64,000 bases of DNA from Acinetobacter sp. 10FS3-1 (GTDB lineage Bacteria; Pseudomonadota; Gammaproteobacteria; Pseudomonadales; Moraxellaceae): NCBI RefSeq assembly GCF_013343215.1, contig NZ_CP039143.1, positions 2,108,001 to 2,172,000 on the forward strand, given 5' to 3'. Below are positions 1-64,000 of the stretch, piece after piece. The notes under the pieces are model-generated. The model was not told where the DNA came from, searched no databases, and saw only the letters and a program-made list of their open reading frames with translations. Positions within the stretch are counted from its first letter, which is position 1, and the number at the start of each line of letters is the position of its first letter. The position numbers and the translations under genes are program-made.

Positions 1-454
1 TGAGCTTGAGGCCGTCGGTGATCACGAACATCTGGTGGTAGATGATCCGGCATCCATTAAACATCACCGTGCCTTAAATGATATTCTGGCCGCCAATAAC
101 GGTGTGGCTCCTGAGAATTTGCAGGAACAGATTGATGCATGGGAACCAAAAACCGAAGAAGATAAAGAACCCGTCACTGTCGATTTTTCCAAAATGGTGG
201 CCTATCTCTACGGCGAAACCTTGGGGCAGGAAGATGAAGCCTGGTTCCAGGGCAATATTGTCGGCAAAACCACCATGCAATTTATGGCTCAGAACTATAC
301 TTTATACGATGTCACCCTGCTTCATGATGAAGGCCAGCCCGCCACCCTCATCCGGATTGCTACTCGCAATACCGAATATAAGGATTTTGAAATCGGCCAA
401 TATATTCGAGGCAATCTCTGGATTCAGGCCAGTATCTATAAAAAATCAGCATAA
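1..454 (+). CDS. Partial uncharacterised protein, 3' end only
   Basis: The reading frame is open from the left edge (frame starting at base 2) to a TAA at 452-454, so the true start lies outside the window. About 150 C-terminal residues are visible. The segment is acidic and probably soluble, with no membrane segment, and ends in a compact part rich in aromatic and beta-prone residues (around WFQGNIVGK and YTLYDVTLL). I do not recognise a family. A GTG at 35 could be read as a start, but the frame continues upstream without a stop and there is no ribosome binding site before it. A strong hairpin terminator follows directly, so this is the last gene of its transcript. The gene is intact at its 3' end and was not hit by the neighbouring insertion sequences. 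Confidence 0.7.
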   Translation, partial: ELEAVGDHEHLVVDDPASIKHHRALNDILAANNGVAPENLQEQIDAWEPKTEEDKEPVTVDFSKMVAYLYGETLGQEDEAWFQGNIVGKTTMQFMAQNYTLYDVTLLHDEGQPATLIRIATRNTEYKDFEIGQYIRGNLWIQASIYKKSA

Positions 455-463
455 CTTGCAAAG

Positions 464-505
464 AGGAGATATTCACTTATAGCCGAATATCTCCTGATTA
501 TTTTT
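464..505 (+). terminator. Rho-independent terminator after the partial gene
   Basis: A perfect 11-bp stem (AGGAGATATTC at 464-474 with GAATATCTCCT at 485-495) and a 10-nt loop are followed by a T-rich tract. It lies 9 bp after the stop codon of the left-edge gene. Confidence 0.8.
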
Positions 506-581
506 AATTTAATTTTTTCTATTTTCCGATTATTTTTAATGGGTTGATTGAAGCGAAAATAATAGATCTCTTTCATAAATC

Positions 582-1529
582 TTAGATTAGCATTTGAAGT
601 GCAACACCATGTTGTTGCCATAATACCTGACTCGGACTTTTAAAGCCGAGTCTTTTTCTTGGACGATGATTCAAGCGTTGAGTAATTTCTGCAATATAGG
701 CATCCGTATAGTCATTCAAGTCACTGCCTTTTCTAATATATTGTCTGATCAATCCATTCGTATTTTCATTCGTTCCACGCTGCCAGGCGCTATAGGGATC
801 AGCGAAATACCAATCTATATCTAATTCCTGAGCAGCATACTCATGCAGGCTGAACTCTTTACCATTGTCCGCGGTAATTGTTTTTAGATGCGCTTTGATG
901 GGTTCCAATAATCTGATCGTAGCCTGGCAAACTTCCTCAGCCTTGCGCGTGCTGCACTTTTTCAGCCAAAGATAACCTGTCTTCCGATCTACAATTGAAA
1001 CCAGGGATTGTTGGTGATTCTTGCCAACAATCGTATCTATTTCCAAATCACCGAAGCGGGAGCGCTGCTCAATCTCAGCAGGTCGATCGTGAATGCTTTT
1101 GCGGTTTGTCAGTTGGCCACGAGTCTCAACGGAGCCATATTTCCTCTTTCTTTGATTTCTGAAACGTAAGTTGCGGAAGAGCACACCACCTCTGCTTTTA
1201 TCCTGCTGTATAAACCTGTATATGGAATGCAGGCTGACTGAAACATGAGAAGCAATCTGTTCGGGGCTCCATTGGAGATCAAGATAAGCAATGACCTGTA
1301 CCCAAGTATCATAAGGGATTGTTTTGGGATTAGGACAATGCCGTCTGCGAGCTAATTTATTGGCATGTTGAGCGAAATAACCATTCCTTGCCCGATTGCG
1401 TGCTATTTCTCTGGAAATAGTGGAAGGTGAGCGATTTAGCCTCCATGCGATATAACGCTTAGAAAAACCTTCACGTAACAATGTGGAAATCTGATATCTT
1501 TCTTCTTGAGTAAGATGAGTATAGTTCAT
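582..1529 (-). CDS. IS30-family transposase
   Basis: A DDE transposase of about 315 residues, of the usual IS30 length. The N-terminal part carries the IS30 helix-turn-helix (LTQEERYQI, then RSPSTISREI). The catalytic triad is visible in the contexts DLEIDTIVG, TADNGKEF and ENTNGLIRQ. The ATG at 1529 gives the usual start (MNYTHLTQEER); a TTG at 1562 would add 11 residues with no support. The stop codon (582-584) lies outside the left inverted repeat, so the last two or three residues are encoded by flanking IS5 DNA. The enzyme should catalyse excision and insertion of the 591-1618 element. The reading frame is intact. Confidence 0.88.
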   Translation of the reverse strand: MNYTHLTQEERYQISTLLREGFSKRYIAWRLNRSPSTISREIARNRARNGYFAQHANKLARRRHCPNPKTIPYDTWVQVIAYLDLQWSPEQIASHVSVSLHSIYRFIQQDKSRGGVLFRNLRFRNQRKRKYGSVETRGQLTNRKSIHDRPAEIEQRSRFGDLEIDTIVGKNHQQSLVSIVDRKTGYLWLKKCSTRKAEEVCQATIRLLEPIKAHLKTITADNGKEFSLHEYAAQELDIDWYFADPYSAWQRGTNENTNGLIRQYIRKGSDLNDYTDAYIAEITQRLNHRPRKRLGFKSPSQVLWQQHGVALQMLI

Positions 1530-1618
1530 GATGCAACTTTGACTTTGGTCGGTCGGAAGCAAAATGCTAGCTCATCTTGCTTCCTTCCAATAATTTAATC
1601 TCTGTTGCACTTCATTTG
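591..1618 (-). mobile_element. IS30-family insertion sequence nested in the IS5-family element
   Basis: The ends form an imperfect inverted repeat: 591-606 reads CATTTGAAGTGCAACA and the reverse complement of 1603-1618 reads CAAATGAAGTGCAACA. The inner 12 bases, TGAAGTGCAACA, are identical. The length, about 1.03 kb with one transposase gene, fits the IS30 family. If the ends are 591 and 1618, the flanking AG on both sides (589-590, 1619-1620) is a 2-bp target duplication; with slightly shorter ends, TT is equally possible. IS30 elements usually make 2-3 bp duplications. The insertion lies about 26 bp inside the left end of the IS5-family element, so it is the younger event. Confidence 0.8.
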
Positions 1619-1700
1619 AGAATCCAAGAATCAAAAAAAGATCTACTTTTTGCTGCTTATTTATACCAAAGAATTTTTAATATTCATACATAATCTACGG

Positions 1701-2514
1701 ATGAAATACATCGATTCAAAGAAGCTTTCTGAAACACAGTTCAAGCGATATACCGGCATCTCATGGTCAACCTTTGATTTAATGGTTGAGCAATTGAAGA
1801 AACATGTCCCTGCCAAAGGCAGACCGCCTAAGTTAAGCCTGGAAGACCAGGTTCTGCTCTGTCTAAGCTATTGGCGGGAATACCGAACCTTATTTCACGT
1901 TGCGACGAGCTACGGGGTTTCAGAGTCCACAGCCTCAAGAATTGTCCGTCATGTTGAAGACTGCCTGATTCGCTCCAATCTCTTTAATTTACCCAAAGAT
2001 TTACCCGAGGGCGAAGGCATCGATTGGAATGTGGTAATTGTAGATGCCACAGAAATTCCAATCCAAAGGCCTAAAAAAACAGAAGAAAAGCTATAGCGGC
2101 AAGAAAAAGACCCACACCTTCAAAGTACAGGCCATCATTCATTATCAAACTCAAAAAATCCTGAGTTTATGTACCAGTCGTGGTGCCGTACATGATTTCG
2201 AACTCTTCAAACGTAACTTGAATCAGATTCCTGCAGGTGCATTTATCCTTGCGGATAAGGGTTATCAGGGAATTTATACAGTGTATCCAAATAGCTTGTT
2301 GCCATTAAAAGCAAAGAAGCGCTGTAAACTGGATTCCGAACTAAAAATCTATAATCAGCAAATCAATAAAAGAAGAATTGGAATTGAGCATGTATTTGGC
2401 AGTTTGAAAACCTTCAAAATTCTTGCTGAGCGATATCGCAATCGAGGCAAAAGACTGGGATTAAGATTCAATTTAATTGCTGGAATCTATAATTTGGAAC
2501 TGAGTGAAAAATGA
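1701..2514 (+). CDS. IS5-family transposase in two frames (frameshift at an A7 run)
   Basis: The first frame runs 1701-2096 from an ATG (MKYIDSKKLSE) and contains a helix-turn-helix (YGVSESTASRIV) and the first catalytic Asp (VIVDATEIPIQRP). The second frame is open from before 2044 to 2514 and holds the second Asp (LADKGYQGI) and the Glu (RIGIEHVFGSLK). Neither half is complete alone. They join at the run CCTAAAAAAAC (2070-2080). Moving from the first to the second frame needs a +1 shift, or loss of one A, and would give the family-like junction RPKKQKK. This may be programmed frameshifting, transcriptional slippage on the A run, or a simple one-base decay mutation; the sequence alone does not decide. 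Confidence 0.75.
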
Positions 2515-2802
2515 CTTATGAAAGAAATCTAATGAATTTCGGCTTTATTTTACTTTGTTTTATAAAAGCTTTTAAATCCAATGAAGCGTTCTTGTGAATT
2601 TGTTTAATTAGGCTTTTGAGATTATAAAAATTATGAAATTAAAAAACTTAGAATAAATCTTTAGATATTTAACCTGGTTATTTAAACAATACGAACTTTA
2701 ACAAGTTTAGCTCGGAATGTTCTTTATTTAATCAACTTTTTATGATAAAAATACGGTCAACAAATAATGATTTACGATAAATAGATCGGACTATAAATAT
2801 CT

Positions 2803-2943
2803 ATGAAAATCGTGCAAGAAGAAAATTTACAGCAAGTCGAACATCGACTTGGTTCCCGCTATGATCTCGATATGATGTCATGTGTGTTTTTTGCACTGGG
2901 CATGCTGATCTGTGGTTTTATCCTTCATACTTTTATTTTTTAA
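2803..2943 (+). CDS. Small single-pass membrane protein candidate (46 codons)
   Basis: The frame runs from ATG at 2803 to TAA at 2941-2943. The N-terminal half is polar and charged (MKIVQEENLQQVEHRLGSRY). The C-terminal half is one hydrophobic segment rich in Cys, Phe and Leu (about residues 24-46), typical of a small inner-membrane protein. No strong Shine-Dalgarno sequence is present; the best match is the weak CGGA about 13 bp upstream. A hairpin terminator begins 17 bp after the stop, as expected for a real short transcript. I do not recognise the family, and conservation is untested. Confidence 0.45.
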   Translation: MKIVQEENLQQVEHRLGSRYDLDMMSCVFFALGMLICGFILHTFIF

Positions 2944-2960
2944 ACTATAGCTGCACAAAA

Positions 2961-2985
2961 AAACCCGGCCATTGCCGGGTTTCTG
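2961..2985. terminator. Bidirectional terminator between the small ORF and serC
   Basis: The stem AAACCCGGC (2961-2969) pairs with GCCGGGTTT (2974-2982) around a 4-base CATT loop. An A run precedes it and T residues follow, so it can end the rightward small-ORF transcript and the leftward serC transcript. Confidence 0.8.
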
Positions 2986-2996
2986 CTTTTCAGGCA

Positions 2997-4076
2997 TTAA
3001 GCATTGCGTTGAGCGAAGTCATCCATAAAATTCACCAATGCCTGCACCCCTTCCAGAGGAACAGCATTGTAAATGCTGGCGCGCATACCGCCAACTGAAC
3101 GGTGGCCGGCAAGATTCAACAAGTGATTGGCTTCAGCTTCTTTCAGGAACTGTTTTTCAAGTTCTGGATGAGCCAAGGTAAATGGCACATTCATGATTGA
3201 ACGGTTTGCCTTAGCAATCGGATTCGCATAAAAATCGCTGGCATCAATATAGCCATAAAGCAAGTTTGCTTTTTCCATATTCCCTTTATGTATAGCCTCT
3301 ACACCGCCATTTTCTAGCAGCCACTCAAATACCAGACCTGACAGGTACCACGCATAGGTCGATGGAGTATTGACCATAGAGCCATTTTTAGCCTGATCCG
3401 CATATCTCAGGATGCTTGGAATCTCAGGTTTTGCCTGATCCAGCAAGTCTTCACGGATAATCACCAACGTTAAACCGGCAGGACCAATATTCTTTTGCGC
3501 ACCGGCATAAATCAGACCAAATTTAGACACATCCAGTGGCGCAGACAGAATACTTGAAGAGAAGTCACATACCAGTGGCTTATCTGTTTCTGGAATATCC
3601 GCAAATTGCAGACCGCCAATGGTTTCATTGTCGGCATAATGCACATAAGCTGCGTCATCAGACAATGTCCATTCGCTTTGTGCGCTAATGGCATATTTAC
3701 CCTCAATCTGGGTACCAGCTTCAACGACATTAATATCGCCATAGCGCTTTGCTTCTTTCAGGGCTTTTTCAGACCAGATCCCCGTGTGAATATAGTCAGC
3801 TTTGTTTTTTTTACCTAGCAAATTCAAAGGGATCGCCGAGAATTGTAAGGATGCTCCACCCTGCAAAAATAATACTTTATAATTTTCAGGAATATTCATG
3901 AGCTTACGTAAATCAGCTTCTGCTTTTTCAGCCACCGCAACATAGTCGGCACTACGGTGACTCATTTCCATGATCGAAAGCCCCTTACCGTGCCAGTCCA
4001 GCATTTCAGCTTGAGCTTTTTCAAGAACGGCAGTAGGTAATGCAGCAGGACCAGCACAGAAGTTGTACGCGCGCAT
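2997..4076 (-). CDS. serC: Phosphoserine aminotransferase SerC
   Basis: A PLP enzyme of 359 residues that transaminates 3-phosphohydroxypyruvate to phosphoserine in serine synthesis, and the 3-hydroxy-2-oxo-4-phosphobutanoate intermediate in PLP synthesis. The start MRAYNFCAGPAALP and the PLP-lysine motif GAQKNIGPAG (Lys195) are diagnostic. The ATG at 4076 is preceded by AAAGGA at good spacing; the upstream start at 4103 would add nine residues and is not supported. The gene appears monocistronic, ending at the hairpin near 2970. Its PLP-pathway partner pdxB is also in this window, near 40 kb. Confidence 0.96.
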   Translation of the reverse strand: MRAYNFCAGPAALPTAVLEKAQAEMLDWHGKGLSIMEMSHRSADYVAVAEKAEADLRKLMNIPENYKVLFLQGGASLQFSAIPLNLLGKKNKADYIHTGIWSEKALKEAKRYGDINVVEAGTQIEGKYAISAQSEWTLSDDAAYVHYADNETIGGLQFADIPETDKPLVCDFSSSILSAPLDVSKFGLIYAGAQKNIGPAGLTLVIIREDLLDQAKPEIPSILRYADQAKNGSMVNTPSTYAWYLSGLVFEWLLENGGVEAIHKGNMEKANLLYGYIDASDFYANPIAKANRSIMNVPFTLAHPELEKQFLKEAEANHLLNLAGHRSVGGMRASIYNAVPLEGVQALVNFMDDFAQRNA

Positions 4077-4513
4077 GATTTTTCCTTTCAGAGTGAAACA
4101 CAATAAAATGATGGCATTTAACCATATATCAGCCTTCCTTGCACAAAATTATTTCAATCCAGGAAGTGAAATACAGTCAAAAAATCAATCTAGATTCAAA
4201 GGATAATTTGAATTTTTTCCATTTTTAGTTTTTAAATTCATGATTTCACTGCATAGAAGTTATATAGATAAAATATGGCCGCACTCAACTCTGAACTTAT
4301 TTTAGGATCGGGGGAAGTTTGGGAATAGAAATAGTATAATTTTTCAATTTGTGCTTGTTTAGACACGATCAGGGTAACAATCAAAGTAGACCATTTAAAC
4401 GGGATCGGTTTCAATTACAACAATACTACAACTTTACTGTCGCCTGTCTTGCAAATACTTGATTTATAATTCAGCCTAGACTGATTTAATGTGACTTTTA
4501 CATCACTAACTTG
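4077..4513. other. Intergenic region between divergent serC and the TolC-like gene
   Basis: 437 bp of AT-rich DNA that must hold the promoters of serC (leftward) and the export cluster (rightward). A TTATAAT-like string near 4462 could be a -10 element for the TolC-like gene, but no convincing -35 goes with it. I see no open reading frame, RNA gene or repeat here. Confidence 0.5.
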
Positions 4514-5977
4514 ATGAACATGAAGAAAAATAAACCATATGTCTGCTGGGGTTTTAGTGTGCTTGCATTCATGATGTATGGCAGTTTTAGCTATGCACAA
4601 AACATCAGCTTTCAGGATGCAGAACGACAATTGCTACAGCGCTCTTATTCGGGTCAGGCTTTTCAAAGCCTTGAGCAGGCTTCTAAACTGGAAGCCGAAG
4701 CGATTAAAGGAATTGGATTACCACGTATCGACCTTAATGTCCGGGCCTATGCCTTTCGCAATGAATTAGACATTCCTTTAGGGGCGGTTAAAAATAATCT
4801 TGAGCAGTCTCTGAGCAGTGGTTTAAATAATAAGATTGATGAGTTTAATTTAGACCAGAGTATCGCTGACCCGCTTAAAGAAAGCCTGAAACAACCTATT
4901 CGGGATGGCGTGGGTTTAATTCCAGATTCAACCAATGTAGTGCTTGAAGACCAAGTGGTCCGCCCTAGTGTTTCAGTGATGATGCCACTTTATACCGGTG
5001 GACTGACCCGCAGTGCCAAAGAGGTTGCCACGATTCAAGCTGGACGCAGTGAACTGAGCAATCAGCAACAGCAAGATACACAGCGCTTTGAACTGATTCA
5101 GGCCTATTTTAGTGTACAACTGCAAAAGCAGTTATTAGAGGCAGCGCGTTTTAACTCAAATGCCATGCAACAACATTATCGCAATGCCCTGAAAATGGAA
5201 CAGCAGGGATTTATTAGCAAAGGGCAGCGTATGCAGTTTGAAGTGGCGCGTAATAATGCTGATCGAACCCAGCAAAATACTCAGGCTAATCTGAATGCTG
5301 CACTGTTCCAGTTGAACAACTTATTGCGGGACAATACTATTACCGAGTTGAGCACACCTTTATTTGTCAATCGGGCTGAACCACAAAATGTAAATATCCT
5401 GCTCAGCAGTTTTAGCCAGAATTCACCTTTAATTAAAAAAATGAAACTGGATACCGAACTGGCCAAAACCAATGTCAAAGCCCAGCAGGCAGCTCAAAAG
5501 CCAAATGTCTTTGCCTTTGGCGAATACAGTCTGGACGCACAGCAAAACTGGATTGTTGGGGTTGCAGCACGTTATAACTTGTTTTCCGGCATTGATAAAA
5601 ACAAGAATATTCAAGCTGCCGAACTGAAACGTTATGCTGCCGAACTGATGACAGCACGTACACAGCAGGAAGTTGAAAACCTGATTTATAAATCGTTTAG
5701 TGAAGCAGTCAGTGCCCAGCAAAGCGATGTTTTATTACAACAAAATATGAAAGCAGCTCTGGAAAACTTGCGTATTCAAGAATTGTCTTTTAAGGAAGAT
5801 GTCGGCACTGCAACTCAGGTGATTGATGCACAAAATATGCTGAGCAGCTTAAAGGCAGAGACAGCATTAAATGCTTATAAGTATGTCATCTCCCTCGCCA
5901 CATTATTACAAAGTCATGGCTCTATTGCTGAGTTTCCAGACTATATGCAGCATGCCAATACTCACTATATTCGTTAA
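4514..5977 (+). CDS. TolC-family outer membrane efflux protein
   Basis: About 487 residues. A signal peptide ends near residue 28 (YGSFSYA before QNISF). The rest is the long alpha-helical, Gln/Ala/Asn-rich sequence of TolC-type channels, with the internal repeat typical of the OEP domain (for example TGGLTRSAKEVATIQAG and the later YNLFSGIDKNKN, each in the 'YNLFSGG' type of site). It should form the outer-membrane exit duct of a tripartite exporter. ATG 4514 (or 4520) is preferred over the TTG at 4511. It is the first gene of a tightly spaced four-gene unit: its TAA overlaps the ATG of the HlyD-like gene by one base, so the two are probably translationally coupled. Confidence 0.9.
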   Translation: MNMKKNKPYVCWGFSVLAFMMYGSFSYAQNISFQDAERQLLQRSYSGQAFQSLEQASKLEAEAIKGIGLPRIDLNVRAYAFRNELDIPLGAVKNNLEQSLSSGLNNKIDEFNLDQSIADPLKESLKQPIRDGVGLIPDSTNVVLEDQVVRPSVSVMMPLYTGGLTRSAKEVATIQAGRSELSNQQQQDTQRFELIQAYFSVQLQKQLLEAARFNSNAMQQHYRNALKMEQQGFISKGQRMQFEVARNNADRTQQNTQANLNAALFQLNNLLRDNTITELSTPLFVNRAEPQNVNILLSSFSQNSPLIKKMKLDTELAKTNVKAQQAAQKPNVFAFGEYSLDAQQNWIVGVAARYNLFSGIDKNKNIQAAELKRYAAELMTARTQQEVENLIYKSFSEAVSAQQSDVLLQQNMKAALENLRIQELSFKEDVGTATQVIDAQNMLSSLKAETALNAYKYVISLATLLQSHGSIAEFPDYMQHANTHYIR

Positions 5978-7071
5978 TGGAGCCAAATATGACTGATGAG
6001 CAAAAGCCTGATCCTCCGGTTAATGAACCTGCTTCAAAAGTAGCACACAACAATCAAACTGAAGAAAATCCTGCCGAAGCAAAACAGAAAAAGTCTGGCA
6101 AGAAATATCTGCTGGGCAGCTTGATTCTGGTCATTCTGGTTTTGATTGGATTTGGCCTCTGGAAGACCTATCAACCTAAAGCGCTCGAACTGCAAGGCCG
6201 GGTTGAAGCGGAAACAGTGCAGGTTGCGACCAAAGTTCCAAGCCGGATTGAAAGGATCTATGTACACGAAGGTGATGAAGTAAAGAAAGGTCAGGTACTG
6301 GTTAAGTTACATAGTCCTGAAATTGAAGCGAAAAAACAGCAGGCACTCGCCACTTTGCAGTCTGCCCTAGCCCTCCAATCCACCGCAGAACGCGGTTCAC
6401 AGGACGAAAATATTGCTTCTCTGCATGCCAACTGGCAATCACTGAAAGCGCAAGAACAGCTGGCAAAAACCTCCTATCAGCGGGGGGCAAACCTGTTTAA
6501 AGAAGGAGTGATTTCCCGTCAGCGCCGCGATGAACTGTATGCAGCATCACAGTCGGCCACACAAATGACTGAAGCGGCCTATCAGCAATATATCCGCGCC
6601 AAACGTGGCAGTACACCGCAGCAAAAAAGTTCAGCCGATGCACAGGTGGACATCGCCCGGGCAGCGGTAGCCGAAGCCAATGCCCTTGAGGCAGAAACTG
6701 AATTACTGGCACCGATCGATGCCACGGTATCCAAAACCTATGGCAATGTTTCGGAGCTGGTCGCAACTGCTGTACCTCTGGTCAGCCTGATTTCGGCAGA
6801 ACGCTGGGTCAGTCTGAATATCCGTGAAGATCAATATGCTTCTTTACACGAAAAAAAGCAGCTCGAAGGTTATATCCCGGCCCTTAATAAAACCGCGAAC
6901 TTTAATGTAAAAAGTATCAGTGCTGAAGGTGAGTTTGCCACGATCAAGACTACCCGCCAAACTGGCGGTTATGATGTGCGCAGTTTTAAAGTTCATCTCG
7001 TGCCTGCCGCCAAAATTCCAGAACTGAAAGTCGGCATGAGTGTATTGTTTAAACTGCAAGAGCCGAAATAA
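5977..7071 (+). CDS. HlyD-family membrane fusion (periplasmic adaptor) protein
   Basis: 364 residues: a charged cytoplasmic N-terminus, one membrane anchor at about residues 43-63 (YLLGSLILVILVLIGFG), a biotinyl-lipoyl-like segment (VATKVPSRIERIYVHEGDEVKKGQVLV), a Gln/Ala-rich coiled-coil hairpin (about 110-215), and a beta-barrel C-terminal part. This is the layout of YhiI/EmrA-like adaptors that link an inner-membrane pump to TolC. The ATG at 5977 overlaps the preceding stop (TAATG); an in-frame ATG at 5989 is an alternative. The adjacent ABC-2 permeases are the expected pump partners. Confidence 0.92.
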   Translation: MEPNMTDEQKPDPPVNEPASKVAHNNQTEENPAEAKQKKSGKKYLLGSLILVILVLIGFGLWKTYQPKALELQGRVEAETVQVATKVPSRIERIYVHEGDEVKKGQVLVKLHSPEIEAKKQQALATLQSALALQSTAERGSQDENIASLHANWQSLKAQEQLAKTSYQRGANLFKEGVISRQRRDELYAASQSATQMTEAAYQQYIRAKRGSTPQQKSSADAQVDIARAAVAEANALEAETELLAPIDATVSKTYGNVSELVATAVPLVSLISAERWVSLNIREDQYASLHEKKQLEGYIPALNKTANFNVKSISAEGEFATIKTTRQTGGYDVRSFKVHLVPAAKIPELKVGMSVLFKLQEPK

Positions 7072-8214
7072 ATGGCAACTGGATTCTGGGCCGGCATTCA
7101 GCGTGAATTAGCCTATTTATATAGAGAAAAATGGGATCTGGCACTGGTCTTGCTGGCCCCTGCCTGCATTTTAATTTTATTCGGCAGCATGTTTGCCAAA
7201 GGCAAACCTGATCATTTACCGATTGCTATTATTGACCAAGATCAAAGCAGCCTGAGTACTCAGATTTATGATCATTTATCTCTGAATTCTACTCTGCGAG
7301 TGTATAGCGTTTCTGATCAGAGCGTTGAGGTTGAAAAACTGCTCAACCAGAATAAAATCTGGGGCTACATCCATATTCCTACAGGTGCTGAACAGCGACT
7401 GGTCCAGGCACAAAATGCCGAAATCAGTATTGCCTTTAATCAGAGCTATTTCAGTATCGGCAATACCATTTCTTCAGCCATGTTACTCAGTACACTACAG
7501 GCAATGGCTGAGTTTACCGGAAAACAGTATCTGGGCAATACTCTGCCTGATCTGGATGCACCAACACCGAATATTAAAATTTCTCCACTTTATAACCCGC
7601 AGCTGAATTATGAGTTTTATCTGGAACCGTATATGGTTCCGGCGATTCTGCATTTGCTCTTGTGTTGCTGTGTGGCTTTTTCAGTAGGTCAGGAGCTCAA
7701 GCGGCATACTTTTCATCATTGGATTAATAAACAGAATCTCTGGTCAGCCCTTCTCTCTAAGAATCTGGTCTATGTGGCGATCTTCTGTCTCTGGACCTGG
7801 GCCTGGATGTTGTGGATGGTTGAGTTCCGCGGCTGGTTTATTGCCGGCTCATTCTGGCTGATTGTATTGGCTCAAATCTTATTCTATAGCGCCTATGCCT
7901 TTATCAGTAGCGCGGTCGTACTCGCTACGCAGGACCTGACCAAATCTTTTGGCCTACTCGCGGTCTATGGTGGTTCATCGCTCAGTTTTGCCGGTGTGAC
8001 TTTACCCTTAAATAATGCCCCGCTGTTTACCCAGTTCTGGGCCCATATTATTCCTTATACACCTTATGCCAAATTACAAACCGAGCAATGGGTGATTGGC
8101 AGTCCTCTAGCTATTTCACTGCAACCGATGTTAATACTGATAGTCTATGTACTGCTTTACGCCGGACTGGCCTATATTTTTTTAAAGAAGACCGCTAAAG
8201 GAGTGTCGACATGA
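7072..8214 (+). CDS. ABC-2 type transporter permease (YhhJ/YbhR-like)
   Basis: 380 residues with the ABC2_membrane_3 layout: one N-terminal membrane helix (about 22-42, LALVLLAPACILILFGSMF), a large periplasmic domain starting at the IAIIDQDQSSLS motif, then about five C-terminal membrane helices (from about residue 185). The start codon directly follows the stop of the HlyD-like gene, and the 3' end overlaps the next permease by four bases (ATGA). Relatives normally work with a cytoplasmic ATPase such as RbbA or YbhF, but none is encoded nearby. Substrate unknown. Confidence 0.9.
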   Translation: MATGFWAGIQRELAYLYREKWDLALVLLAPACILILFGSMFAKGKPDHLPIAIIDQDQSSLSTQIYDHLSLNSTLRVYSVSDQSVEVEKLLNQNKIWGYIHIPTGAEQRLVQAQNAEISIAFNQSYFSIGNTISSAMLLSTLQAMAEFTGKQYLGNTLPDLDAPTPNIKISPLYNPQLNYEFYLEPYMVPAILHLLLCCCVAFSVGQELKRHTFHHWINKQNLWSALLSKNLVYVAIFCLWTWAWMLWMVEFRGWFIAGSFWLIVLAQILFYSAYAFISSAVVLATQDLTKSFGLLAVYGGSSLSFAGVTLPLNNAPLFTQFWAHIIPYTPYAKLQTEQWVIGSPLAISLQPMLILIVYVLLYAGLAYIFLKKTAKGVST

Positions 8215-9302
8215 AAGCACTCTGGAGGGCTTACTGCAAAACCTTTAAAGATATTGTCAGCAATAGCAGTATTTTTACCACGCTGATTCTCTCGGTACTA
8301 TTTTACAGCTTTTTCTATCCAACCGCCTACAAAGCTGAACAGGCCAAAGCCTTGCCGATTATTATTGTCGATGAAGAGCAAAGTGCCCTAACCAGCAGCA
8401 TTATCAGTCACGTCAGTCAAAGCCCGAATGTACAGACCATAGCCGTCACCGGGAATTTTGCTGAAGCCAGGCAATGGGTAGAATCTCAAAAAGCTGACGG
8501 GATCTTGTTATTACCGGATAATCTTTCACAATCCATTCGACATGGGGAAAATGGGGGGATCGGGCTATACCTGAGTGCAGCCAATTTCCTGATTACTAAA
8601 CAGATTGGCTTAGGTCTAGTGGCTTCCGTTGAAAATACTCTAAGTGAATATACTGAACGTTTTAGCGAAATTTCACATTTCTCACCTGCCCTGTCTATTC
8701 ACCAGATTCCGCTTTTCAATCCCCTATCCGGCTATGGCAGTTATGTATTTCCAGCTGTTGCACCACTGATTATTCATCAGACAATTTTTTTGGGACTTAG
8801 CATGCTGATTGCCCTGTACCGGGAAAATAAACAGATGCTTAATCTAATCACCTTGAGCGGGATTGGTCTGGCTATTTTGACGATTGGCTGTCTGGGTTGT
8901 TATTACCTGTTTGGCTTTACCTTCTGGTTGTTTGACTATCCACGTGGGGGCAATTTCTGGGGCATGCTACTCGCTGTACCAGTATTTGTGTTCTGTATGA
9001 TTGGCATCACGATCCTGTTCGCCAGTTTTCTAGATATGCCGGAACGTGCCGGACATATAATTGTCTTCACTTCCATTCCATTTTTTATGCTGTCTGGAGT
9101 TGCCTGGCCACACGCTGCAATGCCCGTCTGGATGCAATTCATTGGACAGGCTTTACCTTCAACACAGATCGTTCAAATGTTTATCCAGCTGAATCAGATG
9201 GGCGTACCCACTTACCTGATTCTAGGAAAGCTTGCTTATCTGTTTGTGGTCGGCATGATCTGCATGGGCTTAGGCTATTATCGACTACGCCCACGCAGTT
9301 AA
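8211..9302 (+). CDS. ABC-2 type transporter permease, second of a pair
   Basis: 363 residues with the same architecture as the preceding gene: N-terminal helix (about 20-37), periplasmic domain with the related IIIVDEEQSALTSS motif, and five C-terminal helices. The two proteins are clearly paralogous and probably form a heterodimeric membrane core. The ATGA overlap with the upstream gene indicates translational coupling. It is the last gene of the rightward cluster; the next gene is convergent, 38 bp away, and I see no obvious hairpin terminator between them. No ATP-binding subunit follows. Confidence 0.9.
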   Translation: MKALWRAYCKTFKDIVSNSSIFTTLILSVLFYSFFYPTAYKAEQAKALPIIIVDEEQSALTSSIISHVSQSPNVQTIAVTGNFAEARQWVESQKADGILLLPDNLSQSIRHGENGGIGLYLSAANFLITKQIGLGLVASVENTLSEYTERFSEISHFSPALSIHQIPLFNPLSGYGSYVFPAVAPLIIHQTIFLGLSMLIALYRENKQMLNLITLSGIGLAILTIGCLGCYYLFGFTFWLFDYPRGGNFWGMLLAVPVFVFCMIGITILFASFLDMPERAGHIIVFTSIPFFMLSGVAWPHAAMPVWMQFIGQALPSTQIVQMFIQLNQMGVPTYLILGKLAYLFVVGMICMGLGYYRLRPRS

Positions 9303-9340
9303 ATTGAGCCGTGTTTCATTAAGACCCCTCCAACACAACG

Positions 9341-9754
9341 TTATTCACCAAAAACCTGAATATTAAAGTTACGAATTTTGCTGCTACCATGAGGCTGGTC
9401 AAAACTGACATCATATTGCACCAGATTTTTGGGATAGGCAATTTCATAACTGATCTTATATTGAGTCACTCCTTTTTCCTCTTCAATGCGTTTGCTCATT
9501 AAAGTTTTGGACTTATAAGCTTCTTGAGGAATCGTGCGAGAAAAGCGCTTCATTAGTTTCTGGTTATCTTTAAATTCTGCCTGTAGCTGAGGTTCAAGAT
9601 AGGTCAAAAATTTATCATATTTACCCTCGCGCAAATCATTATAAGCAGCTTCCGCAGCCTGTTCCTGTGCCGGACTAGGATTCGGAATCTCCTCTTGAGT
9701 ACAGCCATGTAATCCGATCAGGGTAGCCAGTAGCATTAATCTGGTTTTCATCAT
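9341..9754 (-). CDS. Small predicted lipoprotein, function unknown
   Basis: 137 residues. The N-terminus is a type II signal peptide with the lipobox LHGC (Cys18). The mature part is charged and soluble, with a helix-rich first half (AAEAAYNDLREGKYDKFLTY) and a beta-rich end. It resembles small DUF3887-like periplasmic domains, but I cannot name it. A GGTGA site sits just before two adjacent ATG codons (9754, 9751), and the second has the better spacing. It lies downstream of gyrA on the same strand but is separated by the gyrA terminator, so it likely has its own promoter. Confidence 0.8.
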   Translation of the reverse strand: MMKTRLMLLATLIGLHGCTQEEIPNPSPAQEQAAEAAYNDLREGKYDKFLTYLEPQLQAEFKDNQKLMKRFSRTIPQEAYKSKTLMSKRIEEEKGVTQYKISYEIAYPKNLVQYDVSFDQPHGSSKIRNFNIQVFGE

Positions 9755-9777
9755 TCACCTTTTTTTAGTCGATGTAT

Positions 9778-9800
9778 GAAAAAGGACGCCGCAGCGTCCT
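9778..9800 (-). terminator. gyrA terminator
   Basis: The stem AGGACGC (9783-9789) pairs with GCGTCCT (9794-9800) around a 4-base loop. On the minus strand it is followed by five T residues. It begins 17 bp after the gyrA stop. Confidence 0.85.
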
Positions 9801-9817
9801 CTTGTTCAGTGAAGAAT

Positions 9818-12793
9818 TTACTCTTTTACTGTAGCGTTATCATCTGCCTGTTCAGCATCTTGCTCACCAGCCACAAGATCCGCAGTTGACTCTGTATTTT
9901 CAGTATCAGCCAATACATCCAATTCTTCATCTTCAACCGCTTCAATGGCTTCTACACCAACCAGTGTTTCATCTTCACCAAGACGGATCAGACGAACCCC
10001 TTGAGCATTACGGCCAGTTTGTGCAACTTCGGATGCACGAGTCCGTACCAATGTTCCGCCATCTGAAATCAGCATCAACTCTTTAGAAGCATCAATCGCA
10101 ACTGCACCTACAAGTTCACCATTACGCTCGGACGTCTTGATTGCAATTACGCCTTTACCGCCGCGTTTCTTGGTCGGGAATTCATCTACTGTGGTACGTT
10201 TACCATAACCATTGGCAGAAGCACACAGCACTTCACCTGTTTCTGGAACGACCACCAGTGATACGATACGGCTAATAAAGCTAGTTTCAGTCGCCTCGTC
10301 ATCATCAGACTCGACATCTGCATCTTCTGCATCTTCGACCTGAGCAGCGCCGATGGTTACACGCATACCGCGTACACCTTTGGCTGAACGCCCCATAGCA
10401 CGAACATCAGTTTCCGCAAAACGGATTGCTTTGCCTTCATTCGAGAACAGCATGATCTGCTGTTCGCCATCGGTAATGGCCACGCCAATCAGGGTATCAT
10501 CGCCATTCAGCTCAATCGCACGCAGACCATTTGAGCGGACATTGGAGAACTGTTCCAGTTCTACACGTTTAATCGTACCGTACTCGGTAGCCATAAACAC
10601 ATAGAAGTTTTTACGCAGGTTTTCTGCCAGCTCTGCAAATTCAGCAACAACTTCATCATCCAGATCAGTCGCAGAAAGCTCAACGCCCAATTCCTTCAGC
10701 TGAACACGCAAGGCATCAGACAGATCATCTCCATCTTTAAGCTCTGCAAATGCTGCTTCCAGACCCGCATAATACTTGGCGATAATGTCATTCTTCTGCA
10801 GCTGTTCCATATTTGCTTTTACAAAGCTACGGAAGCCTGCCAGACGCTCTTTGAATTTCTTCGGGGCTTCCATGACTGGCAGAATCGCAGTAATGGTTTC
10901 ATGCTCTTCCAGTGGTAACAGGTTGACCATTGGACGGCCTTTGGAACCACGTGAGGCTTGCGGCACTTCAAACACACGCAGACGATAAACTTTACCAACA
11001 TTGGTAAAACAAAGCACCGTAGCATGGCTCGAGGTCACAATCAGATGTTGGATATAATCATCTTCTTTCATCGAAGTAGCAGACTTGCCGCGGCCACCAC
11101 GACGTTGTGCGGCATAATCAGACAATGGCTGAGTTTTTGCATAACCTGACTGGGAAACAGTCAATACCATCTGCTCTTCTGGAATCAGATCTTCACGCGA
11201 GAAGTCGATACGAGACTCAACAATATCTGTCTTACGTGCATCGCCATATTGTTGCAGCACCAGCGCAAGCTCTTCTTTAATCACATTCATCAATAAGTTG
11301 AAGTCATTTAAGATAGCAGTATATTCAGCAATTTGAGCCAAGATTTCAGAATATTCAGCTTGAAGTTTATCCTGCTCAAGACCGGTCAAACGGTGTAAAC
11401 GCAATTCCATAATCGCGTTGACTTGAGTCGGAGATAAACGATACACATCACCATCAATACCAAATGGACGGTTTGGATCTTCGCCTTCAATTTCATCAGG
11501 ACGTACAGAAACAGCGCCCGCCTTTTCAAGCAATGCTGCCACACCACCTGCTGCCCACTCACCCGCTTGCAAACGCTCACGCGCTTCAGCAGGGTTAGCA
11601 GAAGTTTTGATGGTTTCAATGATGGCATCAATATTTGCCAGCGCAACTGTCAGGCCTTCTAATATATGACCACGTTCACGTGCCTTGCGTAATTCGAACA
11701 TGGTCCGGCGGGTCACAACTTCCTGACGGTGACGGATAAACGCTGCAACGATATCTTTCAGGTTCATCAATTTTGGCTGGCCATTGTCCAGGCAAACCAT
11801 ATTAATGCTGAACGAGTTTTCCAGCTGGGTATTCAGAAACAGGTTGTTGACGATGACTTCAGCATTTTCACCACGCTTCAGGTCAATCGCAATACGCATC
11901 CCATCTTTATCTGATTCGTCACGAAGTTCTGAAATTCCTTCGAGTTTTTTCTCTTTAACCAGCTCGGCAATACGCTCAATGGTTTTAGCTTTATTGACCT
12001 GATAAGGAATTTCAGTAAATACAATAGTGGTACGGCCAGACTTCTGATCTTCCTCAAAATGGTATTTACCACGGATATGCAAACGGCCTTTACCGGTGCG
12101 GTAAGCATCAACAATCCCTGATTTACCATAGATAATACCGCCTGTAGGGAAATCTGGACCGGAAATATGCTCCATTAATCCTTCAATGCTGATATTCGGG
12201 TTATCTGCATAGGCCAGACACGCATTCACCACTTCTGTCATGTTGTGCGGCGCCATATTGGTCGCCATACCAACTGCAATCCCCGCAGCACCATTGACCA
12301 GCAGGTTTGGAATACGGGTCGGCATCACTTGTGGAATACGTTCTGAGCCGTCGTAGTTGTCTTCCCAGTCAACGGTATCTTTTTCAAGATCCGCCAGTAA
12401 TTCATGGGTCAGCTTACGCATGCGGACTTCGGTATAACGCATCGCAGCAGCACTATCGCCATCGATCGAACCAAAGTTCCCTTGTCCATCTACCAGTTGG
12501 TAACGTAAACTGAAGTCCTGTGCCATGCGTACAATTGTTTCATAAACGGCTAAATCCCCATGCGGGTGATATTTACCGATGACGTCACCTACAACACGGG
12601 CAGACTTTTTGTAAGCTTTGTTGTAGTCATTGCCCAATTCGTGCATTGCGAAAAGCACACGACGATGAACAGGTTTTAGACCATCTCGTACATCCGGCAA
12701 GGCACGTGAAACGATCACGCTCATTGCATAGTCTAAATACGAGTGCTTGAGTTCATCCTCAATGGCAATCGGTCTAATTTCCGATACGCTCAT
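9818..12793 (-). CDS. gyrA: DNA gyrase subunit A, with Leu81 and an enlarged C-terminal domain
   Basis: 991 residues. GyrA makes the double-strand break and passage in ATP-driven negative supercoiling, as A2B2 with GyrB. Visible landmarks are the winged-helix/QRDR region GKYHPHGD (73-80), the catalytic Tyr120 in [11 protein letters not shown], and the GyrA box QRRGGRG that starts the DNA-wrapping C-terminal domain. Residue 81, Ser in susceptible Acinetobacter and equivalent to E. coli Ser83, is Leu (TTA, 12551-12553). The protein is longer than the usual 870-930 residues because of an acidic, helix-rich insertion at about residues 641-728, between the motif ITAILPV and [11 protein letters not shown]. 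Its start is supported by AAGGAG just upstream. It is monocistronic, with its own terminator. Confidence 0.97.
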
Positions 12794-13104
12794 GCATACT
12801 CCTTATTCTATAAGCCAGCTTTGGCTTATATTTATATGTCGTAAATCCAGCAAAATTATTAACTCAAACGACAGAGCTAAAAACTAAAATACAGCCCTAA
12901 ATTATAGCATAAACCTGGCTAATTTTGTGCTTTAGCTTCAATCTTAATCTTGTTAATTTACTTAAATTTAGTGATTATTTTTTACACAAACCGCCAAACA
13001 AAAATAGAAATATAGCCATATATCATCTTATGCTAGAAATTGGCTAAATCGCTCACATTTCAAATCAAGCGGGCTTAAAAACCTTTCATACGCAGCAGTT
13101 ATAT
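12794..13104. other. gyrA upstream region
   Basis: 311 bp between gyrA and the end of the next minus-strand gene. It should carry the gyrA promoter and leader. AT-rich; I see no small ORF, RNA gene or clear hairpin. Confidence 0.5.
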
Positions 13105-13722
13105 TTATTCGGATTTATCTTGCTTCATCAAATGAAAGCTGATCAAAAATAACCCTAGGATTAAGGGGAATTCATAGAGCTCTTCCATCAAATCTTTATA
13201 CTGAATGTCGCGTAGAAATAATGTATCAATGGCACGCTCATGCTCAATCGCATCTGAAATAATTAAGCCCGAACAAGCCAATACTAACGCCCATACTGGC
13301 AGCATAAAATGCTTAAGCTTTCGAATAATTTCTTTTCTTAAATGCTCAGAAAACAGCATAAATATCACAGGGGAAATCAACATGATCGAAATTGCACGAA
13401 AATAAGGCTTAGGAACCTCAGGAAAATAATCTCGCCCCCAACTGGTGCTGCGCCCAAACAGCAACAACCACCACAGGACTGCCCACAACCAAAACTGCTT
13501 TTTTCCGTCTTGCAAATCTAAGGGCCGAATATAGAAATAGCTAAATATGGCACACATTAGCAATAACAAGGCTTGTAAATTTTCCACAAAACGAACTATT
13601 TCACCATCGTGTAATGGTACTTGCAGATCAGCAGAAAATGGAAATAAAAAACACAGGATGGCAATGGCTATAATCGGCCACGTAAGCCGGGTATCGACCA
13701 ACAAAAGACTACTCCTACCCAA
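13105..13722 (-). CDS. Hypothetical multi-pass inner membrane protein
   Basis: About 205 residues with about six hydrophobic helices (from WPIIAIAILCFLFPF to the C-terminal FPLILGLFLISFHLM), separated by short charged loops. A conserved-looking cytoplasmic or periplasmic motif GRSTSWGRDYFP lies between helices three and four. I do not recognise the family. There is no ATG near the N-terminus: the open frame offers a TTG at 13722, and the true start could be this or a nearby TTG/GTG. It lies between gyrA and etfA on the same strand with long gaps, so it is probably transcribed alone. Confidence 0.7.
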   Translation of the reverse strand: MGRSSLLLVDTRLTWPIIAIAILCFLFPFSADLQVPLHDGEIVRFVENLQALLLLMCAIFSYFYIRPLDLQDGKKQFWLWAVLWWLLLFGRSTSWGRDYFPEVPKPYFRAISIMLISPVIFMLFSEHLRKEIIRKLKHFMLPVWALVLACSGLIISDAIEHERAIDTLFLRDIQYKDLMEELYEFPLILGLFLISFHLMKQDKSE

Positions 13723-13925
13723 ACGACAAAGTAGGGTAAAGCTTAAAAAAAGATGGCGAATAATATCATAAATGCTTTATACGAATAATAGCCCTGTGTG
13801 TTTTAATCATACATTGCAAAGACACAATACGAGCATAGTCCTACTCTGCCCTCAACTTAGAACTGCTCCTATTGGAAATGTAACATACAAAAATCACTGA
13901 TTGCTCGGACTTTAACACCGACCGT

Positions 13926-13990
13926 AAAAAACGCCCTTGAGTAAAACAGTAAAGTATTACTTTAACTGCTTACACAAGAGCGTCTTTTTT
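13926..13990 (-). terminator. etfBA terminator
   Basis: A long hairpin with A-rich and T-rich flanks. The outer arms around ACGCCCTTG and CAAGAGCGT enclose an inner stem CAGTAAAG/CTTTAACTG. On the minus strand the stem ends in a run of T. It begins 16 bp after the etfA stop. Confidence 0.7.
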
Positions 13991-14006
13991 AAACCTGATT
14001 CAGGAA

Positions 14007-14939
14007 TTAGATTTTAGAAACCAATTCAGGAATAACAGTATTCAAGTCACCTACTAACCAGTAATCAGCAACTGCATTAATTGGTGCTTCTTCATCTTTG
14101 TTGATCGCAACGATCACTTTAGATTCTTTCATACCTGCCAAATGCTGAATCGCACCAGAGATACCGACAGCGATATAAAGTTCAGGTGCAACAATTTTAC
14201 CTGTTTGACCCACTTGCATGTCATTAGGAACAAAACCAGCATCTACCGCAGCACGTGAAGCACCTTGAGCAGCACCCAGCTTGTCAGCCAGTGGATCAAG
14301 AATCGCGTGATAGTTTTCACCCGAACCCACACCACGACCACCTGAAACCACAATACGCGCAGCTGTCAGTTCTGGACGCTCAGATTTCACAATTTCTTCT
14401 GATACAAACTTAGAAATACCTGCATCACCTTGGGACGCAGCAGCTTCAACCGCAGCTGAACCACCTTCTGCTGCCACAGCATCAAATGCAGTACCACGAA
14501 CCGTGCCCAGTACGATGTCTTCGCCTGATTCTACAGTTGCAATCGCGTTACCTGCATAGATTGGGCGCTTGAAGGTTTTAGGACCGTCAACCGCAATGAT
14601 GTCAGTGATCATGCTGACATCTAATAAAGCAGCTGCGCGTGGCAGAATATTTTTACCAGTTGTCGTAGAAGCAGCCAGAATATGGCTATAGCCTTTGCCT
14701 AGTTCTGCAACCAGTTTCGCTACGTTTTCAGCCAGCTGGTTTGCATAAGCAGCGTCATCAGCAAGTAATACTTTACTTACACCAGCCACTTTCGCAGCCT
14801 GATCAGCAACTGCCTGCGCGCCAGAACCCGCTACCAATACAGTGATATCACCACCGATTTTTTGCGCCGCAGCAACAACGTTTAAAGTAGCAGCGTTTAA
14901 TGCTTTGTTGTCGTGCTCAGCGATAACTAAAATACTCAT
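14007..14939 (-). CDS. etfA: Electron transfer flavoprotein alpha subunit
   Basis: 310 residues. EtfA with EtfB binds FAD and AMP, and carries electrons from acyl-CoA dehydrogenases to ETF-ubiquinone oxidoreductase. The C-terminal FAD domain is clear: VVSGGRGVGSGENY, then VGQTGKIVAPELYIAVGISGAIQHLAGM, the signature of the family, and INKDEEAPI. It lies 18 bp downstream of etfB in a two-gene operon ending at the hairpin near 13,960. The glutaryl-CoA dehydrogenase encoded near 45 kb is a natural electron donor. Confidence 0.96.
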   Translation of the reverse strand: MSILVIAEHDNKALNAATLNVVAAAQKIGGDITVLVAGSGAQAVADQAAKVAGVSKVLLADDAAYANQLAENVAKLVAELGKGYSHILAASTTTGKNILPRAAALLDVSMITDIIAVDGPKTFKRPIYAGNAIATVESGEDIVLGTVRGTAFDAVAAEGGSAAVEAAASQGDAGISKFVSEEIVKSERPELTAARIVVSGGRGVGSGENYHAILDPLADKLGAAQGASRAAVDAGFVPNDMQVGQTGKIVAPELYIAVGISGAIQHLAGMKESKVIVAINKDEEAPINAVADYWLVGDLNTVIPELVSKI

Positions 14940-14957
14940 GATTTTTATCCTTCTGTA

Positions 14958-15710
14958 TTAGATCACTTTCGCTTCGTTTTTCAATTTTTCTACAAGCTCA
15001 TCTACAGACTTCACTTGTACGCCAGCTTTACGCTCTGCAGGAGACTCAACTTTCACTGTTTTCAGTTTAGTTGTAGCGGTTACACCGAAATCTGCAGGAG
15101 ACTTGGTATCCAGCGGCTTTTTACGCGCTTTCATAATATTTGGCAGAGCTGCATAACGTGGCTCGTTCAAACGCAAGTCAGTGGTAATGATCGCTGGAAG
15201 TGATAATTCAACAGTTTGTAGACCACCGTCGATTTCACGCGTCACTTGTACTTTATCGCCTTCAACTTTAACTTCCGAAGCAAATGTACCTTGACCTGCA
15301 CCCATAAGCGCACCCAGCATCTGACCAACCTGGTTAGAGTCGTCATCAATTGCCTGTTTACCCAGAAGGATCAGTTGCGGTTGTTCAGCGTCAACCACAC
15401 CTTTTAGAATTTTGGCAATTTCCAGTGCACCCAGCTGACTATCATCAGCTTCCACCAGAATACCGCGGTCAGCGCCAAGCGCCATCGCAGAACGGATTTG
15501 TTCTTGCGCTTCTTTAGGACCAATAGACACAACAACGATTTCTGAAACAGTTCCTTTTTCTTTTAAACGAACCGCTTCTTCCACTGCGATTTCACAGAAT
15601 GGGTTAATTGACATTTTAACGTTTGTTAAGTCAACACCACTGTTGTCCGGCTTAACGCGAACCTTAACGTTGGCATCAACCACACGTTTTACAGCAACAA
15701 GAGCCTTCAT
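14958..15710 (-). CDS. etfB: Electron transfer flavoprotein beta subunit
   Basis: 250 residues, the normal length. It begins [22 protein letters not shown] and carries the family motif [16 protein letters not shown], with the adenine-nucleotide loop around [21 protein letters not shown] (AMP binding) and the recognition-loop region [20 protein letters not shown]. An AGGA site precedes the ATG. First gene of etfBA. Confidence 0.96.
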
Positions 15711-16314
15711 GTAATCCTCGGCTGTTTTAGCAAATGTAAATGTTGAGAAAAGTTATTGTAACTCTTCACTTAAATTTTTTTAGGTGCCCTATCTTGCAAT
15801 GCGTACGGCATTTCGGTCAAGTCACAATTCAGGAAAGAGCTGTAAAAATATATAAATTTCCTTGAACGATGCGTTCACAATTAATAAGTATCTTTTTATT
15901 ACAAGGGATTGCACCCAGTTTTATATAAAAATTAACCTTTGATTTTTAGTATTTTTTTATTTGATTAATCCCATCAGTAGTTTTGATGTAGTGCTGCTAA
16001 AATATCCAGCCCACCTCTTTTGGCCCACAAAATAATCAATTCTCTGGCCTTAATATTTTTGTCATTTTAGACATAGCTTTCTCTGACTGACCATTCATCT
16101 TCAATGAAGTATTATTCTGATGTCTATTTCTCCTCCATTCAGGTTAAATTTTCTTGTACTTTCTCCCTTCTTTCATACCCAAAGCATGCCGAATTCAGGG
16201 GGGTTGATTTTAAAGTCTGAGGGTTCAGAATTAGCGACTACTTACAAACTGTAGACGGGGTTAAATGAGCAAATATACTTCCCCTTCCCTCGTAAAAAAC
16301 CTCCGGAATATTTT
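15711..16314. other. Long spacer between divergent etfB and the acetyltransferase
   Basis: 604 bp of AT-rich DNA that must include the etfBA promoter (leftward) and the acetyltransferase promoter (rightward). I see no convincing open frame, tRNA, repeat or terminator. A short GC-containing patch near 16,180-16,270 (GAATTCAGGGGGGTTG, CTGTAGACGGGG) has no feature I can assign. Confidence 0.5.
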
Positions 16315-16908
16315 ATGCCTATTGAAATTGAGACCACACGGTTATTACTGCGGCAATGGCATCCGTCGGACTATCCGGTTTTTGCCAAGATGAATGCAGA
16401 CCCGGAAGTGATGCGCCATTTCCCACAATGCCTGAATAACAGGCAAAGCAATGCCTTGGCAGATAAATTCTACCAACTGATTGAAAGACAGAGTTGGGGA
16501 TTTTGGGCACTAGAATTAAAACGCAGCCGACAATTTATTGGTTTTACCGGCTTACATTATCGACCGCAACAATTCAGTTTTTCTCCCTGTACTGAAGTGG
16601 GCTGGCGTCTGGCTCAGGCGTATTGGGGAAAAGGCTATGCAACTGAAGCGGCACTTGCCTGTCTCGTCTTTGCATTTCAACATTTAAATCTTGCCGAAGT
16701 TGTGTCATTTACCGCAGTGAATAATATAAAGTCACAAGCCGTAATGCAGCGTTTAAATATGAATATTGTGGGATATTTTGATCATCCTGCCTTGGACAGA
16801 CACCACGCTCTAGCCCCACATATTTTATATAGCCTTAAGCAGGCTGACTTTCCAGGAAATCACGATGTACATGGCTTAAGTCAATCAATTCATATTGCGC
16901 AAGTTTAA
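16315..16908 (+). CDS. GNAT-family N-acetyltransferase (RimJ/RimL-like)
   Basis: 197 residues of the Acetyltransf_3 type. It begins IETTRLLLRQWHPSDY, the usual start of RimJ/RimL relatives, and carries the acetyl-CoA pyrophosphate-binding loop YWGKGYATEA (103-112) and a C-terminal VNNIKSQAVMQRLNM segment that forms the end of the fold. Substrate unknown: ribosomal protein N-termini, small amines or antibiotics are all possible for this family. Its last 74 bp overlap the end of a convergent gene, so the last 25 residues (after about SLKQ) may be an extension peculiar to this lineage. Confidence 0.88.
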   Translation: MPIEIETTRLLLRQWHPSDYPVFAKMNADPEVMRHFPQCLNNRQSNALADKFYQLIERQSWGFWALELKRSRQFIGFTGLHYRPQQFSFSPCTEVGWRLAQAYWGKGYATEAALACLVFAFQHLNLAEVVSFTAVNNIKSQAVMQRLNMNIVGYFDHPALDRHHALAPHILYSLKQADFPGNHDVHGLSQSIHIAQV

Positions 16909-17206
16909 AAACCTCCCAAACGGCCATAAAGTCTTCTTTCAAATCAATATGAGCCGAGGGCTGTGCTGTTTCTTGCCACTGCAGGTCTGAAATCCACAGA
17001 TAATATTGTTGTGTAACCGGATTTACCGCCTGAACTTTACCGGCAGCATTGACTCCTTGAACCACGGTATTTTCCGGAAGTACAGGTTCAATCTTGGCTA
17101 AACTGATTTCTACAAAGTGTTTGACCTGACGCAAGCCATAGCCTGCAAAAATTTCTTTTTGTGCAGCAGTTAATTGATCATATTTCTCTAAAATATCTAA
17201 AATCAT
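16835..17206 (-). CDS. Conserved-looking hypothetical protein, 123 residues
   Basis: A soluble protein beginning MILDILEKYDQLTAAQKEIFAGYG, with a helical N-terminal half and a beta-rich second half (TQQYYLWISDLQW). No membrane segment, signal peptide or known catalytic motif. I do not recognise the family. Its 3' end overlaps the 3' end of the acetyltransferase gene by 74 bp in a tail-to-tail arrangement. Codon use and composition look normal for a real gene. Confidence 0.65.
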   Translation of the reverse strand: MILDILEKYDQLTAAQKEIFAGYGLRQVKHFVEISLAKIEPVLPENTVVQGVNAAGKVQAVNPVTQQYYLWISDLQWQETAQPSAHIDLKEDFMAVWEVFKLAQYELIDLSHVHRDFLESQPA

Positions 17207-17473
17207 TACTTTGCCTATATTTTTCTTTCCAATATTTACATGACGAGTGGGGGCAGTTAATAATTTCCTTCCCTTCGATTATTAATGCCACCCACTTTAT
17301 ACTGATAGGAGGCTGTTATACCTTATAAATTGACTTTTTATTATGCGACAATAGTTCAAATGCCATCTAGATAGACTCCCTATTGTTTCACCCCCTGATT
17401 TAAATTAGATGACAAGGAGGTCGCCAGAATTAACAAACCATAAACCGGCAAAGCCTGCTTGCTCTCTTAATTT

Positions 17474-18415
17474 TTAAAAACTGTCCGATTTTTTAAGTTG
17501 GGCGCGAGGATGGGCTTGATCATAAATCTGTGCCAGACGGTCAAAATCAAGATGGGTATAAATTTGCGTGGTGCTTAAGTTGCTATGCCCCAGCATCTCC
17601 TGAACGGCACGTAGATCTCCGCTATTTGATAGCATATGACTGGCAAAACAATGTCTTAATAAATGCGGATGCAGATCGACATTTACACCGGCGCGCTGTG
17701 CCTGAAACTTGACCCGGTTTTCAATTTGACGGGCGCCCAGTGGCTGGCCTTTTTGGGTAATAAAGACATTCGCATCTGCGACAAAGTCACCATTCCATAA
17801 CGGATAAATTTTCAGCCATTCCATTAAGCTGTCTTTGGCTTTTGAACCAAATGGTACCACTCGAGTTTTGTTCCCCTTACCGGTAATTCTTAATAATTGA
17901 CGATTGAAATCAATGTCCTTGATTCTTAGACCTTGAATTTCCGCTAGCCGCAAGCCGCTGGAATATAACAACTCCAAAATTGCTTTGTCTCTCAGCCACA
18001 TCTGCTGCTGTGCTTGAGTTTCGGGCGCGGACTGATCTAGAATTTGGTTGACCGTTTCAATATCAATCATTCCCGGCAAAGGACGTGACTGACGCTTCAG
18101 CTGAAAATCATCGGCCGGATTAAAGGCCAGATACTGAGACTGCTGCGCCCATTTCATGAACTGGCGGATAGAGGACAGCATGCGTTGCAAACTGCTTGAA
18201 CTCAAGCCTTGCTGTTCTACCTTTTCAGCCAGAAACTGACGCAAATCTGTGGCTTCGACATCATTTAAAGCCAGTTTTTGCTGTGCACAGAATTTCAGAA
18301 AATCAGTCACATCACGCGTATAAGCCTGTAAAGTATGTTTGGACTGGTTTTGAATTTCCCGTTCTTTTAACCAGATCCCGAGCAACTCTTTAGCAGTTCC
18401 CTCCATATACCCCAT
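17474..18415 (-). CDS. xerC: Tyrosine recombinase XerC
   Basis: 313 residues. XerC with XerD resolves chromosome dimers at dif during division. The N-terminal SAM-like core-binding domain spans about 1-95 and the catalytic domain follows. The six active-site residues are present: Arg156 (SSGLRLAEI), Lys180 (TGKGNKTR), His251-x-x-Arg254 (HPHLLRH), His277 (LGHSNLSTT) and nucleophile Tyr286 (IYTHLD). The ATG at 18415 is preceded by GGAG at good spacing and shares one base with the stop of the upstream hydrolase gene, so coupling is likely. The lptM-lysA-dapF-hydrolase-xerC order supports XerC rather than a phage integrase. Confidence 0.95.
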   Translation of the reverse strand: MGYMEGTAKELLGIWLKEREIQNQSKHTLQAYTRDVTDFLKFCAQQKLALNDVEATDLRQFLAEKVEQQGLSSSSLQRMLSSIRQFMKWAQQSQYLAFNPADDFQLKRQSRPLPGMIDIETVNQILDQSAPETQAQQQMWLRDKAILELLYSSGLRLAEIQGLRIKDIDFNRQLLRITGKGNKTRVVPFGSKAKDSLMEWLKIYPLWNGDFVADANVFITQKGQPLGARQIENRVKFQAQRAGVNVDLHPHLLRHCFASHMLSNSGDLRAVQEMLGHSNLSTTQIYTHLDFDRLAQIYDQAHPRAQLKKSDSF

Positions 18416-19020
18416 TAAATACGCTCCAGATAGGTATCAATCAGCGCAGCCACCTGTGCAGGCTGACTGGCAGCAAAAAAGTGATCCCCGCCTTGGAGGG
18501 TATGTAGTGTTGCACTTCGAAAGGTCTGTTCCAGATATTGTCCTAGCTGAACAGTACTTAAAGAATCCTGATCTCCCCAGATCAGCAAGATGGGAACCTC
18601 AAGGCTGGCAAGTTGCTCCGGACTAAATTCGGTTTGGTCTTCTAAAAAACAGTCAGGGACTGCCTTAAACTGCTCGCGATAACCTGTTCGCCAGTCTGCA
18701 CAGCCGAACTGCTGCACGTTTAGGCCGCCAGATGTAGCCAGTAAAACCAGTCCTTTGACTTTTTCGGAGTGATTAAGCGCAAGCCCAAGCGCCAGCACAC
18801 CACCCATAGACTGTGCAACCAGGATAGAATCTGCTTCAATCTGCTGATTCAGATAGGCTTGCAGATCATGCAGGTTGTGAATGGCCGAATTTGGCGCGAT
18901 GCCATCGAATCCTGGATAAGCCAAAATCTGATAAGCCTGTCCTGGTGCTAAATAAGTAGTCAAAGGCTGCCAGAAACCTTGACTGCCTGATGCTCCTGGT
19001 AAAAATACAAGCTGATTCAT
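18415..19020 (-). CDS. Alpha/beta-fold hydrolase
   Basis: 201 residues with a serine-hydrolase triad: nucleophile in AQSMGG (near residue 70), Asp in WGDQDSLS and His in GGDHFF. The oxyanion region is LPGASGSQGFW. It is shorter than typical BioH-like esterases and has no large cap domain. Substrate unknown; it resembles YqiA- or RBBP9-type small hydrolases. It is in a two-gene unit with xerC, and a terminator separates it from dapF upstream. Confidence 0.88.
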   Translation of the reverse strand: MNQLVFLPGASGSQGFWQPLTTYLAPGQAYQILAYPGFDGIAPNSAIHNLHDLQAYLNQQIEADSILVAQSMGGVLALGLALNHSEKVKGLVLLATSGGLNVQQFGCADWRTGYREQFKAVPDCFLEDQTEFSPEQLASLEVPILLIWGDQDSLSTVQLGQYLEQTFRSATLHTLQGGDHFFAASQPAQVAALIDTYLERI

Positions 19021-19063
19021 GGCGTTGTTGTTCTATGCATTTAATATAATTTTATCCTAACAT

Positions 19064-19097
19064 AAAAAAAGCGCCGTTCTGAGCACAGCGCTTTTTT
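19064..19097 (-). terminator. dapF terminator
   Basis: A seven-A run plus GCGC (19064-19074) pairs with GCGC plus six T (19088-19097), and works in the leftward direction after dapF. It separates the lptM-lysA-dapF unit from hydrolase-xerC. Confidence 0.8.
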
Positions 19098-19117
19098 AGA
19101 TCGCCCGAGGTTCTGCA

Positions 19118-19963
19118 TTAACTCTGGAAATAACGTAGATCCAGACGTCCTTCATAGACATTTGCCGTTGGCCCGGTCATCCAGACCAGATCGCCCTCGA
19201 CCCATTCAATCTGCAATTTGCCACCAGCAAGTTCCATCTCGACCTTACTGGACAGCAAGCCACGGCGCATACCCGAAACTGCTGCCGCACAGGCCCCTGT
19301 GCCACAGGCCAGAGTTTCCCCGACCCCACGCTCATAGACTCGCAAACGTGCATGCATTTCATCCACAATCTGCATAAAACCGGCATTGACCCGGGCAGGA
19401 AAACGCTGATGCGATTCTACCTGCGGACCAATTTTTGCGACATCTGCGGTGAGCACATTCGGAACAATAGTCACCGCATGTGGATTGCCCATATTCACCA
19501 CATCAATGGTCAGCTTTTTATCACCTTCCAAATCAATGTCATATAAATTATCCGGCTCATCCGCCAGGAATGGAATCTCCTGCGGCAGGAATTTCGGATA
19601 GCCCATATTGACCCGCACCCAGCCATTGGCCCCCAGCTCCGGCTCAATAATGCCAGCTTTGGTCTGCACCTTGATTTTGGTCTTGCTGGTCAGTTGACGC
19701 TCATGCACAAAACGCGCAAAACAACGCACGCCATTACCACACTGTTCAACCTCAGAACCATCGGCGTTAAAAATACGATATTTAAAATCTGCAGTTGGAA
19801 TATCAGGCGGTTCAACAATCAGCAGTTGATCAAAACCCACACCAAAATTACGGTGAGCCAAACGTTGAATGGTCAGCGTATCCAGATAAGCGCGTTGGCT
19901 GATCAGATCCACCACCATAAAGTCATTGCCCAAGCCATGCATCTTGGTAAATTCTAATAACAC
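19118..19963 (-). CDS. dapF: Diaminopimelate epimerase
   Basis: 281 residues. DapF converts LL- to meso-diaminopimelate for lysine and peptidoglycan, using two cysteines without cofactor. Both are visible: Cys75 in [10 protein letters not shown] and Cys220 in [10 protein letters not shown]. It begins [17 protein letters not shown], the family N-terminus. It lies 15 bp downstream of lysA, in the lptM-lysA-dapF unit. Confidence 0.97.
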
Positions 19964-19978
19964 TTTGATTTACTCCTT

Positions 19979-21223
19979 TTAAGGCAATAAACGCTCGCGT
20001 TCCCAAAGTGATTCAATCGTTTCACGTTCACGAATCAGATGTGCCTGATCACCATTGACCATCACTTCAGCGGCTCGGCCACGGCTGTTATAGTTCGAGC
20101 TCATCACAAAACCATATGCGCCTGCACCGAGTACAGCCAGCACATCATTTTCCTGAATAGCAAGCTGACGCTCTTTACCCAGAAAGTCACCCGTCTCACA
20201 GATCGCACCGACCACATCCCACTCTTTACTCGCTGTATCTGTACGTGGCGTTACCGGCTGAATATCCATCCAGGCCTCATACAACGCCGGGCGGATCAAG
20301 TCATTCATCGCGGCATCGATGATGGCAAAGTTGCGGTGAACCGTTGGTTTCAGTAAATCCACTTTAGTCAGCAATACGCCGGCATTGGCTGAAATGCTAC
20401 GGCCCGGTTCCATATAAACTTTTAAACCCAGTTTTTTCAGGGCCGGACGTAGTGCATTGGCATACTCTTCGACAGATGGCGGAGTTTCATCTTTATAGGT
20501 CACTCCCAAACCACCTCCAATGTCGATATGTTTCAACTGAATCCCCATCTCTTTCAGCTTATCAATCATCACAATGACACGATCCAGTGCATCGACAAAA
20601 GGCTGGGTTTCAGTCAATTGCGAACCGATATGACAGTCAATTCCCACTATTTCCAGATTCGGCAAAGATGCGGCGTATTGGTAAGTTTCAAATACGCTCT
20701 CCGATGGAATACCAAACTTGTTTTCTTTTAAACCCGTCGAAATATAAGGATGGGTTTTGGCATCAACGTCTGGATTGACGCGTAAAGAAATCGGGGCTTT
20801 TTTACCCATCTTAGCCGCTACTTTCTGGATACGATCCAGCTCGGCATGTGACTCAACGTTAAAGCAGGCAATCCCCACTTCCAATGCTTTTTGAATATCC
20901 GCTTCAGATTTACCCAAACCCGAGAACACGATTTTTGCAGCTTCACCACCGGCTTTGAGTACACGAGCAAGTTCACCACCGGTCACAATATCAAAACCGG
21001 CACCTTGCTTGGCCAATACATTCAATACCGCAATATTAGAGTTTGACTTTACCGCAAAGCAGATTTGATGATCGATAAAGCTAAAAGCACGGTCCATCTC
21101 CAGATAATGCTTTTCAAAAGTGGCTTTGGAATAAACATACAGTGGTGTGCCAAACTGCTCGGCAAGCTGTTGCAGTGAACATTGCTCGGCGTGCAATACC
21201 CCATTAATACGGGTGAAACTCAT
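19979..21223 (-). CDS. lysA: Diaminopimelate decarboxylase
   Basis: 414 residues. A fold-III PLP enzyme that decarboxylates meso-DAP to L-lysine. The PLP lysine is Lys59 in ICFAVKSNSN. Other landmarks are the glycine-rich phosphate-binding motif IDIGGGLGVTY, EPGRSISANAG and the dimer-contributed CETGD motif near the C-terminus. Tightly spaced with dapF downstream and lptM 24 bp upstream, so lysine synthesis and an LPS-assembly helper share one transcript. Confidence 0.97.
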   Translation of the reverse strand: MSFTRINGVLHAEQCSLQQLAEQFGTPLYVYSKATFEKHYLEMDRAFSFIDHQICFAVKSNSNIAVLNVLAKQGAGFDIVTGGELARVLKAGGEAAKIVFSGLGKSEADIQKALEVGIACFNVESHAELDRIQKVAAKMGKKAPISLRVNPDVDAKTHPYISTGLKENKFGIPSESVFETYQYAASLPNLEIVGIDCHIGSQLTETQPFVDALDRVIVMIDKLKEMGIQLKHIDIGGGLGVTYKDETPPSVEEYANALRPALKKLGLKVYMEPGRSISANAGVLLTKVDLLKPTVHRNFAIIDAAMNDLIRPALYEAWMDIQPVTPRTDTASKEWDVVGAICETGDFLGKERQLAIQENDVLAVLGAGAYGFVMSSNYNSRGRAAEVMVNGDQAHLIRERETIESLWERERLLP

Positions 21224-21247
21224 GAACGTATCCTTTCTTTGAACGTT

Positions 21248-21481
21248 TTAAGGAGATGATGTTGAATCGGATTCTACGGGTGCTTCAAACTGCTGCCTAA
21301 CTGGTGCATCCTGTTTTTCACCAGACGCAGGTGTCGCAGGCTCGGTGTTTTTGTAAAGCAGATATTTGGCACGCTTATCGTGATTTGGGTCAGCAGGAAG
21401 ATGTAAGGCTCCCGATTGTCCACAACCTGCCAGCACAAAGCCGGCTGTAATTAAACTGATGTAGCAAATGACCTGATGCAT
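21248..21481 (-). CDS. lptM: LptM (YifL)-type small lipoprotein
   Basis: 77 residues from the ATG at 21481, which has AGGTGG just upstream; a longer reading from 21508 lacks this support. The signal peptide ends in the lipobox LAGC (Cys20), followed by GQSGALHLP, which matches the LptM/YifL consensus CGQKGPLYLP. In Enterobacteria, LptM binds LptDE and helps oxidative maturation of the LPS translocon. The tail is Pro/Ser/Thr/Glu-rich and probably disordered. Position directly before lysA-dapF is typical. Confidence 0.88.
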   Translation of the reverse strand: MHQVICYISLITAGFVLAGCGQSGALHLPADPNHDKRAKYLLYKNTEPATPASGEKQDAPVRQQFEAPVESDSTSSP

Positions 21482-21572
21482 CTGACCACCTAATCTGAGT
21501 ATTTTCATAAAGTATAACGCGATGATAGAAATAGACCAAAGCGCTCAACCTTAGAGAGTATCTTGAGACATT

Positions 21573-21604
21573 AAAAAACGCCAGCAGATCGCTGACGTTT
21601 TTAT
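21573..21604 (-). terminator. cycA terminator
   Basis: The minus-strand hairpin AACGTCAGC / GCTGGCGTT (one G-U or mismatch) with a short loop is followed by a six-T tract. It begins 10 bp after the cycA stop. Confidence 0.8.
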
Positions 21605-21613
21605 TGATATGGA

Positions 21614-23017
21614 TTATTTATGTTTCTGTTTATAGAAGCCCAAATAACCAATAATCAGTAAAACAAACCAGATCGGACTGACCATCAGGGCACGACGCGT
21701 ATCTTCTTCCAGCGCCAAGACACCAATCATGGCAACAAAGAAAATAATCACGATCCAGCAGGTCACCAGTCCACCAGGTAATTTAAACACCGATTTGGCA
21801 TGCAACTCGGGACGGGTTTTATAGTAAATCATATAACTCCAGATAATCATGAGCCATACACAGATAAATAAAATCGTCGACAGGGTCGTTGCCAGAGTAA
21901 ATGCTTCTACGGTGTTCGGCACGAAGTACTGTAAAGCTGCGCCTAATAACAGACATACTGCAGAAAAATACAGGGCATTGGCAGGTACAGCGCGACTGTT
22001 TAAACGTCCAAAGGATTTCGGTGCCTGCTGTTCACGTGACAAACCAAACAACATCCGGCTGGTCGAAAACACTCCACTATTCATGGAAGACATGACCGAG
22101 GACAATACGACCAAGTTCATGATAATGGCAGCCGCAGCAATGCCCGCCTGACTGAACAGATCAACGAATGGCGAAATATTCGGGTCAATCTGGTTCCATG
22201 GCGTAACCGACATCACGATAAGCAAGGCAAGCACATAGAAAATAATGATACGAATCGGAATCGAATTGACCGCTTTAGGCAGGTTTCTTTCCGGGTCTTT
22301 GGTTTCAGCAGCTGTGGTACCGACCAGCTCTACCCCAACAAAGGCGAAGATGGCAATCTGGAAACCCGCCAGGAAACCCATGGCGCCCGTTGGGAATAAA
22401 CCTCCATGCTCCCAGAGATAGCTAAAGGAAGCCTGTGTACCCGCATCGGAGGTAAATCCGGTAAAGATCATCCATAAACCCACCGCAATCAATACGATAA
22501 TGGCAATAATCTTGATCAGGGCAAACCAGAACTCCATTTCACCAAACAGTTTTACCGTGACCAGGTTCAGTCCCATGATAAAGACAATAGCAGCAATACT
22601 GATCAGCACCCCTTCACCCGCGGTGAAAGGCAGGCCGTTATTGAAGAACTGCAGGTAATAAATAATTGCAGAAAGATCTGCAATACCAATGGTGATCCAG
22701 CACAGCCAATAGGTCCAGCCGATAAAATATCCTGCCCATGGTCCGATCAGGTCAGTAGCAAAATCAATAAACGATTTATAGTGCAAATTAGACAGCAATA
22801 ATTCGCCTAATGCACGCATGACCAGAAACACCATGAAGCCGATGATCATATAGATCACCAGAATAGACGGTCCTGCCAAACTGATGGTTTTTCCCGAGCC
22901 CATAAACAGGCCGGTTCCGATTGCCCCACCAATCGCAATTAGCTGCAGATGCCGGTTAGACAAGCTACGCTGTAATTCACCCTCTTGCGATGATGAGTGG
23001 CTATATTTTTCTGACAT
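21614..23017 (-). CDS. cycA: D-alanine/D-serine/glycine permease CycA-like (APC family)
   Basis: 467 residues with twelve membrane helices. It begins LSNRHLQLIAIGGAIGTGLFMGSGK, the APC/AAT-family substrate-binding first helix, and it follows E. coli CycA closely along the chain: AGPSI, GFQIAIFAFVGVELVGTTAAETKDPERNLP, SVTPWNQIDP, SGVFSTSRMLFGL. It should import D-Ala, D-Ser, Gly and perhaps L-Ala using the proton gradient. A sodium:alanine symporter is divergently transcribed from the same intergenic region, which suggests a shared alanine/glycine theme. Other AAT permeases (ProY, AroP) are less similar. Confidence 0.88.
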   Translation of the reverse strand: MSEKYSHSSSQEGELQRSLSNRHLQLIAIGGAIGTGLFMGSGKTISLAGPSILVIYMIIGFMVFLVMRALGELLLSNLHYKSFIDFATDLIGPWAGYFIGWTYWLCWITIGIADLSAIIYYLQFFNNGLPFTAGEGVLISIAAIVFIMGLNLVTVKLFGEMEFWFALIKIIAIIVLIAVGLWMIFTGFTSDAGTQASFSYLWEHGGLFPTGAMGFLAGFQIAIFAFVGVELVGTTAAETKDPERNLPKAVNSIPIRIIIFYVLALLIVMSVTPWNQIDPNISPFVDLFSQAGIAAAAIIMNLVVLSSVMSSMNSGVFSTSRMLFGLSREQQAPKSFGRLNSRAVPANALYFSAVCLLLGAALQYFVPNTVEAFTLATTLSTILFICVWLMIIWSYMIYYKTRPELHAKSVFKLPGGLVTCWIVIIFFVAMIGVLALEEDTRRALMVSPIWFVLLIIGYLGFYKQKHK

Positions 23018-23659
23018 TATTCATTTCAACTTTGTTTTTAATGGCGACAAGTTAACTTAAAAATATAAAAATACAAAAAAGAAAATCGCTTTTCATTTAT
23101 ATTTTCCCATTCACTCGAGTCGCGGCTAAGAAATTGACTTGAAACCAAGAGAACCAGAGCCATCCATTCAGTGAGTACACCAAACTGACCCCTCTGGTTT
23201 CCAGGAAAGCTATAGTAGCGAATTATTCTGCATTCTTGAGGATTTCTCTAAAATTTGAGTCAATCGGTGTCGATATTTTTCAGACAACTTCCTTCCTGCC
23301 TGAAAAATCAAGCTACTTAGCCAAATCTTGTTGAAATTATTTTTTATTAGGCTTGAGGATAACTCGTGTATTCCAATAACAGCCTTTCTTCTATGAGCAG
23401 ATGACTGGTCTCCTTCAATTCCCATCCCCCCCCACAGGCCTGTACGTCATGCTTGATATTTAGCGCTCTCTTTTGTCCTGCCGAGTTTCTCTATCTTCGT
23501 GAATTGAACAAGTATTTTCTTGTCAAAACTTTTAAATTGTGCAAAAAATAGAAGACAAATCCGCCATTATTTGTGTTCAGGATGAACTCACTTGGCATCG
23601 TAATTACTTTTTAATCAAGACCTCAAATAAAACTGACATGGATCAATAAGAAGAATTTT
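23018..23659. other. Divergent intergenic region between cycA and the AGCS symporter
   Basis: 642 bp. It should hold promoters for two amino-acid transporter genes. An inverted pair AACCAGAG (23152-23159) and CTCTGGTT (23192-23199), with 32 bp between, is the only symmetry I note and may be chance. A 71-codon minus-strand frame at 23210-23425 looks non-coding. Confidence 0.5.
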
Positions 23660-25012
23660 ATGCAAAATTTACAAAGTCTGATGGAAACTTTGAGCGGCTG
23701 GATCTGGGGCCCTTATATGTTGGTACTGCTGGTTGGCACCGGTGTATTCCTCACTTTCCGCCTAGTATTCTGGCAATTCCGTATGCTGCCTTTTGCAATC
23801 AAACAAGTGTTTGGCAAGCATCCTGCTCATGAAAAACATGGAGATATTTCCCATTTTGCCTCTCTCATGACTGCCCTGTCTGCCACCATTGGTACCGGTA
23901 ATATTGCCGGGGTGGCCACGGCCTGTGTATTGGGCGGTCCGGGTGCAATCTTCTGGATGTGGATGACGGCGCTGTTTGGCATGGCCACCAAGTATGGTGA
24001 AGGCGTACTGGCAGTGAAATACCGCATTAAAAATGAAAAAGGTGAAATGTCCGGTGGCCCGATGTATTACATTGAACGCGGACTTAAATGGAAGTGGCTG
24101 GCCCTGATCTTCGCCCTGTTCGGCACCTTGGCCTCTTTCGGAATCGGCAGTTCGGTTCAATCCAATACCGTTGCGCTGGCTGTAGAAAACAGTCTGGGAG
24201 TTGAAACCTGGATCACTGGTGTGGTGATTACCCTACTTTCTGCCCTGGTGATTCTGGGCGGGATTAAATCCATTTCCAAAGCGGCTTCCCTGATTGTTCC
24301 GATCATGGCACTGGGCTATGTGGCCGGAGGCTTAATTATTATTTTCACTCACCTTGAACTGGTGATGCCTGCCCTAAAAATGATTTTCACTTATGCCTTT
24401 ACTGGTGAGGCTGCCATGGGTGGTGCCGTCGGTGCTGCCATTCGCTATGGTGTGGCGCGCGGAGTATTTTCCAATGAAGCTGGTATGGGTTCTGCCCCAA
24501 TCGCTGCTGCTGCGGCCAAAACCGACCATCCTGTCCGGCAGGGTCTGGTATCGATGACCGGTACATTTATTGACACCATTATTGTCTGTTCAATTACCGG
24601 TATTGTACTGGTAATTGGCTATATTCTGGCTGGCAGCAGTTTTGGTGGTGAAACTGGCGCTGTGCTGACCACCCAGGTATTTGACCGGTTGCTGCCGGGT
24701 GTAGGGGGCTGGGTGGTGACTTTCGGGATTATTTTCTTTGCCTATTCCACGATTCTCGGCTGGAGCTATTATGGTGAAAAATGTGCCACCTATCTGCTTG
24801 GTGAGAGGTTTGTCCTGCCGTATCGCATCATTTATATCCTGTCGGTTTTTGTCGGCTGCGTCGCCACTCTAGATCTGGTCTGGCTCTTCGCCGATACCTT
24901 TAATGGCCTGATGGCTGTACCTAACCTGATTGCGCTGCTATTACTGTCCGGCATTATCGTTAAGGAGTCCAAAGACTTTGTTGCCCGTCGCCAATCTGGC
25001 GAGCTGTATTAA
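23660..25012 (+). CDS. Sodium:alanine (AGCS family) symporter
   Basis: 450 residues, about eleven membrane helices. Family signatures are clear: [19 protein letters not shown] early, [36 protein letters not shown], and the region [21 protein letters not shown]. It imports alanine or glycine with Na+ (AlsT/YaaJ/DagA type). ATG at 23660 with AAGAA upstream. It is alone on the plus strand and faces cycA. Confidence 0.93.
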
Positions 25013-25152
25013 GACCAGAAATTTTCTAAACTAGCAAACTACCTTCTCTTCTGGCTTCTGGTGGTTTTTGATTTTCATCTTCGCTGAATGATTTTAAAAA
25101 CCACCTTTACTCTGTATGCTGTGCAGTAGTTTTATCAGTTTTTATATCGATT

Positions 25153-26544
25153 ATGGCTAAAGCAAAAAGTGTATATCGTTGTGAACAATGTGGCACAGAT
25201 CATTCTAAATGGGCTGGTCAATGTTCAGAATGTGGTGAATGGAACAGCTTGGTAGAAGTGACTATTGCCCCTGCAACGACACACCGTGCCCAGCCTAAAA
25301 TGGGCGGAGGTTATGCCGGTCAGGCCGCCGCAATCACCACCTTAAATAAAATTTCCGTTTCTCATGAAACCCGTCTTCCGACTGGAATCAGCGAGTTTGA
25401 CCGTGTATTGGGGGGTGGTCTGGTCACAGGTTCTGTGGTCCTGATCGGAGGGGACCCCGGTATTGGTAAATCCACTATCCTGCTGCAAACAGCCACTCAT
25501 ATGGCAGCAGGCAACAGCTCGGCGCTTTATGTAACCGGTGAAGAATCTTTATCGCAGGTGGCTTTACGCGCCCAGCGTCTGGATCTGCCAACAGATCGGC
25601 TTAGAGTCATGGCTGAAACCTGTGTGGAACGCATCTGTGAAGTGCTGGCACAGGAACGTCCTGCGGTGGCCATTCTGGACTCGATTCAAACCTTATATAC
25701 CGAAACCTTACAGTCTGCACCGGGTGGTGTTTCCCAAATCCGCGAATCGGCGGCCCTGCTGACGCGTTTTGCTAAAAATAGTGGTACTGCCCTGTTTATT
25801 GTCGGCCATGTGACCAAAGAAGGTGCGCTGGCGGGTCCACGTGTGCTGGAACACATGGTGGACTGTGTGCTGTATTTTGAAGGTCAGTCAGATTCACGTT
25901 ACCGCATGATCCGTGCAGTCAAAAACCGTTTTGGGGCAGTGAATGAACTCGGCGTGTTTGGCATGACCGATAAAGGCCTGCGTGAAGTGGCCAACCCTTC
26001 TGCGATTTTCCTGAGCCGCTATGATGAAGCTATTCCGGGTTCAATCGTGATGATTAGCCGTGAAGGTACGCGCCCTTTACTGGTTGAAGTTCAGGCGCTT
26101 GTAGATGATGCTCATGGTCAACCACGCCGTGTGGCACTTGGACTGGAACAGAATCGGCTTAATATGTTACTGGCAGTGATGCACCGGCATGGAGGCGTTC
26201 AGACTTCCGGACAGGATGTCTATGTCAATATAGTCGGCGGCCTGAAAATTACCGAAACAGGTTCAGACCTGGCTGTTCTACTTGCCTGTGCTTCCAGTAT
26301 CCGTACCAAAGCCCTGCCTCAGCAGCTCGCAGTGTTTGGTGAAGTCGGATTGTCTGGAGAAATTCGTCCGGTACCCAATGGCCAGGAGCGCCTGAAAGAA
26401 GCAGTCAAACATGGCTTTAAATATATTATTTTGCCACGTGCCAATGCACCGCAAAAACCGATTCCAGGCGTTCAGGTGATTGCGGTAGCACGTTTACATG
26501 AAGCCTTGACAGAAGCCATCAGCTTAAGTGACGAACTAAATTAG
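25153..26544 (+). CDS. radA: DNA repair protein RadA (Sms)
   Basis: 463 residues. RadA is a hexameric RecA-like helicase that drives branch migration in recombination and natural transformation. Domains in order: a C4 zinc finger (Cys10, Cys13, Cys24, Cys27), the RecA-like ATPase with Walker A GGDPGIGKST (99-108), the RadA-specific KNRFG motif (257-261), and a C-terminal Lon-protease-like domain ending in GLSGEIRPVPNGQERLKEA. The start is MAKAKSVYRCEQCG. Monocistronic by spacing. Confidence 0.97.
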   Translation: MAKAKSVYRCEQCGTDHSKWAGQCSECGEWNSLVEVTIAPATTHRAQPKMGGGYAGQAAAITTLNKISVSHETRLPTGISEFDRVLGGGLVTGSVVLIGGDPGIGKSTILLQTATHMAAGNSSALYVTGEESLSQVALRAQRLDLPTDRLRVMAETCVERICEVLAQERPAVAILDSIQTLYTETLQSAPGGVSQIRESAALLTRFAKNSGTALFIVGHVTKEGALAGPRVLEHMVDCVLYFEGQSDSRYRMIRAVKNRFGAVNELGVFGMTDKGLREVANPSAIFLSRYDEAIPGSIVMISREGTRPLLVEVQALVDDAHGQPRRVALGLEQNRLNMLLAVMHRHGGVQTSGQDVYVNIVGGLKITETGSDLAVLLACASSIRTKALPQQLAVFGEVGLSGEIRPVPNGQERLKEAVKHGFKYIILPRANAPQKPIPGVQVIAVARLHEALTEAISLSDELN

Positions 26545-26657
26545 CGTGGATTAAAATCGGGAAAAAGCCTAAAAAAATACAGATTTCTAATTGAAATTCT
26601 CTATAAAGCCTATATAAATAGAGAGTTCAAATAGATTTATTCATATAGGAAAATTGG

Positions 26658-27662
26658 ATGGAAGTTCGACAGCGTGGTTTGATCGCCGGCTTTTTAACAG
26701 CAGCATTACTGGTTGCACCTTTAACTGCTGAAGCAAAACGTGCCGGTGGCGGTAAAAGCCACGGTATGCAACGTTCTGCGGCGCCTACTCAGTCTTATCA
26801 GCAACCTCGTCAGGCTGCACCTGTACAACAGGCTCCAGCCGCGGGTGCTGCAACCCAGCAAAAATCTGGCCCAGGTGTAGGTGGTATGGTTGCTGCGGGT
26901 GTTGCGGGTGCTGCCATTGGTGCAGTTGCTGCCAACGCACTGGCTGATGATCAAAATGCTGCAGCCTCTGAAGCTCAGGCAGCTCAAGAAGAGGAAAAAG
27001 GTGGTATTCCAGGCTGGATCTGGATCCTGCTTGCTGCTGCTGTTGCCTTCTTCATTTTCCGTAAGATGGGCGCAAAAAAAAAAGTAGCTTCTAATCCGTA
27101 TGCGCCAAATAGTGGTGCTGGTCAGCCAGCACCCTTTGGCCAAGCGCCTGCTGCACCGCGTGGTGGTGATAATACCAACATCTTTGGTCAAAGCGTGAGC
27201 GGCAACACTACGGGCAATAATGCACCATTTGGTTCAGCGCCGGTAAATAATGCGCCATTCGGTACAGCGTATACCAATAGTGGTCAGCAGTTACCAGATG
27301 GAACTGAGCCGGCTGCCTTCCTGCGTGTTGCACGTCAGCGCTTCAACCATATTCAGTCCATGAATACAGCAAGCAATATTTCTGAGATTCAGCGCTATTT
27401 AACTCCTGACCTGTATCAGTCCATGTATAACGATATTATGGCCAATCAGGATCAGGACGTAGCGGAGTTCTCGAACTTGAATGCGATGGTTGCAGATTCA
27501 TCTACAGAAAATGGTCAATACGTGGTGAGTGTACGCTTTACCGGCACAGTAAGCGAAGACCTGAACAGCCAACCACAACCATTTGCTGAGATCTGGCACT
27601 TTGTAAAGCCTGCCGGTTCCCAACAAGACTGGCTGGTTGCAGGCATCCAGCAAGAACTGTAA
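26658..27662 (+). CDS. Tim44-like domain membrane protein
   Basis: 334 residues. An N-terminal signal-like helix (GLIAGFLTAALLVAPLTAEA) is followed by a Gln/Ala/Pro-rich linker, a glycine-alanine hydrophobic patch (GGMVAAGVAGAAIGAVAA), a strong membrane helix (about 117-136, IPGWIWILLAAAVAFFIF), another low-complexity Asn/Pro/Gly linker with repeated NNAPFG units, and a C-terminal Tim44-like domain (about 218-334, FLRVARQRFNHIQ to VAGIQQEL). The bacterial role of this family is unclear; membrane-associated scaffolding is only inferred. AGGA precedes the ATG, and a terminator follows. Confidence 0.85.
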   Translation: MEVRQRGLIAGFLTAALLVAPLTAEAKRAGGGKSHGMQRSAAPTQSYQQPRQAAPVQQAPAAGAATQQKSGPGVGGMVAAGVAGAAIGAVAANALADDQNAAASEAQAAQEEEKGGIPGWIWILLAAAVAFFIFRKMGAKKKVASNPYAPNSGAGQPAPFGQAPAAPRGGDNTNIFGQSVSGNTTGNNAPFGSAPVNNAPFGTAYTNSGQQLPDGTEPAAFLRVARQRFNHIQSMNTASNISEIQRYLTPDLYQSMYNDIMANQDQDVAEFSNLNAMVADSSTENGQYVVSVRFTGTVSEDLNSQPQPFAEIWHFVKPAGSQQDWLVAGIQQEL

Positions 27663-27690
27663 TTTATAGCAATTTAACAATACTATTTTA

Positions 27691-27716
27691 AAAGCGATCT
27701 TCGGATCGCTTTTTTA
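27691..27716 (+). terminator. Terminator of the Tim44-like gene
   Basis: AAAGCGATC pairs with GATCGCTTT around a TTCG tetraloop, followed by T residues. Confidence 0.88.
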
Positions 27717-27723
27717 TGGCGCA

Positions 27724-27866
27724 GTATTAGCTTTTCTTGAGCTTTCATTTTACCCTAGGGCCACTATATTTGAGGTTGCCTTATGACTCAGCGTATTAGC
27801 TTTTCTTGAGCTTTCATTTTACCCTAGGGCCACTATATTTGAGGTTGCCTTATGACTCAGCGTATT
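27724..27866 (+). repeat. 69-bp tandem duplication over the start of the SEL1 gene
   Basis: The 69-bp unit 27724-27792 is repeated without change at 27793-27861, plus five further bases (GTATT). Each unit contains the same leader, the GAGG ribosome binding site and an ATG. GTATT at both borders suggests a slippage or microhomology event. Only the second ATG (27852) leads into the gene; the first (27783) opens an eight-codon frame that stops at TGA. Confidence 0.95.
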
Positions 27867-28376
27867 TCTCCTCCTGCTGCCCTTTCTAATCGTGCCCTTG
27901 CCGGTAATGCCGAAGCGCAATTTGAACTGGCTGAACTGTATATGCAAAGCGAGTATGAAGATGACATCATTCTGGCAGAAGAATGGGCTTTAAAAGCAGC
28001 CAACGGCGGACTGGTTGAAGCCATGTACTGGCTGGGTGAAGGCTATACAGTCTATGCCAAAGAACTGGCGGAAGAAGACCCGGAAGAATCCAAAGCACAC
28101 TTTGAGTTAGCCTATTACTGGTTAAGCAAGGCCAATATCGAGAAGCACCCTGCAGCAACCTTGGAACTGGCAGGTTTTTACCGCCGCGGTGATGTCATTG
28201 AAAAAGATGTCGAAAAATCTATCACACTGGTGAAGCAAGCTGCTGAATGGGGTGAGGTTCAAGCGATGCGTGATCTGGCCTTTATCTATGCCAATGGTCT
28301 AGGGATTGATGCTGATGAAGAACAGGCAGATTACTGGACACAAAAAGCAGATGAAATTGAGCAGAAAATAGAATAA
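27852..28376 (+). CDS. SEL1-like (TPR) repeat protein
   Basis: 174 residues made of SEL1-type helix pairs: NAEAQFELAELYMQ, GLVEAMYWLGEGYT, HPAATLELAGFYRRG and GEVQAMRDLAFIYANGLG, then a short Glu-rich tail. No signal peptide, so probably a cytoplasmic protein-interaction scaffold. Partner unknown. The start at 27852 has GAGG ten bases upstream. An identical copy of the start region lies 69 bp upstream through a tandem duplication but ends in a stop, so the protein begins at the downstream copy. Confidence 0.85.
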   Translation: MTQRISPPAALSNRALAGNAEAQFELAELYMQSEYEDDIILAEEWALKAANGGLVEAMYWLGEGYTVYAKELAEEDPEESKAHFELAYYWLSKANIEKHPAATLELAGFYRRGDVIEKDVEKSITLVKQAAEWGEVQAMRDLAFIYANGLGIDADEEQADYWTQKADEIEQKIE

Positions 28377-28763
28377 ATGAGAAGCCCATCAGATGATGGG
28401 CTGTTCAATCTTTTCAGATTCGCCAGTTTTTTATGCAATCAAAAATATCTTCAGTTTTTATAGTTAGATATTCAATACTTAAGTTCGTTTGTCCAAATTT
28501 ATAATAGCAATTTGAATTTCCTCTTTACTTTAAAACAAGATGAAAATCAGCACACTCGTCTGAGTCCGAAAAAATAATCAGGAATCATCATCTAATCACT
28601 TTTTAGCAAGACTTCTGAGCATAGCTATTTACTTTTTATTGGTTAAACTCCACACGCGATTACTATTTTTACAGACTAACTTTCCTAAATTTTGACCATT
28701 ATCTATAAATAGCGCAGCGATAGAGTTGGAACAGAATTAGTTTCCAAGTACAATACCCCGCTA
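28377..28763. other. Spacer before the ahcY riboswitch
   Basis: 387 bp. A short stem GCCCATC/GATGGGC (28384-28401) just after the SEL1 stop may be a weak terminator, as its T tract is poor. A TATAAA at about 28712, 17 bp after TTTCCT, is a possible but weak ahcY promoter. No ORF found. Confidence 0.45.
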
Positions 28764-28860
28764 GTCGAGGGATGCTGCGACGTTTTACAGGTACAAAATG
28801 TAAAAGCGCCAGGCTCGACGATCGGCCAGTCTTTTTCTAGACAGACCAACAACGGCATCC
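28764..28860 (+). promoter_or_regulatory. S-adenosylhomocysteine (SAH) riboswitch
   Basis: The RNA matches the SAH-riboswitch core. P1 pairs GTCGAG (28764-28769) with CTCGAC (28814-28819). The conserved GATGCTGCGACG is followed by a TTTTACA/TGTAAAA hairpin (P2) and then GCCAGGCTCGA. The pseudoknot arm GGATGC (28770-28775) pairs with GCATCC (28855-28860), after AACAACG. It lies 43 bp before the ahcY start, where this class normally sits, and should switch on SAH hydrolase when SAH builds up. The order of conserved blocks and three supporting helices make the call firm. Confidence 0.92.
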
Positions 28861-28903
28861 GCGAACTGAATGATCAATTATTGTTTTTTATAAGGAGATC
28901 GTG

Positions 28904-30286
28904 ATGAACGCGGTTAATGCTTCATTTACAGATTATAAAGTTGCTGATATTTCACTGGCTGACTATGGCCGTAAAGAAATCAAACTTGCTGAAGCAGAAA
29001 TGCCAGCATTAATGGGTCTGCGTAAGCGTTATTCAGCTGCGAAACCACTGGCAGGCGCGAAAATTCTCGGCTGTATCCACATGACGATTCAAACTGCAGT
29101 TTTAATTGAAACATTGGTTGAATTAGGTGCAGAAGTTCGTTGGACTTCTTGTAATATTTTCTCGACTCAAGACCATGCTGCGGCTGCAATTGCAGCGTCT
29201 GGCGTACCTGTATTTGCCTGGAAAGGTGAAACCGAAGAAGAATATGTATGGTGTCTAGAACAACAGATTAATGTCAATGGCAAACCTTGGGATGCCAACA
29301 TGATTCTGGATGATGGCGGTGACTTGACTGCACTGGTTCATGAAAAATATCCTGAAATGCTGGCAAAAATCCACGGGATTACTGAAGAGACCACTACAGG
29401 CGTACAACGTCTGCTAGAAATGTGGAAAGACGGTTCTCTGAAAGTACCTGCAATCAACGTCAACGATTCAGTCACCAAGTCTAAAAACGACAATAAATAC
29501 GGTTGCCGTCACTCACTTAACGATGCGATCAAACGTGGTACAGATATGCTGTTATCTGGCCGTCGCGCGCTTGTGATTGGTTATGGTGACGTAGGTAAAG
29601 GTTCTGCCCAGTCACTTCGCCAAGAAGGTATGATTGTACGTGTTACTGAAATCGACCCAATCTGTGCCATGCAAGCATGTATGGACGGCTACGAAGTGGT
29701 TGCACCATACAAAAATGGCGTTCAAACAGGCAAAAAAGAAGACATCAACCTTGAGCTTCTGCAAAACACGGATCTGATTGTTACCACAACAGGTAACTAC
29801 CACGTATGTGATGCTGCCATGTTAGACACTTTAAAACCGGGTGCAGTGGTATGTAACATCGGCCACTTTGACACTGAAATTGACACCAACTATTTACGTG
29901 GTTACAAGTGGGTTGAAGTAAAACCTCAAGTTCATCAAGTATATCGTTCTGAAAATGAAAACGATTACCTGATCCTGCTTTCTGAAGGTCGTCTGGTGAA
30001 CCTGGGGAACGCAACAGGTCACCCATCACGTGTGATGGACGGTTCTTTTGCCAACCAGGTACTTGCTCAAATGCACTTGTTTGCTGAAAAGTTTGCCGAC
30101 CTGCCTGAAGATCAAAAACAGGCTGCGATTCGTGTAGAACTACTTCCCAAGAAACTAGATGAAGAAGTGGCTGCTGCAATGGTTGCTGGTTTCGGCGGCG
30201 TATTAACGACTTTAACGCAAGAACAAGCGGATTATTTAGGTGTTCAAGTTGAAGGTCCGTTTAAATCGGATGCTTATAAATACTAA
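28904..30286 (+). CDS. ahcY: Adenosylhomocysteinase (SAH hydrolase)
   Basis: 460 residues. AhcY hydrolyses S-adenosylhomocysteine to adenosine and homocysteine with tightly bound NAD, relieving product inhibition of methyltransferases. Seen: [17 protein letters not shown], the substrate-site SWCN-like [16 protein letters not shown], and the NAD-binding [16 protein letters not shown], ending in KSDAYKY as usual. AAGGAG six bases before the ATG at 28904 selects that start rather than the GTG at 28901. An SAH riboswitch lies directly upstream. metF follows after a palindromic insert. Confidence 0.97.
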
Positions 30287-30291
30287 TTAAA

Positions 30292-30433
30292 CTCCACCCT
30301 CTCCCTAACCCTCTCCCATAGGGAGAGGGAACATTCATTACCAAATGTATGTCATCGAGGGTAAGTCCTCTCCTGAGCGTGCTTAAAGCACTGCTTTGAA
30401 GCTCAGCGCAAGAGAGGATTTAGGAGAGGTAAA
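30292..30433. repeat. MITE/REP-like palindromic element between ahcY and metF
   Basis: The spacer holds an element with related ends: ACCCTCTCCCTAACCCTCTC (30296-30315) matches, in reverse complement, the right end AGAGGATTTAGGAGAGGT (30413-30430). Inside are a hairpin CTCTCCC/GGGAGAG near 30310-30328 and a second one, CTGAGC with GCTCAG, enclosing GTGCTTAAAGCAC. The 10-bp sequence ACTAATTAAA flanks it on both sides (30282-30291 and 30434-30443), resembling a target duplication; the left copy overlaps the ahcY stop. It codes for nothing and is probably transcribed as part of an ahcY-metF message. Confidence 0.65.
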
Positions 30434-30469
30434 ACTAATTAAAAAGTATTTATAAAAAAGGATTTGAAC

Positions 30470-31306
30470 ATGTCAAAACAGATTCCAATTTCGTTTGAAT
30501 TTTTCCCGACCAAAACTGATGCAGGTGCGGAAAAGCTCAAAACTGTACACCAAGAGCTGCAACTTTTAAATCCAGAATTCTTCTCTGTGACTTATGGGGC
30601 TGGCGGTTCGACGCGTGAACGCACTTTATCGACCATCAATGATTTCAATGGCAAAGGTACACCGGTAGCACCTCACCTGTCTTGTATTGGAGATGACAAA
30701 GCGCGTATTGCCGAGTTACTAGATCTTTACAAGCTACAAGGCATTGACCGCATTGTAGCGCTACGTGGAGACTTGCCTTCCGGTCAGGTTGGCTTGGGAG
30801 AGCTGCCTTATGCACAGGATTTGGTTCGCTTTATTCGTGAACATTCAGGCGATCATTTCACTATTGAAGTCGCAGCTTATCCGGAAATGCATCCACAAGC
30901 TGAGAGTTTTGACCAGGATATTCAGCGTTTCTGTGAAAAAGCCAATGCGGGGGCCAATGCAGCGATTACCCAATTCTTCTTCAATCCGGATGCCTACTTC
31001 TACTTTGTTGAGCGTATTCAGAAAGAAGGTGTCAATATTCCGGTAGCGCCCGGGATTATGCCGATTACCAATGCCAGCAATCTGATTCGCTTTGCAGATG
31101 GTACAGGTGCCGAGATTCCACGCTGGATTCGCAAGCAGTTAGCCGCCTATGGAGATGATACTGCCAGTATCCGAGCCTTTGGTCATGAAGTCGTGGTGAA
31201 ATTCTGTGAGCGCCTGATTGCTGGCGGAGCACCGAGTTTGCATTTCTATACCATGAATACCACCGACCCCACCCTTCAGCTTGTGAAAGACCTTGGTCTT
31301 GCATAA
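30470..31306 (+). CDS. metF: 5,10-methylenetetrahydrofolate reductase
   Basis: 278 residues, a FAD-dependent TIM barrel that makes 5-methyl-THF for methionine synthase. It begins ISFEFFPTKTDAG with the catalytic Glu region, then FFSVTYGAGGSTRERT (folate/FAD site) and ALRGDLPSG, the flavin-binding motif. The ATG at 30470 has AAAAGGA seven bases upstream; the TTG at 30464 is less likely. It lies downstream of ahcY, which regenerates homocysteine, so both genes serve the methyl cycle. rsmE follows 30 bp on. Confidence 0.95.
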   Translation: MSKQIPISFEFFPTKTDAGAEKLKTVHQELQLLNPEFFSVTYGAGGSTRERTLSTINDFNGKGTPVAPHLSCIGDDKARIAELLDLYKLQGIDRIVALRGDLPSGQVGLGELPYAQDLVRFIREHSGDHFTIEVAAYPEMHPQAESFDQDIQRFCEKANAGANAAITQFFFNPDAYFYFVERIQKEGVNIPVAPGIMPITNASNLIRFADGTGAEIPRWIRKQLAAYGDDTASIRAFGHEVVVKFCERLIAGGAPSLHFYTMNTTDPTLQLVKDLGLA

Positions 31307-31336
31307 TTCAATTTCCTAGTTGAGAGTAATACCTGA

Positions 31337-32047
31337 ATGCCACGTTTTTTTATTGAAGCTGATTTAGCAGTTGATCAAACTCTTGAACTGACTGAACCAG
31401 TATTTCATCACTGGATCAAAGTATTACGTGCTCAAGTAGGAGAAAAAGCCACCTTGTTCAATGGGCAAGGTGGTGAATATGAGGTTGAGCTTGTAGATAT
31501 TGCCAAAAAGTCGGCAATGGTGCAGGTCAATCACTTTAACCCGACCAATCGCACGCCTAAGTTTAAAGCTCTTCTGGGTCAGGTGATGAGCAAGGGGGAA
31601 CGCATGGACTATGCGATTCAAAAAGCGGTAGAGCTGGGTGTCTCTCATATTCAGCTTCTGACCTCAGAACGCTGTGAAATGCGTCTAAAATATGAACGTG
31701 ATCAGAAAAAATTAAATCATTGGCGTGGAGTAGTAATTGCAGCCTGCGAACAATGCGGTTTAAATCTTGTGCCTGAGATTTTAGCTCCCCTGTCTTTGCA
31801 AGACTGGTTAGCAAGCGAACTGCCAGCGACCAAACTGGTTCTTGCTCCTAATAAAGATGAAGTTGATGTACTTGCCCAGGCCACACCTGATCTTGCCCTG
31901 CTCATTGGCCCGGAAGGTGGTTTAAGTGAGGCGGAAATTCAGGCAGCAAATGAAAAAGGCTTTATAAACTGGTGTATTGGAGAGCGGATACTGCGTACCG
32001 AAACTGCGCCTGTGGTAGCGCTTTCGATTTTAAATTACCGCCTATAA
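31337..32047 (+). CDS. rsmE: 16S rRNA m3U1498 methyltransferase RsmE
   Basis: 236 residues. RsmE is a SPOUT-fold methyltransferase that methylates U1498 of 16S rRNA using SAM. An N-terminal PUA-like domain (about 1-70, HHWIKVLRAQVGEKATLFNGQGGEYE) is followed by the catalytic knot. SAM-binding motifs are visible: KAVELGVSHIQLLTSERCEM, LLIGPEGGLSEAEI and GERILRTETAPVVALS. It probably shares a transcript with metF. Confidence 0.95.
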   Translation: MPRFFIEADLAVDQTLELTEPVFHHWIKVLRAQVGEKATLFNGQGGEYEVELVDIAKKSAMVQVNHFNPTNRTPKFKALLGQVMSKGERMDYAIQKAVELGVSHIQLLTSERCEMRLKYERDQKKLNHWRGVVIAACEQCGLNLVPEILAPLSLQDWLASELPATKLVLAPNKDEVDVLAQATPDLALLIGPEGGLSEAEIQAANEKGFINWCIGERILRTETAPVVALSILNYRL

Positions 32048-32221
32048 ATAGGGATATTATAAAATTTAGTTATTAATTTTATTGATTTTTATTTAAAAAA
32101 ATTCTACTCTGAATTCAATAATAATTAGGCAATATATTAATTTAAAGTTGGGTTTTAGTAGATATAACAACAAGGGCAACCAGAAGTAGGGTACTTAGGA
32201 CGCACAAAAGGCTTTTTTGAC

Positions 32222-35101
32222 ATGGTGGATAATCGAAATGATTATGTTCAAACGTATTTACATTACGCTCAAATTGCGAACACGCTTCGCCACAGTCGAT
32301 ATTTTTTACTCAGCATCCTGATTATTTGTCTTTATATTTTCAGCATTTACCAGATTTACTACCACCCTTCTCATGTATATTTTAACCAGTGGTTTATTTT
32401 TACAGAAATTACCGTCAGCCTCTGCTGGCTGACCAGTACGCTCTATTTTAAACCTGGACAGTATCAGCTTAAAGTTGCCCATCGCTGGCTGCAAGTTCAG
32501 AGCCTGTTTGTTGGCCTGTGTATTGCGCTGGGTATTTTTATTATTTATTACTATCTGCCAACCGCGGACCCAAATTTCAGTACAATTGAAGCGCTTACCC
32601 TGTCTACTTTACTGCTGATTGTCACTCAGACCTTTGGACTGACTTATCTGACCCAGAAAATCAGCTATTTCTTACTGACGTTTATCCCCTGTCTGATTCC
32701 CTTCTTTGCCTCCCAGTTTTTACACACTGCATCAGAGAACCCTTTCTTGGGTCTGGCTTTAAACTTTGTCATGATTGTGATCCTGCTCTGTGCCACAAGC
32801 AGCTACCGTATTCAACGACACACTTCCTGTCTGTCTGCGGAAAATCATTTACTGGTTGAGCAAGCCAAACAACAGGTAGACTGGACCGATGAGCTGTGTC
32901 AGCAATTACAAAAAGAAGTCAACAAATCCAAAGATATTGAACAGCAGCTCCAGCTCATCAATCAGCTACTTGAACAAAAAGTGCGTGAACGTACCTATGA
33001 TATTGAGCAGATTAATCTTGACCTGAAAAATCAGCAGCAGAATCTGGAGCTGGCACACAATATTGCCGGACTGCGACCATGGGATTGGGATATTGCCAAC
33101 CGGAAAATCACCCTGGTCAACCATAAGAATGAAAAAATCCTGAGAGGCTCCAAAGAGCATAATATTTATTTAAAGCAACTGATTCACCCGGATGATCTTA
33201 AATCTTTTAAATCTGCTATCAAGCAGCATCTACGCGGGCAGGTTGACCGTTATGATGTGACTTACCGGATTCAGCTATCACCAGGGGTTTGGAATTGGGT
33301 GCATGATGTTGGTCGTGTGATTAGCAGCGACCCAGTCAGCCATAAACCGCTGAGAATGGTCGGTATTCGTCGTGACATTCAGCAGGAACGCACATCTCAG
33401 GAACGTTTAAAACTGGTTGCCAGTGTGATGGAACAGGCCGCCGAAGGGATTTTTATTCTGGATCAGGAACTCAATTATATTGATGTCAATCCCCACTATG
33501 AATATCTGACCGGCTTTAATCGTAATCAATTAATTGGACAATCCCTTTTTGATATTATTGCCCCTTCTAAAATCGGGCAACGGCCCAGCATGCGGGCGAC
33601 CATCATCAAAAAAGTTAAAGACACCGGCTCTTATGATGGGGAAATTCATGCAAAATTTCGATCAGGTAAAAAACTGACTTTGTGGCTCCATATTAATGCT
33701 ACCACTGATGAAAAGGACCGTATTACCCATTATATCGGTATTGTCTCGGATCTGACCGAGCGCAAACTGCAGGAACAACGTCTGTCCTACCTTGAAAACT
33801 ATGACGCTCTGACCGACTTGCCCAACCGTTTTTACTATAATTATCAGCTACATCAATATCTGGTTTCACAAAAAGATTCCATCCAGAAAATTGCCGTCAT
33901 TCGACTCAATATTGATCGCTTCCGCCCGTTAAATGAATATCTATCCAATAATGGGGGGGATGAACTGTTACGCCAGGTGGCACAGCGTCTGCGCATCACC
34001 AATGCTGAAGCCCTGTTTGTTGCCCATCTGAATGGAGATGATTTTGCGATTCTATATGAAATATCGCATATTCGGCCCTCGGTGCAGGAGCATTGCCAGT
34101 GCATCGTTGAAGCCTTTAAAGTACCCTTTCATATTTATGGACAGGATTATGTGATTACCCTGTCGATGGGGATTGCATTTTATCCCGACCATGGCCGTCA
34201 GCTGGATTATCTGAATAACTGTGCCGAACAGGCTTTGAGTGAGGCCAAGGATCTGGGAGGCAATACCATTCGTTTCTATTCCAGCAAAAATACTGCACTC
34301 CTCGAGCAAGGGATTTTTATTGAACGCGATCTGCGCAAAGCACTGCATAATAATGAACTGGTGGTGTATTATCAGCCCAAAATTCACTTCCACAACCAGA
34401 AAATTTATGGCTTTGAGGCTTTGGTACGCTGGAACCATCCTGAAAAAGGCATTATTCCACCCGGTCTGTTTGTTCCACTGGCTGAACAGACCAGCTTGAT
34501 TTCAGATATTGGCCGCCTAGTGATTCAGCAAACAGCACAGCAAATTAAAAAATGGAATGAACTGGGTTTTAATAATATTTGTGTCTCAGTCAATATCGTG
34601 GCACAGCAGTTACGTCGCGGTCAGCTCCTGAATGATCTGGATCATGCCATTGCAGAAAACCAGATTTCTGGCAGCAGCCTAGAACTTGAGATTACCGAAT
34701 CGTCCCTGATTGAAAATTCTGAGGCAATTAAAGTGCTGCTAGATCAAATCAAGCAGCGCCAGATTAATATTTCTCTAGATGACTTCGGTACCGGCTATTC
34801 GTCTTTGTCCTATCTTGCCGACTTTCCTATTGACATCTTAAAAATTGATCGAAGTTTTGTCTCTAAAATTGGGGAAACCAAACAGGAAGCGCTGGTAAGC
34901 GCCATAGTTGCAATGGGCAAAGCAATGGGAATGATTGTGGTTGCTGAAGGTGTCGAAACTCGGGAACAATTTGACTATTTACTTGATTTAAATTGTGATA
35001 TTGCCCAAGGCTATTTATTTTCCAAACCTTTGCCAGAGCAGGAAGCGACTGCCTATTTGGAGCAAAACCGCAACTTTGCTTCTTATACCCTGCACGTCTA
35101 A
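32222..35101 (+). CDS. Membrane PAS-GGDEF-EAL protein; likely c-di-GMP phosphodiesterase
   Basis: 959 residues. Order: about six membrane helices (26-200), a coiled coil (about 205-275), two PAS domains (about 275-395 and 400-515, the second beginning MEQAAEGIFILDQELNYIDVN), GGDEF (about 525-690) and EAL (about 700-945). The GGDEF active-site motif is degenerate, NGDDF at 604-608, so cyclase activity is unlikely. The EAL domain keeps Glu732 in FEALVRW, DDFGTGYSS, KIDRSFV and EGVETREQ, so c-di-GMP hydrolysis is expected, perhaps with GTP acting on the degenerate GGDEF as a regulator. It should control motility, biofilm or surface growth in response to a membrane or PAS signal. Confidence 0.92.
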   Translation: MVDNRNDYVQTYLHYAQIANTLRHSRYFLLSILIICLYIFSIYQIYYHPSHVYFNQWFIFTEITVSLCWLTSTLYFKPGQYQLKVAHRWLQVQSLFVGLCIALGIFIIYYYLPTADPNFSTIEALTLSTLLLIVTQTFGLTYLTQKISYFLLTFIPCLIPFFASQFLHTASENPFLGLALNFVMIVILLCATSSYRIQRHTSCLSAENHLLVEQAKQQVDWTDELCQQLQKEVNKSKDIEQQLQLINQLLEQKVRERTYDIEQINLDLKNQQQNLELAHNIAGLRPWDWDIANRKITLVNHKNEKILRGSKEHNIYLKQLIHPDDLKSFKSAIKQHLRGQVDRYDVTYRIQLSPGVWNWVHDVGRVISSDPVSHKPLRMVGIRRDIQQERTSQERLKLVASVMEQAAEGIFILDQELNYIDVNPHYEYLTGFNRNQLIGQSLFDIIAPSKIGQRPSMRATIIKKVKDTGSYDGEIHAKFRSGKKLTLWLHINATTDEKDRITHYIGIVSDLTERKLQEQRLSYLENYDALTDLPNRFYYNYQLHQYLVSQKDSIQKIAVIRLNIDRFRPLNEYLSNNGGDELLRQVAQRLRITNAEALFVAHLNGDDFAILYEISHIRPSVQEHCQCIVEAFKVPFHIYGQDYVITLSMGIAFYPDHGRQLDYLNNCAEQALSEAKDLGGNTIRFYSSKNTALLEQGIFIERDLRKALHNNELVVYYQPKIHFHNQKIYGFEALVRWNHPEKGIIPPGLFVPLAEQTSLISDIGRLVIQQTAQQIKKWNELGFNNICVSVNIVAQQLRRGQLLNDLDHAIAENQISGSSLELEITESSLIENSEAIKVLLDQIKQRQINISLDDFGTGYSSLSYLADFPIDILKIDRSFVSKIGETKQEALVSAIVAMGKAMGMIVVAEGVETREQFDYLLDLNCDIAQGYLFSKPLPEQEATAYLEQNRNFASYTLHV

Positions 35102-35201
35102 GTTCATAGCCCTGTTCAATAATTTTGTTTGAAAAACGGGCGGCTTTGACTGGGCTAAGCGCCTAACAAATGGTATATTCGAAGCCATAAATCTAATTTA
35201 T

Positions 35202-35220
35202 TTACCCGGTTGCCGGGTAA
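35202..35220. other. Palindrome before maeB
   Basis: A perfect inverted repeat, TTACCCGG (35202-35209) and CCGGGTAA (35213-35220) with a 3-base loop, lies 23 bp before the maeB start. There is no T tract, so it looks like a leader hairpin or operator rather than a terminator. Confidence 0.5.
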
Positions 35221-35243
35221 TCTTTACAACGATCGAGATACAG

Positions 35244-37523
35244 ATGGACGAACAATCTTTAAAGCAACAGGCTCTTTACTATCACGAATTTCCTACTCCG
35301 GGAAAAATCAGCGTTACACCAAGCAAACAATTGGTCAACCAACGTGACTTAGCCCTTGCTTATTCGCCTGGCGTAGCGGCTCCATGTCTTGAGATTGAAC
35401 GTGATCCTTCAACAGCTGCCCTCTATACCGCACGTGGCAACCTGGTGGCTGTCGTCACTAACGGTACTGCAGTACTGGGTCTGGGAAATATTGGCCCGCT
35501 TGCATCTAAGCCGGTGATGGAAGGTAAAGGCGTACTGTTCAAAAAATTTGCTGGCGTTGACGTATTCGATATTGAAATTGCAGAAAATGATCCGGATAAG
35601 ATTGTTGATATCGTTGCTGCTCTGGAACCCACCTTTGGTGGCATCAACCTTGAAGATATCAAGGCTCCAGAATGTTTCTATATTGAACAGAAACTGCGTG
35701 AGCGCATGAATATTCCTGTATTCCATGATGACCAGCACGGGACCTCTATCATTGTAGGTTCTGCCCTGTTAAATGCGCTGAAGCTCAACGGTAAAAAAAT
35801 TGATGAGATCAAGATTATTGCTTCAGGTGCGGGTGCTGCTGCGCTGTCTTGTCTGAATCTGCTGTGCGCACTGGGTGCCAAAAAAGAAAATATCATTGTG
35901 GCGGACTCACGTGGCCTGTTAACGTCTAAACGTGAAGGTCTGGACGAGTCTAAAAAAGCCTATGTACAAGATATTGAAGAGACTCAGATCGGTGAAGTGA
36001 TTGCCGGTGCAGACATGTTCCTCGGTCTTTCTGCGGCAGGTATTCTGACCAAAGAAATGGTTAAAACCATGGCCAGAGATCCGATCATTTTTGCCTTGGC
36101 AAACCCGAATCCGGAAATTCTGCCTGAACATGCCCATGAAGTTCGTGATGACGTGATTATGGCAACTGGCCGTTCTGACTATCCGAACCAGGTGAATAAC
36201 GCCCTGTGCTTCCCTTATATCTTCCGTGGTGCGCTTGATGTAGGTGCGACAACGATTAACGAAGAAATGAAAATTGCCTGTGTACATGCAATTGCACGCA
36301 TGGCGCATATCGAAGCTGATGCCTCGACTTATGGTGAAAAATCGGCATCTTTCGGCCGTGACTACCTGATTCCGGGTCCACTGGATCAACGTCTGATTCT
36401 GGAAATTGCTCCGGCAGTTGCCCAGGCTGCTATGGATTCTGGCGTAGCAACTCGCCCAATCCAGGACTTCGCAGCTTATCGTCAGCGCCTGTCTGAGTTC
36501 GTCTATAATTCTGCCTTCATGATGAAGCCTATCTTTGAACAGGCAAAATCTGACCCGAAACGCATTGCCTATGCCGAAGGTGAAGATCTGCGCGTACTTC
36601 GTGCGGCACAAATTGCAGTCGATGAAGGTCTGGCCAAACCGATTCTGGTCGGCCGTCCGGCAGTGATTGAAGCCAATATCAAGAAGCTGGGCTTGCGTCT
36701 TGAAGACGGCGCGAACATCACGATTGTCGATCAGGAGAAAAACCCGGATTACCAGAAGTTTGCGGATGACTATTACACCATCATGCAACGCAAGGGCGTT
36801 ACGCCTGAGTATGCTCAGCGTGAAGCACGTCGCCGTTCAACCCTGATTGCTGCAATGCTGGTCAAACATGGTCTTGCCGATGGCATGTTATGTGGTACTT
36901 ACTCCAGCTATGACATCCACCTGGACTTTGTCAGCAACGTTATTGGCAAGAAAGACGGTCACAATACCTTCTTCACGCTGAATGCCTTGATGCTGGAAGA
37001 TCGTAACCTGTTTATTGCAGATACCTATGTCAACACCAACCCGACCGCTGAACAACTGGCAGAAATGACTATTCTGGCTGCTGAAGAAGTTCGCCGTTTT
37101 GGTATGACTCCACGCATTGCCCTGCTTTCACATTCGAGCTTCGGTTCCCATCAGGATGATGTCAGCGCGCAAAAAATGCGTCGTGTATTTGAACTCCTGT
37201 CTGAAATTGCACCAGAACTTGAAGTTGAAGGTGAAATGCACGGTGATGCAGCCCTAGATGAAAATATCCGTCAGTTTGCTTTCCCGAACTCACGCTTCAA
37301 GGGTTCTGCCAACCTGCTGATCATGCCAAATCTGGATGCGGCTAATATTTCATTTAACCTGTTAAAAGCAACATCAGGGAATAATGTAACAATTGGTCCA
37401 ATTCTACTAGGTGCAGCGAAACCGGTACATATTCTGACCCCAACCGCAACTACTCGCCGTTTAGTGAACATGACAGCATTAACTGTGGCTGAAATCCAGG
37501 AAGTTGAAAAAAACGCCCTATAA
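35244..37523 (+). CDS. maeB: NADP-dependent malic enzyme with a phosphotransacetylase-like domain
   Basis: 759 residues. The N-terminal malic enzyme (about 1-430) decarboxylates malate to pyruvate and NADPH. It shows [34 protein letters not shown] and [11 protein letters not shown]. The C-terminal half (about 430-759) is a PTA-like domain (ending [25 protein letters not shown]), which in MaeB homologues senses acetyl-CoA and is not itself a transacetylase. With aceA it fits gluconeogenic growth on acetate or fatty acids. A hairpin lies in the leader and a strong terminator after the stop. Confidence 0.95.
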
Positions 37524-37560
37524 GAACTATACGCATTCGCGTCACTTCTTAACTTGAGAA

Positions 37561-37605
37561 AACCTCTATTCTGTAGCATGATGCTGTTAAGAATAGAGGT
37601 TTTTT
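37561..37605 (+). terminator. maeB terminator, also covering the cca ribosome binding site
   Basis: AACCTCTATTCT (37561-37572) pairs with AGAATAGAGGTT (37590-37601), followed by T through 37605. The ATG of cca is at 37607. The AGAGG in the right arm (37595-37599) lies seven bases before that ATG and is its only Shine-Dalgarno candidate. Confidence 0.85.
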
Positions 37606-37606
37606 C

Positions 37607-38848
37607 ATGCAAGTTTATTTAGTAGGCGGTGCAGTGCGAGATCACTTACTCGGGCATCCCTATCACGAAAAAGATTATGTGGTGGTTGGTACCACGCCTG
37701 CACATATGCTGAGCTTAGGCTATCATCCTGTCGGGAAAGATTTTCCTGTTTTTTTACACCCAGAAACCAAAGAAGAATATGCGCTAGCCCGCACCGAACG
37801 CAAATCCGGTTCTGGTTATCATGGTTTTGAATTTCACACTGACATCAGTGTAACGCTGGAACAGGACCTGATCCGCCGCGACTTGACCATCAATGCTATG
37901 GCCATGGATGAGGCCGGCCAGATTTATGATCCGTATGGCGGTCAGCAAGATCTGGAAAATCGGGTTTTACGTCATGTGTCCGATGCCTTCATTGAAGATC
38001 CATTAAGAGTCCTGCGGATTGCCCGTTTTGCTGCACGCTATCATCGTCAGGGTTTTCAGATTGCTGATGAAACCCTGCTACTCATGCAACAATTGACTGA
38101 ATCAGGTGAACTGGATGCGCTAACCCCGGAACGGGTCTGGAAAGAGACAGCACGTGCCCTGATGGAGCGTGATGCGGATGTTTATTTTGAAGTGTTACGC
38201 AGTTGTGGTGCTTTAAAAGTTCTGTTCCCGGAAATTGATGCGTTATATGGTATTCCGCAACGCCCTGAATATCATCCGGAAATTGATTGCGGTATTCATA
38301 CCATGATGTCTTTACAACAAGCTTGCCGTCAGAATTATAGTCTGGATGTACGTTTTGCGGTTCTGGTGCATGATCTGGGTAAAGCGCTGACGCCTGTAGA
38401 AGAATTACCGCGACATATCATGCACGAAGAGCGCGGCATTAAACCGGTAACGGCATTATGTGAACGGCTCAAAGTACCGACTTATACCAAACAGCTGGCG
38501 TTGGCGGTATGTAAGGAGCATCTAAAATGCCATCAGGCTTTTAATCTGAAGCCCGGCACTTTATGGCGTTTATTGCAGCGGCTGGATGTATTACGTCGTC
38601 CTGAGCGTGTCGAAGCATTTATACAAGCCTGTGAATGTGATTCGCGTGGCCGCTTAGGTCTGGAAGACCGGCCTTATCCGCAGGCACAATATGTACTAGA
38701 AGCCATGCAGCTGGTACGAAATATTAAAGCTCAAGACCTACCCTCCGATATTCAGGGACCGGACATTGGGGAGATGCTGATTGAACGGCGTATTCAGGCA
38801 CTGGGAGTATTAAAGGAACAATATCAACAGACTATTGATATTGATTAA
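37607..38848 (+). CDS. cca: CCA-adding enzyme / tRNA nucleotidyltransferase (multifunctional Cca)
   Basis: 413 residues. Cca adds or repairs the 3' CCA of tRNAs. The class II nucleotidyltransferase core begins VYLVGGAVRDHLLG, with ARTERKSGSGYHGF and RRDLTINAMAMD following; the ERhxxExxx-type region is around FIEDPLRVLRIARFAARY. The C-terminal part has an HD domain (VHDLGKALTP), so it is the long E. coli-type form with phosphodiesterase/phosphatase activity. The start codon comes two bases after the T tract of the preceding terminator, which contains its likely ribosome binding site. Confidence 0.96.
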   Translation: MQVYLVGGAVRDHLLGHPYHEKDYVVVGTTPAHMLSLGYHPVGKDFPVFLHPETKEEYALARTERKSGSGYHGFEFHTDISVTLEQDLIRRDLTINAMAMDEAGQIYDPYGGQQDLENRVLRHVSDAFIEDPLRVLRIARFAARYHRQGFQIADETLLLMQQLTESGELDALTPERVWKETARALMERDADVYFEVLRSCGALKVLFPEIDALYGIPQRPEYHPEIDCGIHTMMSLQQACRQNYSLDVRFAVLVHDLGKALTPVEELPRHIMHEERGIKPVTALCERLKVPTYTKQLALAVCKEHLKCHQAFNLKPGTLWRLLQRLDVLRRPERVEAFIQACECDSRGRLGLEDRPYPQAQYVLEAMQLVRNIKAQDLPSDIQGPDIGEMLIERRIQALGVLKEQYQQTIDID

Positions 38849-38870
38849 AAAAGCACCCTTGGGTGCTTTT
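38847..38870. terminator. Bidirectional terminator after cca
   Basis: AAAAGCACCC pairs with GGGTGCTTTT around a two-base loop. The A run and T run make it usable from both strands (cca rightward, pdxB-epmA leftward). Confidence 0.85.
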
Positions 38871-38936
38871 TATTGTTTAAGGCCTACACCTAAGCTTCTT
38901 GTCTCCAAGAAAGCTTAAACAAAATTTAAGCCTGGA

Positions 38937-39917
38937 TCAGGAAATATCTGCTGGAAAAGCAATCACCTGCTCTAGCTTCATCTGCCGGGTTGCAACCATC
39001 AGCAGACGGTCCAGCCCCAAGGCAATGCCTGAACATTCCGGCATCTTGGGCAATGCTGCCAGCAGATATTCATCGATGGGCATCACATGCAAACCGAGTG
39101 CTGCTCGTTCGGCATTATCCGCTTCAAAACGAGAGCGCAAAACCTCGGCATCTATTAGCTCGTCATAAGCATTCGCCAGTTCCAGCCCTTCAATATACAG
39201 CTCGAAACGTGCAGCAACCAGTTCACCGTCTTCATCAAGTGTGGTTTTAGCCAGTGAGGCCAACTCAGGCGGGAAATCTGTCAGAAATACAACAGTATCA
39301 AAACCCAGGCTTGGCTCTACCATATGTGAAAATAACAGATCAATATAGCCCAGACGGTCATTGCCCAAGTCCAGATTCAGTCCTACCCTGCGGCAGCAAT
39401 CCTGCAATTGTGGCACAGTCGCCTGGAGGGGATTTAAATCCAGACGATCCATAAAGGCATGTTTATAACTCAGGACCGTTGGCCGTACTTCACCAAAGCG
39501 TGCTTTGAGGACGCCATTTAGCAGCTCAGTCACTTCAAACATTAACTCTTTCAGACTGAAACCCGGACGGTACCACTCCAGCATACTAAACTCGCTGTTG
39601 TGTTTATGGCCATGTTCATCATCACGGAAAACTTTACAAATCTGGTAAATCGGCCCGCTTCCACTGGCCAATAAACGCTTCATGGCAAATTCTGGGGAGG
39701 TTTGCAAATAATGAGTACTCAGCTTGCCCATGACATGGCGCTGTGCCTGAATAGATGCTAAATGTACATCGGTCACACCTGCCTGTGACAAGACAGGGGT
39801 TTCAACTTCCAGCACTTTACGTTCAGCAAAAAACTGGCGGATTTGAGTATACATTCTGGCGCGCGCTTGAATACTTTGCAGATCACAAGTCGGTTGATAG
39901 GACACGGACTGGCTCAT
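38937..39917 (-). CDS. epmA: Elongation factor P--(R)-beta-lysine ligase EpmA
   Basis: 326 residues from the ATG at 39917. EpmA is a truncated lysyl-tRNA synthetase paralogue that attaches (R)-beta-lysine to EF-P. It shows class II aaRS motifs: motif 2 FRDDEHGHKHNSEFSMLEWYR and motif 3 GIALGLDRLLM, with the KVLEVETPVLS start; there is no anticodon-binding domain. The ATG overlaps the pdxB stop (ATGA) and has GGAGGG eight bases before, so the upstream start at 39944 is rejected. Its partners efp and epmB are not in the window. Confidence 0.95.
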   Translation of the reverse strand: MSQSVSYQPTCDLQSIQARARMYTQIRQFFAERKVLEVETPVLSQAGVTDVHLASIQAQRHVMGKLSTHYLQTSPEFAMKRLLASGSGPIYQICKVFRDDEHGHKHNSEFSMLEWYRPGFSLKELMFEVTELLNGVLKARFGEVRPTVLSYKHAFMDRLDLNPLQATVPQLQDCCRRVGLNLDLGNDRLGYIDLLFSHMVEPSLGFDTVVFLTDFPPELASLAKTTLDEDGELVAARFELYIEGLELANAYDELIDAEVLRSRFEADNAERAALGLHVMPIDEYLLAALPKMPECSGIALGLDRLLMVATRQMKLEQVIAFPADIS

Positions 39918-40981
39918 GCTTGTGGCCCTCCATGTGCTGCCCATTCCCGGCGTAGCGGATAGGTTTTACGTAAATGGTCAAATGCCTGCTGGTCAACCTT
40001 GCCGTCTTTTAGACAGGCACGCAGACTGGCATCATCACGGGCAATGTCGTAGATTTGAGACAGATGCTGTTGTAGCGACATTTTCAAATTCTGGTTTTGG
40101 AAAAATGGCTCACAGACAGGCAACTGGGTTTCAAACTGTTTATGCCTGTCAAAGCCAAACGTCTGGCAAAATGCGTCATAAATTATTTGTGTACCACGTG
40201 CCTTGCCTTCCAGACTATAACCGGCAATATGGGGCGTCACCAAAGTCAGCAGATCAAGCAGCTGTTCAGAAATTTCCGGTTCGTGTTCAAAGACATCCAG
40301 CACCACTTTTCTTCCAGTCTTCTGAATATCCTGAATCAGGGCCTGCTCTTCAATCACCGGACCACGTGCGGAATTAATCAGGAAGGTCTCAGGCTGCATG
40401 TGCGCCAAGCTAACCGCGTTAATCAGATGATAGGTCGGGTACTGGCCAGTTTTGGTAAGCGGCACATGTAGCGAGACTGCATGCGCTTGCTTAAGTAGTT
40501 CCGTCCATTCCACTTGCTGAACCTGTTCCTGCTGTACATAGGGATCATAGGCAATTACCTTCCAGTCCAGCAGTTTTGCCAGAGTGGCCAGACGCGAACC
40601 GACATTGCCAAGGCCGACAATACCCAAAGTAAATTGCTGACCAGCATTGAGTAGGTCTGGCTGCACATGCAATAAAGCCGTAATCACATATTCAGCCACA
40701 GCCTGCGCATTACAACCCGGTGCATTGGCCCAGCTGATCTGCTTATTTTCCAGCGCTGCAATATCCAGATGATCGGTGCCAATCGTGGCACTACCCACAA
40801 ATTTAAGCCGACTGCCCTGTAACAGGGTTGCATTCACCTGGGTCACGGAACGAACCAGTAAAGCATCCGCATCTTTAACATCCTGTGCAGACAGGCTGCG
40901 TCCTGCGCGATGTTGAATGTCACCAAATTCGGCAAAGAAATAGTCGGTAAATGCCAGATTTTCATCTGCAACAATTTTCAT
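39914..40981 (-). CDS. pdxB: Erythronate-4-phosphate dehydrogenase PdxB
   Basis: 355 residues from the ATG at 40981 (MKIVADENLAFTDYFF). PdxB oxidises 4-phosphoerythronate, the second step of the DXP-dependent PLP pathway; SerC near 3 kb performs the next step. It is a D-2-hydroxyacid dehydrogenase: NAD site LGIVGLGNVGSRLA, catalytic Arg in NSARGPVIEEQAL, Glu in VFEHEPEI and His in VTPHIAGYSLEGK. The PdxB-specific C-terminal dimer domain follows. It overlaps epmA by four bases. Confidence 0.95.
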   Translation of the reverse strand: MKIVADENLAFTDYFFAEFGDIQHRAGRSLSAQDVKDADALLVRSVTQVNATLLQGSRLKFVGSATIGTDHLDIAALENKQISWANAPGCNAQAVAEYVITALLHVQPDLLNAGQQFTLGIVGLGNVGSRLATLAKLLDWKVIAYDPYVQQEQVQQVEWTELLKQAHAVSLHVPLTKTGQYPTYHLINAVSLAHMQPETFLINSARGPVIEEQALIQDIQKTGRKVVLDVFEHEPEISEQLLDLLTLVTPHIAGYSLEGKARGTQIIYDAFCQTFGFDRHKQFETQLPVCEPFFQNQNLKMSLQQHLSQIYDIARDDASLRACLKDGKVDQQAFDHLRKTYPLRREWAAHGGPQA

Positions 40982-41143
40982 AATCTGTTCCAATGACTGC
41001 ATCTGCGTATCATACCGCGTCCACTGGCATGTGACTATTTTCCCTTAGAATCAATCCTTAGCAAAAATACCAATATAAAGAAGCCGAAGTAGAGATTCAC
41101 TCCGGCAAAGGCATGTCATGAAAGCAATATCAAGGCGCTGCTT

Positions 41144-42397
41144 TCAGGCCACCGTCTCATCGGCAAGAGAGTGAATCGAGCCATCAATAATGCCTTTGGC
41201 CTGCAATGCAGCCAATTGTTCCGGAGTTTTGAAGCGGGATAAGATAAAGCCGGTATGTTGGCCCAGTTGTGGCGGCGCATGCCGATATTCTACCGGGGTT
41301 TCAGACAGCTTGATCGGCGAAGCAATCACTTGGAAGCGATCATTCAATGGATGTGGCACATCGACCACCATGCCGCGATGCTGGACTTGTGGTTCAGCCA
41401 ATGCCTCTTCAATCGAGTTAATCACCCCGACCGGTACTTTGACAGCATGGATCGCATCAACCCAGTCTTTGGCATTTTTTCTGAGAAAATATTCAGATAA
41501 TAATGCAATCAATTCATCCCGATGTTTTACCCGATCCTGATTACGCTGGAACCTGCTGTCTTGTAGTAGCTCCGGCAAATCAATGGCCATACATAAATCT
41601 TTAAATTGCTTGTCATTACCACAGGCAATAATAAATTCCTTATCTTTTGCTTTAAAAGTCTGATAAGGCACAATATTTGGGTGATGATTTCCCATCCGCA
41701 CCGGCGAAACACCCGAGCTTAAATAGTTCATGCCCTGATTGGCAAGTGCTGCGACCTGCACATCGAGGAGCGACATATCAATATACTGGCCGCGTCCGCT
41801 CTGTTGACATGACCATAGGGCGGCCTGTATGGCAATGGTTGCATATAAGCCGGTCTGGATATCAACTACTGCCACGCCGACCTTCTGTGCGCCTCCACCT
41901 GGTCTATCATCACTTTCACCGGTAATACTCATCAGGCCCGACATGCCCTGAATGATGAAATCATAGCCGGGTTCTTCGGCACGTGGCCCATCCTGACCAA
42001 ACCCAGTAATCGAACAATACACCAGCTTCGGATTTAGTGCGCTTAAGCTGGCATAGTCCAGGCCATATTTTGCCAGTGAACCTGCCTTATAGTTTTCAAT
42101 CACCACATCTGCCGTTTTGGCAATTTCCCGGATCAGTTCCTGACCTTCGGCACTCGCAATATCGACTGCAACCGAATATTTATTGCGGTTGGCACACTGA
42201 AAATATCCGGACTCACGTGTGGCATTGCCCTCCTGGTCCGACATCCAGGGCGGTCCCCACATCCGGGTATCATCCCCGACATGCGGCCTTTCAATCTTGA
42301 TGACTTCAGCGCCCAGATCAGCCAGAATCTGTCCGCACCAAGGTCCTGCCAGCACGCGACTCAAGTCTAAAACACGAATTCCCTGTAAAGCTCCCAT
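41144..42397 (-). CDS. Class III CoA-transferase, probable succinyl-CoA:glutarate CoA-transferase
   Basis: 417 residues of the CaiB/BaiF family. It begins LQGIRVLDLSRVLAGPWCGQ and shows the family segment VDIASAEGQELIREIAKTADVVIENYKAGSLAKYGLDY, the catalytic Asp following in the VAVVDIQTG region. In glutarate degradation (P. aeruginosa and P. putida GcdG; human SUGCT) such an enzyme activates glutarate to glutaryl-CoA. Its operon with a glutaryl-CoA dehydrogenase supports that role. GGAAGAAAG precedes the ATG. Last gene of the leftward gcdH-MFS-CoA-transferase unit. Confidence 0.9.
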   Translation of the reverse strand: MGALQGIRVLDLSRVLAGPWCGQILADLGAEVIKIERPHVGDDTRMWGPPWMSDQEGNATRESGYFQCANRNKYSVAVDIASAEGQELIREIAKTADVVIENYKAGSLAKYGLDYASLSALNPKLVYCSITGFGQDGPRAEEPGYDFIIQGMSGLMSITGESDDRPGGGAQKVGVAVVDIQTGLYATIAIQAALWSCQQSGRGQYIDMSLLDVQVAALANQGMNYLSSGVSPVRMGNHHPNIVPYQTFKAKDKEFIIACGNDKQFKDLCMAIDLPELLQDSRFQRNQDRVKHRDELIALLSEYFLRKNAKDWVDAIHAVKVPVGVINSIEEALAEPQVQHRGMVVDVPHPLNDRFQVIASPIKLSETPVEYRHAPPQLGQHTGFILSRFKTPEQLAALQAKGIIDGSIHSLADETVA

Positions 42398-42462
42398 ATC
42401 TTTCTTCCTTTTTAAGGGGGATGGACCTTACTGCTCCATCCTGATCATTTTTATTTCAGGTT

Positions 42463-43863
42463 TTATTTCACAGCAGCTGGTCGGTCCGACACTACCGTCT
42501 TCTTAGCTTTAGCTTCTTCATCTGCTGGAACCACCAGATTGGCTTGCGGGTCATATTGACGCTCACGAATAAAGAGTCCAGGAATTACACCAGCAATAAA
42601 GTAGGCGGCACCCATCACAATAAAGGCCAGGGTAAATGAACCGCCCGCAGCAATAATTCCAATCGTTGCAGGAGCAATAGCTGCGCCCAAGCGTCCCATA
42701 TTGTAGGCACCGCCAATCGCAGTTCCCCGCACATCAGTAGAAAAGGTTTCCGCCATATACGTTGCATTCACGCCATATGGAATGCCATATAAGAAGCCAA
42801 ATGTGACCAGTAAGTAGGCAATATTGGTCGGGCTGTTATAGAAAATGATAATCGGTAAAAAGGCAGCTGTACTGACCGTACCAAATACAAAAGTGATCCG
42901 GCGGCCAAATTTATCTGCCAGATAACCCGCTAAAATCTTGCCCAGGATCATGGCCGTATATGCACCTACCATATAACCGGTCAATGCCTTGAAGTTCATG
43001 TTGAGTTCGGTTTCAAGATAGGTAGGCATCCAGTTATTTACGCCATAATAGCCAAACTGTAAAAATGCCGCAGTGGTCATCCACAGCAAAAACATTTTAC
43101 GGTGCTGCTGGTGGCCAAAAATACGCTTATAAATACTTTCCGCTGGCTGTTGGGCAACAGGTAGCGTCGGCTCAGCTTCAGCTTTTATATGACGATTTTG
43201 CAATTGCTTGATTTTTTCTTCCTGCCAAGATGCCGGTTCTGGCACAAAGCGCATAAAAATCAAGGCAAAGGCCGCAGGAATAATAGTTACATAAAACAGC
43301 ATGCGCCAGCCATAATCAGGGATGATGGCTCCGGCCATTAAAGTGGCGACAATATAGCCAATCGTCTGTCCAGTTTGTAGCGTTCCTAAGACTGTGGTCC
43401 GGTATTTGGTCGGTACATATTCAGCCATTAACGTATTACAGGCCATGTAGAGTGAACCGAGTCCAAAAGCACCAATAAAACGTAAAATCATGAACTGCTC
43501 ATAACTTTGGGTAAATCCCAAAATACAGGTCATGATCGAGAAAAACACCACAGACCAGGCAATGGTTTTTACCCGCCCGAACTTGTCACAGGCCCATCCA
43601 CCCGTAATGCCGCCCAGCGCCATCCCTGCCAAAGAAGCACTTCCTAGCATGCCAGCCTGAAAAGAAGTCAGGCCAAACTCTGCTTTCAAACTGGTCAGAC
43701 TGAACGACAACAGCATGATATCCACGCCGTCAATCACCAGTGAAATAAAAGCAAAAATAAAGGCCAGTTTCCAGGTATGTGCTGTAATACGATGCAGAGT
43801 GCCTACATTCGAGGGCAACTTCAGCGCTGCGACCGCAGACGTATGATTAATCTCATTCTTCAT
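42463..43863 (-). CDS. MFS transporter (AAHS-like), probable dicarboxylate or aromatic-acid importer
   Basis: About 466 residues from the ATG at 43863, which has GAGG at good spacing; the open frame starts further up but an upstream start is not supported. Twelve membrane helices, with the MFS signature GGWACDKFGRVKT between helices 2 and 3, its relative YLADKFGRRIT in the second half, and the AAHS-family opening VIDGVDIMLLSFSLTSLKAEFGL. The central loop (about 210-240) is charged. Its place between gcdH and the CoA-transferase suggests that it takes up glutarate or a precursor, but family members also import 4-hydroxybenzoate or benzoate. Confidence 0.88.
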   Translation of the reverse strand: MKNEINHTSAVAALKLPSNVGTLHRITAHTWKLAFIFAFISLVIDGVDIMLLSFSLTSLKAEFGLTSFQAGMLGSASLAGMALGGITGGWACDKFGRVKTIAWSVVFFSIMTCILGFTQSYEQFMILRFIGAFGLGSLYMACNTLMAEYVPTKYRTTVLGTLQTGQTIGYIVATLMAGAIIPDYGWRMLFYVTIIPAAFALIFMRFVPEPASWQEEKIKQLQNRHIKAEAEPTLPVAQQPAESIYKRIFGHQQHRKMFLLWMTTAAFLQFGYYGVNNWMPTYLETELNMNFKALTGYMVGAYTAMILGKILAGYLADKFGRRITFVFGTVSTAAFLPIIIFYNSPTNIAYLLVTFGFLYGIPYGVNATYMAETFSTDVRGTAIGGAYNMGRLGAAIAPATIGIIAAGGSFTLAFIVMGAAYFIAGVIPGLFIRERQYDPQANLVVPADEEAKAKKTVVSDRPAAVK

Positions 43864-44102
43864 TCCATTTACCTCATTTTCCCAAATGAGCCATCGACAG
43901 TCCCAGTCCTCCACCTTTGCTTGCCTGTTCTTTATTATTTTTATTCCGATATTTTTTAGACACAGGCTTGCATAAGCATCGATTGACAAGAATGTTTTAC
44001 GATGAATCCTTTATTGACGTTTTGATTAATTTTTTAAGATAAGTATCCTGCAGGATGCTCAGGTATGAACATCCTCAGATCAATAAGAAAAGTTTGATTT
44101 AA

Positions 44103-45326
44103 TTAATTGCAGAATGCGGCAATGCCTGTTTGAGCCCGGCCCAAAATCAAGGCATGTACATCATGTGTGCCTTCATAGGTATTCACCACTTCAAGGTTCA
44201 CCAGATGACGGGCAACGCCAAACTCATCAGAAATACCGTTCCCGCCCAGCATGTCACGTGCAAGACGCGCAATCTCCAGCGCTTTACCACAGTTATTACG
44301 CTTGATCAGTGAAGTCCCTTCCACTGAAGCAATGCCTTCATCTTTCATTCGGCCAAAACGTAAAGCCACTTGCAGGCCCAAAGCAATTTCAGTTTGCATG
44401 TCCGCCAGCTTCTTCTGGATCAACTGATTGGCAGCCAGTGGACGGCCAAACTGTTTACGGTCCATGGTGTACTGATGGGCGGTATGCCAGCAAAATTCAG
44501 CTGCGCCCATTGCACCCCAGGCAATACCATAGCGTGCACTGTTCAGGCAGGTAAATGGACCACGTAAGCCGCGAATTTCCGGAAACGCATTTTCTTCTGG
44601 CACAAAGACATTATCCATCACGATTTCACCGGTAATCGAAGCACGCAGACCGACTTTGCCGTGAATTTCTGGTGCAGACAGCCCTTCCCAGCCTTTTTCT
44701 AGAATAAAGCCGCGAATATCACCGACATTACCCTCTGCTGAGACTTCTTTGGCCCAGACCACAAATACATCGGCAATCGGACTGTTGGTAATCCACATTT
44801 TCGCACCTGTCAGACGGTAACCACCCTCGACTTTCTTGGCACGCGTGATCATGCTACCTGGATCAGAACCATGATCCGGCTCGGTCAGACCAAAACAGCC
44901 AATGTATTCACCCGAAGCCAGTTTCGGTAAATATTTCTGTTTCTGCTCTTCAGAACCAAACTCGTTGATCGGCACCATCACCAGAGAGCTTTGTACGCTG
45001 GCCATGGAACGGTAACCTGAATCGACCCGCTCCACTTCACGGGCAATCAGGCCATAGCTGACATAATTTAAACCCGCACCGCCATATTGCTCAGGAATGG
45101 TGGGACCCAACAGACCAAGCTCGCCCATCTCACGAAAAATAGCCAGATCGGTTTTTTCATGACGGAACTGCTCGAGCACACGCGGCATCAGCTTGTCTTG
45201 ACAATAAGCCTGTGAGCTGTCCCGAATCATGCGTTCTTCTTCAGTCAACTGCTGTTCCAGTAAAAATGGATCTTGCCAGTTGAAGTATGATTTGCTTGCT
45301 TTTTTAGTATCGACCATTTGATTCAT
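44103..45326 (-). CDS. gcdH: Glutaryl-CoA dehydrogenase
   Basis: 407 residues from the ATG at 45326, which has AGAGGA just upstream; a TTG at 45341 is rejected. GcdH oxidises and decarboxylates glutaryl-CoA to crotonyl-CoA, handing electrons to ETF. It begins [23 protein letters not shown], typical for GcdH, and has [32 protein letters not shown] and the catalytic Glu in [17 protein letters not shown]. The substrate-specific Arg is expected in the SARYGIAWG segment. First gene of the cluster, divergent from a LysR regulator. Confidence 0.95.
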
Positions 45327-45341
45327 AATGTCCTCTGCCAA

Positions 45342-45586
45342 TCCTTCGTTGATATTATCTTGTTTTATCCTTAAGACTGACTTTATGCATGAATCGCCAC
45401 TGCTTCAACCAATTAATTTGCATGCAGTTATGCGTTTTACGCATAACTTGTCTAGATACTTCTTCTTAAAAAGAAATTTAACCCGGTAATGACTATTTTT
45501 CACCCTAAAGCCCTATACTTGGACAACATGAACATACCGTTTATTAATATCTGATTATTTTTTTACCATGCGTCAAGGATGACCAG
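45342..45586. other. gcdH-lysR divergent control region
   Basis: 245 bp between the two divergent starts. The palindrome at 45427-45447 is the clearest regulatory element and lies about 100 bp from the gcdH start. The two genes probably share this site. Confidence 0.6.
45427..45447. promoter_or_regulatory. Palindromic LysR-type operator candidate
   Basis: GTTATGCG (45427-45434) and CGCATAAC (45440-45447) form perfect 8-bp arms around TTTTA. The centre contains a T-N11-A motif (ATGC-N7-GCAT), the classic LysR half-site pair. It lies between gcdH and its divergent LysR gene. Confidence 0.75.
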
Positions 45587-46537
45587 ATGCGCCGAAAAAT
45601 CCCCTCCCTGCAAGCCCTTATCTGTTTTGAGTCTGCTGCACGCCACGCCAGCTATACCTATGCAGCACAGGAGCTGTTTCTGACACAAAGCGCTGTTTCT
45701 CGCCAGCTCCAGCAGCTAGAGGACTATCTGGGGACAGCACTATTTACCCGAACACGGCATGGCGTAGAGTTAACCAATGCCGGACAGCAATACCTTAAAA
45801 GTATCGGCCCGCATCTAAAAGGGCTGGAACAGGCTACTGTAGATGTCATTACCCATCAAGGCCGTGGCGGCACCTTAAAACTGGGCGTGGTTCCGACCTT
45901 TGCCACCCGCTGGCTCTTACCAAAACTTCAGGGCTTTCATCAGCTTTATCCTGAAATTACGGTGCATCTGGAAACCAGTACCCGGCCTTTTTTGTTTCAG
46001 GAACATATTTTTGATGCGGCAATCTATGCAGGTACACCGCAGCAGCTGGAACAATGGCCTGGAACCTATAGTCATTTTTTAATGCATGAAGATGTGGTCG
46101 CGGTTTGCGCACCCAGCCTGATCCGGCAGTATTTTCCGGATGCCAGCATGATCAACTCTTATAGTTTTGATCTGAGTGCGGAGCAGCTGATTCGACTACC
46201 TTTACTCCAACAGACCACCCGGCCCAATATCTGGGAAGACTGGTTTAAACTGCATCAGATTCAACATGCCAATCCTTTTCAAGGCCAGCGTCATGAGCTG
46301 TTTTCCATGCTGGCAGTCGCGGCAACACATGCTATGGGCATGGCCTTAATTCCGCAAATGCTGATTGAAAAAGAATTAAATAAACAGGAATTGGTATTGG
46401 TGTCGACAAAGACACTCGCAAAGCAACGGGCTTATTATCTGGTGCATTCCGGTCAGGAAAGTTCCCCCCTGATTGAAAAGTTTGCCAGCTGGTTACAGCA
46501 GGAAATCCAAAACCCCACTTCTATTGCGAATATCTGA
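45587..46537 (+). CDS. LysR-family regulator, probable GcdR-like activator of the glutarate cluster
   Basis: 316 residues. The N-terminal winged helix-turn-helix is standard (FESAARHASYTYAAQELFLTQSAVSRQLQQLE), followed by the co-inducer domain (KLGVVPTFATRWLLPKLQGFHQLYPEI), close to the GcvA/AmpR branch that also includes GcdR. AAGGA precedes the ATG. It is divergent from gcdH with a palindromic operator between, the usual arrangement for an activator sensing glutarate or a related acid. Ligand not shown by sequence. Confidence 0.9.
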   Translation: MRRKIPSLQALICFESAARHASYTYAAQELFLTQSAVSRQLQQLEDYLGTALFTRTRHGVELTNAGQQYLKSIGPHLKGLEQATVDVITHQGRGGTLKLGVVPTFATRWLLPKLQGFHQLYPEITVHLETSTRPFLFQEHIFDAAIYAGTPQQLEQWPGTYSHFLMHEDVVAVCAPSLIRQYFPDASMINSYSFDLSAEQLIRLPLLQQTTRPNIWEDWFKLHQIQHANPFQGQRHELFSMLAVAATHAMGMALIPQMLIEKELNKQELVLVSTKTLAKQRAYYLVHSGQESSPLIEKFASWLQQEIQNPTSIANI

Positions 46538-46556
46538 ATATTCACTATTTAGCCAT

Positions 46557-46586
46557 AAAAAAACCCCAATCATTGACTGGGGTTTT
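46557..46586. terminator. Terminator of tRNA-Ser copy 1, also facing the LysR gene
   Basis: AAAACCCCA pairs with TGGGGTTTT with A and T runs outside; it serves both the leftward tRNA and the rightward LysR gene. Confidence 0.8.
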
Positions 46587-46591
46587 GAATC

Positions 46592-46681
46592 TGGCGGAAG
46601 CGGTGAGATTCGAACTCACGGAGGACTCACACCCTCGTCGGTTTTCAAGACCGGTGCATTAAACCACTCTGCCACGCTTCC
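46592..46681 (-). tRNA. tRNA-Ser (anticodon UGA), copy 1
   Basis: 90 bases including an encoded CCA. On the minus strand it begins GGAAGCGTGGCAGAG and ends GAGTTCGAATCTCACCGC before TTCCGCCA. The anticodon loop is CTTGAAA, giving UGA for Ser codons UCA/UCG/UCU. It has the long variable arm typical of tRNA-Ser (CGAGGGTGTGAGTCCTCCG region). The acceptor stem GGAAGCG/CGCTTCC is perfect. Confidence 0.97.
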
Positions 46682-46690
46682 ATGGCCGCC

Positions 46691-46719
46691 ATCATATAAA
46701 TAAATTGCCGAATTAGCAA
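46691..46719 (-). promoter_or_regulatory. Promoter of tRNA-Ser copy 1
   Basis: On the minus strand, TTGCTA (46714-46719) and TATGAT (46691-46696) are separated by 17 bp; the tRNA starts 9 bases after the -10 element. Confidence 0.75.
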
Positions 46720-46920
46720 TAAAATTTAGCAAAACTTGTGTAAAAACCGGTTTATTCAGCTAAAAATCAGCCGGAAAGAATAAGTTGAATAAAGATAAAA
46801 ACTCAGTAGGACGAAACAATAAATAAAGTCAGCAGCAACGAATCAATTGGCGCTTTGAGATGCCGTATTTCTCTTCGTCTATATCCCTTCATTCCTGCGA
46901 CAGAAATTTAAGCAGCTATA

Positions 46921-46949
46921 AAAAAACCCAGCCTGTAGACTGGGTTTTT
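46921..46949. terminator. Terminator of tRNA-Ser copy 2
   Basis: AAAAACCCA and TGGGTTTTT form the stem, with A and T runs in both directions. Confidence 0.8.
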
Positions 46950-46954
46950 GAATT

Positions 46955-47044
46955 TGGCGGAAGCGGTGAGATTCGAACTCACGGAGGACTCACACCCTCG
47001 TCGGTTTTCAAGACCGGTGCATTAAACCGCTCTGCCACGCTTCC
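46955..47044 (-). tRNA. tRNA-Ser (anticodon UGA), copy 2
   Basis: 90 bases with an encoded CCA. It is identical to copy 1 except for one base in the D loop (GAGCGG instead of GAGTGG). The same UGA anticodon and long variable arm are present. It lies 273 bp upstream of copy 1 on the same strand, with its own promoter and terminator. Confidence 0.97.
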
Positions 47045-47053
47045 ATGGCCGTC

Positions 47054-47082
47054 ATCATATAAATAAAAATCGCCCTTGGCAA
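47054..47082 (-). promoter_or_regulatory. Promoter of tRNA-Ser copy 2
   Basis: On the minus strand, TTGCCA (47077-47082) and TATGAT (47054-47059) are separated by 17 bp, matching copy 1 closely. Confidence 0.75.
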
Positions 47083-47132
47083 ATATTTTTATAATTTCCC
47101 TGCATCAACTGAACAAAATAAAATCAATTCTA

Positions 47133-47627
47133 TTAATTTGCTGAATTTTCTGGCTTTTCATAATCAATCGAGTTGATATACCAAAGCTTCTTACCTGACG
47201 GTGTAATAACCTCGATTTCGTCATCCACCTGCTTGCCCAACAAGGCACGTGCCATAGGAGACTCAATCGAAATATGCTGTGGATGATGATCATAAATTTC
47301 ATCGACCCCGACGATCCGCAAATTCTTTTGTTCACCCTGTTCATTTTCAATTTCAACCCAGGCTCCAAAATAGACTTTTCCTTCCTGTTCAGGTGAAAAA
47401 TCAATAATTTTTAGCTCTTCTAAACGCTTACCCAGATAACGCACTCGACGGTCAATCTTGCGTAACAACTGCTTGTTGTACTGGTAATCGGCGTTCTCTG
47501 AACGGTCGCCCAGACTGGCCGCCCAGTTTACCTTTTTGGTAATTTCCGGACGTTCTTCATGCCACAGATTCTTAAGTTCTGCCACTAATTTATCGTGTCC
47601 GCCACGGGTGATCAGGTTTGATTTCAT
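47133..47627 (-). CDS. greB: Transcription elongation factor GreB
   Basis: 164 residues. GreB binds the RNA polymerase secondary channel and stimulates cleavage of backtracked RNA. The N-terminal coiled coil (about 1-75) carries the acidic tip ASLGDRSENADYQYNKQLLRKIDRR, and the C-terminal FKBP-like domain includes GKVYFGAWVEIENE and ISIESPMARALLGKQVDDEIEV. The RRVRYLGKRLEEL segment points to GreB rather than GreA. Monocistronic by context. Confidence 0.95.
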   Translation of the reverse strand: MKSNLITRGGHDKLVAELKNLWHEERPEITKKVNWAASLGDRSENADYQYNKQLLRKIDRRVRYLGKRLEELKIIDFSPEQEGKVYFGAWVEIENEQGEQKNLRIVGVDEIYDHHPQHISIESPMARALLGKQVDDEIEVITPSGKKLWYINSIDYEKPENSAN

Positions 47628-47990
47628 TGCGCTTAACTAAGTTAATTTGCTCATTATTGACAACTCATCAGCTTATTTTATTCACCATTTTAGGGCAAGC
47701 TTAATTTTAAAAAAAATTCCCTAATAAATTTAACCACTTAAATTACATTTCAAAAATAAATCACCTACAAAATTTGACAATCATTTTTTACATCATTACT
47801 ATGCACCCATCTTTTGAAATTGATCACTTTTTACTCTATGTAGTTTTTCTACACAATCCCTTGTAATTCTCTTGTCATTCTGAATGACGTCATGACTGCC
47901 CAACCCTTATTGAATTTATCAAACTTTTAAAAGTTTCAGGCTGTGTTACCTGTAATTTTTAGGGCATAAATTACTAGTAGCGGAGACAAC
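47628..47990. other. greB-transglycosylase intergenic region
   Basis: 363 bp of AT-rich DNA with a good rightward promoter (see 47774-47802) and a long leader. No ORF or repeat found. Confidence 0.55.
47774..47802 (+). promoter_or_regulatory. Sigma-70-type promoter upstream of the lytic transglycosylase
   Basis: TTGACA (47774-47779), a 17-bp spacer and TACTAT (47797-47802). Transcription would start near 47809 and give a leader of about 180 bases. Confidence 0.65.
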
Positions 47991-49109
47991 ATGCACAGTA
48001 GTTCAACCACTGGGTCTACGAGGCTTTGCCTAAGATCTTTTATTTCTTCTCTCCCCGTTAAAGCACTTGTATTAAGCACTGTATTTATTCCTTTTCACAG
48101 CCTGAATGCAAGCAACACTGCCTTGCAGTATGACCAGGTAGTCAACAGTCAGCAGCTGACCGTTGTGGCGGTCAAAAATCCGAGTACCGTCTTTCAGGAT
48201 GGTGAACATCTGCATGGGTTTGGTTATGACCTGGTGCGTAGCTATGCCAACAACCTGAATGTCAAGCTGGACTTTAAAATTGTTCCTGACAATGCCACTG
48301 CCCTGTTATGGGTGGCTAAAGGAAAAGCCAATCTGGCGATGACCACATCAGATATACAGGCTATTGAAAAGCAACGCTTAACTGGGTTCTCTGCGACCTG
48401 TGGAGATCAGTATAGCCTGTCCAGCAACGGCCTGAATACCAATCTGAATCTGGTCTTTAAGTCAGCGAATGATCCACTCAGCCAAACAGCAAGCGCTTTT
48501 GTCTGTCGCGGCAAACAAAGTGGTGTCATTAAACAGCTGGCTTCTTTTTATAACCGCAATGTGGTACAGCAAGAGTCCTGGAATACCATTCAGCGTGATT
48601 TAAGCAATCGCCTGCCCATCTACCAGGCCAGCTTTAAGCAGACAGCCAAACAATATGACCTGGACTGGCATTTACTGGCAGCCATTGGTTATCAGGAATC
48701 CTATCTTAAACCGAACTCAGTTTCACCAACGGGTGTACGCGGCCTGATGATGCTGACCAATAGTACAGCCAAAGCAATGGGCGTCAGCAACCGCACCGAT
48801 CCACTGCAAAGCATCCAGGGTGGTGCCAAGTACTATGACCAGATGCTGGATCGCTACGAGCATATTCCTTATCCAGACCGGAACTGGTTTGCGCTGGTGG
48901 CTTATAATATGGGTCCAGGTGCCGTCAATCAGCTGCAAAAGCGGATTCAGGCCCAAGGCAAGAATCCAAATAACTGGGTGAACTTATATGCCTATCTGGA
49001 TCAGAACAAAGCCAATAATGGCCGTTACCGTCAGGCAGTACAATATGTGACGCGTATCCGTGCTTATTTAGAGCATATCAAGACCACGCCACAGCTGGTA
49101 AATATCTAA
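47991..49109 (+). CDS. Lytic transglycosylase, MltF-like (SLT domain with solute-binding domain)
   Basis: 372 residues. A long N-terminal signal region (about 1-40), then a partial SBP_bac_3-like domain (ending near 195, VVNSQQLTVVAVKNPSTVF; degenerate compared with full MltF), then the SLT goose-type lysozyme domain with catalytic Glu236 (GYQESYLKPNSVSPTGVRGLMMLT) and YNMGPGAVNQL. It cleaves peptidoglycan glycan strands, forming anhydroMurNAc. No lipobox cysteine is seen after the signal, so it may be soluble in the periplasm, unlike MltF. Confidence 0.88.
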   Translation: MHSSSTTGSTRLCLRSFISSLPVKALVLSTVFIPFHSLNASNTALQYDQVVNSQQLTVVAVKNPSTVFQDGEHLHGFGYDLVRSYANNLNVKLDFKIVPDNATALLWVAKGKANLAMTTSDIQAIEKQRLTGFSATCGDQYSLSSNGLNTNLNLVFKSANDPLSQTASAFVCRGKQSGVIKQLASFYNRNVVQQESWNTIQRDLSNRLPIYQASFKQTAKQYDLDWHLLAAIGYQESYLKPNSVSPTGVRGLMMLTNSTAKAMGVSNRTDPLQSIQGGAKYYDQMLDRYEHIPYPDRNWFALVAYNMGPGAVNQLQKRIQAQGKNPNNWVNLYAYLDQNKANNGRYRQAVQYVTRIRAYLEHIKTTPQLVNI

Positions 49110-49140
49110 ATATCCCGTATTTAAAACTGGCAGACATAAA

Positions 49141-49166
49141 AAAAGCTTACCTTCGGGTAAGCTTTT
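49141..49166. terminator. Terminator between the transglycosylase and SCP2 genes
   Basis: AAAAGCTTACC pairs with GGTAAGCTTTT around a TTCG loop. Works from both sides of the convergent genes. Confidence 0.88.
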
Positions 49167-49193
49167 TTGGTTTATACGAGCGTTCAGCGAGAA

Positions 49194-49580
49194 TTATGCT
49201 GTCGTATTTTCAAGCACTTTTTTGAACAGGTCTTTTTGCGCCTGACTTGGTTTTGCAGTTTGCAGCGCCATTAATTGCGACATATCGCCCTGTACTTTAA
49301 TTTTACCTGTCATGAAGGCTTGCATTGCGGCAGCCATATCAAATTCCAGGAAGACTTTACGTAAGGTCTCTGCATCCATATTTAAGGTTGTTTTCGCATT
49401 TGAAGACAGACCTTTTTTGATCACGCCACCATCTAAAGATAATTCAGTATTACCTGTTGTATCCGCAACCACCAAATTAATTGCAAGGTTTGCCAAAGCG
49501 GGTGGCAAATCCAGATTACCCGCTTGTGCAGTCAATGTATCTACAGTTGAAAACCAATCATCAGATAAAAAAACAGGCAT
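49194..49580 (-). CDS. SCP2 sterol-binding domain protein
   Basis: 128 residues, a single SCP2 domain. Typical features are INLVVADTTGNTELSLDGGVI, KTTLNMDAETLRKVFLEFD and FMTGKIKVQGDMSQLMALQ. It should be a small cytoplasmic lipid- or acyl-CoA-binding protein; its ligand is unknown. No signal peptide. Alone on its strand. Confidence 0.9.
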   Translation of the reverse strand: MPVFLSDDWFSTVDTLTAQAGNLDLPPALANLAINLVVADTTGNTELSLDGGVIKKGLSSNAKTTLNMDAETLRKVFLEFDMAAAMQAFMTGKIKVQGDMSQLMALQTAKPSQAQKDLFKKVLENTTA

Positions 49581-50009
49581 GATCTTTCCTCAATTTATTT
49601 GTTCATTTGTGTCGACTATCCAGACGACATCAGGGTGAGCATTTATGCTAGTACCTTGTTATAACATGATCATTGTGGCAATGGCTAACAAATTTTGTAC
49701 GCACCGTTCAATTTTTGTAGTTCTGGTTTTAAGTTATTTTTCAGCAACTCGAGTGTTGACTCTTCCCCGAGAGGCAACGACACATATTTTTGAGCTGATC
49801 TAAAATATAAGGCAGGAAATTGCATCATTTTCAAGCAATGACATCTAATGCTAGAGCAGCAAAATATACTTTTTCCCTTGCGCTTTCAATAAAGCAAGGT
49901 TGGTCATTTCTTATATAGTTAGAAGACCCTCATAATTTATAGCGTCATTCTTTTATAAGGGGTCAACAACGCAGACATCAGCCCGAAAGCTGATGCCTGC
50001 TTTTTAGTC
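49581..50009. other. Intergenic region with an orphan rightward terminator
   Basis: 429 bp between the SCP2 gene and ttcA. No coding frame. The only clear element is a strong hairpin at 49971-50005 whose T tract points rightward, with no plus-strand gene upstream of it. Confidence 0.5.
49971..50005 (+). terminator. Hairpin terminator near the ttcA 3' end
   Basis: GCAGACATCAGC and GCTGATGCCTGC pair with one mismatch around CCGAAA, followed by five T on the plus strand. On the minus strand the tract is poor (GTTGTT), so it may serve ttcA weakly or end an unknown plus-strand RNA. Confidence 0.65.
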
Positions 50010-50936
50010 TTAGTCTAAGGCAAAGCCAAGATTGACCATATTGATACGGCGGTTCTCACCTTCAACAGCCTCTTCAGTCGAACAGCTGCCTTTAAAATCA
50101 AATTCGCGTTGGCTGTCCAGCACTTCAAAATCAAATAGCTCGCGATCTGCCAGCTGAGATGGCGATACGTTTTGCAGGGCACCAAAAATGCTGTGCAAAC
50201 GTTTAGGATGCGCTTTATCCCAGTCACGCAGCATGTCATTAATAATGGCACGTTGCAGATTGTCCTGCGAACCACACAGGTTGCATGGAATAATCGGGAA
50301 CTGGCGCATTTCTGCATATTTGATAATGTCTTTTTCTTCCACATAAGCCAGCGGACGAATCAGGATGTTCTTTTTGTCAGAAGACAACAGCTTCGGCGGC
50401 ATGGCTTTCAGGCTGCCACCATGGAACAGGTTCAGGAAGAAAGTCGCCAGAATATCATCACGATGATGGCCCAGCGCCACTTTGGTGGCCCCGATTTCCT
50501 GAGCAAAGCCATACAGTGAACCACGGCGTAAGCGTGAACAGACTGCACAATAGGTCTTGCCTTCAGGTGTCAGCTTTTTAGTGATGCTATAGGTATCTTT
50601 TTCCAGGATGTAATACGGAATGTTATTTTCTTCTAAATAACGTGGCAGAACATCTTCAGGAAAACCTGGCTGTTTCTGGTCCAAATTTACCGCCACCACA
50701 TCAAAGTTGATCGGTGCAATGCGCTTGAACTGAAGCAGGATATCTAACAAGGTATAACTGTCTTTACCACCAGAAATACACACCATGACCTTATCGCCGT
50801 CTTCAATCATCTTGAAGTCGCGAATGGCATGTCCGACCTGGCGGCGAAGCTTCTTCAACAAACGGTAGTAAGCAGAGCTGGTTGGCGGTTCAGGTTTGAA
50901 ATTAAATCCTTGCTCGGGTTCAACTGGCGAGTACAT
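50010..50936 (-). CDS. ttcA: tRNA 2-thiocytidine(32) synthetase TtcA
   Basis: 308 residues from the ATG at 50936 ([10 protein letters not shown]), the start usual for Acinetobacter TtcA; 50993 would add 19 residues. TtcA thiolates C32 in tRNAs using ATP and a [4Fe-4S] cluster. The PP-loop SGGKDS is at 55-60. The cluster-related cysteines Cys130 and Cys133 (YCAVCSR) and Cys218/Cys221 (PCNLCG) are present, as is LGHHRDD. Upstream lies a 500-bp region with DnaA-box-like repeats. Confidence 0.94.
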
Positions 50937-51437
50937 AGACGAGACTAACCCATAAATAAAAATACCGCGCAATTTTAGCCGATTCGGGTGCATATCGCAT
51001 CAAAAGAATTTAATTTCCTGCAAATGTCATGCTAGCTTCATGTTGATGCTTTATTTAAATAGCTAGGCCGAAACTTTTGCGTTCATTTTTCCAGCAAAGT
51101 GCTTATCTTTTACACTTTTCCACAGTTGTCCACAAAAGCTGTGGATAACTTTGTGGATTGAAAATGACTTGACAACTTGTCCGCCTCCAAATTTAAGGCT
51201 TCCCCTTAAATTGATCACTTATTGATCAATTTATTTTTTCATAAAAAACAATGTCTTACCCCTGTCAAGCCTAGGCTTTTAAATTAAATAAAAATTTTTT
51301 TTGATGAATAAACTCTCAAACAGATCTTGCATTTACAAACTCGTTTAGAAATAAAGCACAGAATACTGTTCATTCCGTAATTTTTTGTTAAACTCACCCC
51401 TGAACTTTACTCGCTTATTATCTGTCAAATATAAACA
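50937..51437. other. Divergent region between ttcA and a lytic transglycosylase, with DnaA-box-like repeats
   Basis: 501 bp. Contains the four-fold 9-mer cluster at 51116-51160, then two palindromes: AATTTAAGG/CCTTAAATT (51190-51212) and ATTGATCA/TGATCAAT (51210-51230), then AT-rich DNA. No ORF found. Promoters for both flanking genes must lie here. Confidence 0.55.
51116..51160. repeat. Cluster of four DnaA-box-like 9-mers in head-to-head pairs
   Basis: TTTTCCACA (51116-51124), TTGTCCACA (51126-51134), TGTGGATAA (51140-51148, the reverse complement of the perfect box TTATCCACA) and TGTGGATTG (51152-51160). Two boxes point right and two left around a short centre. Confidence 0.7.
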
Positions 51438-52313
51438 ATGAAAATAAAGCTATCTTGGTTGGGGTGTCATCTGATTAGTGCAGTAGTCTGCCTGCAGAGC
51501 AGTCAACTTGCCTCTGCCGGTGAAACGATCTATCAATTGCGTGACAGCAATGGCAGTACCTTATTGACCAATAAAAAGAGCCGTTATAATCATTTACAGG
51601 TCGAAAAGAAGACCTACTATCCAGACAGTAATATTCACAGTTATAGCAACTGGGGCAACAGCGAAGCTGCTGTTTTACCAAGCTATAGTAAAAATAAAGA
51701 TGCTTTTGATGCCATTATCCGTCAGGCAGCACAGACCCATGGTATTTCCGAAGGTCTGATTAAAGCGGTGATGCATACCGAATCCGGTTTTAATGTGCAT
51801 GCACGTTCTCCGGTTGGAGCACAAGGCCTGATGCAACTGATGCCAGCTACGGCACGCCGCTTTAATGTCAGCAATGCGTATGATCCGCACCAGAATATTA
51901 TGGCAGGTGCCAAATACCTGGCTTGGCTGATGAAACGTTTTAATGGCAATACCACGCTGGCATTGGCCGGCTATAATGCCGGTGAAGGCAATGTCGCCAA
52001 ATATAAGGGCGTCCCTCCCTTCCGTGAAACTCAGGACTATGTTCGCCGGGTAACGAGCCGTTATCAGAATTTATATAGTAATGGTGTCCATGTTTCACAG
52101 GCCAGTTATTCCGCTTCTGCCGATCAGGGCCGGGTGATTGCCAGTTCAGCCCACTATACTACGCCTGCGACCAATACAGCCCCAATGCAGGCTGCTGCTC
52201 AATATCAACGTCAGGTGATTGTGAATGCCGATGGCAGCTATACCGATGCTCCGATAGGCTCTTATGCCACCGCAAATGCTTCAGCAGCAGCAAAAATCTA
52301 TTTGAGTGATTAA
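51438..52313 (+). CDS. Lytic transglycosylase with SLT domain and DUF4124-like N-terminus
   Basis: 291 residues. A signal peptide ends near residue 27 (SSQLASA); next is a small DUF4124-like stretch (IYQLRDSNGSTLLTNKK), then the SLT domain with catalytic Glu115 (MHTESGFNVHARSPVGAQGLMQLMPATA) and ALAGYNAGEGNV, and a Ser/Ala/Tyr-rich tail with VNADGSYTDAPIG. It cleaves peptidoglycan in the periplasm. This domain set also occurs near secretion or conjugation systems, but no such genes are nearby. Confidence 0.9.
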   Translation: MKIKLSWLGCHLISAVVCLQSSQLASAGETIYQLRDSNGSTLLTNKKSRYNHLQVEKKTYYPDSNIHSYSNWGNSEAAVLPSYSKNKDAFDAIIRQAAQTHGISEGLIKAVMHTESGFNVHARSPVGAQGLMQLMPATARRFNVSNAYDPHQNIMAGAKYLAWLMKRFNGNTTLALAGYNAGEGNVAKYKGVPPFRETQDYVRRVTSRYQNLYSNGVHVSQASYSASADQGRVIASSAHYTTPATNTAPMQAAAQYQRQVIVNADGSYTDAPIGSYATANASAAAKIYLSD

Positions 52314-52484
52314 TAATAAAGATTTTTTTGCTCGAAAATGGCCTGTAATTCAGGCTAAACTCCTGCTAACTTTTTGTAGCTGATTGCGAATTTTTTCTTG
52401 AATTTTTAATAATTCCACCTCATATTGAGTTCAATGATTTTATTTGCTAATCAGATTATTTTTCTATAATAAGAGGATTTCTCA

Positions 52485-53390
52485 ATGATGCGGATTGGTT
52501 TGTTCTTGCTAACCAACCTCGCGGTACTGGTTGTAGCTGGCATTATTCTGTCACTCTTCGGTGTCGGTAGTTACCATGGCGCGGGTGGCTTGAATCTAGG
52601 CAACCTGTTAGTCATCTGTTTTGTGTTTGGTATGGTAGGTTCCCTAATTTCCCTGTTCATGTCTAAATGGATGGCGAAAAAGACCACAGGTACTGAACTG
52701 ATTGACCCGAATGCGCCACGTAATCAGGCAGAAGCATGGTTACTTCAAGAAGTTGCGCAACTGTCTCAACGTGCTGGTATTAAAATGCCAGAAGTCGGAA
52801 TTTTCCCGTCTTATCAGTCGAATGCCTTTGCAACTGGCTGGAACAAGAATGATGCGCTGGTATCAGTATCGACAGGCTTGCTGGAACGCATGAACAAAGA
52901 CGAACTACGTGCAGTGCTGGCGCATGAAATCGGTCACGTTGCCAATGGCGATATGGTCACACTTGCGCTCATCCAGGGTGTAGTGAACGCGTTCGTGATG
53001 TTCTTTGCTCGTGTGGCAGGTGATTTCATCGACCGTACTTTCTTTGGCCGTGAAGAAGGCGAAGCTCCAGGGATTGGTTATTTTGTCATTACCATCGTTC
53101 TGGATATTGTCTTTGGTATTCTGGCTTCTGCCATCGTGTTGTGGTTCTCGCGCTATCGCGAATACCGCGCTGATGAAGCGGGTGCACGTCTTGCAGGCAA
53201 GCAGGCCATGATTTCAGCCTTATTACGTTTACAGGCCGAATCAGAAATGCCGGATGCGATGCCAAAAGAGATGAAGGCCTTTGCCATTGCTGAAGGTCAG
53301 TCTCAGGGTTTCAGTCTTGCAGCTCTCTTCCAGACGCACCCGACAATTGAACAGCGTGTCGCGGCCCTACAACAGCTTGATTGTCCTTAA
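52485..53390 (+). CDS. htpX: Membrane zinc metalloprotease HtpX
   Basis: 301 residues. HtpX degrades misfolded membrane proteins alongside FtsH. Two N-terminal membrane helices (about 5-25 and 38-58), the zinc motif HEIGH (147-151) in [15 protein letters not shown], two more helices (from about 160), and the third zinc ligand Glu in [21 protein letters not shown] precedes the ATG. A terminator follows the stop. Confidence 0.95.
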
Positions 53391-53410
53391 TCAACCGGTT
53401 GTTCCTGATT

Positions 53411-53440
53411 TAAAAAAAGTCTGCATCTGCAGGCTTTTTT
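53411..53440 (+). terminator. htpX terminator
   Basis: AAGTCTGCA and TGCAGGCTT (one G-U pair) with a two-base loop; A run before and T run after. Confidence 0.75.
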
Positions 53441-53485
53441 CTGGCGTTTTAAAGTGCGTTGATTCATATCTTAAAGCTTTGGAGT

Positions 53486-54067
53486 TTAGCTGCTCATCCA
53501 TTGATACAATACAAAACTCCCCCATCCAATGAGACCAGTCAGCAAAATCAAGAATAAAGCCCCCAGCAGATCAGGAATATGAATCCACACCCAGGCCACC
53601 ACAGGATTGCGCCAGAACCTGGACTGCTGCTGTTTACGCTCCAGACTTTCATGTAAAAAAGGATGCACCACATGATCGTCGCTAAGGATCTGATATTCCT
53701 GCCTGATATGATCATGCACAACATCTAATGCCTTACGGCTAGGGCGTATGAAAATATCAAAGATGGTGCCCACTACTGGAATAAAGCCGACCACGGCATC
53801 CAGTACAGCCAGTTTCATGACCGGATTTAACTTGCTGCGCGGTACACCAACCTGCCTGGCTTTATAGATGGCATAACAGGTCAAGACAAATCCGGCTAGA
53901 TCGCCCGCGACTGGAATTGTACTCAAGGCAGCATCTGCTCCTACGCCCTGTTTGGTAAATGGAATCCTGACCAGGGAATCCATCAGATTGGCGAATTTGG
54001 CCAGATCCCGTTCCAGACGGATGACTTCCTGTTGGGTCAAGACTTTCTTGCTGTCAGAATCAGACAT
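53486..54067 (-). CDS. DUF4112-like membrane protein
   Basis: 193 residues from the ATG at 54067 (MSDSDSKKVLTQQEV). The central part matches DUF4112: LMDSLVRIPFTKQGVGADAALSTIPVAGDLAG and MKLAVLDAVVGFIPVVGTIFDIFIRPSRKA. There are two or three hydrophobic segments in the middle and one C-terminal membrane helix (LLGALFLILLTGLIGWGSFVLY). Function unknown. Convergent with htpX and separated by its terminator. Confidence 0.85.
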   Translation of the reverse strand: MSDSDSKKVLTQQEVIRLERDLAKFANLMDSLVRIPFTKQGVGADAALSTIPVAGDLAGFVLTCYAIYKARQVGVPRSKLNPVMKLAVLDAVVGFIPVVGTIFDIFIRPSRKALDVVHDHIRQEYQILSDDHVVHPFLHESLERKQQQSRFWRNPVVAWVWIHIPDLLGALFLILLTGLIGWGSFVLYQWMSS

Positions 54068-54140
54068 GTTTAGGTCCAAATTTTCTATTTATTTCGTGAG
54101 CATACCGTATGCTAAAGCCTAGGATATATAAATCTGTCAA

Positions 54141-55481
54141 TCAGAGCAGCAGTTTTGACGCTACAAATAGATAGATTACCACACCAGTTGCATCACAAAT
54201 TGAGGTGACCAAGGGAGCCGAAGCACTGGCCGGATCCATATTAAAGCGATTTAGAATAAACGGCAGGCTCATCCCAATCAGGCAGCCCATCACCACAATT
54301 CCCACCATACTGATGGCCAGAACAATAGCGACCATCATATCTCCTCGAATATAGCCCAGAATCGAAACTGCAAAAGCCATGGTTATTCCCAGGCATAAAG
54401 CGACCAGAATTTCCCGGCTGAGCAGACTGAACCAGTCCTTAAATTCCACATCATCCGTGGCAAGCGCACGTACCATCAAGGTGGCCGACTGAGAACCGGC
54501 ATTCCCGCCGCTCCCGACCAGCAGCGGCAGAAAAAATACCAAGACGATATTGGCCGCAATAATCTCTTCAAAATGTGCAATCCCAATTCCTGAGAGCAGG
54601 CTACCAAAAATCAGCACGACCAGCCAGAATACACGCTTCTGATACAAGGTCAGAATCGGTGCGGTTTTCAGGCTGAGTTCATCCAGAGGCTCAACTGCAC
54701 CCGACTTTAAGATATCCTCGGTAGTTTCAGCTTCTACAATATCCAGTGCATCATCATAAGTGATAATTCCCAGAATCCGTTTATGCTCATCCACTACCGG
54801 CAAAGCCATAAAATCATAATAGGCCAAAGCACGCGCCACACTTTCCTGATCATCTTCGAAATGGGCATATAGAACATCGCGGTGCATGACTTCTGCAATC
54901 GTCTTTTGTGGATCGGACTGAATAATCTCCCGCAAAGAAATAACCCCGATTAACTGCTCCTGCTCATCTACGATATAAACCAGATAGATGGTTTCCTGAG
55001 GAGTGGCCACCATTCTTAAGGTCTGAATGGCCTCATCCATGCGTAAATCCTGATGCAGCTTGACAAAACTGGAGCTCATCAGCGCCCCCGCAGTGCCTTC
55101 TGGATAAAGCGCCAAATTCTTCAAGGTCTGCCGGGTGTCTTCAGACAGTTGCGGCATCAACTGTTGCTGATACTCCGAGCTTAAACGCTTATACACATCG
55201 ACAAAGTCATCCGGATTCATGGTGTTCAGAATAGGAATGATGATGGCTGCTGGCAGTTGCTCGGCCAGGCTGACCTGTTGATTGAGTGGCATAAACTCAA
55301 ATGCTCCGCGCGGCTCATCCAGCTCTTGCAGAATCTGCACCTGCTCGTCTAATTTCAATCCTTTCAGAATACGCGCCTGATCTGCAACATTTAACAGATT
55401 TAACAGGCCCATCGCTTCCTGATAATGCTCAGAGCGAAGCTGTTGCTGCACATGATGTATTTTTTCGGCGATTTGTGGCAT
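54141..55481 (-). CDS. mgtE: Magnesium transporter MgtE
   Basis: 446 residues. Domains in order: cytosolic N domain (about 1-125, MgtE_N helical repeats), two CBS domains (about 130-255, starting YPEGTAGALMSSSFV), a connecting helix and a five-helix membrane domain with FFLPLLVGSGGNAGSQSATL and RFNMDPASASAPLVTSICDATG, the Mg2+ pore signature. It gates Mg2+ entry by intracellular Mg2+. The same family can carry Co2+. Alone by spacing. Confidence 0.95.
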   Translation of the reverse strand: MPQIAEKIHHVQQQLRSEHYQEAMGLLNLLNVADQARILKGLKLDEQVQILQELDEPRGAFEFMPLNQQVSLAEQLPAAIIIPILNTMNPDDFVDVYKRLSSEYQQQLMPQLSEDTRQTLKNLALYPEGTAGALMSSSFVKLHQDLRMDEAIQTLRMVATPQETIYLVYIVDEQEQLIGVISLREIIQSDPQKTIAEVMHRDVLYAHFEDDQESVARALAYYDFMALPVVDEHKRILGIITYDDALDIVEAETTEDILKSGAVEPLDELSLKTAPILTLYQKRVFWLVVLIFGSLLSGIGIAHFEEIIAANIVLVFFLPLLVGSGGNAGSQSATLMVRALATDDVEFKDWFSLLSREILVALCLGITMAFAVSILGYIRGDMMVAIVLAISMVGIVVMGCLIGMSLPFILNRFNMDPASASAPLVTSICDATGVVIYLFVASKLLL

Positions 55482-55693
55482 GGAATTCTCTTTTTTAATC
55501 TTGATGCGTCATGTCATTGTTCGGGTCTGTCCTGCGTATTCCCTATTTCCAAGGCTAAGATAAATCAGCAGGATATTCATTATTAATCATGCAATACCTG
55601 ATTCTCATCACAGCGGATAAATCAGAATTTTGCCGCGCACAATAGAAGAGCCTGATCAGCTCAGACTCTTGCTCGCTTGAATGAGACAGATGA

Positions 55694-58600
55694 CTAGGCG
55701 GGTGAGTGTTTACGAAACAGGCTGCGGATCAGTACATACATAAATGGGGTAAAGATCAGGACCAGTACCGTGCCGAAGATCACGCCTCCCAGCACACTGA
55801 CTCCAATTTCCTGACGGCTGACCGCACCAGCACCGAAGGCAAAAACCAATGGCATAATCCCGGCACCAAATGCTAGCGAGGTCATCAGAATCGGACGTAA
55901 ACGCAGGGAGGCTCCTTCTAGGGCAGCCTCGATCACCGTTTTTCCTTTATCCTGAGCCAAAGAAGCAAACTCTACAATCAGGATGGCATTTTTACAGGAC
56001 AGGCCAATCGTCGTCAGTAATGCAATCTGGAAATAGATATCATTTGGAAAACCGGCCAGAGAGCTGAAAATAATATTCCCCCCAATCCCCAAAGGAATGG
56101 CTGACATCACCGCGGTTGGAATACTCCAGCTTTCATATAAAGCAGCCAGACACAGGAAAATAAAGCCAACGGAGACCAGATAAAGCCAGATCGCCTGGTT
56201 ATTGGACTGTTTTTCTTCAAAAGATAAACCACTCCAGACCACATCCACACCCTCTTGCTGACCGACCAGATGCTCTACATCCTGCATGGCTTGACCAGAA
56301 CTGGCACCTTTGCTGATATCTGCTTCCATTTGCAGTGCAGTATAGCCCATAAAACGGTTGACGACCTCAGGGCCACCACTCCAGCCGACCTTAGAAAAAT
56401 TACTGAATGGAATCATCTGGTTCTGATCATTACGTACATGCCATTGTGCCAGATCTTCGGGTTTGGAACGAAACTCTGCATCGCCCTGCATAATCACCCG
56501 TTTAATCCGGCCACGATCAATAAAGTCATTAATATAGTTGCCGCCCCAGGCCGCTGAAAGCGTGCTGTTGATTGCTGACTGGCTTAAACCATTGGCCATG
56601 GCCTGTTTCTGGTCAATATTGACTTTAAGTTCGGCTTTTTCAGGATTGGAACGCTTATCCAGATTTTCAAAGCTACTATATTGAGCTGCACTAGCCTGCA
56701 TATTCTGGAACTGCTCTTCCAGATACTGACGGCCATTGCCATTAATATCACGAATCCAGAAATCCAGGCCGTCGGTTTGTCCCAGACCATTCACCGATGC
56801 GGGCATACTAATATTGATCTGAGCATTGGGATTATCACGGAAATGTGCCATGGCACGTTCACGAATCGCCTGCGCGGTATTTTCTCCCCCTGAACGATCA
56901 TCCCAATGCTTCAAGGCTACAAAACCGGTCGCCAGGTTCTGACCGGTACCTGAGAAGTTACGACCATAACGTATCATGACCAGATTAATATTGGCTTTTT
57001 CCTGTTCCAGAAAATATTGACGTACCTGCTCACCCACTTGAATAGTATTTTTCATAGGGGCACCTTCCTGCAGGCGAATTTGCAGGCTCAGAATTCCCTG
57101 ATCTTCACTGGGCAAAAAGCTAGTCGGTAAAGCGCGGTAAAATAGAGCAAAAATGCCAATCAACCCGATAAAGAGCACTAGACAGATCGCTTTATGTTGC
57201 AAGGTCATGGTGGAAAGATGCACATAACGATCTTTTAAATTGTCGAGTTTCTGGTTAAAGCAGCTGGCCCATCTTACAGGTTGAGGATTCGTCTTGAGTA
57301 TAAGTGCGCAGAGTGCCGGGGTCAGGATGAGCGCCACCATCAGGGAAAGCGACATGGCAGCAACCAACGTAATGGAAAACTGACGATAGATCACGCCGGT
57401 TGATCCCCCAAAGAATGCCATCGGAATAAACACCGCAGTCAACACCAGAGTAATCCCGACTAGGGCACCACTGATTTCCTGCATGGATGCCAAAGCTGCC
57501 TCTTTGGCAGACAGCTGCTGCTCGTGCATCAGACGCTCTACATTTTCCACCACGACAATCGCATCATCGACCAGTAGACCAATCGCCAGCACCATCGCAA
57601 ACAGTGTCAGAGTATTGATGCTCAACCCCAGCGCATATAACACCGCCATCGTTCCCAAAATGACCACAGGCACAGTAATTGCAGGAATCAGGGTTGCCCG
57701 CCAGTTCTGCAGGAAAATAAACATGACTATAATCACCAGGATGACTGCTTCGATCAGGGTTTTTACAACCTCCTTAATCGACTCCTGCACAAATGGCGTA
57801 TTATCCCGGGGATAGGCGATTTTATAGCCTGGGGGTAATTGTGTGGCAATACGGGAAATTTCGGCCTTGATCAGTTGTGAGGTAGCAATGGCATTCGCCC
57901 CGGAGGCTAGTGAAATTCCCAGACCAGCCGATGGAAAACCATTATTAGTGCTATAAGACTGATAATTTTCAGCTCCCAGTTCTACCCTCGCCACATCTTT
58001 TAAATAGATAAAACTGCCATCTTGAGCAGATTTCACAATAATATTTTCAAACTCTTCGACCGTTTTTAAACGGCTGCCAGAGGTGACTTTGGCATTCAGA
58101 TACTGGTCTTCGACCGTAGGCAGGTCTCCTATCGCCCCGGCAGCCACTTGGGTATTCTGGGCTTCGACTGCTGCCCGTATATCGCTCGGCATCAGGCTAT
58201 ATTGTTTGAGTTTGGCCGGATGTAGCCAAATCCGCATGGCGAACTGTGAACCAAAAACATCCACCTCGCCCACCCCATCAATCCGGGCAATATCCTGCTC
58301 CAGATGAGTCATTAAATAGTCCGAAAGTTCGATATTGCTGCTGCGCCCACTTTCGTCATACAGACTGATGACCATATGGGTATCTCCCAGAGACTTAAAG
58401 ACATTAACTCCCTGACGCTGTACCTCTTCCGGCAAGCGGTTTAAGACCCCGTTAATGGCATTTTGCACCTGCACCTGTGCGGTATCCGGATCTGTCCCAT
58501 TTTCAAAACTGATGCTGATCCGGCTTCGTCCCGAAGAATCACTACTGGAACTAAAGTACAGCAAATGATCAATCCCTTTGATTTGCTGTTCTAAGACTTG

Positions 58601-58789
58601 GGTGACACTCTCCTCCACCGTTTCAGCAGAGGCACCGGTATAGGTAGCCGCCACAGTGATCCGAGGTGGTGCAATGTCAGGATATCGTTCCACAGCTAAA
58701 TTCATCACCGCAAAAAGCCCGATCGCCATCACGACTATGGCCAATACACCGGCAAAAATAGGACGATGAATAAAAAATTTAGACAACAT
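55694..58789 (-). CDS. RND (HAE1) multidrug efflux transporter permease
   Basis: 1031 residues, typical of AcrB/AdeB/MexD-type pumps. Twelve membrane helices: helix 1 in IFAGVLAIVVMAIGLFAV, two large periplasmic loops, the proton-relay helix LAIGLLVDDAIVVVENVER (two adjacent Asp), GGSTGVIYRQFSITLVAAM, and the C-terminal SMTSLAFGAGIMPLVFAFGAGAVSRQEIG. It should export drugs or toxic organics through a tripartite complex. No adaptor (MFP) or outer-membrane gene lies next to it, unlike adeABC or adeIJK. It resembles solitary RND permeases of Acinetobacter such as AbeD, though I cannot assign it. Partners may be shared from elsewhere. Confidence 0.92.
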   Translation of the reverse strand: MLSKFFIHRPIFAGVLAIVVMAIGLFAVMNLAVERYPDIAPPRITVAATYTGASAETVEESVTQVLEQQIKGIDHLLYFSSSSDSSGRSRISISFENGTDPDTAQVQVQNAINGVLNRLPEEVQRQGVNVFKSLGDTHMVISLYDESGRSSNIELSDYLMTHLEQDIARIDGVGEVDVFGSQFAMRIWLHPAKLKQYSLMPSDIRAAVEAQNTQVAAGAIGDLPTVEDQYLNAKVTSGSRLKTVEEFENIIVKSAQDGSFIYLKDVARVELGAENYQSYSTNNGFPSAGLGISLASGANAIATSQLIKAEISRIATQLPPGYKIAYPRDNTPFVQESIKEVVKTLIEAVILVIIVMFIFLQNWRATLIPAITVPVVILGTMAVLYALGLSINTLTLFAMVLAIGLLVDDAIVVVENVERLMHEQQLSAKEAALASMQEISGALVGITLVLTAVFIPMAFFGGSTGVIYRQFSITLVAAMSLSLMVALILTPALCALILKTNPQPVRWASCFNQKLDNLKDRYVHLSTMTLQHKAICLVLFIGLIGIFALFYRALPTSFLPSEDQGILSLQIRLQEGAPMKNTIQVGEQVRQYFLEQEKANINLVMIRYGRNFSGTGQNLATGFVALKHWDDRSGGENTAQAIRERAMAHFRDNPNAQINISMPASVNGLGQTDGLDFWIRDINGNGRQYLEEQFQNMQASAAQYSSFENLDKRSNPEKAELKVNIDQKQAMANGLSQSAINSTLSAAWGGNYINDFIDRGRIKRVIMQGDAEFRSKPEDLAQWHVRNDQNQMIPFSNFSKVGWSGGPEVVNRFMGYTALQMEADISKGASSGQAMQDVEHLVGQQEGVDVVWSGLSFEEKQSNNQAIWLYLVSVGFIFLCLAALYESWSIPTAVMSAIPLGIGGNIIFSSLAGFPNDIYFQIALLTTIGLSCKNAILIVEFASLAQDKGKTVIEAALEGASLRLRPILMTSLAFGAGIMPLVFAFGAGAVSRQEIGVSVLGGVIFGTVLVLIFTPFMYVLIRSLFRKHSPA

Positions 58790-58994
58790 AAGTCCGGATC
58801 ACTTCAGATTTGATGAACGATAAGAAGGTACACAAAATAAACAAGCTTTATGGATATTCAATGACATAGCTTGAGAATGCAAGAATTAAACACAAAAAGC
58901 TGTGATAACACCCAATCATGAAGAAATAATGAATACCTGAAAAGCAGGCTGTAAAGAGCGTTTTATTTTTTTGTTTGTATTTTTTTTGACATAA

Positions 58995-59023
58995 AAAAAA
59001 CCCTGCATAAGCAGGGTTTTTTT
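58995..59023 (-). terminator. aceA terminator
   Basis: AAAAACCCTGC pairs with GCAGGGTTTTT around ATAA, with A and T runs outside. It lies 17 bp after the aceA stop. Confidence 0.88.
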
Positions 59024-59039
59024 CGAATCAGTTCAGTGC

Positions 59040-60641
59040 TTATGCAGAGAATTGGTTCATCGTGTTTTTCGCATCGTCACCCGCTTTAAGCGCGTTGTCA
59101 CCAGCGAAGATTTCTTTGTGGTCATCACCGATGTCAGAACCTGCCATTGCTTGGTGTTTAACACACGCGATACCACCACGGATTTCTTTACGTTGTACGC
59201 CAGCAACATAAGCCAACATACCTTCAGAACCGAAGTAACCTTCAGCCAGCTCATGAGTAGAAAGAGCAGCTGTGTGGTAAGTCGGAAGTGTAATCAAGTG
59301 ATGGAATACACCCGCTTCACGAGAAGCATCTGCCTGGAATGTACGTACTTTCTCATCAGCATCAGCAGCCAATTCAGAGTTGTCGTACTCAGCGCTCATT
59401 AACTTAGCACGGTCGTAAGCAGAAACGTCTTTACCTTCAGCAACCCAACGGTCGTAAGCTTGTTGACGGAAGTTTAAAGTCCAGTTGAACGATGGAGAGT
59501 TGTTATAAACAAGTTTCGCATTTGGAACAACTTCTTTAACACGGTTAACCATGTGAGCGATTTCTTCAACGTTTGGCGTTGCAGTTTCGATCCACAGAAG
59601 GTCAGCACCGTTTTGTAAGCTAGTTACACAGTCAAGTACAACGCGGTCAATTTGAGTGCCTTCACGGAACTGGTACAGACCAGACGCTAGACGCTTAGGA
59701 CGGTGTAATTTACCATCACGCTTGATCAGGATTTCGTCTTCTTGAGCTTCAGAGATATCAATTTCTTGAGTGTCTAGGTAGCTGATGTATTGAGAAGCAA
59801 TGTCGCCTGGCTCTTTAACCACTGGGATTTTTTGAGTCAAGTCAGCGCCTTCAGAGTCAGTACGCGCAACGATAATACCATCGTCAAGACCCATTTCCAG
59901 GAACGCATAACGTAACGCGTGGATTTTAGCGATGAAGTCTTCGTGTGGAACAGTTACTTTACCAGCTTGGTGACCACATTGTTTCGCGTCAGACACCTGG
60001 TTTTCGATTTGAAGTGCACACGCACCCGCTTCGATCATTTTTTTAGCAAGCAAGTAAGTTGCTTCTTCGTTACCGAAACCAGCATCGATGTCCGCAATGA
60101 TTGGCACAACGTGAGTTTCGAAGTTGTCGATTTGTGCAGTGATTTCGGCAACTTTAGCTGTATCACCAGCTTCTTGAGCCTTTTTAAGTTCACGGAACAG
60201 ATCGTTTAATTCTTTTGCGTCAGCTTGACGTAAGAAAGTGTAGATTTCTTCAATTAATGCAGGAACCGAAGTTTTTTCGTGCATAGATTGATCAGGAAGA
60301 GGACCGAATTCTGAACGAAGTGCAGCAACCATCCAACCAGAAAGGTAGATATAACGCTTAGAAGTTGTACCGAAGTATTTCTTGTTCGCGATCATTTTTT
60401 GTTGTGCGATGAAACCATGCCAGCAACCCAGAGACTGAGTGTATTTGCTAGGATCAGCATCATATTCAGCCATATCACGACGCATAATCGCCGCTGTATA
60501 TTTAGCAATGTCTAAACCAGTTTTGAAACGGTTTTGCATTTGCATACGCGCAGCATCTTCAGGACTGATGTCTGCCCAAGTATTACCGAATTTCGCTTTT
60601 AATTCGCGGATTGCATCAATCGCTGTTTGGTATGTAGTCAT
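59040..60641 (-). CDS. aceA: Isocitrate lyase
   Basis: 533 residues, the long bacterial form (Pseudomonas/Acinetobacter type, versus 434 in E. coli). AceA splits isocitrate to glyoxylate and succinate in the glyoxylate shunt. The catalytic loop appears as DAKQCGHQAGKV; the second Lys of the usual KKCGH motif is Gln here, as in this subfamily. Other features are ADIDAGFGNEEATYLLAKK, IENQVSD, VARTDSEGADL and WTLNFRQQAYDRW. AGGAAAAG precedes the ATG. A LysR gene lies divergently upstream. Confidence 0.96.
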   Translation of the reverse strand: MTTYQTAIDAIRELKAKFGNTWADISPEDAARMQMQNRFKTGLDIAKYTAAIMRRDMAEYDADPSKYTQSLGCWHGFIAQQKMIANKKYFGTTSKRYIYLSGWMVAALRSEFGPLPDQSMHEKTSVPALIEEIYTFLRQADAKELNDLFRELKKAQEAGDTAKVAEITAQIDNFETHVVPIIADIDAGFGNEEATYLLAKKMIEAGACALQIENQVSDAKQCGHQAGKVTVPHEDFIAKIHALRYAFLEMGLDDGIIVARTDSEGADLTQKIPVVKEPGDIASQYISYLDTQEIDISEAQEDEILIKRDGKLHRPKRLASGLYQFREGTQIDRVVLDCVTSLQNGADLLWIETATPNVEEIAHMVNRVKEVVPNAKLVYNNSPSFNWTLNFRQQAYDRWVAEGKDVSAYDRAKLMSAEYDNSELAADADEKVRTFQADASREAGVFHHLITLPTYHTAALSTHELAEGYFGSEGMLAYVAGVQRKEIRGGIACVKHQAMAGSDIGDDHKEIFAGDNALKAGDDAKNTMNQFSA

Positions 60642-60968
60642 GATCTTTTCCTGTAATAATATTAGGATTTTTCTACAACAAGTAGCAAAAATCGTACCCT
60701 CAACAACCTGTTTAGATTTTCGCCGCCCCGTTGGGATAGCTAAAGATTAGTGGGCTTGTCAAAATTAATCCAATATTCTCCCAGAATCTTCACTATTTAT
60801 TTAAAAAATATATAGATAAAGGTCTAAAGATAATTCAATATGCTAGACATAAGACATTGTTTTTAAATATTTTTAATATATAAGAATTTGCTTACAAATT
60901 ACCCAACATGTTTAAATTTTATCCATGCGACTTAAGTCGGACTTGGAAATTTTAGGTAATATAAATGG

Positions 60969-60994
60969 CAAATTCCGCCATTTTCGGGAATTTG
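60969..60994. promoter_or_regulatory. Inverted repeat, candidate operator between aceA and the LysR gene
   Basis: CAAATTCC (60969-60976) and GGAATTTG (60987-60994) are perfect 8-bp arms separated by 10 bp. The spacing suits binding of a dimeric regulator; no T tract follows. Confidence 0.45.
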
Positions 60995-61207
60995 AACTGT
61001 CCTATTCGGGTCTTCACCGCTGTTATTTTTTATACAGCCGACAGATTGATTGAGCCACCTCAGACTTGACGCTACGGGTTTTAAGGCTAAAAGTGTGCAA
61101 CATACCTGACTTTGTTTTAGACTATTCTCCATTCAGTTTCTTGCCACGTTGAGCACTATAAAATTAAAAAATGTGCCGAAAAAGCATGGATAAAATTTCA
61201 GCAAATT

Positions 61208-61242
61208 CAGCTTGATTTATCAAAATCAGCTGGGCTTTTTTT
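61208..61242 (+). terminator. Hairpin with T tract upstream of the LysR gene
   Basis: CAGC-TGATTT (61208-61218, one bulged T) pairs with AAATCA-GCTG (61223-61232), followed by GGC and seven T. It lies 78 bp before the LysR start with no known plus-strand gene upstream; it may be an attenuator or the end of a small RNA. Confidence 0.6.
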
Positions 61243-61320
61243 CTTCAATTCCACACACAAACCCCGGTTGTTATGGCATAATCAACATAATTTCATGATT
61301 TTATTTTCGGTATTTATTTT

Positions 61321-62310
61321 ATGAATCTGGAGCGGGTCGATCTTAATTTATTAATTTATCTTGATGTACTTTTACGTGAAAAAAATGTGACTCGGGCTGC
61401 TGAACAACTGGGGGTCACCCAGCCAGCAATGAGTAATATTTTACGTCGTTTACGCAATTTATTTAATGATCCCCTGCTGATTCGCTCGTCTGAAGGCATG
61501 ACCCCGACCGAACGGGCGCTGGAATTACAGCCAAGAATTCGCGATGCGCTGGCGGATTTATCGATGATTCTGGAGCCACGTACCGAGTTCCGTCCTTATA
61601 CATCAAATCGCGTATTCCGGATTATGACCTCAGACTACGCAGAAGCTACACTGGTTCCACGTTTAGTCAAAGCCTTGCGTTCAGAAGCACCCAATGTGGT
61701 TCTCGACTTTTTAACCCCAAGTGATGTGTCCTACCGCGACATGGAACAGGGTAAGGTCGATCTGGCCATTAACCGTTTCAATGAAATCCCGCAAAGTTTT
61801 CACCAAGTGCTGGTTTGGCGTGACAGTTTTTCCTGTCTGCTGAACAATAAACACCCGGCCGCCAGCAATTTAAATCTAAAAAGCTATCTGGATGCCCAAC
61901 ATATCTGGGTGTCTAAAACAGGGATGGGGGTTGGCTTTGGGGTTAACCCAGAGAAACAGGCCGGCTTGGGCTGGATTGATCAGGCGCTGGAACGGATTGG
62001 CCAGAAACGTAAGATTTCCGTGTTTACCCGACATTATCAGATGCCAGCACTTTTGGCCTCGAATGTCGATTTGATCGCCACCTTGCCTAGCCGGATTGCA
62101 CGCTTGCAAGCCAAAAATCAAAACTTGCAGATTAAAGATCCGCCCTTTTATATTCCAGAGTTTGAGTTGAAAATGGCATGGTGCCCTCTATTGCATCATC
62201 ATCCGGCCCATCGCTGGTTACGTCAGCTCATTCTGTATGTGGCACGTCAAATGATTGAAGAAGAAAACCGCGAGTTTATGCTGAATAATTCGCAATTTTC
62301 ACACTATTAA
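61321..62310 (+). CDS. LysR-family transcriptional regulator
   Basis: 329 residues of the NodD/LeuO-like branch: it begins MNLERVDLNLLIYLDVLLREKNVTRAAEQLGVTQPAMSNILRRLR, with the winged HTH at 20-60 and 'DPLLIRSSEGMTPTERA' after it, then the PBP2-like effector domain (VFRIMTSDYAEATLVPRLVKAL). Divergent from aceA, so control of the glyoxylate shunt is possible but only inferred. Many such genes near aceA in this genus are uncharacterised. A good terminator follows. Confidence 0.88.
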   Translation: MNLERVDLNLLIYLDVLLREKNVTRAAEQLGVTQPAMSNILRRLRNLFNDPLLIRSSEGMTPTERALELQPRIRDALADLSMILEPRTEFRPYTSNRVFRIMTSDYAEATLVPRLVKALRSEAPNVVLDFLTPSDVSYRDMEQGKVDLAINRFNEIPQSFHQVLVWRDSFSCLLNNKHPAASNLNLKSYLDAQHIWVSKTGMGVGFGVNPEKQAGLGWIDQALERIGQKRKISVFTRHYQMPALLASNVDLIATLPSRIARLQAKNQNLQIKDPPFYIPEFELKMAWCPLLHHHPAHRWLRQLILYVARQMIEEENREFMLNNSQFSHY

Positions 62311-62355
62311 ATTGAATAGCGTCTAAATTCTTCTTTTTTAAGCTTATACTGTAAG

Positions 62356-62391
62356 GACTTGAGAGCTGCTGTTTACCTCTCAAGTCTTTTT
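62356..62391 (+). terminator. Terminator after the LysR gene
   Basis: GACTTGAGAG (62356-62365) pairs with CTCTCAAGTC (62377-62386), followed by six T. Confidence 0.88.
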
Positions 62392-62436
62392 TGTGTTAAA
62401 AATATTCCAATATAATACTAATCCACAGGTGAATTT

Positions 62437-63759
62437 GTGAGCCTCTTTCAAAACATCGTGGTTATCCTGATACTGATCGCGGGGGCTGGTTTTTTATCTT
62501 TAACAGAAATCGCGCTCGCCGGTGCCCGCAAAGTCAAACTGAAAATTTTGGCCGAAGCAGGAGATAATCGCGCTCAAAAAGTTTTAGATTTACAAGGAAA
62601 TTCTGCTGACTTTTTTGCCGCTTCTCAAATCGGTTTAAATGCGGTTGCTATTCTCGGCGGTATTTTGGGGGAAGGTGCTTTCCGCCCTTATATCATTGAG
62701 TTTATTGCACGTTTTTATCAAGGTCCCTGGGCAGAAACCATTGCTTTCTCGCTGTCATTTACTATCGTCACCTCGCTTTTTATTTTATTTGCCGACCTGA
62801 TGCCCAAACGTCTGGCGATGATTGCGCCTGAAAAAATTGCCGTTTCGGTCATTAACCCGATTCAGGTCTTTATCTTGGTCTGTAAACCGCTTGCCTGGTT
62901 TATCAATGTCATTGCTAACATGCTGTTTCGCCTGTTTAAGGTCAATACTGTGCGTGATGACAATATTACCTTTGATGATATTTCAGCGGTAATGGATGCA
63001 GGTGCACAAGCTGGCGTCTTACAAAAGCAGGAACATCATTTCATTGAAAATGTGTTTGAGCTTGAAGAGCGTAATGTGCCTTCAAGTATGACCACGCGTG
63101 AAAATGTGGTGTATTTCACCTTAAACGAAACTGAGGACAGTATCCGCCAAAAGCTGGCTGAATATCCTTATTCCAAGTTTCTGGTCTGTAATGAACATAT
63201 CGATGAAGTAATTGGTTATGTAGATGCCAAAGATATTTTGGTGCGGATTTTAAATAACCAAAAAATCAACCAGCTGAATGAATCCACGATTCGTAATGTA
63301 TTGACTATTCCAGATACATTGACCCTGTCTGAACTGCTGGACCGTTTTCGTTCTACCAAAGAAAAATTTGCTGTGGTTATCAATGAATATGCCTTGGTGG
63401 TCGGCGTGATTACCCTGTCCGATGTCATGATTACCGTGATGGGAGACTGGGTCACTCCTCTGGAAGGCGACCAGCAGATTATCAAGCGCGATAGTAATTC
63501 CTGGCTGATTGATGGCAGTACGCCTATTGAAGACATGAAACATGCGTTAGAAATCAATGAAATGCCGGATCAGGACAACTATGAGACTCTGGCCGGTTTT
63601 ATGATGTTTAAGTTGCGTAAGATTCCTCGTCCTGCCGATGTCGTCCTGCATGCTGGTTATAAGTTTGAAGTGGTAGATGTTGACCATTTTAAAATTGACC
63701 AGCTTTTGGTGACCCGTATGTTAGAAATTAAAGATGAATCCCCACAGGAATCAGAGTAA
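62437..63759 (+). CDS. CNNM/CorB-type membrane protein with CBS pair (hemolysin family)
   Basis: 440 residues from a GTG start with AGGTGA upstream. N-terminal DUF21/CNNM membrane domain (about 1-190: LFQNIVVILILIAGAGFLSLTEIALAGARK, then FADLMPKRLAMIAPEKIA), two CBS domains (about 210-330, including VVINEYALVVGVITLSDVM) and a C-terminal CorC_HlyC (transporter-associated) domain (DSNSWLIDGSTPIEDMKHALEI). YtfL/CorB relatives take part in Mg2+ or Co2+ homeostasis; YtfL has also been linked to cadaverine handling. Named 'hemolysin' only by history. Confidence 0.9.
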   Translation: MSLFQNIVVILILIAGAGFLSLTEIALAGARKVKLKILAEAGDNRAQKVLDLQGNSADFFAASQIGLNAVAILGGILGEGAFRPYIIEFIARFYQGPWAETIAFSLSFTIVTSLFILFADLMPKRLAMIAPEKIAVSVINPIQVFILVCKPLAWFINVIANMLFRLFKVNTVRDDNITFDDISAVMDAGAQAGVLQKQEHHFIENVFELEERNVPSSMTTRENVVYFTLNETEDSIRQKLAEYPYSKFLVCNEHIDEVIGYVDAKDILVRILNNQKINQLNESTIRNVLTIPDTLTLSELLDRFRSTKEKFAVVINEYALVVGVITLSDVMITVMGDWVTPLEGDQQIIKRDSNSWLIDGSTPIEDMKHALEINEMPDQDNYETLAGFMMFKLRKIPRPADVVLHAGYKFEVVDVDHFKIDQLLVTRMLEIKDESPQESE

Positions 63760-63803
63760 TCTGATTCCTGTCACTTCAAATACAAAAATAATCAGCGTAT
63801 AAA

Positions 63804-64000
63804 ATGAATTTTATTGCCCTTCTGGCCTGTCTGGCTTTTTATTCCGCCCTTTATCTTTTATATTTCTTTTTTGCCAAACAGCAGAATCCTTTATTGCTGT
63901 TGGCTGCCATTGGCATGCTGTGCATGACCGTACTTATGACTCCCTATCCTTTTGAGAAAAGACGGTATGGTTTTGATGCCACCCTCAACTTTGGCAACTA
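63804..64000 (+). CDS. Partial membrane protein, 5' end only
   Basis: ATG at 63804 opens a frame with no stop before the window edge (65 codons plus two bases). Two hydrophobic helices (about 2-22, FIALLACLAFYSALYLLYFFF, and 29-48) with a short charged loop. It is 44 bp after the CNNM-type gene, possibly in the same operon. Family not recognised from this part. Confidence 0.6.
   Translation, partial: MNFIALLACLAFYSALYLLYFFFAKQQNPLLLLAAIGMLCMTVLMTPYPFEKRRYGFDATLNFGN

Follow-up and report, generated by a model that had tools for sequence, protein, structure and literature searches.

Leu81 of GyrA in Acinetobacter sp. 10FS3-1 is very probably an acquired fluoroquinolone-resistance substitution that acts together with ParC Leu84

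Results

The gyrA locus and codon 81

The window considered here (the whole stretch of DNA that was analysed, 64,000 nucleotides) carries gyrA on its minus strand, with the following features:

9818-12793, minus strand: gyrA, DNA gyrase subunit A, open reading frame of 991 aa (TIGR01063; PF00521)
12551-12553, minus strand: gyrA codon 81, TTA, Leu, counted from the ATG at 12793
12539-12541, minus strand: gyrA codon 85, Glu (E. coli position 87), from the sequence and the genus tally
12482-12601, minus strand: quinolone-resistance-determining region of gyrA, residues 65-104 (E. coli 67-106), placed by an offset of two

The encoded protein scores above the NCBIfam cut-offs of both GyrA models that we consulted (TIGR01063, 1147.1 bits versus 877; NF004043, 1158.3 bits versus 902), and gyrA is one of the two genes returned by a PF00521 profile search of the genome, parC being the other. 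Its match to the solved structure 6rks_A, which we take to be E. coli GyrA, starts at residue 4 of our protein and residue 6 of the chain; because of this offset of two, residue 81 is taken as the equivalent of E. coli residue 83, and residue 85 as that of residue 87. The E. coli quinolone-resistance-determining region was presumed to span residues 67-106. Counting on the minus strand from the start codon confirms the Leu that the preliminary description had placed at residue 81. A megablast search of PLSDB for plasmid copies of gyrA gave no match.

The window also holds two stretches with transport genes. Adjoining gyrA, at 4511-9302 on the plus strand, TolC-like and HlyD-like genes (below curated cut-offs) are followed by open reading frames of 380 and 363 aa, an arrangement that by eye resembles an ABC-2 type exporter. 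At 55694-58789 on the minus strand, a multidrug efflux permease of the RND type (1335.4 bits against NF000282, cut-off 1250) sits between the mgtE and isocitrate lyase genes and not beside an adaptor gene.

Residue 81 across Acinetobacter

Ser is the norm at GyrA residue 81 in the genus, and Leu is rare. We read the residue in three sets, which share species and are not independent of one another: 80 loci from named records (Ser 69, Phe 5, Tyr 3, Thr 2, Leu 1), the best 120 GyrA proteins (Ser 74, Phe 27, Tyr 15, Leu 4, our own protein being one of the four), and 94 Acinetobacter genomes, one per species and our own included (Ser 71, Leu 3). The earlier assumption that Ser is usual here is thus upheld in each set. 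The four Leu-bearing proteins are P0001, P0002, P0076 and P0079, and the three Leu-bearing genomes are G000, G076 and G105. Of the two Thr81 loci among the 80, one comes from Alkanindiges and one from a Moraxellaceae metagenome-assembled genome (MAG). A contig filed under an uncultured Methylophaga MAG (L009) carries an Acinetobacter-like gyrA with Leu81 (TTA); its place under Methylophaga is probably a binning error.

The neighbouring acidic residue is conserved: residue 85 is Glu in 89 of the 94 genomes, our own included, and Asp in the other five, which look, by sequence, like a separate group. Three of these five combine Asp85 with Thr81 and ParC Ser84 (G049, G052 and G088; loci L258, L268 and L266), and two combine it with Ile81 (G044, locus L267, with ParC Ser84; G089, locus L265, with ParC Ile84). 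The Thr81 plus Asp85 forms look like natural variants.

In all, 23 of the 94 species representatives, our own among them, are non-Ser at residue 81. Because of this count (in which three Thr forms are natural-looking), a reference genome may itself come from a resistant isolate, and a single species-representative genome is a poor "wild type" standard at this codon. Finding Leu in a type or reference strain would therefore be a weak refutation of acquired resistance.

ParC and its association with GyrA

In the preliminary description parC was named as the second gene to read, with Ser expected at about residue 80. It lies elsewhere on the chromosome:

L002:691-2910 (G000:C1:2726678-2728894), minus strand: parC (PF00521; TIGR01062)

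Its product scores 1025.8 bits against TIGR01062 (cut-off 628.9), and its motif reads HPHGD-L-ACYE, with Leu84 (codon TTA), the usual second-step substitution, and with Glu88 intact. At the matching position the best 120 ParC proteins have Ser in 82, Leu in 20, Tyr in 14 and Phe in 4. GyrA S81L with ParC S84L is the standard pair. A PF00204 profile search likewise returned two genes in the genome (GyrB/ParE type), and one motif region of each was read.

The effects of the two substitutions have been measured in A. baumannii. In one study of isogenic strains, the ciprofloxacin MIC is 0.25 ug/ml for the wild type, 2-4 for S81L, 0.25 for S84L and 32 for the two together (PMC6561030). Evolved lines gained S81L first, with an approximately 8-fold increase, and then ParC S84L or E88K, reaching 128-fold (PMC8262867). 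Among isolates from turkeys, one report gives S81L together with ParC S84L or S84F in 10 of 10 sequenced ciprofloxacin-resistant strains, and an isolate with S81L only for which the MIC was raised for nalidixic acid and not for ciprofloxacin (PMC10052703).

Across the genus the two residues change in a one-sided way. GyrA-81 and ParC-84 were read in 94 genomes (25 Acinetobacter genomes plus 69 further ones drawn, none dropped; the parC places for 29 of the 69 were obtained in a separate search). Both residues are Ser in 71 genomes, both are changed in 15, only GyrA is changed in 8 (G042, G043, G044, G049, G051, G052, G070 and G088), and only ParC is changed in none (Fisher p = 5e-12, or 2e-11 without our own genome, values that are uncorrected for shared ancestry). 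Put differently, all 15 of the 15 ParC changes fall in genomes with a changed GyrA, as compared with 0 of the 71 genomes with GyrA Ser, and each of the three Leu81 genomes (3/3, our own included) has ParC Leu84. Thirteen genomes of other genera were left out of this tally; they yielded 5 gyrA and 5 parC loci, all with Ser. Because ParC S84L alone does nothing to the MIC, this one-way dependence of ParC on GyrA is what stepwise drug selection predicts. Together with the evolved lines (PMC8262867), it bears out the earlier description of Ser81Leu as a first-step mutation. A non-Ser residue at GyrA-81 is by itself no proof of selection, since 8 of the 23 GyrA-changed genomes keep ParC Ser and three of those eight are the natural-looking Thr81 plus Asp85 forms.

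The ancestral codon and the closest relatives

The preliminary description had also pointed out that TTA is one transition away from TCA. This holds for the codon itself, and TCA is used in 16 of the 94 genomes, but at codon 81 TCT, two changes from TTA, stands in the four nearest genomes with Ser and also in A. variabilis NIPH 2171. Because the nearest Ser-bearing relatives use TCT, we can only infer the ancestral codon of this lineage. Among A. variabilis, A. indicus, A. towneri and other relatives the same position also varies, but there it is mostly Phe or Tyr, one-base changes of TCT, whereas our genome has Leu.

In a DNA search from which records close to this genome may be missing, A. 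variabilis gave the highest-scoring gyrA with a name, at 84.9% identity, and the adjoining stretch of the window at 14000-15710 matched several species at approximately 90%. Among the relatives compared, none that clearly belongs to this species has GyrA Ser81, and the best 120 ParC proteins listed include no same-species relative (none above 94% identity). The sole near-identical GyrA that we found, P0002, differs at two residues (521 and 674), represents a cluster of 16 sequences, comes from a different contig of 104617 bases, and has Leu81.

These observations bear on whether Leu81, together with ParC Leu84, could be a fixed natural state of the species, which would then be intrinsically less susceptible and would owe neither residue to the drug. 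That both GyrA variants of the species or its nearest kin (P0001 and P0002) carry Leu is what such a state would produce, natural-looking non-Ser forms do occur in the genus (G049, G052 and G088), and the relatives' TCT is not one step from TTA. Yet the P0002 cluster may consist of related resistant isolates, Leu is found in only 3 of the 94 genomes, our own included, and each time with ParC Leu84, and the genome has resistance genes on contigs outside the chromosome (see below); we consider a natural fixed state very unlikely. P0002 also speaks to the quality of the sequence at codon 81: a sequencing or assembly error, for which we found no support, would have to be reconciled with Leu in a protein that differs at two other residues and lies on another contig, and with a matching substitution in a separate gene, parC, so that the chance of such an error is negligible.

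Point mutation or import

Relative to A. variabilis NIPH 2171, identity in gyrA breaks near the codon of interest. The first 216 nt (window 12578-12793, minus strand) are 98.6% identical, as opposed to 87.5% for nt 217-1260, and differences become frequent from approximately nt 210-231, just ahead of codon 81 (nt 241-243). Such a break, and a TTA more than one change removed from the TCT of the relatives, could mean that recombination with another resistant Acinetobacter, and not point mutation, brought in the part of gyrA that encodes Leu81. The near-identical tract, however, does not contain codon 81; no donor was found for nt 226-1200 among 109 other gyrA sequences (the best match in 150-nt windows being 92.7%); and of the 366 species pairs that have diverged to a similar degree, 6 (our own pair included) show 5' identity this high or higher. 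The start of the gene is, moreover, conserved genus-wide, with a synonymous diversity of 0.30 in the first 20 codons (window 12734-12793, minus strand) versus 0.49-0.80 in 29 later 20-codon stretches (103 sequences). We therefore regard import as very unlikely, and as less likely than point mutation for the origin of S81L; it would in any case be a route to acquired resistance and not its opposite, so that the probabilities given to the two overlap.

At most, the comparison hints weakly at recombination, and the 5' tract concerned lacks codon 81. A mosaic gyrA, which either traded its first 200-odd bases with A. variabilis or took the remainder, with Leu81 in it, from an Acinetobacter that has not been sampled, is in our estimate very unlikely. 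If it were real, target-site fluoroquinolone resistance could spread between non-baumannii Acinetobacter species through homologous recombination in gyrA.

Other resistance genes in the assembly

The assembly consists of a chromosome contig of approximately 2.97 Mb and twelve more contigs of 395, 75, 74, 55 and 5.9-16 kb. Family searches of the genome placed 2 of 6 APH and 1 of 3 Pterin_bind matches on contig C4 and 1 of 5 Transpeptidase matches on contig C5, and a scan of 10 open reading frames from these two contigs gave five above the NCBIfam cut-offs for resistance models, all of families known to be mobile:

C4, L180:4019-5658, L182:333-1148 and L182:4524-6251 (minus strand): APH(3'')-Ib, APH(6)-I, Sul2 and Tet(X), above NCBIfam cut-offs
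C5, L184:5258-6100, minus strand: OXA-58-family beta-lactamase, above the NCBIfam cut-off

The start codon of APH(3'')-Ib is the one that we picked, and as a scan of 10 frames the list is incomplete for the genome (C2 and C3 were covered by their first 20 kb). Plasmid records were compared with C2, C3 and C5, each by its first 20 kb; for the 395-kb contig, 94% of those 20 kb is covered at 100% identity by the A. indicus plasmid pB18-1, from pigeon stool. C4 is presumably a plasmid. These genes suggest, circumstantially, a history of antibiotic exposure, and an acquired change in gyrA is therefore likely. Our literature search found nothing that treats Tet X3, gyrA and livestock together.

In the frame at L182:4524-6251 (minus strand, 575 aa), residues 4-189 match an integrase model with a score under the cut-off, and residues 198-575 span the Tet(X) model in full. 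The first 20 kb of C5 match plasmids annotated with BREX-1 genes. PF00805 matched a single gene of the genome, C5:3984-4631, which reached 19.7 on NF033086 (cut-off 240), and we rejected it as Qnr; this pentapeptide-repeat protein (L146:3984-4631, plus strand, 215 aa) is matched best by the model for HalA, of the Hailong anti-phage system, with 44.7 bits and a cut-off of 250.

Discussion

Fluoroquinolones bind the cleaved complexes of gyrase with DNA and of topoisomerase IV with DNA via a water-metal-ion bridge, which is held by a Ser and by an acidic residue four positions on. When Leu replaces that Ser, the bridge is weakened but both enzymes still work. The first step is GyrA S81L; ParC S84L then removes the second target, giving rise to high-level resistance.

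The substitutions of E. coli at GyrA S83L and ParC S80 have the same resistance role; the GyrA positions are equivalent given the offset of two, and the numbering differs. E. coli often gains a second gyrA change at position 87, whereas the counterpart here, residue 85, is Glu. The likeness is closest to A. baumannii, a different species by gyrA, in which the same two residues change, both to Leu (our genome has TTA in both genes), and in the same one-way order, GyrA and then ParC, according to published reports (PMC8262867, PMC6561030).

We conclude with high confidence that GyrA Leu81 is the acquired fluoroquinolone-resistance substitution S81L, acting with ParC S84L. The quinolone selection that the preliminary description had read from Leu81 is supported by Ser as the genus norm, by ParC Leu84, by the one-way association and by the resistance genes on other contigs, and S81L would accordingly have arisen under drug selection. 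The isolate is presumably resistant in phenotype, and very probably highly resistant to fluoroquinolones through its GyrA and ParC changes.

The mechanism, GyrA S81L with ParC S84L, is already known and ordinary. What the genome adds is a species outside those usually watched that probably has high-level fluoroquinolone resistance, along with gene families whose names suggest activity against sulfonamides, streptomycin, carbapenems and tetracyclines. A small general point for the genus is that, in the 94 genomes, ParC-84 was seen changed only alongside a change at GyrA-81, as expected if ParC S84L is useless alone.
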